Assembly: GCA_025937665.1 (NCBI GenBank)
Contig: JAICQW010000002.1
Coordinates: 1-34,040, forward strand
Source of the DNA: Nitrososphaeraceae archaeon
GTDB taxonomy: Archaea > Thermoproteota > Nitrososphaeria > Nitrososphaerales > Nitrososphaeraceae
Length of the DNA: 34,040 bases
Reading direction: 5' to 3'
Under the pieces are notes generated by a model. It was not told the DNA's origin and did not search any database. It saw only the letters and a program-made list of their open reading frames with translations. Below, in pieces: positions 1-34,040 of the stretch. The position numbers and the translations under genes were made by a program. Positions within the stretch are counted from its first letter, which is position 1. Each line of letters starts with the position of its first letter.

Positions 1-252
1 CCAGATAAGAAATCTCTCAAATCAGATAATCCTATTGTTTTGGTTAAATTTATCAATGATGTTCATACAGTACTCTACGACACATCATTGTCAAAGGAAG
101 TTGAAGTAAGGCTGTCCTCAGGTATACCTTACTGTAACTATTGCAAGTCAGATGATTGTGCACATGTTGGTTTTACTATCTGTGTAGAACAACTAGGAAG
201 GCATAGACATGATGGCAAGGAGGAAACTATAGAGGAGATTGTCGATAGTTAG
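1..252 (+). CDS. C-terminal part of a small conserved protein with a CxxC/CxH cluster (CNYCKSDDCAHVGF); frame is open to the left edge, so the start is probably outside the window
   Basis: Frame of the 40..252 ORF has no stop back to base 1 (PDKKSLKSDNPIVLVKF...). Cys/His cluster resembles a metal-binding motif. Confidence 0.6.
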   Translation, partial: PDKKSLKSDNPIVLVKFINDVHTVLYDTSLSKEVEVRLSSGIPYCNYCKSDDCAHVGFTICVEQLGRHRHDGKEETIEEIVDS

Positions 253-276
253 TAATACTCTCAGAAGTTAAATCAC

Positions 277-1524
277 TCATTTACTTTTACTTCTTTTCAA
301 CCCAAATGAAAATTTTCCAGCTGAACTATCTCTGATATCTACAAGTTTCCATCCCATCTTAATCAGGTATGGCGTGATAAATGTCGTGATTATGGTCATA
401 GTTCCAACCATTGGTAACACAAAAGAACTTGTGGTCCCCACATCGGCGCCACCTTTAGCTACTACAAGTGCCAGCTCTCCCCCAGATGATGAAAGGCCAA
501 ATGCAGTTTTAAGTGAAGTTTGAGTGTCATATCCCTGAGATCTTGAAGACAAATATACCGTTAGGAATTTTGCTCCTACGGACACCACTATTAGCATTAA
601 AGCAGGTAAAATTAGCGCAGGTATTTTAGTAATGTCCATTAGGGCGCCAATAGAAACGAAAAAGATGGCGCCAAACATGTCCTTGAGCGGAGAAGTTAGG
701 ACTCGTGTAACGGAATGAACTTTTGATTCAGCTATTAGCACTCCAGCAAAGAAAGCTCCGGTAGCAACTGATATTCCAATTTCAAATGCTAGGAAGGAAA
801 GACCAAAGGCTACTCCAAGGATAGCGACAACTAGAACATCATGTTGATTAGTTTTACCAATTAGATTTACGAATTTTGGTACTGTCTTTGATCCTACGAA
901 CAAGGCACCTCCAATAAATGCAAGAACAGTCCCGATAGATATAACCAAATCAATGCCATAGACCCCCCCAGTAGAAGAGACAGATTGTAAAATGGCTAGC
1001 ATGGAGATGATAATAATATCCTCAATCACTGCGACACCAAGAATAATTATTGAGGTTTCATCTTTGATCATACCAAGTTCGTCTAAGATACGCATTACAA
1101 TTACAGTACTTGTTACTGAAATGGCCAACGCCAGGAAAAGACTATCAGCTAATGAGTAGTTTACGGCTTGGCATACCAAAAACCCAATTGCAAAGGTTCC
1201 CAAACCCTCGCTAAACGCTATAACTAATGCCCTTTTTCCTATCTTTCTTAATTTTTCTATAGGAAATTCCATCCCTACGACAAACAGTAGCAAGATTACT
1301 CCTATTTCTGCAAACAAATTGAGAACATCAAAATTGCTTATTAGACTAAAAGGTGGAGTAAATGGTCCGATAATCATCCCCGCAATAATATATCCTATTA
1401 CCATCGGTTGCTTGAGTTTGTAAGAAACCATTGCCATTATCGAGGCAGCTATCATGATTATAGTAAAATCTTGTAAAATAGGACCAATTTCAATCACCAT
1501 CGCATATCGTCTACCAATATGCAT
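277..1524 (-). CDS. Cation:proton antiporter, CPA2/Kef-type membrane protein
   Basis: 415 aa, about 12 hydrophobic segments, Kef/NapA-type motifs (GYIIAGMIIGPF, FAEIGVILLLFVVGMEF, SVTSTVIVMRILDELG, FGAIFFVSIGALMD). Confidence 0.9.
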   Translation of the reverse strand: MHIGRRYAMVIEIGPILQDFTIIMIAASIMAMVSYKLKQPMVIGYIIAGMIIGPFTPPFSLISNFDVLNLFAEIGVILLLFVVGMEFPIEKLRKIGKRALVIAFSEGLGTFAIGFLVCQAVNYSLADSLFLALAISVTSTVIVMRILDELGMIKDETSIIILGVAVIEDIIIISMLAILQSVSSTGGVYGIDLVISIGTVLAFIGGALFVGSKTVPKFVNLIGKTNQHDVLVVAILGVAFGLSFLAFEIGISVATGAFFAGVLIAESKVHSVTRVLTSPLKDMFGAIFFVSIGALMDITKIPALILPALMLIVVSVGAKFLTVYLSSRSQGYDTQTSLKTAFGLSSSGGELALVVAKGGADVGTTSSFVLPMVGTMTIITTFITPYLIKMGWKLVDIRDSSAGKFSFGLKRSKSK

Positions 1525-1779
1525 TATATTCCTGATTATAAATATCTTAAAAATTTATTTGGAAAACGCTTGCATCTTTGAGTATACAATGTTTTTGATC
1601 AATTACTTTGTAGGAGACTAAAAATGTAAATTACATTAGAAAAATCAATAAACTTTCATTTCTCCTTCTTATGATCTAGCAACTGAATATCTAAGTCAAC
1701 GTATGAAAAAACTTTACTTTTTATTGGTAATAGTATATATCAGAATGGATCTATGAGCTACATACATATTGTTAGTCAA

Positions 1780-2508
1780 TTATTCATCATTAAAATTTAT
1801 CTTCCTGTGCTCTCCATCACAAAATGGTTTATTTTCTGATGCACCACAGCGACATAAGGCATAATGTTCTTTTGATGCGCCTTCCCCGAATTGAATGTTT
1901 TCACCAATCAATTCAACTCCTCCTGTAATATGATAAGGTCCATTTTTTGAAACCGTAATAGTTGGATTTCTTTGTTCCTCCGGATCCCTGTACTCAACGC
2001 CATCTATGGAGTAACTCAAAGCACCTGACGGACATTTTCTTATAGTATCGATTATCTCATTTAGGTTTGACCCATCAGAATTAATCCATGGTCTGGAGCC
2101 TACGCTAAATACAGAAGGAAGGTTTTTAACACATTCTGCTGCATGCGAACAAATCTTTCTATTATCATGGACGATAATCTTTTTTCCAGGATAGTCCCGC
2201 CTTTTGTCTTTAACAGCTGTTTTTTTTGCATTATCATCGTTCTCATTCTCTTCCAAAATCTTATTAGCACTAGAAAATCCAACTGCAATATGTGTGCCAT
2301 CACAAAAAGGCTTGTTCTTAGACTCACCGCATCGACATAATGCAATGCCTATTGTAGTTGACAGTGGTTCTCCTTTGAAATTTTGAAGATTGTAAACTAC
2401 CTTCGGATTTGGATCGTTTATCAAGTAGTATGGGCCATCAGGTAGTGGCATAATCCTTGGCTTCAAATTAGGATTCTCGTTAATGTTAGATTTCAATGAA
2501 TCACCCAA
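1780..2508 (-). CDS. Iron-sulfur protein with two CDGSH motifs flanking a divergent 4Fe-4S mono-cluster domain
   Basis: CRCGESKNKPFCDGTH and CRCGASENKPFCDGEH with a central CSHAAECVKNLPSVF...RKCPSGAL ferredoxin-like segment. Confidence 0.92.
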   Translation of the reverse strand: MGDSLKSNINENPNLKPRIMPLPDGPYYLINDPNPKVVYNLQNFKGEPLSTTIGIALCRCGESKNKPFCDGTHIAVGFSSANKILEENENDDNAKKTAVKDKRRDYPGKKIIVHDNRKICSHAAECVKNLPSVFSVGSRPWINSDGSNLNEIIDTIRKCPSGALSYSIDGVEYRDPEEQRNPTITVSKNGPYHITGGVELIGENIQFGEGASKEHYALCRCGASENKPFCDGEHRKINFNDE

Positions 2509-2535
2509 ATCTTGTCAGCTGGAATTCTAAAATTA

Positions 2536-2811
2536 CTATCTAATGAAAATTTGATCAATATAACACCATTTCCATTTTTCACCTGGTTCATGTGATCTTA
2601 TGAGTGGATGACCAGTAGATTCAAAATGTTTTGTGCCATGTTTATTTACAGAAGAATCGCAACAACCTACGTGACCGCAGGTTAAGCAAAGACGGAGGTG
2701 CACCCAGTCAGATCCAATTTTTTCGCATTCTTCACATCCTTTTGTATTTCCGTTGATGTTTTGGTTAACCTTATTCATGTGATCGCATGAATCCGCAACT
2801 TTTTTGCTCAC
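2536..2811 (-). CDS. UBP-type zinc finger protein
   Basis: CEECEKIGSDWVHLRLCLTCGHVGCCDSSVNKHGTKHFESTGHPLIRSHEPGEKWKWCYID matches the ZnF-UBP Cys/His pattern. Confidence 0.9.
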   Translation of the reverse strand: MSKKVADSCDHMNKVNQNINGNTKGCEECEKIGSDWVHLRLCLTCGHVGCCDSSVNKHGTKHFESTGHPLIRSHEPGEKWKWCYIDQIFIR

Positions 2812-3173
2812 TTTACATCACATAGTTATAGGTGAGATGATATATAACACTTGTGAGCAGCCAGATATACATTTATTCAGTATTCTACAAAAAGAGACCC
2901 GAATACCAATCAAGATTATCAGTCAGATGTTTCTTATCTGTAATGCATTAAAATAATCGTATGCTAGTAAGTCGCTCAACCGAACCAGAAAGAACGGACT
3001 GGCATCATTTCCTAGTCCAAAGCTCGATTATGGTAGAGTCAACATGAATCGATACTAATACAAGTATTATTGAGTCTAATACCTTTAATACTTAATAGGC
3101 TGGTATCTTGAATTTCATTAGATAGGATGATATTTATAGAAGGTTAACCTGCTAATTATGATTTAAGAGTATA

Positions 3174-4142
3174 ATGCTTCAATTAAAGAGATCTAAAAAT
3201 AACCCTATCTTAATTCCTGATCCCAGTAGTTGGTGGGAAAAGAAGGCAGTTTTTAACTGTGGAATTCTCTATGATGGTAAGGTTATCCATATGTTGTATA
3301 GAGCAATCGGGGAATACGAAAATTATGTATCGAGGATAGGTTATGCATCAAGCAGTGATGGTTTTACATTCACTAGAAATAATGAATCAGTTTTATATCC
3401 AGAATTGGATTATGAAAAGTTCGGTATTGAAGATCCCCGTTTGATAACTGTTGACAATAAAAATTATGTAACGTATGTTGTTCTCTCCGATTATGTGAAA
3501 AATAACCCCTCAGTGTCTACTGCACTTGCAAAGACTGAAGATTTTTCACATTATGAAAGACTTGGTATAGTAACGTTACCCGGATCGCAAGACAAAGACG
3601 TTGTATTGTTTCCAAGAAATGTAGCAGAAAGTGAATTTCAACGATATATGCTTCTACACAGGCCGAGCGCCTGGGTAGGACCACAATATAATACAGAAAA
3701 ACCAAGTATATGGATTGCAGAGGGTGATTCAGTTACCAATTATGATAAACATTCTCTTCTGATTAAACCGGAAGAAACTTGGGAGGCATTGAAAATAGGA
3801 GCTGGTGTTCCACCAATTAAGACAGAAAAAGGTTGGCTTGTTATATACCATGGCGTAAATGAGGAACACGTCTACAGTGCTGGTGCAATCTTGCTTGATA
3901 TTAAGGAACCAACTAAAATACTAGGTAGAACCAGGACTCCTATATTATCTCCAGAAGAACAGTACGAGTTAAAGGGTGACGTGAATAATGTAGTCTTTCC
4001 AACAGGGGCATGTATTTTGGATAACAGGTTATTTGTCTACTATGGTGCTGCAGATAAGGTCTGCTGCCTTGCCACTATTGAGCTGAAAGAAATACTTGAT
4101 TATTTGTTATCTGATATATGTTCAGTGAAAACTGAAAGATAA
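3174..4142 (+). CDS. GH130-like glycosidase/phosphorylase (beta-1,4-mannooligosaccharide phosphorylase family)
   Basis: 322 aa; NPILIPDP, FNCGILYDGKVIHMLYRAIG, FGIEDPRL, WLVIYHGV, VVFPTGACILDNRLFVYYGAADKV. Confidence 0.9.
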   Translation: MLQLKRSKNNPILIPDPSSWWEKKAVFNCGILYDGKVIHMLYRAIGEYENYVSRIGYASSSDGFTFTRNNESVLYPELDYEKFGIEDPRLITVDNKNYVTYVVLSDYVKNNPSVSTALAKTEDFSHYERLGIVTLPGSQDKDVVLFPRNVAESEFQRYMLLHRPSAWVGPQYNTEKPSIWIAEGDSVTNYDKHSLLIKPEETWEALKIGAGVPPIKTEKGWLVIYHGVNEEHVYSAGAILLDIKEPTKILGRTRTPILSPEEQYELKGDVNNVVFPTGACILDNRLFVYYGAADKVCCLATIELKEILDYLLSDICSVKTER

Positions 4143-4338
4143 ATTCTATGAAACACTGACAACCAGTATAGTAATGTCATTTAGTTTTAGGTAACTAAAT
4201 TTTTCTAATAGTGGGCTAAGCAAAGATCTTCTGGATTGTAGAGACTCTTATACAAGTTCCGATAAAGAGAACTGAACAGTACATTAATTTCTACAATATT
4301 TACAACTATGTTATACTTACATTATTCTTATCTATACG

Positions 4339-4888
4339 ATGACAGATGAGAATAGGCCAACTCTGACAAAATTTCCTACAATAAACGGTCGAATAGTCAA
4401 TCTGAGAGAGCTTTCGATTGATGACGCATTCGACATGAGTCGTTTGATGACTTACAATATAAAGTCGTTATGGAAGTTCCATATCCATATACATTAGAAA
4501 ATGCATCGAGCTTTATCAATTCAAGTCATATAGAATTTAGGTCACTAGGGCTTTAAATTTTGCGATACTGTACAAGAGGAACCCTGAATATGGTGGTTTA
4601 GTGGGAATTATAGGTCTCAAAAATATACACATTGAAAATAGGAAGGCTAATTTGGGATATTGGATTGGAGATTCTTTTTGAGGTAATGGTATAGCTTCAG
4701 AATCGGCGGAACTAGTCATCAATTATGCGTTCTCTGTTCTTAAATTAGAGGAGGTTTATGCATATGTATATTCTCAAAACAAAAGGTCAATTCGAGTTTT
4801 AGAAAATAATAGAATGACGAAAGTTGGTGAGGCAAATGATATAGCAAAAAGCTCGGAAGATATCATAATACCACTAAATTTGTTATAA
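4339..4888 (+). pseudogene. GNAT-family (RimJ/RimL-like) N-acetyltransferase pseudogene, two frameshifts and one internal TGA
   Basis: Three-frame reading joins MTDENRPTLTKFPTINGRIVNLRELSIDDAFDMSRLM / EVPYPYTLENASSFINSSHIEF / NFAILYKRNPEYGGLVGIIGLKNIHIENRKANLGYWIGDSF*GNGIASESAELVINYAFSVLKLEEVYAYVYSQNKRSIRVLENN. TGA at 4679-4681 falls where GNATs usually have W in the (Y/F)WGxGxA motif. Confidence 0.85.
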
Positions 4889-5296
4889 AAAACTGTAAAC
4901 AAAATTAAAGTTAAGATTCATAATCAATAATATGTATAATCCTAATTTGAGACTTGGAAAACAATTCTTGTGTTTTGTTATTACTATTGGTACCACATAC
5001 ATCATCCGCTGTGAAAGGCTGCCCGTAAGAAATATTAATATTGAAATGGAATCCAGTCCAGTCTGCAGGTTCTAACGGAAATAGACGTTTACGAGTTTAT
5101 GCTCATAGAGGTGTTACAGTTAAGGCTTAATCTCTCAATTCCATAAACAGCTTCCTTATTCATTTAAAAATCTCTTACTTTACTTTACGGTGAGACGTCC
5201 ATTCATGAATAGCCTAAATTTCTGAATTCAAAATAAAAAGCAATTGCCAATATACTCAAAATGTATATATGCTGCACGGATCTCTAAATATTAGAT

Positions 5297-5782
5297 TTGG
5301 AAACGAAACGACCAACAGGTGTTACAATAATAGCAATACTTGCAATAATTGGCGGAATACTTCTTTTGTTTGGAGGAATTACACTTGTAACTTTAGCCCC
5401 CATTTTAAGTCAGGTTAACATGAATGATAATAACAATATTTCCAACTCTTCAATTTCGCTAAATATTAACGGCACTGACGTTACTATTCCCAAAAATACA
5501 CTCTTCTTATTCGGGGGATTTTTGGGAGTTATTGGAGGAATGCTCATTGTGATTGGAATAGCAAGTTTTGTAGTGGCATGGGGTCTCCTGACAGGTAAAG
5601 GGTGGGCATGGATAGTTACCATTATAATTGTCATAATATCTATAATCCTGAACATAATACTAATTGTATCGGGTAGTTTTGAAAGTGTTATCGGTCTAAT
5701 AATAGATGGGATTATTATCTACTATTTGTACAGACCCAGTGTTAAATCATATTTTGGAAGAGTAAAGGGACCAACAGTATAA
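5297..5782 (+). CDS. Small integral membrane protein, about 4 TM segments
   Basis: 161 aa, hydrophobic, ETKRPTGVTIIAILAIIGGILLLFGG N-terminus; TTG start. Confidence 0.75.
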   Translation: METKRPTGVTIIAILAIIGGILLLFGGITLVTLAPILSQVNMNDNNNISNSSISLNINGTDVTIPKNTLFLFGGFLGVIGGMLIVIGIASFVVAWGLLTGKGWAWIVTIIIVIISIILNIILIVSGSFESVIGLIIDGIIIYYLYRPSVKSYFGRVKGPTV

Positions 5783-5829
5783 TTTTCATTGATAGTAAGA
5801 TAAATTTCTGACAACACTAGTTTGTCTAA

Positions 5830-7074
5830 TCAAGTAATAGGTTGATTTTCCCTTGTCTTCTGCCAAATATCAGAGATTATTTCATAGATAGTTTCACAAA
5901 CCGACCCATTAAATTTTTCACTCCACATTCTAGCTACATATTCTCCGGGTGATGTTCTATTTTCCAACCTCTTGTCTAAAATATTAAGAAAGCCTACATT
6001 GATTCCCAAGTCGTACAAACCCTTACGTGCAAAATCAAGTTGACTTCTTATGATATCCGTCATATTGAAATGACTTTTTGCACTGAACCCATATTGAACT
6101 GATGCCGTTCTCTCCTCTCTCAATGTAGAAAGCGGTCTTAATTCCCTTTCTTCATGTATTGCTCGACTCAAATAACCAATAAAAAATTCAGCCATTGCCA
6201 TCAAGCTTTTTGAAGTGGGTTGTACGGACATGATCCTGGTTTCCACTCGGTAAGAGTCAGGTCCAATACGGATTCGTGCATCGTCATGTCTTTCTTTCTC
6301 TAACGTAAAATAATCCTTGGTGATGTTTTGTTCACGTGACAAAATATAGTCAATATAATTTTCGATACCTTCGAGATATCTTGGGATTGCAGGGAATCCA
6401 GAATTTTGTTGTTCTGATTGATCGTACAGATGAATTCTTGGTTCATGTAACGAATATACCCTTCCAGCAAACAATCTACTATTGGCACCAAGTACTATCG
6501 CAGAAGGTAATATATTCAAAATATGGTTGAACATTGTTGCAGTATTTTGTGGATTTTTTCCTTGCAAATGAAGATGAAATCCTTGAATAGCTGTAGCGAC
6601 ATGAGCTGCTCCAAATTTGTTACCATCTATTTCAACATCAGGCAGCTTATTTTGCCAGGATGCCAGCTTATTATATCGAGGTTTATCCGTTATCCATCCC
6701 TCTTTCATGATTTCCGGTGATGGATTGCCACCAAGAAAAACTGGAATGACTTCGTTCCCATTATATGCTCTTTTAAGAGACTTGTCCAAATTCTCGATAA
6801 ATTGTTCAAATACAATATTCAGATATTCAAGATTATCCATTCCCACAGGGAGAGTCTTAAATTCAAATTGAGAGCGGCCATACTCGTAGTCGATTTCACA
6901 GGTGCTTCCTTCAAGTTCCTTTATTAATGGCTCTGCATCTACTGGATGGCCATTTTTGTCAAGTAAGCATCCCTCGATTTCGACCCCTACTTTGAAGGTT
7001 TCATCGATTTTGTCGCTATCGCGATGAACTTTGTCCCTTAATTCTTGCCTCTGTTTTTCAAGTATACCTAACAA
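5830..7074 (-). CDS. Glutamate-cysteine ligase family 2 (GCS2/YbdK-like carboxylate-amine ligase) protein
   Basis: FKVGVEIEGCLLD, CEIDYEYGRSQFEFKTLPV, GFHLHLQG, RIGPDSYRVETRIMSVQPT. Confidence 0.8.
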   Translation of the reverse strand: MLGILEKQRQELRDKVHRDSDKIDETFKVGVEIEGCLLDKNGHPVDAEPLIKELEGSTCEIDYEYGRSQFEFKTLPVGMDNLEYLNIVFEQFIENLDKSLKRAYNGNEVIPVFLGGNPSPEIMKEGWITDKPRYNKLASWQNKLPDVEIDGNKFGAAHVATAIQGFHLHLQGKNPQNTATMFNHILNILPSAIVLGANSRLFAGRVYSLHEPRIHLYDQSEQQNSGFPAIPRYLEGIENYIDYILSREQNITKDYFTLEKERHDDARIRIGPDSYRVETRIMSVQPTSKSLMAMAEFFIGYLSRAIHEERELRPLSTLREERTASVQYGFSAKSHFNMTDIIRSQLDFARKGLYDLGINVGFLNILDKRLENRTSPGEYVARMWSEKFNGSVCETIYEIISDIWQKTRENQPIT

Positions 7075-7307
7075 CTACAGTATGTCTTGTTTCCTTCTGA
7101 TTTAAGTTATCTTAACTATCCAAAAATGCGATTTAATTGATGGTTCTCATTTTAAATTAATATACATAAGTAAAAGAATGAAAATATTAGCGAAAGCAGC
7201 GAAGCATTTTAATTTCATAAATTCACTGCATTCTGATCTTATAGATCTTGTTGTGACAAATTCCTAAATCATTCTCATAATGGAGAAACTAACCATCATT
7301 TAAATAA

Positions 7308-7507
7308 ATGCCAATCCAAAAGACAACGATGTGTGTGATGATACTTCCTGAAGTAATGCTTCCGCGCTTTCAGTGTCGACATTGTACCAATGAATTACGA
7401 TATGAAAAGAGTGTGCTAAGTATATAGATGATATATGCCAGATATGCAACAAAAATGAAAAGGAGGTATATCAATTAGACTTTGAGGTATGCATGACTGT
7501 TGGATGA
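7308..7507 (+). pseudogene. Possible frameshifted small zinc-ribbon ORF
   Basis: Frame A: MPIQKTTMCVMILPEVMLPRFQCRHCTNELRYEK...; frame B continues ECAKYIDDICQICNKNEKEVYQLDFEVCMTVG*. Two CxxC pairs lie on opposite sides of a -/+1 shift. Confidence 0.35.
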
Positions 7508-7679
7508 AGCAAACTATTCCAGAAATTTGAGTAATTCTGTTGGTTACAAAGTTTAGAAAATTATATTCTAGGAACAATGCTATATTCCAATTATAATTTA
7601 TCTGATTGATTATAATACACTAAAGAAATTGTATTGTCAAGAATATTTTGTCCTTTTGAAAATTCAGTTTGTGATAATG

Positions 7680-8078
7680 CTAGTTCAGTGACAACCTATT
7701 CATTAACCTCTCATGTAAAGGCTCGGGTACAATACTATCAAAAGTTTGATTGGTTATTTTTTGTCTTAATATGACAAGTTCCTCTGTAGTTATACTTTGT
7801 AATACTTTATTCAAGGTGATATTATCAAAAAGTTCGAGTGTCTGCTCAATTACTATTGGATCGTTTTTGGCCAATCCATACAAAGCAATATCACTTGGTG
7901 AGAGAAATATCATCTCCTCTGCAATTTTGCATGCTGTAGACGAGAAATTACCGGTATCACAACTAGCTTTAAGATCGCTGGGTATGGGAGGGTTTGGCAC
8001 AGTTGTATAGGAGGCCGAATTTGCCTGGACGACTGGTAAAAGGAATACTACGAGCACAAGGAAAAAAATTCTCAACAC
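7680..8078 (-). CDS. Secreted hypothetical protein
   Basis: 132 aa with N-terminal signal-like segment MLRIFFLVLVVFLLPVVQANSA. Confidence 0.7.
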   Translation of the reverse strand: MLRIFFLVLVVFLLPVVQANSASYTTVPNPPIPSDLKASCDTGNFSSTACKIAEEMIFLSPSDIALYGLAKNDPIVIEQTLELFDNITLNKVLQSITTEELVILRQKITNQTFDSIVPEPLHERLMNRLSLN

Positions 8079-8719
8079 CAGTATTCTAATAGTCTATATA
8101 ATATAGTTTATTTTTGTTCAATCTTACTTAACCAGGCCTGAATAATGTCCTTGCTCATTTGAATGAAACCCAACTACAGAAAATAGATAATTCGAGGAAC
8201 CCAATTTTTTAGTATCTTGTCAGTCTGATTGCTTACTGTAATGTCACTTCTTCTTCCTGCTGTCTTAGTGTTAACGAGTACTTATTCGTCTATTCTGAAT
8301 CCCAAATGTACTAGTTTAGGTTGAGAAGAAGGCTTATCCTCGATTTCAAAGGTTGATGACACCAGCTATTTCCTGCAATGGATACAGTTTCGTCCCAACC
8401 TGCTAAGATATTCTTAAAATCTGTCATTCTACCCTGAACTTATCAATTTTGGATCAAGATTATATGTGGACTGGCTTAAAGGACCAAAATTACGGGAATA
8501 TGGATCTTTTATATAATTTGTAGATCACATTACTATAACGATTTCAGCAAACAACTGGTGGAATCTCTTGAAAAACTCTTTCCATCAGTTGTATGGGAGA
8601 TTAATTCGTTGATAATAATATTGGAGAAGGACAAAATAACGTCAGAAGTGAGAAATAAGTTACATAAAAAAGGACTATCACTAATTGGAATGTCGGATAA
8701 AGAAATAATTTTTAGAAAG

Positions 8720-8857
8720 TTAATACGTTCCTTCAAGTAGTAAAACAATAACCCATCTTTCAAAACATGTAGTACAATACCATTCGACTAGTTTACCATC
8801 GCCTATCATATCTATTTGATTTATCAATGTCTTTTCTGCTTCCACCTTGCTTCCCAT
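8720..8857 (-). CDS. 45-aa protein with CxxC
   Basis: Read by hand: MGSKVEAEKTLINQIDMIGDGKLVEWYCTTCFERWVIVLLLEGTY*. Too short for the ORF track. Confidence 0.4.
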   Translation of the reverse strand: MGSKVEAEKTLINQIDMIGDGKLVEWYCTTCFERWVIVLLLEGTY

Positions 8858-8961
8858 AGTTAAAACAATTGTCACTGTCCTAAAAAGAAAAATATATAGT
8901 AGTAAAGTTTAGTAACAATTTCTAAAAAAGTTAATAATTCTTATCTTGTTCTATCTTCAAT

Positions 8962-9168
8962 ATGAAATTTCTGAAGGTGATTCTGCTTACCACTGTGGTT
9001 GTCCTTTCAAACATACTAACTGCAACTGTTTCTGCCAGTATACATGACGATCACTGTTTCGATCATGACCCGGAGAATTCCTTTTGTTATAAAACCCAAA
9101 AGCAGTGCGAAATGGAACAAAAAAATGACCGAATGACAGAAGGTAAATGTTACAAGGCTCTAGATTAG
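8962..9168 (+). CDS. Small secreted Cys-containing protein
   Basis: Signal peptide-like N-terminus followed by DDHCFDHDPENSFCYKTQKQCEMEQ...GKCYKALD. Confidence 0.7.
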   Translation: MKFLKVILLTTVVVLSNILTATVSASIHDDHCFDHDPENSFCYKTQKQCEMEQKNDRMTEGKCYKALD

Positions 9169-9222
9169 AAAATATTTACGATGTTTTAAAGTATGCATAA
9201 AAAAAATTAACTACGGGGCATA

Positions 9223-9657
9223 CTATATCTCATCTTTCAGTGTTCTGAGCACTTTCGCATTTGGATCGATTGGATCCAATTTTTCATTTAAATAATCAAT
9301 AAAGTTAGTCGCAGTTACAATGCCTACAGTATTGTTTCCATCCTTAACTATAAGGTGCCGTACCTTCTTTTGTAACATTAGATTTGCGGCCATCTCTACA
9401 GACGAATTGGAATCAATTGTAGTTAATGGTGAGGTCATTAAATGCTGTATCGTGAATTCTTTACTTAGTACATCGTGGGTACAAACACCTCTTGTGATAT
9501 CGCGTTCAGTAATGATTCCTATTGACTGTCCACCTTCATCAACTATTACAAGTGAGCTTACGTTTTTATCCAACATTTTCTTTGCAGCATCCTTTGCACT
9601 ATCCGAGGTTTTAATGATCTCTACTTTCTTTGACATTATGTCGCTTATTTGATACAT
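9223..9657 (-). CDS. Tandem CBS-domain protein
   Basis: VSDIMSKKVEII-like start, SLVIVDEGGQSIGIITERDITRGV and HLIVKDGNNTVGIVTATNFIDYL. Confidence 0.93.
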   Translation of the reverse strand: MYQISDIMSKKVEIIKTSDSAKDAAKKMLDKNVSSLVIVDEGGQSIGIITERDITRGVCTHDVLSKEFTIQHLMTSPLTTIDSNSSVEMAANLMLQKKVRHLIVKDGNNTVGIVTATNFIDYLNEKLDPIDPNAKVLRTLKDEI

Positions 9658-10450
9658 GGGTTATATACAACAAAGTTGAATATATTTTTGATTCCAAACC
9701 CGAAATAGGGGTTGTTAAATGTTCAAGGGCCTACGAACCACCGCCATGCTAATACTGCCCGGTATTCTTATTGTTGCACTTAACTTGAAGTATGAATTAC
9801 CACTACTACAAGACCAAAAATTTTGAATTGCCCAGGCAACTTGTCTACGCCTATCGCCTACCTCTAGCGGATTTGGAGAACGGGGGTGTATGTGAAGATG
9901 ATGCATGCTGTCATCATTATACTTTTCCTCCTACTCCAAGATCCGTATTGATCTCTTATACCATGTAAAAGATAAGAACTTTTTGAAACTTTGTTACTAA
10001 AGAATTAATGCTTATCGGTATCGGTACAATTTCCATTTGACTCAATCATATTATTTATTATTAGTATTGATACTAGATTGGAAGTCATTTGAATTACTGT
10101 TAGTCAAAGGGAATCTAGATAAACGGTCATAATTGCAAACTGGACAAAAGTTACTAATTTCAAATAGTTTTTGCTTACATAGCGCATAAAGACAGGTTAC
10201 GTTCCAGAGACACCTATCACAATTTAGAAATATCTTTCATTTTCATCAAAAATTTTTTTCTTTATTTACTATAATTTTATTTAGAGCCAATCCATGGAAT
10301 TTTACCTGAAATCATATTTAAATTTCGATTAATTCTGTTAAGGCATATAATATTCTCTGATTTATTTACAAACTGCCATTCCAAAGTCAATACTAATCTA
10401 TAGGAAAATAGAAATTTTAATTAAGGTTTGTGAAGCGATCATGGTTTGCA

Positions 10451-11323
10451 ATGAGCAAAGATAATTTTAATCCTGAAGAATTCAAAATGAGTCAAAGACA
10501 GAGTTGGGATAGCGTGGCAGCAGGATGGCAAAAGTGGTGGAAAACGATTGAAAATGGCGCACAAAAAGTCAGCGATAAATTAGTCGAACTCTCAGAGATT
10601 AGAGAAGGACAAAGGATTTTAGACATAGCAACAGGTATTGGCGAACCTGCAATTACCGCAGGGAAAATTGTAGGTCAGAAAGGACATGTTACTGCTACAG
10701 ATTTATCTTCAGAAATGTTGGCAATTGGGGAAGAAAGAGCAAGATCTCTGGGTCTACAGGATATAATGGAATTTGTACAGAGTGATGCCGAAAATCTGAA
10801 ACTAGGGACAGATGAAAAATTTGATGCAATTATTTGTAGATGGGGATTAATGTTTCTACCAAACCTGGATACTGCATTGAGTAATATACATGACAAATTA
10901 GTTTCCGGAGGAAAATTGGCAGCTGCTGTATGGTCCGAACCATCCAAAGTTCCGTTTATCAGTCTTTCCATGGATACTGCCAGAAAACATCTAGGTTCGT
11001 TACCGGGTCAGGGATTGCCTGGGCCATTAAGCTTGGCTGATGTAAATTCACTCAAAAAATCATTCGAGAAGGCGGGGTTCGTAGATATCCATTATGAGAG
11101 GATTCCGGTAATCTTTGAATTTGATTCTGCTGAGGACTACGTTAAATTCAATCAGGACATTGTTGCACCACTTCGTACAATCTTATCTAATGAGACTGAA
11201 ATCAAAAAACAACAAGTATGGGATGATATTACTGAGCAAACTAAACTGAAATATTCAGACCCTGATAGCCGACGCGTTAAATTTGTCAATGAAGCTATAT
11301 GCATAGTAGGACTTAACAAATAG
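10451..11323 (+). CDS. Class I SAM-dependent methyltransferase (UbiE-like)
   Basis: VLDIATGIGEPAITAG-type motif I (ILDIATGIGEPAI), DLSSEMLAIG, DAIICRWGLMFLPN. The ORF track starts at 10430; Met at 10451 (MSKDNFNPEEF) looks more likely. Confidence 0.88.
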   Translation: MSKDNFNPEEFKMSQRQSWDSVAAGWQKWWKTIENGAQKVSDKLVELSEIREGQRILDIATGIGEPAITAGKIVGQKGHVTATDLSSEMLAIGEERARSLGLQDIMEFVQSDAENLKLGTDEKFDAIICRWGLMFLPNLDTALSNIHDKLVSGGKLAAAVWSEPSKVPFISLSMDTARKHLGSLPGQGLPGPLSLADVNSLKKSFEKAGFVDIHYERIPVIFEFDSAEDYVKFNQDIVAPLRTILSNETEIKKQQVWDDITEQTKLKYSDPDSRRVKFVNEAICIVGLNK

Positions 11324-11453
11324 TCCACATAATCAAGGTCGGGATTCCATAATTTAGTTGAATGGTACCATCATCAATCTTTTAATCCTATACTTAGTAT
11401 CGTATGTTTTTTACAAATAGTAGTGATTTTTGGATAAGAAACATGTTTTGCAG

Positions 11454-11645
11454 CTAATGTATTTGTTTCAAGTTCCCATCATTCAATACGCTTGAGATCA
11501 TTCCCGATGCTGTAGGCAATGGCTCATCGACTATCGTGTTGGTAAAGAGAGGTAAAATGGTGTACAACCCAATTAATATGGCGACCACGCCCAAGATTAT
11601 TGCAATGATTATTCTTTTCTGATTCATTGATTTTAGGACCTCCAT
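11454..11645 (-). CDS. Small single-TM hypothetical protein
   Basis: RIIIAIILGVVAILIGLYTILPLF; located just downstream of the DM13 gene on the same strand. Confidence 0.6.
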   Translation of the reverse strand: MEVLKSMNQKRIIIAIILGVVAILIGLYTILPLFTNTIVDEPLPTASGMISSVLNDGNLKQIH

Positions 11646-11652
11646 CTAATTA

Positions 11653-12294
11653 TTAAAAGGTTAATTTTGCGCTGCCAAATAAAGTTGAGAATGCCTTACA
11701 CCAAATTAGTACTGTATTGTGATTTGATAGATCTGTACCAATAGGAATTTCATAATTCTGATTTCCGATATTACCTTTTAATCTTCCAAGATTTACAATG
11801 TCTGATGCCTCCTTTCCAGTTGAAAGATAAACATAGAGATCCGGACCATTCGTAGTTTTTAGATTTTCCAATCTCAGGAATGTTCTTCCATCGGTAAGAT
11901 CTATTACTTTAGCAATTCCCTCAGCTTTATGAAAACCATCTCCTGCATCTATGAAATTACCCATTAATGGTTGGGGCTTTGGTTGCATCGTAGAATCAGA
12001 CATGTTTTCATAAACAGTAGAATTCTGTTTTGAGAATTTGTTCATTATCACCTGCTTTTCATCCTGAGTCATGTTCAGAGCTGCCTGAATTCTTTGTTCC
12101 TCCGTCATGCTCATAAAGTTCTGGACATTGGATGAAGTCCCAAAGGATACATGCGTTTTGGTTGTTACTAAAAATACTGAAAATATTAGACCTGTGAAGA
12201 TCATCGCGCTAAGAACAATTTCCGTTGTTTTCAAATTATATTCACAGGAACAACGTGAATCTCTTTTAAAAATATTTATCCAGATCAGATCCAA
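11653..12294 (-). CDS. Membrane-anchored DM13-domain protein
   Basis: GFHKAEGIAKVIDLTDGRTFLRLENLKTTNGPDLYVYLSTGK...LGRLKGNIGNQNYEIPIGTDLSNHNTVLIWCKAFSTLFGSAKL. Confidence 0.85.
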   Translation of the reverse strand: MDLIWINIFKRDSRCSCEYNLKTTEIVLSAMIFTGLIFSVFLVTTKTHVSFGTSSNVQNFMSMTEEQRIQAALNMTQDEKQVIMNKFSKQNSTVYENMSDSTMQPKPQPLMGNFIDAGDGFHKAEGIAKVIDLTDGRTFLRLENLKTTNGPDLYVYLSTGKEASDIVNLGRLKGNIGNQNYEIPIGTDLSNHNTVLIWCKAFSTLFGSAKLTF

Positions 12295-12582
12295 ATCTAT
12301 ACAAGATTGTGAATAGTCCTATTATCGGCTTGTCGTCAGAAACATTAACTACAAATTTAAGAAGATTTGAATGTACAATTATCACATTTCTGTAAGATTA
12401 CCAGAAAAGCCAAGCTCAAGGAGAACGCTATACAGAATAATTGGCGAGTTACAACTGTGGATTTTTCACTGTTGTTGCTATTTCTAATTCTGTGACACTT
12501 TTTTGCCTCAGTTTTTTCGAGCGACACAAGTACCTGTAATCTCTGATCAACGAGGTACAAAGTAGCTGCAAACTTTGGATAA

Positions 12583-14715
12583 TTACTTTACAATATTAAA
12601 ATTATCTAGAATTTTTCCACTATGCGATATGAATTGTCCCATTAATGATTTATCGCCAATTATTATTTTTGTAAAGCCATAATCATTATCGTTTTGATAT
12701 ATTGATTCTTTTATTTGTCCCTCAAATTCATAATGGGATCTCCCGCCTGTGCCAGACTGTACGAAAACTGTATGTTTGTTTGGAAGCTTTATCCTTTCAT
12801 AGTTATGGTTGTCGCCCCACATCACCAGATCTACTCCATACTTATCTAACAGAGGTTGTATCGCATTTGTTTGGTCCTCATCTGCGCCATGCTTCGACGG
12901 GCTTGTGTATAGAGGAGTTGTTGTTACTACTATCTTCCAAGGCTTTGTTGTTGCTTTAAGTTCCTTTTCCAAGAACTGGGCATTTGAAGATGGTGATTTA
13001 TACGCATCCAGCATTATTACTCTTGCCGATCCTGCATCAAATGCATATACCATCGACGGCTGTCCAAATAAACCCGCATAGGAATCTGAGTCATGATCTC
13101 CTTTAGCGCCTTTCATCGGAATTCCTGCCTCCTTCAACTTATCCACTACTGGTTCAAATTCGTCAAGCGAGCCATACGAATAATCACCAAGTCCTAGCGT
13201 CAAGTTTATTTTATTATCTAACATTAGGTCTACCGTTTGTTCCCAGTTATCATTTACCGACGAACCCCAGTCTCCTGCCGCTCCTATATAATAGTTTGAT
13301 CCTGGAGTTGAGACTATATTTACAGATACTTCTGTTATGCTGGCATAGCTATTCAAAGTATTTCCATTGACAGTAATTCTTATGTATCTTGCATTGGTAT
13401 CCACAATATTGTATTTTTCAGGATCTAGTGTAGAACCTGTACTTTTGGAGCTTAGGACGTTTGTGAATGCTACTCCATCATTTGAGGTGGATATGACAAA
13501 ATTATTCTGCCTTTCGTTTCCTTTATACCAGGCAATACTGATGTCACAAACCTTGTTCGTTGTTCCTAAATCAAGTTGTATCCATGAACCCACACCGTTA
13601 TTAGACCATCTGGTGTCCAAATTATCATCAAGAACATTAATTCCAGGAAACCCAGTCTGACTAGCTGAAGTTTTAGCATTCTGAACATGACCAATAGTAC
13701 ATTGTACTTGCGATGGATTCGAGGAAGATACCATGGATTTGATTTCTGATATACTTGCATAATTATTTTGATTATTACCGTTAACGGTTATACGTATGTA
13801 TCTTGCATTAGTATCAACAACGTTGTATTTTTCATATGAAAGGGATTTTCCACTGCTTACTGTTGATAATACGGTCTTGTATGATTTTCCATCCTGCGAC
13901 GTTGAAACTATGAAATTATTCTGTCTTTCATTTCCTTTATACCAGGCAATATCCACGCTACAAATGTTCTTACTTGATCCTAAATCCAACTGAATGGATG
14001 AGCCTACACCATAATTAGACCAGACAGTGTTAAGATTATTATCAACTGCTTTTGAAGCTGGAAATCCAATTTGGCTAGGCGCAGACGCAGTTGCCTGCGA
14101 AACCTGGCTATTAGTACAGGATTGAGATGAACCCTTGTAACCATATATCTTAAATTCGCTGATACTAATCCAGTTGCTCTGCGTGTTCCCACTAACCATA
14201 ACTCTTACAAACCTGCCGGTTTGGGATTGAAGATTATACTTTTGCTCAGTTAACGATGTACCATCACTTTTACCGGAGTAAGCATTGGTAAATGTTTTAC
14301 CATCCTTTGATATTGATATTACAAATGTATTAACACGTTCATTTCCCCTATGCCAGTTAAGACCTACCGTGCATATTACGTTCTCTTGCCCAAGATCGAT
14401 CTGAATCCACGATCCAAGACCTAGATTAGACCATCTTGTATTGAGATTCTGATCGATTGCATGGGATGGTGGGTTAACCGAATCTGAGCCACTAGCAGTA
14501 ATCCCACTAACCGGAAGCTTTAAACAAGTATTAGACGTGGTAAACGGGTCATATTGCCCATTCACTTGAGAAGGTTGAACAAGAGGATTTGTGAAAATCA
14601 GAATAAGAAATGAGACAATGTAAATACCAATTTTTAATTGATTGCTACTTAAATGGTTAGAGAAGCCAAGTTTAGGTAAATTTCCTCTCAATACGGCATT
14701 TATCCACTTTATCAA
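12583..14715 (-). CDS. Secreted protein: three F5/8 type C (discoidin) domains plus C-terminal metallophosphoesterase
   Basis: Three repeats containing WSN.G.GS.IQ.DLG and W.(R/K)GNER.N.F; C-terminal GDWG, LGLGDYSYG, KGDHD, MWGDNHNYERI metal-binding motifs. Confidence 0.93.
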   Translation of the reverse strand: MIKWINAVLRGNLPKLGFSNHLSSNQLKIGIYIVSFLILIFTNPLVQPSQVNGQYDPFTTSNTCLKLPVSGITASGSDSVNPPSHAIDQNLNTRWSNLGLGSWIQIDLGQENVICTVGLNWHRGNERVNTFVISISKDGKTFTNAYSGKSDGTSLTEQKYNLQSQTGRFVRVMVSGNTQSNWISISEFKIYGYKGSSQSCTNSQVSQATASAPSQIGFPASKAVDNNLNTVWSNYGVGSSIQLDLGSSKNICSVDIAWYKGNERQNNFIVSTSQDGKSYKTVLSTVSSGKSLSYEKYNVVDTNARYIRITVNGNNQNNYASISEIKSMVSSSNPSQVQCTIGHVQNAKTSASQTGFPGINVLDDNLDTRWSNNGVGSWIQLDLGTTNKVCDISIAWYKGNERQNNFVISTSNDGVAFTNVLSSKSTGSTLDPEKYNIVDTNARYIRITVNGNTLNSYASITEVSVNIVSTPGSNYYIGAAGDWGSSVNDNWEQTVDLMLDNKINLTLGLGDYSYGSLDEFEPVVDKLKEAGIPMKGAKGDHDSDSYAGLFGQPSMVYAFDAGSARVIMLDAYKSPSSNAQFLEKELKATTKPWKIVVTTTPLYTSPSKHGADEDQTNAIQPLLDKYGVDLVMWGDNHNYERIKLPNKHTVFVQSGTGGRSHYEFEGQIKESIYQNDNDYGFTKIIIGDKSLMGQFISHSGKILDNFNIVK
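13321..14526 (-). repeat. Three tandem discoidin-encoding units, approx. 14526-14140, 14118-13735 and 13701-13321 on the minus strand
   Basis: Protein repeats (YNVVDTNARYIRITVNGN / YNIVDTNARYIRITVNGN) and visible DNA similarity (tatcttgcattagtatcaacaacgttgtatttttca vs tatcttgcattggtatccacaatattgtatttttca). Confidence 0.85.
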
Positions 14716-15010
14716 TTCTATTATATCACAAAATCCCTTGTCACAGTAAACTGATGTTTGGTATTTAATTCAATGAGGTGTAAAAACTTTTGCAAGGCCC
14801 ATTCTTTTTCAATCAAGACTAGAAATGCACTGAATATTCTTGAATCAAATAAAAATGCAAGTTTAGCAATTAAATCTACAGACATGGAATGATATCATGT
14901 TTTGATGATCGCGTCAATAGACTGAATAATTGCAGAAGAGTTTGTTAATGTACAAATCTTTCTTATTTACATCGAAATAATATCAACATATGGTCGGAGA
15001 AACGAAGGGA

Positions 15011-15547
15011 CTAATTAGCAGAAGGCTGTTGAGAGTCCCCTTTAGCCATTATTTCTGATCTAATTGAGGTCAATGATTGGTCGATTTGATATATCGCCAG
15101 TTTATCTCTTCCAATTATCTCAAATTTTTGAAGAATAGTCCCAAACAAGGTTTCTTCTTCTATTTGTTCACTTACAAACCATTGTAAGAAAGAATATGTA
15201 GCACGATCTTTTTCTCTTTCGGCAATCTCTACTAAATTATTTATAAGTTTTGTAACAGTCTGTTCACTTTTCAAACCTGCCTGGAAAGTAGATTCCAATG
15301 AATCAAAATTTCCCTTAGGCTTTTCGGTTGCTGGTATTATTGCTTCAGCTCCTGCATTATTAAGGTAGTGAACGAATTTCAACATATGTGTATTCTCCTC
15401 GGCAGCTTGTTCAAAAAAGAACGTCGCACCTCCATTATATCCGGTTCTTTCACACCATGATCCAATTGCAACATATGCCTGAGTTGATGATGCTTCATAA
15501 GAAATTTGATCATTAATTGCCTTTGCAAGTTCGGTTGATATTCTCAT
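15011..15547 (-). CDS. Ferritin-like iron-storage protein
   Basis: 178 aa: LAKAINDQISYEASSTQAYVAIGSWCE, FFFEQAAEENTHMLKFVHYLNNAGA, FLQWFVSEQIEEETLF. Confidence 0.93.
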   Translation of the reverse strand: MRISTELAKAINDQISYEASSTQAYVAIGSWCERTGYNGGATFFFEQAAEENTHMLKFVHYLNNAGAEAIIPATEKPKGNFDSLESTFQAGLKSEQTVTKLINNLVEIAEREKDRATYSFLQWFVSEQIEEETLFGTILQKFEIIGRDKLAIYQIDQSLTSIRSEIMAKGDSQQPSAN

Positions 15548-15686
15548 TGTAATATTCTATACATTCTCATATATCTATATTTTTGTAATTGCTAGATGTT
15601 GATTTGAGAAAAAGGAACTTTAAGAATCGCCCGCTTCCTAATCAAATAATGTATTTTAAGATAGAGCTGATTGTTAGATCTAGTTA

Positions 15687-16418
15687 CTAGATCCCAGTCA
15701 TATTAGATATTTTTTGCTTTAACTCGCTAATTGGTGTCTGGACGTCTGCTTTATTTTGAACTTTTGATTTTAAAGGGGAGATCAAGCTCAGTACATCTTC
15801 AGCTGAACTTTTCATTGTTTGATTAAGCATGGGCAATGAGTCCTCAATGAGAGACTCTGCCCTTGAAATAAAACCACTTGCATCCTGATATTCAATTATC
15901 TCAACCACTTTCCCTTCTCTCACACCCGATTCATATTCGGTATTTGCAACGTCGAATAACCATGAAGCTACAATTAGGTTCAACGTACTATTTTCTTGTG
16001 GTACAATTAGTTTAATTGCATCGTTTAGCAACTGATTTGACTTTTCAGTCTCCTCAGTAAATTGAGATAGGTCTAATTTTTCTACATTTCGTGATAGCTC
16101 ACTCAATGAAGTATATAATGTATGATTAAGATTACTATCAACGGTAACAAGAGGAGCTTCTATAAAATCATATATTTCTACTATAGGGTGTAAGATATGA
16201 GCCCGGGTTAATGTAATATTTCCGTCCTCTTTATTCACAATTGCCTGTTCAAGATGACCTTTCATCTGTTCAATATTATACACGTATTCTATTTGGTTCG
16301 GCATTTGACCCGAGACTAATCCAAATGTTGAAACTTGCAGGCTCAAAAATAGAAAGCTGCCAAGGCAAGAGAGTATAAATAAATTAGATTTTGTAATACT
16401 TAAGTTAAATTTTCTCAA
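15687..16418 (-). CDS. Secreted hypothetical protein
   Basis: 243 aa with N-terminal signal-like hydrophobic stretch (LFILSCLGSFLFLSLQVSTFGLVSG). Confidence 0.75.
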   Translation of the reverse strand: MRKFNLSITKSNLFILSCLGSFLFLSLQVSTFGLVSGQMPNQIEYVYNIEQMKGHLEQAIVNKEDGNITLTRAHILHPIVEIYDFIEAPLVTVDSNLNHTLYTSLSELSRNVEKLDLSQFTEETEKSNQLLNDAIKLIVPQENSTLNLIVASWLFDVANTEYESGVREGKVVEIIEYQDASGFISRAESLIEDSLPMLNQTMKSSAEDVLSLISPLKSKVQNKADVQTPISELKQKISNMTGI

Positions 16419-16674
16419 TGATGATCAGCTATCTAAATAACGGCTAATTTAAGGCTTATCAAGATTCTCATTGCAGAGAAAGAACTCCAGAAATCAAATG
16501 AACTCTCCTTATGTTAATGCATCCTAATCGATCATTTACTTCCGAAGGAATATTGACAAACCCAAAAATAAATAGATAAATCTTAACATTATGACATGAG
16601 AGATTTTCTTTACTGTTCTGTCTCATTGCGTGCTGCATTTTACCAATTATGGGACCATCAAGTGACTTTGGTAA

Positions 16675-17067
16675 TTATCTGGGAGGAGTAGTATTAACGA
16701 TAATTGATTTGTTTGTGGTACTTGAGTTTACGAAGACGACGTTAGAATTTTCACAACCAAAGCCATCTCCATCAGAATCTAAACCAAAAGTGTCCGGAGC
16801 TAATACTGTAAAATTTCTGTAGGGGATATCTGTACAAGTCAAATTGGCAGAAAATGTGGTAACACAAAAATCTGGATATGAAGGGTCACAGGGATTGCTC
16901 ATATTACCCGCAGAGCCATTCTCCTGTATCTGACTTGCATTTATTTGTAATTCTCGTGGTTGTGGTACAGTAATGTTCATTTGACCACTTGCATAATCAA
17001 TAATTCCAAAGCCAGAACCTAATGGGAAAGATACTGTTAGCAATAAGATGTATAGTTTTAAACTCAT
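16675..17067 (-). CDS. Secreted protein with excalibur-like calcium-binding motif
   Basis: CDPSYPDFCVTTFSANLTCTDIPYRNFTVLAPDTFGLDSDGDGFGCEN; signal-like N-terminus. Confidence 0.8.
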   Translation of the reverse strand: MSLKLYILLLTVSFPLGSGFGIIDYASGQMNITVPQPRELQINASQIQENGSAGNMSNPCDPSYPDFCVTTFSANLTCTDIPYRNFTVLAPDTFGLDSDGDGFGCENSNVVFVNSSTTNKSIIVNTTPPR

Positions 17068-17087
17068 GCATATTTTAGTATAGACTA

Positions 17088-17396
17088 GATATTTAAGTGA
17101 ACTGATAGTCTAAATAAATTCGGAGCCAATGATATCGTTGGCCAGTTAGTATTACTCCCATTTGTCCAGAATGAGAAAACAAAGTCTCGGTATTCCTCAC
17201 CAGCCCTTTTTAACAGATCGGAGTATTCATTGGTCGTTCTTTCTCTTCCAGTCGCGATGCACATCATATGTATATCAAAAAGTTTGCGAAAGTGTGTTTT
17301 TCCGGTTCTGAAACCATTGTGTTCAGCGATGTAAACTGTTCCTTTATTAGGGTATCGCTGATAAATGTTTGAAAGTATTTTAACACATTCGTCCTA
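17088..17396 (-). pseudogene. C-terminal remnant of an O-methyltransferase (class I, plant-OMT/hydroxyneurosporene type)
   Basis: Minus-strand reading beyond the 17085..17267 ORF: *DECVKILSNIYQRYPNKGTVYIAEHNGFRTGKTHFRKLFDIHMMCIATGRERTTNEYSDLLKRAG, matching the family pattern (DDE.C..IL.N, FDLxM, GGRERT.xEYxxLLxxAG). N-terminal catalytic half missing; TAG at 17394-17396. Confidence 0.8.
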
Positions 17397-17405
17397 TTGT
17401 AGATT

Positions 17406-18179
17406 ATGTCAGAAGCTAACAAGTCTTTTCATCCAGATGAAATTGATGTTTCAATATCTGAAATCTCAGACGGGATATATCGTATATCTGGTTTTGTTGA
17501 AACATACGGTATTACGTTTAATCAGTTTTTGATCCAGGATGAATGTCCAACCCTAATTCACACAGGGCCCATGGGCATGTACAACAAAATAGAGGAAAAA
17601 GTAAAGGAAGTTATTAACATTGAAAAATTAGCCTACGTTGCATTTTTACATTTTGAAAGCGATGAGTGGGGAGGTATGGAGTTTCTCAAATCACCAAAGG
17701 CAAAGCTTGTATGCAGCGATTTGAGTTCCAAGTTGAATCTCACAGGTTGGTATAACGTTCCCTGCGATCATATATCGTTTTGGGACAATGAACTTCTCAA
17801 AACTGGCAAACGTGTTCTTAGATTCATAATGACTCCACATGTTCACCATTGGGATAGCATGATGATCTTCGAAGAGACCACCAAATCATTATTTCCATCG
17901 GATCTTTTTATTCAACCAGGAAAAAATAGGGCAATAGTTTCTAGTGATCTCTCAGACGACATGATTCAGTTGTATAAGACGGTGGGAATTTTCGGCAGTG
18001 AGGAACCTGTAAGGCAAACTACCAGAAGACTTGTAAAACTTGAGCCAAAAATTATCTTCCCCATGCATGGGGGTTGCATAGATGCTTCAATGTTCCCTTC
18101 TTACACAGACGCTTTAATGAAAAATGAATTTGCATATTCAGGTAATATACTGGGTCAAAAGGTTCAAATCGTTACTTGA
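17406..18179 (+). CDS. MBL-fold metallo-hydrolase of the oxygen-binding diiron (flavodiiron/ODP) type, without flavodoxin domain
   Basis: HFESDEWGG (HxExDxxG) motif, PHVHHWDSMMIFEETTKSLFPSDLF, IFPMHGGC. Confidence 0.85.
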   Translation: MSEANKSFHPDEIDVSISEISDGIYRISGFVETYGITFNQFLIQDECPTLIHTGPMGMYNKIEEKVKEVINIEKLAYVAFLHFESDEWGGMEFLKSPKAKLVCSDLSSKLNLTGWYNVPCDHISFWDNELLKTGKRVLRFIMTPHVHHWDSMMIFEETTKSLFPSDLFIQPGKNRAIVSSDLSDDMIQLYKTVGIFGSEEPVRQTTRRLVKLEPKIIFPMHGGCIDASMFPSYTDALMKNEFAYSGNILGQKVQIVT

Positions 18180-18393
18180 GATTTAATTAATTTCAAGATT
18201 TACATCAATATCAATTTTTATTACATCAGTTAATTACAAAAATCTTTGCAATTTTCTCGATATTAACCACGGACATCTTCGATTCTAATAAGAAGAGTTA
18301 TTAGATTAAAATCAATAGTCTGTAACCTTCTGTCGGTAAAGACAAATTTTAGATAAATTCTTGGTTACACATGATAACAAATATACATGACAA

Positions 18394-18951
18394 ATGAAAC
18401 TGATTGATTCGATGAACGTTCAGAAATTCCTTTTAATATTTTTGGTATTCTCATTAGTTTCCATTATGAATGCAGTTTCATTTTTTAGTACAGGTTATGC
18501 ACAACAAGGACAAACAGAGACATCCATCGAATCGCCTCAATTCCTTGCAATTCAGAATGCACAATCTGGCACCATTTCAGAAATTAATTCCACTACTTTT
18601 TTACTCCAATTAAATGATTTGGCCGACAAGCTAATCCTATTTTCTGATAGACCTGATAGAGTAGTAGTCACTCAAAGCAATCAGGAATTTGTCGGAAACT
18701 GGACATCAGGAGAAGAAAGTTTCCGACTAGATCCTCCAAATGCTGTTTTAGTAGTAGATGATCAAAAAGAAGATACTATTGAGATAGAGCTTTACAATCC
18801 CAAATATGAGAGTGAGGAAAGGAAAATAAGTTACAACTTTACTTTTCTTGGTAATAAAACAACAGTTTCTGATCTTCCAAATGAGCTAGGAAAATCAGTC
18901 TTAATAATTGATTCCTTTCCTATGGCGGTAAATTCGCAGGTTACAGATTGA
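18394..18951 (+). CDS. Secreted hypothetical protein (LxFSDRPDR-type exported family)
   Basis: Signal peptide, AQSGTISEINSTTFLLQLNDLADKLILFSDRPDRVV...DPPNAVLVVDD...IEIELYNPKYE. Confidence 0.75.
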   Translation: MKLIDSMNVQKFLLIFLVFSLVSIMNAVSFFSTGYAQQGQTETSIESPQFLAIQNAQSGTISEINSTTFLLQLNDLADKLILFSDRPDRVVVTQSNQEFVGNWTSGEESFRLDPPNAVLVVDDQKEDTIEIELYNPKYESEERKISYNFTFLGNKTTVSDLPNELGKSVLIIDSFPMAVNSQVTD

Positions 18952-19326
18952 TAATACTGGATAATCATAATTCCTAGAATTAGTCATAGCATAGTTTACA
19001 ATATGGTGGCCTAGTCAGACATTTCTTATCGATAGTAACTTCCAGAATTGTAGGAATACTTGTTAGTTATATCATTTGTAAGAAACGAATTTATCAGAAT
19101 TTCGATTACAATAGTGCATAATTTAAATCGATTACTGCTTTGGTAATAGAATTCTGCGTAGTGTTAGTCGATTGTATTTATTTTTTCACATCAGCCAAGT
19201 TTTTTCATAGGAGCTAAGCTTGTTTCGAGCTTTCATAAACTTTAGTAGATTGTCTTGAACTCTGATATCAGGATAGGATTTGTACAATTAATTACTTATT
19301 TATACACCCACAATCTCTATATCGTC

Positions 19327-20337
19327 ATGAATGTTCAAGCATATGCAGCTCATGAACCCGGAGGAAAATTAGAAACTTTTGAGTACGAACTCGGCTCACT
19401 AAAACCCGATGAAGTAGAGATAGATGTCGAGTACTGTGGAATTTGTCATAGTGATTTGCATATGCTTAAAAACGATTGGGGTTTTACACGATATCCATTT
19501 GTACCAGGACATGAGATCATCGGAAAAGTAACTGATATTGGAAATGCTGTAACCCATCTGGAACTAGGACAATATGTAGGATTAGGTTGGCGAGCACGTT
19601 CTTGCCTAGTATGTGACCAGTGTTTGAGCGGTCATCATAATCGCTGTCTTAAGGGTCAGGATGTCATCGTTGGCAGACATGGTGGTTATGCAAATAAGGT
19701 ACGTTGTCAAGCACTATGGGCCTTTCCCTTGCCTAAGAACATTAATGTTAAAAGTGCTGGTCCATTGTTTTGTGGTGGAATTACAGTTTTCAATCCAATT
19801 ATTCAAAATAATATCAAGTCTACAGATCATGTGGCGGTTGTTGGAATAGGAGGATTAGGACATATGGCCATTAAATTTCTTAATTCTTGGGGATGCGAGG
19901 TTACTGCCATGTCTACCAATCCTGAAAAAGAGAGGGAAGCGCAGCAATTTGGAGCCGATCATTTCATAAACACTACCGGCGCAGATGCATTGAAACCATA
20001 TTCAAATCGTTTTGATATGGTAATGGTTACTGCAAACGTCGATCTGAATTGGGACTCTTACATTAAGACGCTACGTCCGGGAGGTAGGTTACATATTGTT
20101 GGAGCAGCCTCACAAGTGAATGCAGCGGTGTTTCCATTAATTTCTGGTGAGAAATCTATCGGCGGTTCTCCTATTGGAGGTCCCGCAGATATTCTAAAGA
20201 TGCTAGATTTTTGCAATCGCCATGGTATTGAGCCTGTCATTGAAGAGCTTCCGATTTCACGCGTTAATGAGGCAATCGCTCGTCTTGCAGCAGGCAAGGC
20301 ACGTTATCGAATTGTCTTGAGCAGTGATTTCAAGTAG
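19327..20337 (+). CDS. Zinc-dependent NAD(P) alcohol dehydrogenase (CAD/YahK/Ahr-like)
   Basis: CGICHSDLHMLKNDWG, PGHEIIGKV, CLVCDQCLSGHHNRC structural-zinc cysteines, VGIGGLGHMAIKF. The ORF starts at 19255; Met at 19327 (MNVQAYAAHEPG) fits the family better. Confidence 0.93.
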   Translation: MNVQAYAAHEPGGKLETFEYELGSLKPDEVEIDVEYCGICHSDLHMLKNDWGFTRYPFVPGHEIIGKVTDIGNAVTHLELGQYVGLGWRARSCLVCDQCLSGHHNRCLKGQDVIVGRHGGYANKVRCQALWAFPLPKNINVKSAGPLFCGGITVFNPIIQNNIKSTDHVAVVGIGGLGHMAIKFLNSWGCEVTAMSTNPEKEREAQQFGADHFINTTGADALKPYSNRFDMVMVTANVDLNWDSYIKTLRPGGRLHIVGAASQVNAAVFPLISGEKSIGGSPIGGPADILKMLDFCNRHGIEPVIEELPISRVNEAIARLAAGKARYRIVLSSDFK

Positions 20338-20638
20338 TCAACCTTGTATTCTGCTCAACCTTCTATAGGGCAGAAGCAGTTAGCACCCCACGTTTCATTG
20401 TAACCCGGAATGGAACCCTTGCCTCTGTCTTGACAAGATATATGCGCGTTGTGCAAGAGATGTCATTTATCAAGACAAATGATCAAGGGATATACGATGT
20501 TAAGGTTGAAGGATATAATATCAAAATAAGAGTTTAGGTCACGCCTATTCCTTGCTTCTCATGTTGTTTTTGACTGGCTTCATTTATACAACCACTTATT
20601 ATTTTCACGAAATTGTAAATTAAACATAAAGTTGGAAA

Positions 20639-20653
20639 ATATATATATATACA
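20639..20653 (+). promoter_or_regulatory. TATA-like promoter element of the cupredoxin gene
   Basis: aatatatatatatac about 20-30 bp before ATG 20672, spacing compatible with an archaeal leaderless transcript. Confidence 0.45.
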
Positions 20654-20671
20654 AGCCATAAACAAGACGTA

Positions 20672-21289
20672 ATGAAAATTTTAGCTATTCTATTAATATT
20701 AGTGGGAACAACTATTTTCGCTACATCTAATTACTTTATAGATAATGTCAGTGCGTCTGATACTTTGGTTTCTATTGGAGGGAATGGAAGTTCATGGGAT
20801 TCAATTTCTCCCAAGAATGCGGAAATTAAGGTTGGAGATAGTGTGACGTGGCACAACCCCATGATTGTTCCCGAACCTCACACTGTCGCTTTCTTAAAAG
20901 ATCCAAATTATTTTCCTCCTCCAGCAATTCCATTTAGCATCTCTAATATTTCTGAGTTAAAACCAGTACTGCCTGTTCCAAACATCGAGCCACTAATAGT
21001 TGCAAATGAAAGCGGAGCAAATGCAGTAGTAGTAGATAATGCAAGGCATTATACTCCGGTAGCAATAGACTCAACTGGTAGTAACGTAACTTACTTGGAA
21101 ATCAATCAGAATTATACTATGACAGGGACTGAAAAATTTATAAATTCTGGCTGGATCTGGCCAGATGGTCTAGCTCCTCCTGGTGTACCACCGATAAGCA
21201 GTTTCACTATTACATTTGAAAAACCTGGAACATATGATTATATCTGTGTTATACATCCTTGGATGACTGGGATCGTTACTGTTACTTAG
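20672..21289 (+). CDS. Secreted/anchored cupredoxin (plastocyanin-like)
   Basis: VKVGDSVTWHN-like segment (EIKVGDSVTWHNPM), EPHTV, and PGTYDYICVIHPWMTGIVTV (C-x2-H-x3-M copper ligands). Confidence 0.9.
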   Translation: MKILAILLILVGTTIFATSNYFIDNVSASDTLVSIGGNGSSWDSISPKNAEIKVGDSVTWHNPMIVPEPHTVAFLKDPNYFPPPAIPFSISNISELKPVLPVPNIEPLIVANESGANAVVVDNARHYTPVAIDSTGSNVTYLEINQNYTMTGTEKFINSGWIWPDGLAPPGVPPISSFTITFEKPGTYDYICVIHPWMTGIVTVT

Positions 21290-21488
21290 TATGGATTAAT
21301 TCTCCTTTATTTTTGATTTAATTCTCTATCTCCACCAGAATCTTAGTATTCTATAGAGATTAACTACCTCTTAGACTTTCAGATCCAATTTAAAGTATTC
21401 TAATGTAAAATCAAATTAAACTCCATGATATCTAAGGCAATTTACCAATAGTATAAAATATATAAAATTCCTGTTGGTAATAAAAATA

Positions 21489-21923
21489 ATGTCAACGATG
21501 ACTAAGGATGAGATCAGAAATTTTCTTTTGCAGGGCACTCTTACAGGTAAACTGGGAACTATTAACAAGGACGGTACACCTCATGTGGTTCCTATATGGT
21601 ATACAGTAGACGAAGAAGATAATATTGTTTTTAATACTGGTGGTGAATCAGTAAAGGCCAAAAACATTAGACGAGATAATCGAGTTCGTTTGTGTGTTGA
21701 CGACCAAACTCCTCTTTTTTCATATGTTCTCTTGGATGGGATAGCCCAGGTACAAAGAGCGCAAACAAGAGAGATTTACAAATGGGCCAAGATAATAGCA
21801 GCAAGATATATGGGTGATGACAAATCAGAAGCATACGGCAAGAGAAATAGTGGAGAAGGTGAGATATTAGTAAAGATTAAACCAGTCAGGATTGTCGGAC
21901 AAAAAGATACTGCAGGATGGTAA
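21489..21923 (+). CDS. PPOX-class (pyridoxamine 5'-phosphate oxidase-like, probably F420/FMN-binding) protein
   Basis: LQGTLTGKLGTINKDGTPHVVPIWYTVDEEDNIVFNTGGESVKAKNIRRDNRVRLCVDD. Track start 21474; ATG at 21489 preferred. Confidence 0.9.
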   Translation: MSTMTKDEIRNFLLQGTLTGKLGTINKDGTPHVVPIWYTVDEEDNIVFNTGGESVKAKNIRRDNRVRLCVDDQTPLFSYVLLDGIAQVQRAQTREIYKWAKIIAARYMGDDKSEAYGKRNSGEGEILVKIKPVRIVGQKDTAGW

Positions 21924-22116
21924 CTAATTCAATTCGATTTTCATGAAGCGATAAACTTATCCAATAAACAATCTTTTTCGAAAAAGGACAATCCGGACGC
22001 GATACACCGGTTAAATTCTGTAGGCAAGGTAGATATCACAATTACGGGCAATGGAGTTTGTTATTCAACTTACTTTTGCCAACTTAGATATATTCTATTA
22101 GCGTAGTGTTAGCTAA

Positions 22117-22605
22117 ATGTTTGGAGGCGAAAAAAAGAAATCTGTGTGGAAAATGGAATATGAGGATGCAGTTTACAAGATATATGACTGGAACAGAAAT
22201 TTGGCAGCATACTTCTTTCCGAATTACCCTTTGGAAGAAACTTCAGAGAATGAAGATGAAATTATTGATAAACTAAACAAGTCGCATCAAAGTGTTAGAG
22301 GCGGAAGTATTCTCTTTCCTATGGTTAAACTGAACATACTTGATAAAGAAGAAGGGATAGACTTGGACTATGCTATTTTCGCACTGGAAGAAAGTCTCAA
22401 ACGAATTCAAACATGGAAGCAATGGTTATTGGAAAACAATAATAAATATGGAATAGTTGGAAACTCTGTATATACTTCGAGAGAAGACAGGGAAATGCTT
22501 TCTATTGCTCTTGGTATCCACTCAGACATAGTCCTCGGAGAGAAAGAAACTCTTGCAACTTTAACTCCATTACTAGATGGACTGCATGATAGTGGATTAT
22601 TGTAA
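22117..22605 (+). CDS. Hypothetical protein
   Basis: 162 aa intact ORF, no family recognised. Confidence 0.7.
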   Translation: MFGGEKKKSVWKMEYEDAVYKIYDWNRNLAAYFFPNYPLEETSENEDEIIDKLNKSHQSVRGGSILFPMVKLNILDKEEGIDLDYAIFALEESLKRIQTWKQWLLENNNKYGIVGNSVYTSREDREMLSIALGIHSDIVLGEKETLATLTPLLDGLHDSGLL

Positions 22606-22759
22606 AAAATGATAGTCGTATGATTGGTAACTAAATATTTTCTACTAACTCTCCCGATCACTCTTTAATGAAATAATGAGGGTTTCAATATTTAGAAATG
22701 CAATCATGACGTATGATAAAATATGAAACCTAGTAGATATACCATTGTTGTCTTATGAG

Positions 22760-24121
22760 TTAATTATCCGGAGTAGAATAACTACTTGCAGTATAAAGTA
22801 ACGGTTCTGCATTATCATCAGGATCTCCACTAAAGTAACCATGACCATTACCGTCGCATTGTGAGTTTTGGTTAGAACCAAGGCTTTTGAGCGCATTCAA
22901 GATTTCAGACGGAGATTCACCAGAATGTTCGGACTTGTATAGCGCTACAGCACCGCTAACATGAGCTGTTGCGGCACTTGTGCCGCTGAACGACATGTAA
23001 GAATCTCCATTCGTTGTTGTTTTGACAAGGACTCCTGGAGCAGCCAAATCAACCACAGGGCCATAGTTACTAAAACTTGCAAAAGTATCATCTTTACCCG
23101 CTGTGGTAGCTATAGATGAAATACCACCACATTTTCCATCAATGTCAACAATTGCAGACACTGCTATTACTTCTGGGTAGCTTGCAGGAAATACACTAGA
23201 GGCATCCATTCCTTCGTTTCCAGCAGCTGCTGCATAAGTTACTCCGGCTTCAACAGATCTAATGATTGCATTATGAAGGGCATCGTTTTTACCAACTGCT
23301 CCGAAGCTCAAATTCACAACATCTATCTCATCGGCATGCTCGGTAACATAATCGATTCCTTTAATTATATCGGAACTGGAACCCATGCCATTATTATCAA
23401 GCACCTTGATAGCCCATAACCTTGCCCCTGGGGCCACACCTACTACGCCTTGAGAGTTATCTTTGGCCGCTGCCACCCCAGCAACAGCTGTACCATGGCC
23501 ATCATCATCATTAGCGTTACTTGTTCCTGGAACAAAGGTAACTTGTTTGTATACATTAAGATCCGGATGATTCAGATCAATTCCCGTATCCAAAATGGCT
23601 ATGTCAGCATTTACAGAACCGCTGCCATCCCCAGACTTAGTGGAACTCAGATCACCGTCAATTCTATTAACACCAGATGGCAAACTCTGAGCGAATGCTT
23701 TTACCTTCACATCGGGTTGAACATAATCTACATTTGGATTTTGCATAATTGTCTGAAGCACTTCATCATTAGGGACTTTAACAGTAAACCCCGGGTAAAC
23801 ATGATCAAAGATATGTTCTACTGTTGCTCCTTCGCTCTTTGCTTTATCAGCCAAAGAATGTACAGATGATAAAAAGTCTTCCTTCATAATTACAATGTAA
23901 TCGTTCGGTATTTTTTCACCCTGTACTCCTCTTAATTTCTTTGCCAAGTTGTGCGCCTCGTCTATAATTTTGTCTTTTTTATCTTGAAATGTCACTATCT
24001 CAAAACGTTGCCCTTCTACATGAAATAGAGAAATTTGTGATATTGAAGTCAGTATGCAGTAAGATAATAGCATCGCCATCAAGATACTTGATATAGGACT
24101 TACATTTTTCCAAAAGCGCAT
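22760..24121 (-). CDS. Secreted subtilisin-like serine protease (S8) with inhibitor-I9-type propeptide
   Basis: Catalytic motifs AILDTGIDLNHPDL, DDDGHGTAVAGVAA, SFSGTSAATAHVSGAVAL; oxyanion AAAGNEG; signal peptide. Confidence 0.95.
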   Translation of the reverse strand: MRFWKNVSPISSILMAMLLSYCILTSISQISLFHVEGQRFEIVTFQDKKDKIIDEAHNLAKKLRGVQGEKIPNDYIVIMKEDFLSSVHSLADKAKSEGATVEHIFDHVYPGFTVKVPNDEVLQTIMQNPNVDYVQPDVKVKAFAQSLPSGVNRIDGDLSSTKSGDGSGSVNADIAILDTGIDLNHPDLNVYKQVTFVPGTSNANDDDGHGTAVAGVAAAKDNSQGVVGVAPGARLWAIKVLDNNGMGSSSDIIKGIDYVTEHADEIDVVNLSFGAVGKNDALHNAIIRSVEAGVTYAAAAGNEGMDASSVFPASYPEVIAVSAIVDIDGKCGGISSIATTAGKDDTFASFSNYGPVVDLAAPGVLVKTTTNGDSYMSFSGTSAATAHVSGAVALYKSEHSGESPSEILNALKSLGSNQNSQCDGNGHGYFSGDPDDNAEPLLYTASSYSTPDN

Positions 24122-24539
24122 AGTCTCATGCTAGACTACAAACTATAATTAATCTGAATTTAGTTACATCATTACTTAAGTTTGTTCTAACTAAATACTA
24201 CCTTACATGGTTGGGAGTAGTAGAGATTCGGAGCTAAAACATGAACCTATCATATATGAGTATTGGTCCTAAAAGAGGTACTTTTATTGACTGATTTTTT
24301 TACGATTTTTTGGAGTTTTATATCATCCTGCGATATCGTTTTCATTCTTTACATTATTCCTAAATATAATGTGACATAGACTAAGGTTAAGGTTAGAATA
24401 TGAAGGAGATTCGTCAGATTCTATTAAAAACTCTAAGGAATGTAAATTACTATCTAGAGATAGGTAATAATTTGTCTAGATATTAAGAATATCTAAATAG
24501 ATATATATAATTTGTCTGACAATAATAGATTAGATTAAA

Positions 24540-24592
24540 CAGCTGGGATCTTGGTCGTATTTGTTCATCCTGATAATGCCAGGTCCCAGTTG
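24540..24592 (+). other. Strong intergenic hairpin (possible structured RNA or DNA element)
   Basis: CAGCTGGGATCTTGG (24540-24554) pairs with CCAGGTCCCAGTTG (24579-24592): 14 pairs including wobbles, one bulge, 24-nt loop. Confidence 0.6.
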
Positions 24593-24794
24593 AATATTGT
24601 CTCTAACTTATGATTGATGCTTTGAATAGATTTTGTATCTCCGGAAAAATTAAAACAGAATATTCGATTTATGATCCAGTATGATATTTCAGAAGAACTC
24701 AAGCAGGCAGTGGCAGACTAAATCAGGAATGTATAGGTACTCATCAAGATGATTGGTTCCTTTTTGTTAATAAGCAAAATGTAAAACCAGAGAA

Positions 24795-25043
24795 ATGCAC
24801 ACCAGTTCTAAAAATGTATTAAGATACCAGTCTAATCACGAGAACCTGATTGGGGAAATTTTTCGAAAATCGGGCACTCAATATTTGGTTTCTATTTATA
24901 GGGATCCTTCACCTGAAGCTTTAGTATACATTGAGACGACATTCGAGACTTTTTATTCAGGATTGCAGAACAATTCGATAACCACCAATAATGCTAGTTC
25001 TATATATATGATAAAGGACACAAATAGGTATGTTAGTGAATAG
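24795..25043 (+). CDS. Hypothetical protein, first gene of a three-gene cassette
   Basis: 82 aa ORF; overlaps the next ORF by 14 nt. Confidence 0.65.
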   Translation: MHTSSKNVLRYQSNHENLIGEIFRKSGTQYLVSIYRDPSPEALVYIETTFETFYSGLQNNSITTNNASSIYMIKDTNRYVSE

Positions 25044-25257
25044 TGTTGTAACAAATGACCTTAATTCATTAGACATGCCTCAGGGATTGATAGAGTTGTT
25101 GATTGAAAACTCTCTGGATAGAGAACGTTTATTAAAAATGAGCATAGACGAATTAGCTTTTATTCTAAATATTGATATCGAAGCTGCAAAGATAATCATC
25201 AATTCAGTAGCAAATTATTCCAACTTCATGTTTCATGATATGAGAGAGCTTAGGTAA
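25030..25257 (+). CDS. Small protein with a helix-hairpin-helix-like segment
   Basis: GLIELLIENSLDRERLLKMSIDELAFILNIDIEAAKIIINSV resembles the HhH pattern (LL.ms..EL..ilgi....A..Ii..). Confidence 0.65.
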   Translation: MLVNSVVTNDLNSLDMPQGLIELLIENSLDRERLLKMSIDELAFILNIDIEAAKIIINSVANYSNFMFHDMRELR

Positions 25258-25280
25258 CAGTAGAAAGAAGAATTGGGATC

Positions 25281-25691
25281 ATGGACACAAATGATGAAAT
25301 AGCTGCTGAGAAAATTATAAGGATTTTAAAGGCTAATGGGTACTTTATTAGCAAAAGTGATGTTCTTTGGATTCTAAATAGCATGACAGAGGAGTTAGAA
25401 CGTCAAGTGAACAAATCTAATAGTATTCTAGAAAGGAAGGTTATTTGTGAAGTTATAACAACTGCGAAAGAAATAAAGGTAATAACTGAACTTCCAGACG
25501 TTTCTGAGGAGGATATCAATATTAGTATATATGACAACGATTTATTTATCAATGCTGACGGTCAAAAAAGGAGTTATTACGAAGTGGTACATTTACCAAA
25601 TGGAGTATCTGACAAAGGATTAAAATCGACCTTTCTTAATGGCATTCTAGAGATAACTCTTCAGAAAACAAATAAAACAAGTCGAATTTAA
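25281..25691 (+). CDS. Hsp20/alpha-crystallin-like protein with an extra N-terminal helical region
   Basis: CEVITTAKEIKVITELPDVSEEDINISIYDNDLFINADGQKRSYYEVVHLPNGVSDKGLKSTFLNGILEITLQK follows the ACD pattern including the final GILEI strand. Confidence 0.8.
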   Translation: MDTNDEIAAEKIIRILKANGYFISKSDVLWILNSMTEELERQVNKSNSILERKVICEVITTAKEIKVITELPDVSEEDINISIYDNDLFINADGQKRSYYEVVHLPNGVSDKGLKSTFLNGILEITLQKTNKTSRI

Positions 25692-25796
25692 ACCGGCGTC
25701 TCTGGAATAGTACCTTTCACTTTCAATACAAGCTAGCTATTCTTAGTATAAATATATGGTAACGTAACGGCAATGGTTTTTTATCGAATTAATTCT

Positions 25797-26198
25797 TTAC
25801 TTCCATTCCCAGGTCTTGTCTGTGAAATTGCCTTGGGTATCTACCTGGGCTTCAAATACGCCGACAATGTTATTTAGAAATTCTAGTTTACCGCCTGAAT
25901 TAGTTTGAAAAAATACCGCTCCACGCCATTTTAGAATCCCTAAAGCATCATACCTACCTATCCCTTCTCCAGTATAGGTTGCAATCTCCCCGTCTGAACT
26001 TTGTATTACCCCATTACCAACTCCATGAAAAGCGCCCTGAGATGACGGACTAGCCATGTATGTCAGAGTTTCTGTCACTTGAACTCCCTTAAGTGTACCA
26101 CTAGCGGAAACACTCGTCTCCATTGTGGGACCCTCAATATCAGCAACTTTCACATAAGTAACTCTGCCTTTCATTTCTCCGATTGGATCTCCTAGCAT
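25797..26198 (-). CDS. Hypothetical beta-rich protein
   Basis: 133 aa: GRVTYVKV...GTLKGVQVTETLTYMASPSSQGAFHGVGNGVIQSSDGEIATYTGEGIGRYDALGILKWRGAVFFQT. Confidence 0.75.
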   Translation of the reverse strand: MLGDPIGEMKGRVTYVKVADIEGPTMETSVSASGTLKGVQVTETLTYMASPSSQGAFHGVGNGVIQSSDGEIATYTGEGIGRYDALGILKWRGAVFFQTNSGGKLEFLNNIVGVFEAQVDTQGNFTDKTWEWK

Positions 26199-26356
26199 AT
26201 CTTCACATATTTCTGAGTATACTTAAACATACTGCAATGAATTACTTGAAAGGAGATTAGTATCGTATGAAAGAGAGGTAAAATAAAGCAAATAGCCTTA
26301 TGGGCTATAGGATTTTCATAAGAATCTATATGTAACTAATATAGTATTTTTTATGT

Positions 26357-26770
26357 TTATCCTGTTAACTGTTCTTTCAACGATACCATATCTACCAAGT
26401 TCCAACGCTCTACGATCTTTGCCTTATTAAAGGAAAACTCTGTCATTCCATTCACTTTGAATTTTTTACCTGTTGACTGAAGATCCCCAAAAGCACCATC
26501 ATGAGTGCCTGTCAGATAATATCTGCACACGACCTTGTTTCCTTCAATTATGATATCTTCAAAGATAATTCTTATGTCAGGAAATGCCTTCCATAGGAGA
26601 TAGATGAACTGTTTGAAACCTTCCTTATTAGTTGGAAGATTTGGAGGAAAACCATGAATAACCAACGAATCATTATAAAAATCAAAATACGATGATTCTC
26701 TTACTTTGGGATCATTAAATGTATCTGCCAAATTACGCACAACTTGCCTTAATTCTTCTGATGATGACAT
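26357..26770 (-). CDS. SnoaL-like ester cyclase / NTF2-fold protein
   Basis: FKQFIYLLWKAFPDIRIIFEDIIIEGNKVVCRYYLTGTHDGAFGDLQSTGKKFKVNGMTEFSFNKAKIVERWNLVD. Confidence 0.88.
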   Translation of the reverse strand: MSSSEELRQVVRNLADTFNDPKVRESSYFDFYNDSLVIHGFPPNLPTNKEGFKQFIYLLWKAFPDIRIIFEDIIIEGNKVVCRYYLTGTHDGAFGDLQSTGKKFKVNGMTEFSFNKAKIVERWNLVDMVSLKEQLTG

Positions 26771-26927
26771 AAATTGAAAACTGTATTGCCTATTTTAATA
26801 ACTTTTCACCTACTTTGTTTGTCTAGTATCCCCAGGGAATTAATTCTAAGAGGCGCTTTGTTTTATGATAGATACTGGGTTTTATCGATTAACCCGAAAG
26901 AACTGAGATGAATAAATAATAAATTGA

Positions 26928-27728
26928 CTATAAATAATCTGTAATCTTGTTGTCCTTGCTTTCTAAAATGCAAGCTTCAATTTGTTTTTTATATGTCATG
27001 ACCGCCTGTACTCTAGAAAATTGCCTTAGAAACTCTATTTCATCCTTTAAGAATCCTGGATTTGAGTTATAAAGCTCGTTGAATACTAGTTTCTGATTTA
27101 TGTGCTCTAATGTTTGGAGTCTTTTGTATATCTTGTCTATCCCTTCTACAATACCGTTTTCTAACAAAGTTTTGGCAAGCCTCCTTTTAGATAAATTGAA
27201 CATTCCTGTATGTATAATTCTATCATACACCGACAGTACTTCAAAATGATCTTTTATACCCGTATAGCCTATTATTGTTGCGGGAAGTAAGCGCAGAAAC
27301 TTTATTGAATTCTTGTTTACATGATTTTTGTCCAAGACAACGATAGATCTTCCGAAAGTGAGTATAGCATTCATTATCTGATTGGGTAGGCGTCCATCTA
27401 AGATATCACAATTGGACTTGAGCTCAACAGGATATAGTGAAATACAATCTATTCTACATTTTTCAGTTCTGGCAACTTCTGTTAGTTGGCCTGTCCTCAT
27501 AAGGATATCATAGTAGGTCTCTGTCGCCTCTGAATCCCGACAAGCTTTAGAATTTTTGGTTTTCTGAAGAACTGCAATTACCAGATCAAATTGACCAAAA
27601 TGACCCTCATTCTTGACTCTAATTTCGCTACCTGATTTTAGAAACGAAAGTTCTCTGTTTTTACTATTAAAAATGTGTCTTGATTCCATTGAATTAACAA
27701 ATAGGTCCTTTAACTCCACTTCATTCAT
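26928..27728 (-). CDS. Hypothetical protein with PD-(D/E)XK nuclease-like motifs
   Basis: EGHFGQFDLVIAV (D), YPVELKSN (ExK) and following LPNQIMNAILTFGRSIVVLD helix/strand. Confidence 0.65.
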   Translation of the reverse strand: MNEVELKDLFVNSMESRHIFNSKNRELSFLKSGSEIRVKNEGHFGQFDLVIAVLQKTKNSKACRDSEATETYYDILMRTGQLTEVARTEKCRIDCISLYPVELKSNCDILDGRLPNQIMNAILTFGRSIVVLDKNHVNKNSIKFLRLLPATIIGYTGIKDHFEVLSVYDRIIHTGMFNLSKRRLAKTLLENGIVEGIDKIYKRLQTLEHINQKLVFNELYNSNPGFLKDEIEFLRQFSRVQAVMTYKKQIEACILESKDNKITDYL

Positions 27729-27933
27729 AATTTAATAATATAGCTAGGAGCCCGATAAATAGAGGTTTAGACAATATTATTTGTTAAGCTAATCACTACT
27801 TGTTGAGTTATCAGGCGTCCATATTCTACGTCCTAGGTGGGTTGGACGTCGCAGGTAATAGCGAGGAGCGAGCGCATAAATTAATTCAATTGTTTCAGAT
27901 AGGAATTTTTAATAACTCGTATCTCTAAAGAAA

Positions 27934-28068
27934 ATGCCCTTGAGTCAAAATGATAGATGCCAATGTGGGCATATCCGATCGCATCATGCTCGGAAGATGC
28001 CCAAGAACAATCCTACCAAATGTAATAAATGTGATTGTCCAAAATTCATAATTCCTAATAGTCGATAG
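27934..28068 (+). CDS. 44-aa zinc-ribbon protein
   Basis: Read by hand: MPLSQNDRCQCGHIRSHHARKMPKNNPTKCNKCDCPKFIIPNSR*; CxC...HxxH...CxxCxC. Confidence 0.65.
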   Translation: MPLSQNDRCQCGHIRSHHARKMPKNNPTKCNKCDCPKFIIPNSR

Positions 28069-28133
28069 GACAATAAAGTTTAAATGTTCTCTCAGTATAC
28101 GGAAATAAGATTAAGCTATTTTATAATCATAAA

Positions 28134-28201
28134 CCGGTGGAGCCATTTATCGAGTGAGATGGACGGCTCCACCGAGCCTCTACATCAGAAACGTAGAGGT
28201 T
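28134..28201. other. Two tandem strong hairpins (candidate structured RNA or IS200/IS605-type end)
   Basis: CGGTGGAGCC (28135-28144) / GGCTCCACCG (28165-28174), 10 bp perfect; CCTCTAC (28177-28183) / GTAGAGG (28193-28199), 7 bp extendable by G-U and A-U. Confidence 0.7.
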
Positions 28202-28266
28202 TACCAATACGAATCAACGATATAAAAATCAAACTGATCAATGAAATAAGTTTTAGAAAATTGTTA

Positions 28267-28434
28267 CTAAACTTTGCTAACTACAATTGACAATTCTCCG
28301 TCGATTACTTTCCATTCCCAATCTAGTTTATCTCCATCCTCCAATTTCATCTGCCTGACAATACTCATAGGGATTGTGGTGCGTAGAGACGCAAATTTAG
28401 ATGAGGCCTTTTTTGCTACTGTAATTTCTCCCAT
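28267..28434 (-). CDS. AbrB/SpoVT-type DNA-binding protein, 55 aa
   Basis: Read by hand: MGEITVAKKASSKFASLRTTIPMSIVRQMKLEDGDKLDWEWKVIDGELSIVVSKV*; IP..(I)..(M/L)(K/L)L..GD.L.W pattern. Confidence 0.85.
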   Translation of the reverse strand: MGEITVAKKASSKFASLRTTIPMSIVRQMKLEDGDKLDWEWKVIDGELSIVVSKV

Positions 28435-28809
28435 TCTTTAAGAATACGGCTTACTTTGATTTAAACTCTACCTTGTATTAGGTAAATATCTATACCTAAT
28501 CCTATCAGATAATTAAAACATACTCTATTAGATAAAAAGAAGATGTGATGACACAAGATTCCTAATTAGCAGTGTTTCCTAGGTCGTGCGAAAGAAAATT
28601 CAGAAAAATAAATTAGAGGTCTACAACGAGTTTAGTAAAAAATTCTAATGAAGATCTAAAATGTCTTTTCAGCTCTTTCGTAGCCGTGTGTAATAATGAA
28701 AATGACTTGCGCAAGTCAGGAAGAGTCGGGAGAATAATGATATTATTTATTATGGTACGAAAAAGAATCCATCATGATAATTTCTGAGATATTAATTAAG
28801 AACGTCAAA

Positions 28810-28901
28810 ATATCAAAACATAATATCTAAGAGTCTCTTAAGATATCAAAAATTTATAAAAAATATCAAACAAGATGATTTAAATTAGATTAATATCAAA
28901 A
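28810..28901 (+). repeat. Four direct repeats of ATATCAAA(A/C) upstream of the 28909 gene
   Basis: Copies at 28810-28818, 28843-28851, 28863-28871, 28893-28901. Confidence 0.6.
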
Positions 28902-28908
28902 CAAAATT

Positions 28909-29304
28909 ATGCTTAATCAAACTATGTTACTCTTAATTGGAATGGTATTTACTACGGTAGCATTTATAGATAATCCAATATCATATGCAGAAAAGAGAGA
29001 ATGTAAAGACTTGACTAAGGAAGTCAAATACAATTCTGAAGATCACGATGATAATAAAGAGTCGGAAAAAGAGTTCAAGAAATCTCTAGAGCAAGACTCA
29101 CTTTGTGAATTCACAGAAAGACATGATAAAGAAGAACTAAAGGGAGAGGTCAAGAATTGGGATGAATATAAGAAGTCGGAAGTATATCAAACATCCAATA
29201 AGGAACAAAAAGACTGTCAAGAAGAAGGCTTCAAATCTCCTGATGACGGAGATAAGGCCTTGCAGGGATATGAGATAGAATATTGTGGATGGGATGAGGA
29301 CTAA
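28909..29304 (+). CDS. Secreted, highly charged hypothetical protein
   Basis: Signal peptide then acidic/lysine-rich sequence with several Cys (RECKD, SLCEF, KDCQEE, IEYCGW). Confidence 0.75.
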   Translation: MLNQTMLLLIGMVFTTVAFIDNPISYAEKRECKDLTKEVKYNSEDHDDNKESEKEFKKSLEQDSLCEFTERHDKEELKGEVKNWDEYKKSEVYQTSNKEQKDCQEEGFKSPDDGDKALQGYEIEYCGWDED

Positions 29305-29402
29305 ATTTACAAACAAATACTAGTATATCTATCTACTTTACTGATTCGAGAAACTATCTGACGTTCAAGAAGATCATATCACAATTTATCTTATTTCAAA
29401 AT

Positions 29403-29720
29403 CTAATGCTTTTTACCAATCCGTTCAAATTCCTTCAAATACGATTGGTTTTTTGACCTCCACTTTTTAGTTATAAGCTCTCTTATTAGCAGCCACATAT
29501 CTGCAATAACATAACTCTGCCATTGGATGAGTTCATCTTCCAACTCTTTATCATGCTTTAGTATAAAACCCAATCTATCGTAGTTAGATGCTACATTTCT
29601 TGCTGCATCTTCTGTTGCCATATCAAGTTCGAAAACTAACTTTTCGTTTCCATTTCCCTCTTTTATCTGAGTTAGCAATTTACTTTTTCTAAGTGCCCTT
29701 CTCGTGAACAAATTTTTCAT
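29403..29720 (-). CDS. Hypothetical protein
   Basis: 105 aa intact ORF, no family recognised. Confidence 0.6.
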   Translation of the reverse strand: MKNLFTRRALRKSKLLTQIKEGNGNEKLVFELDMATEDAARNVASNYDRLGFILKHDKELEDELIQWQSYVIADMWLLIRELITKKWRSKNQSYLKEFERIGKKH

Positions 29721-30217
29721 CTTCTATTATTCTGGTAATATTTGTAACATTTGAAAAAAGATCAGATTGTCTCTTACGTTTACCTTCTCTATGGGATCTT
29801 AATATTCTGGCTAAAGACAATACCATAGCAGCTACGGAAAAATTAATGAAGATATTACTAACGGTTCCAATTGTTTATATTTATTATAGACATTATATAA
29901 TAATTAAACTTAGTTTATTCTAATATTGGTGTAATTGTAATTAAAATTGGATAAATATTAGGATGTTCCTCTTTCCAAGATATCCAATGATTTTGAATTT
30001 ATGAAATAGAGGCTAGTGTAAGCATAAATTATGAAATACCCACTTTACAATTGACGTGATTCTATGGATGTGCCAGTAAACGAGGGTATGATCTAGCTAT
30101 AGGTTTTACATTTAAGAAAATGGAAATTGCATAAAGAAATTTGAATTTATTTGGAAAAAAGCATAGAATCCGTTTTCTAATCCTTAAATACAATAATTTT
30201 GTTATCAATAAATTATC

Positions 30218-31309
30218 ATGTCTACTACTCAAGTTACGTCTGAATCACAAGGTCAATACAAAGCTAAGGCTTTCTCTGCAGCAAGCGCTACTTCCAAGCT
30301 TGTTCCGACAGTCATATCGCGGCGAGAACCAGGCAGTCATGATGTTCAAATAGAAATTCTTTTTTGTGGTATCTGCCATTCTGATCTGCACCAGGTCCGT
30401 AATGAGTGGAGTGTGATGCCTACTGTATATCCCTGCATTCCGGGTCATGAGATAGTCGGTAGAGTCACAAAGGTAGGATCTGCAGTCACCAAGTTCAAAC
30501 AAGGAGATCTAGCTGCTGTCGGCTGCTTGGTTGATTCCGATGGCTCGTGTCCCGATTGCCAGACCGGTCTTGAACAGTTTTGCCCCCAATTGACTCTTAC
30601 ATATAACTCACGTGATCCGCACTTGGGAGGTGTTACTTATGGAGGATATTCTGATAGCATTGTGGTTAAAGATCATTTTGTTCTTCATGTTCCTTCTAAC
30701 CTCGATCTTGCCGGAGTAGCACCACTCCTTTGCGCTGGAATCACAACATATTCTCCAATGAGGCACTGGGGTGTTACCAATGGTAAGAAAGTTGGAGTAG
30801 TTGGTCTTGGTGGACTAGGACACATGGCGGTAAAATTTGCACATGCGTTTGGTGCTTACGTTGTTGTTTTTACTACCTCGGAGAACAAGAAGGATGATGC
30901 TATTCGCCTTGGCGCTGACGAAATTATTATTTCCTCCGATCCTACTCAGATGAAAAAACACACATCCAGTTTTGACTTTATACTCGACACTGTATCTGCT
31001 GAACATGACATTAATGCCTACATCCAGCTACTCGGTCGTGATGGAAACATAACCCTAGTAGGCGCACCAGACAAGCCTCATGCCGTGTCTGCATTTGGAC
31101 TCTTGTTCCAGCGTCGCAGCATTTCTGGTTCAATAATAGGAGGTCTAGCCGAAACGCAGGAAATGCTTGACTTTTGTGGTAAACATAACATTACTGCTGA
31201 TGTTGAAGTTATTCCTATACAGAAAGTTAACGAGGCTTACGAGAGGATGCTCAAGTCGGATGTAAAGTATCGTTTCTCTATTAACATGGAGTCCATAAAA
31301 TCAGACTAA
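30218..31309 (+). CDS. Zinc-type NAD(P) alcohol dehydrogenase (CAD/YahK-like), second copy
   Basis: CGICHSDLHQVRNEW, YPCIPGHEIVGRV, VGLGGLGHMAVKFAHA, DCQTGLEQFC. Confidence 0.93.
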   Translation: MSTTQVTSESQGQYKAKAFSAASATSKLVPTVISRREPGSHDVQIEILFCGICHSDLHQVRNEWSVMPTVYPCIPGHEIVGRVTKVGSAVTKFKQGDLAAVGCLVDSDGSCPDCQTGLEQFCPQLTLTYNSRDPHLGGVTYGGYSDSIVVKDHFVLHVPSNLDLAGVAPLLCAGITTYSPMRHWGVTNGKKVGVVGLGGLGHMAVKFAHAFGAYVVVFTTSENKKDDAIRLGADEIIISSDPTQMKKHTSSFDFILDTVSAEHDINAYIQLLGRDGNITLVGAPDKPHAVSAFGLLFQRRSISGSIIGGLAETQEMLDFCGKHNITADVEVIPIQKVNEAYERMLKSDVKYRFSINMESIKSD

Positions 31310-31452
31310 AAAGACATCATCAGTCAGAACTAAAACCACTTTATTTGATCGGACTAAAATAAGAATCTCAAAGTTCAGTTTACCATACTTGCTGATGATG
31401 TATTTTCACTTGATTTTTGATCAACAACATTTATTTTATAAGTAACTTCAGA

Positions 31453-32121
31453 TCAATAAAATGGCTGCTCTCCCTTAACATGAATAGTGTATTCGCCAAT
31501 AGGTAACGGTTTTAGGAATATCCAATAGCCGTATGCAACGGCCTGAGTGGGTCCACTGCGAACATCAAAAATGTTATCTTTAGCAACAGTCAGGTCAAAC
31601 AGATCCGCTTTTATCCTCTGATATGTCAAGGAAATATCATCTAATTCTGTCCCTACATATGTTGCGGCACTAAGGTCTGATTCAAGTGCTCTCTTTAAAT
31701 CATCTTCACCCTTCGCGTTTGGGAAATCTGAGAATGATATTTCTGCATTAAGTACGGGATACAGGACTGCCTTTCCAGCGGGTATTGTTACCGTTCTATT
31801 AGCCACTGAATTATACGCACCGCTCAGGAAGAACACTGGTTCATCAGATGGTTGAAATTTCATAAGTGCAGTTCCATTGGGATTAAGAAGTGGGTTATTA
31901 TAGTATCCGGAGAACGAATAAGGCCATTTCCACCATTTCGCAGTCCATTCTGGTATCGTTATATTATAGGGTATCGCAGTACTATTAAACAACAATGAGT
32001 CAATTTGACTTTTTGATAAATCTGCGGATATGTTTTCAGTGAATAGTGGAAGCGAAGTAAATGTTATCACTAGTGCCATCGTCAGCAGAAACAAGAACTT
32101 GGATAAAGCAAATTTAGTCAT
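31453..32121 (-). CDS. Secreted hypothetical protein, probably truncated by an in-frame TGA (readthrough frame to 31375)
   Basis: Signal peptide; C-terminal YGYWIFLKPLPIGEYTIHVKGEQPFY* then in frame SEVTYKINVVDQKSSENTSSASMVN*. Confidence 0.75.
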   Translation of the reverse strand: MTKFALSKFLFLLTMALVITFTSLPLFTENISADLSKSQIDSLLFNSTAIPYNITIPEWTAKWWKWPYSFSGYYNNPLLNPNGTALMKFQPSDEPVFFLSGAYNSVANRTVTIPAGKAVLYPVLNAEISFSDFPNAKGEDDLKRALESDLSAATYVGTELDDISLTYQRIKADLFDLTVAKDNIFDVRSGPTQAVAYGYWIFLKPLPIGEYTIHVKGEQPFY

Positions 32122-32220
32122 ATGATTTCATTTATTTGGGGTAAACGTATAAACTTAATTATAAGAAAAATATCATATTTAACCTTTAAATTTGTAAGAA
32201 TTGATTACAAGACTAATGCT

Positions 32221-32463
32221 ATGAACAACGTTACTGAGGTTTATACTAAACAATTTGATGCCACAATACCAAAAGAAAGTCATCTTTTAAGTGAACGTTA
32301 CGGTACTTTTCCTGCCGCAGCGCACGGATGGTTTGTATTCTTAAAACCTCTTCAACGTGGGGATCATACTGTGTATTACCAAAACAGCGTTGAAGCTACA
32401 ACTCTTAGCGGAGCTGGAAATATGAATTCAGCCCAGTTTACTTATCATCTTACTGTTAAATAG
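32221..32463 (+). pseudogene. C-terminal fragment related to the product of 31453..32121
   Basis: KQFDATIPKESHLLSERYGTFPAAAHGWFVFLKPLQRGDHTVYYQNS...FTYHLTVK aligns by eye with DLFDLTVAKDNIFDVRSGPTQAVAYGYWIFLKPLPIGEYTIHVKGE; N-terminal half and signal peptide missing. Confidence 0.6.
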
Positions 32464-32713
32464 GTGTTTATATAAGAGGAATTGTTAGTACAAGTAATTT
32501 CAGTAATTCATGATGTATATCTTCCAACCATTTCCTCAACAGCATCATTGAGGTGGCATAATTTTTTCATCTATTATCGACTATGTCATGTTGGTAAGGT
32601 TCTGTCACATTTTATTAGGCTTTTGCTCACGGATAGTCATATGAGCGGCGACTAATAGAAAGAATATCAAAAATAATCGTTTAATTATAATAGTGTGCAG
32701 TACAAGATACTGT

Positions 32714-32911
32714 ATGATATTCGAAGATGAGCACATTATTCGGTGTAGCGAATGTGGAAGAAATCTAATAGTTAAAGATACTGTAAATAACGGGATTGCA
32801 TTTCTCAGTCATCTAAAGTTGGATCACGGTATTACCTACGTACCTCAACGCATGACTAAGACCAAGACCAAAATTAATACTAGCCAACAATTACAAAAAA
32901 TGGATTCCTAA
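32714..32911 (+). CDS. Small C2H2-like zinc finger protein
   Basis: IIRCSECGRNLIVKDTVNNGIAFLSHLKLDHGI (CxxC...HxxxxH). Track start at 32693; ATG at 32714 plausible. Confidence 0.6.
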   Translation: MIFEDEHIIRCSECGRNLIVKDTVNNGIAFLSHLKLDHGITYVPQRMTKTKTKINTSQQLQKMDS

Positions 32912-33306
32912 TTCATACTAAAGCCGTTACTCCTTATCAGTTACAAATTACTACGTCAAAGAATTTCTAAATCTTTCACAGAACATTGAATTGAGAATAA
33001 TGGTTGATATTTTGTATGATTCTGGTAAACAGAACTAATCAAAACATTGATGGTAAAAGAGGGATCTCATCCCACCAACGTTAACTTATTTAACAGAACA
33101 ACGTATAGAACGTGTATGGTTAATTTCTTAGATCTGAGATGAAATGTATTATTTATCTTATGCCATACCAAGTGACAAACTAATCTTACTAATGATTTAG
33201 CTCTCCTAGGGCCAATGAACTCAACTCAAATTATTCCTGTGCATTAGTAATATTTCTTGACTCATAATAATTGGAATTGTGAGATCCTATATCAAGAAGC
33301 CTTCAG

Positions 33307-33732
33307 ATGTTAAATTTCCGTTGGATTGAATACGCAAAATACGCTACATTAAATAGGGCAATAGGGTATATTATATCAGTTACTTTGGAACAAAATAATT
33401 TCCCTATGAGGGAATGGCATATTCAACATATGGAACAAACTGTTGTTAGGTTTGTGAAAGGATTATCTGAAAATGCGACGCGATGGGAGTTAAGATTGAA
33501 TAAGAAATATGGGACAATAAGCAAAGTGATCAAAAGAATTGATTATGACGTAAAACACGGTGTTACAAGTGAGCAAGTCTTTTCATTTTTGCAATTAATG
33601 AGGACAGATTCCGTCTACCTAGAAGTTATGGCTTGTGCAGGTTCAACGGAAAGGTTAAATGAATTACAGGCGTATTACAAAGAATCTATTCCGCAATTAT
33701 CTTATAACTGGAATAACGTTGTCACCAGATAA
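33307..33732 (+). CDS. Hypothetical protein
   Basis: 141 aa intact ORF, no family recognised. Confidence 0.6.
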   Translation: MLNFRWIEYAKYATLNRAIGYIISVTLEQNNFPMREWHIQHMEQTVVRFVKGLSENATRWELRLNKKYGTISKVIKRIDYDVKHGVTSEQVFSFLQLMRTDSVYLEVMACAGSTERLNELQAYYKESIPQLSYNWNNVVTR

Positions 33733-33776
33733 AAGTTAAATGATGTATTAAAAAAATTACTTGGATTACTAATATA

Positions 33777-34040
33777 TTACGCAATTTTTTGCGATATCGA
33801 TTTTCGAAGTTTATTTATACCATATCCAGACTTGGGTGATAAAATTATTGGATGTTCTATTTTTAGCTCATTGAAAGTCCTAGTAACATCATCAAAATCA
33901 GCTTTGTCTATTTTTGAAAAAACAGTTACAATTTTTTCTTTATTCACATTTAATTCTTGTAAGACATTCATACAACTGTAATACTTTATTTTTATTTTAT
34001 CCACAGGATCTGATGAATCAATAAGAAGAAGAATTATATC
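33777..34040 (-). CDS. hflX: C-terminal part of an HflX-like GTPase, continues past the right edge
   Basis: Frame is open to 34040: DIILLLIDSSDPVDKIKIKYYSCMNVLQELNVNKEKIVTVFSKIDKA...HPIILSPKSGYGINKLRKSI (HflX-type DASDP and NKxD-like region; here SKID). Confidence 0.7.
   Translation of the reverse strand, partial: DIILLLIDSSDPVDKIKIKYYSCMNVLQELNVNKEKIVTVFSKIDKADFDDVTRTFNELKIEHPIILSPKSGYGINKLRKSISQKIA

Follow-up and report, generated by a model that had tools for sequence, protein, structure and literature searches.

A putative genus-wide family of small structured RNAs and a probable, separate two-gene unit with a small heat-shock protein gene in a Nitrososphaeraceae archaeon

Functional families of small RNAs (sRNAs) are, to our knowledge, few in archaea. 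Sibling sRNAs are homologous copies that carry a common exposed binding segment. In Methanosarcina mazei, sRNA162 and sRNA171 are intergenic archaeal sRNAs with their own promoter and conserved stem-loops (PMC3510493). The 191-nt primary transcript of sRNA162 contains three stem-loops; its homologs are confined to close relatives, a second genomic copy exists (two copies in total), and its known targets are translation-initiation regions of mRNAs (PMC3510493). Our literature searches returned nothing on the hairpin RNA presented here, and no sRNA family described in Nitrososphaeria turned up in them; the family is apparently undescribed so far.

The window, i.e. the whole 34,040-nt stretch of DNA analysed, is contig C2 of genome G000 (2.04 Mb, 331 contigs, 92% complete). 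It was compared with the close relative G055, with a genus sample of 12 genomes (g1; G000 and G046-G056) and with a family sample of 70 genomes. A sequence-only reading had described three tightly packed genes behind a palindrome and a large hairpin as one cassette. In our judgement the region probably holds two independent things: one of many copies of a small structured RNA gene found across the genus, and a separate ORF2-ORF3 unit. The hairpin is the main find; the RNA family of which it is a member is dispersed and has no relation to ORF2 and ORF3. The features of the region are as follows:

24295-24372, minus strand: remnant of a PRC-barrel-like gene (tblastn E 0.001, internal stop)
24478-24494, no strand: palindrome AGATATT-AAG-AATATCT, 17 nt, at chance level
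24502-24512, plus strand: TATA box of the putative small RNA gene, TATATATAATT, within the conserved block AGAATATCTAAAnAGATATATATAATTTG
24533-24606, plus strand: small structured RNA with leader, hairpin and U-rich tail; predicted transcript about 65-75 nt
24540-24592, plus strand: hairpin CAGCTGGGATCTTGG...GCCAGGTCCCAGTTG with the family loop UUGUUCAUC, recognized by folding energy and loop conservation
24647-25043, plus strand: relic of an ABM-family gene in three frames (tblastn with the intact homolog at L073 917-1270)
25000-25009, plus strand: TATA box serving ORF2 and ORF3, with the ORF2 ATG about 26 nt further on
25030-25257, plus strand: ORF2, a 75-aa helical, plausibly HhH-like protein of a multi-copy family
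25281-25691, plus strand: ORF3, a 136-aa small heat-shock protein

The hairpin at 24540-24592 proved real. It has about 15 outer pairs and folds with an energy of -24 kcal/mol (z = -4.3, with 1 of 200 shuffles equally good), it is conserved, and its stem shows covariation. With the upstream region as a DNA query, 24450-24636 turned out to be conserved in G056, G051 and G047, unlike the ORF1 region in these genomes. The block AGAATATCTAAAnAGATATATATAATTTG with its TATA box is conserved in G055 and in G056 (two copies) and is similar in G051, G047 and G046. The palindrome at 24478-24494 is present as described earlier, and was rejected as an operator or other functional element: the window contains five perfect palindromes of this 7-3-7 form, compared with 3.0 after dinucleotide shuffling, and of its two arms only the right one, which falls within the promoter block, is conserved in relatives. 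Around the TATA boxes of the family as a whole, inverted repeats scored only slightly higher than in the control (4.0 versus 3.2), a difference not significant by itself. A small PRC-barrel-like gene, intact at L069 562-876 and L070 4368-4610, lies divergent to the RNA in G056 and G051, of which the window retains the remnant only. In G056 the RNA and the start of ORF2 occur at both of two contig ends (C11, L037; C101, L069), which are 96% alike over 255 flank bases and reflect either a duplication or an assembly break.

A covariance model built from seven hairpin copies (R1) uncovered additional ones in almost every genus genome. A second model (R2) was built from 27 sequences, one of which is the reverse-strand reading of a copy. 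R1 and R2 match the window RNA (24533-24606) at 1.4e-18 and 1.2e-15 respectively. At E<=0.1, R2 matches were present in all 12 genus genomes, ranging from 1 to 39 per genome (G000, 13; G046, 17; G047, 39; G048, 6; G049, 11; G050, 21; G051, 11; G052, 25; G053, 1; G054, 4; G055, 12; G056, 7). Some low-scoring matches that lack the loop, and a few hairpins read on the opposite strand, are counted here, so that the upper figures (39 in G047) are slightly inflated. Several of the G047 copies (L128-L133), all on one strand and at intervals of 0.3-1.6 kb, are part of larger duplicated segments, and the 'independent' copy number there is weakened accordingly. A search of a sample of the order at E<=0.01 with stricter filters found model matches in 9 of 9 genus genomes and in none of 192 order genomes outside the genus. 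An exact stem-loop pattern occurred in 8 of the 12 genomes of genus g1; the other family genomes and the reversed-pattern control gave none, and the exact 19-nt loop pattern was absent from viral contigs. Phage-integrase-family genes lie near two RNA copies (L079 2680-3606; L147 2882-3718). Elsewhere in the window, the RNA model weakly matched positions 8495-8611 (plus strand), which have a TATA box and a AACTGGTGGAA...TTCCATCAGTT stem and lack the UUGUUCA loop; this match overlaps a short ORF (8558-8740) and may be due to chance or represent a loop-less relative.

Copies share a common layout, comprising a TATA box, a leader (CUAAACAC), a stem of ~11 pairs, an apical loop, the second stem arm and a run rich in T. 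The TATA box typically precedes the stem by about 30-40 nt; when 72 copies were scanned from 50 to 18 nt ahead of the stem, 90% had a TATA motif there, compared with 11% for a control window. The leader sits at the distance from this box expected of a transcription start; an exact match to this consensus is missing in 24 of the 72 copies, the window RNA reading GATTAAA. A T-run follows the stem in 44% of copies (11% in the control), and transcript ends were placed by TATA spacing and this tail. The apical loop, UUGUUCA(UCA), is near-invariant, with TTGTTCA in 68 of 72 copies while the stems vary. Mean folding z over the 72 copies is -4.5, and 68 of them fall below -2.

Covariation was assessed in two alignments fitted to the hairpin structure. 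The smaller (A5, 27 sequences) shows two-sided changes in 10 of 11 stem pairs (68 cells), with 96.9% of cells paired, a level that none of 500 shuffles reached; the larger (A9, 82 distinct sequences) holds 180 cells with two-sided changes. When the partner was slid by 1-3 columns, as a control for structure-fitted alignments, pairing was at most 47%.

The RNA copies are syntenic between species, with both flanks in common, and in ten pairs of positional orthologs the leader plus hairpin is 90% and the promoter 86% identical, compared with 59% and 66% for the flanks. These data bear on whether the copies might be MITE- or REP-like, i.e. repeats or non-autonomous mobile elements in which the palindrome serves as a DNA recognition site, as dispersed multi-copy palindromes numbering 1 to 39, the local segmental duplications in G047 and integrase genes close to two copies could suggest. 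We regard this as unlikely given the synteny, the promoter and the signs of selection: the copies are ancient, diverged and in syntenic positions across species, their promoter has stayed at a fixed distance and their unpaired loop is conserved, and conservation of promoter and hairpin lies far above that of the flanks. Same-strand hairpins at gene-length spacing (0.5-1.1 kb) in G047 contigs C271, C254, C121 and C81 recall integron attC-like recombination sites; however, the R-box RYYYAAC occurs in 2.8% and the L-box GTTRRRY in 8.3% of copies, the conserved part is the loop and not the base of the stem, and a promoter is present, making such an identity extremely improbable.

Known RNA classes did not account for the family either. 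A scan of the window against Rfam 15 gave three chance-level matches, all far below the gathering score and none at the hairpin, and the same scan of seven loci with diverse copies gave no match at E<=0.5. H/ACA guide RNAs and C/D box RNAs were rejected, as an ACA near the stem end occurs in just 14% of copies and the C box RUGAUGA in 0%. Seventy-one of the 72 copies lie outside ORFs of >=90 aa, a count that leaves room for overlap with shorter ORFs. For 40 of 67 copies the next gene downstream runs on the opposite strand, and codirectional downstream genes start at least 110 nt from the hairpin; the RNA is therefore not an mRNA leader, and a riboswitch was likewise rejected on the orientation of neighbouring genes.

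Members of the family are most likely stand-alone sRNAs that would act through their exposed loop, on RNA or on protein; both transcription of the hairpin RNA and its trans-acting role are predicted from promoter, stem and loop. Each copy would form its own transcription unit behind an archaeal TATA promoter, with the transcript starting near the CUAAACAC leader and terminating at the U-rich tract. The long covarying stem would present the apical loop UUGUUCA(UCA), and since the promoters of the sibling copies have diverged, the same loop could be produced in response to different signals. We tentatively put forward the possibility that up to several dozen sibling RNAs, each with its own promoter, address one shared RNA or protein partner, so that signals would converge on a single post-transcriptional switch. 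A simple complementarity search showed that the loop complement is not enriched outside the RNA copies themselves, leaving no visible mRNA target; single 15-mer matches to it exist, one of them at a start codon (L172). With no enriched target found, a protein partner becomes a serious, if doubtful, rival: the RNA would be a decoy or scaffold whose invariant loop binds a protein (e.g. an RNA-binding regulator or a nuclease) and not an mRNA, with copy number setting the dosage. An invariant loop on a stem whose sequence varies freely, together with the lack of an enriched complementary site, is consistent with such a role, although from sequence alone it looks the same as base-pairing and the partner is putative. 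If the proposed sRNA switch is correct, it would constitute a genus-specific RNA regulatory system in soil archaea. With its strong covariation, own promoters, genus-wide presence and 1-39 matches per genome, the family lends itself readily to RNA-seq, deletion and pull-down work and offers a clean case of how a multi-copy RNA family arises and spreads inside one genus.

The coordinates of the three frames downstream of the hairpin (24795-25043, 25030-25257 and 25281-25691, all plus strand) were exact in the sequence-only reading, as were the 14-nt overlap and the 24-nt gap between them. ORF1 (24795-25043) is, as judged from its frames, a pseudogene remnant, the last open piece, from the 3' part, of a decayed ABM-family gene whose relic extends over 24647-24733 (frame 3, with an internal stop), 24718-24762 (frame 2) and 24777-24923 (frame 1). 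Intact homologs of ORF1 of ~118 aa exist in G054 and G046, and Pfam ABM (PF03992) matches L073 917-1270 at 1.1e-4 and L078 4286-4639 at 3.4e-5; these intact family members have an open frame, whereas the copy in the window is frameshifted and interrupted. In the closest relative, G055, ORF1 is broken by a frameshift and a stop, and G056 retains just its last ~20 codons, which contain the ORF2 promoter. ORF1 was accordingly rejected as a gene, given its frameshifts and internal stop, its broken state in G055 and its near absence from G056, and the 'three genes' become two. Another ABM-family fragment lies downstream of the hairpin copy in G051.

The second frame encodes a real protein. ORF2 evolves under purifying selection (dN/dS 0.04-0.12), so coding conservation, expected for both of the first two frames, held for ORF2 and failed for the decayed ORF1. 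Homologs of ORF2 were found in 43 of the 70 family genomes (E<=1); they form a family of ~75-aa proteins that is multi-copy in the genus, with most members standing alone. Its predicted structure is all-helical (pLDDT 69), and its sequence has no Pfam match. The best Foldseek matches were the N-terminal domain of RadA/RAD51 and the C-terminal half of UvrC, along with the FANCM-FAAP24 HhH, at E-values of only about 0.1-1 and with some SAM-domain matches among them. The likeness to the Rad51/RadA N-terminal and UvrC C-terminal HhH domains reaches a TM-score of about 0.6 over about 55 residues, for a model of moderate confidence and with no detected sequence relation. The helix-hairpin-helix likeness proposed earlier thus stands as to an all-helical, HhH-like fold and is plausible for this model, while E-values above 0.1, SAM-domain matches and the lack of a Pfam match keep it from being an assignment.

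ORF3 contains the alpha-crystallin domain (Pfam HSP20, 3.4e-8; NCBIfam Hsp20) and the helical N-terminus that had been read from its sequence; the predicted structure places two helices (residues 3-18 and 25-47) in this 45-residue N-terminal region. Over the alpha-crystallin domain ORF3 is 41% identical to Sulfolobus solfataricus Hsp20.1 (4rzk) in a structural alignment, and its profile matches the Hsp20.1 sequence at 5.7e-22; it differs from that protein in its short two-helix N-terminal region, which is found only in genus g1. Full-length homologs, present in 7 of the 12 genus genomes, occur within the family only in this genus, and ORF3 is under purifying selection (dN/dS 0.10-0.20). A paralog in the same genome (G000:C103:15025-15408; L002 1480-1887, L042) is 50% identical and is preceded by a small PRC-barrel-like protein of the same family as the one next to the hairpin RNA in G056 and G051. 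The homolog in G049 (C173 1871-2242; L009, L038) has an in-frame stop in its N-terminal region and is a pseudogene, the product of a sequencing error, or a gene with a later start.

ORF2 and ORF3 probably form a real two-gene unit with its own promoter. The TATA box at 25000-25009 is conserved in G055 and in both G056 copies, and its position 26 nt before the ATG predicts a leaderless ORF2-ORF3 mRNA. A palindromic TATA promoter, AATCTTATATAAGATAGAT, is common to the ORF2 paralogs (L082-L088) and sits a short distance ahead of the ATG, which suggests leaderless, co-regulated genes. The 14-nt overlap had been taken to indicate translational coupling, a view not borne out, since ORF1 holds the ORF2 TATA box, and relatives with a broken ORF1, or with none, have kept this box.

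Same-strand orientation, tight packing and the ORF2-ORF3 adjacency preserved in G055 and G056 could still speak for a functional operon whose three products, one of them unknown, one an HhH protein and one a dedicated chaperone, act in one complex. Against this, G055 has the ORF1 remnant in broken form and G056 lacks it, ORF2 is served by a promoter of its own and has paralogs that stand alone, and the ORF3 homologs of G047, G049, G052 and G048, as well as the paralog in G000, have no adjoining ORF2 where the neighbourhood is visible. The two genes are adjacent in 3 of 12 genus genomes (G000, G055 and G056; 3 of the 7 with an ORF3 homolog), and the three frames are not conserved as neighbours. 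We therefore consider such an operon highly improbable; the dedicated DNA- or protein-binding complex that had been proposed is weakly supported by adjacency in three of seven genomes, and a functional link between the ORF2 and ORF3 proteins is putative.

Among known systems, the likeness of the hairpin RNA family to sRNA162 and sRNA171 of M. mazei lies in an intergenic position, an own promoter, a stem-loop, a lineage-restricted distribution and homologous copies, all of which are here read from sequence alone. The hairpin RNA differs from sRNA162 in being a single hairpin of ~55 nt present in up to about 40 copies, with no sequence relation. The bacterial sibling sRNAs NgncR_162 and NgncR_163 of Neisseria (PMC9973317) have far fewer copies and a sequence unrelated to the hairpin family. 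The M. mazei pair, different in architecture, is the best-studied archaeal comparison that we found.
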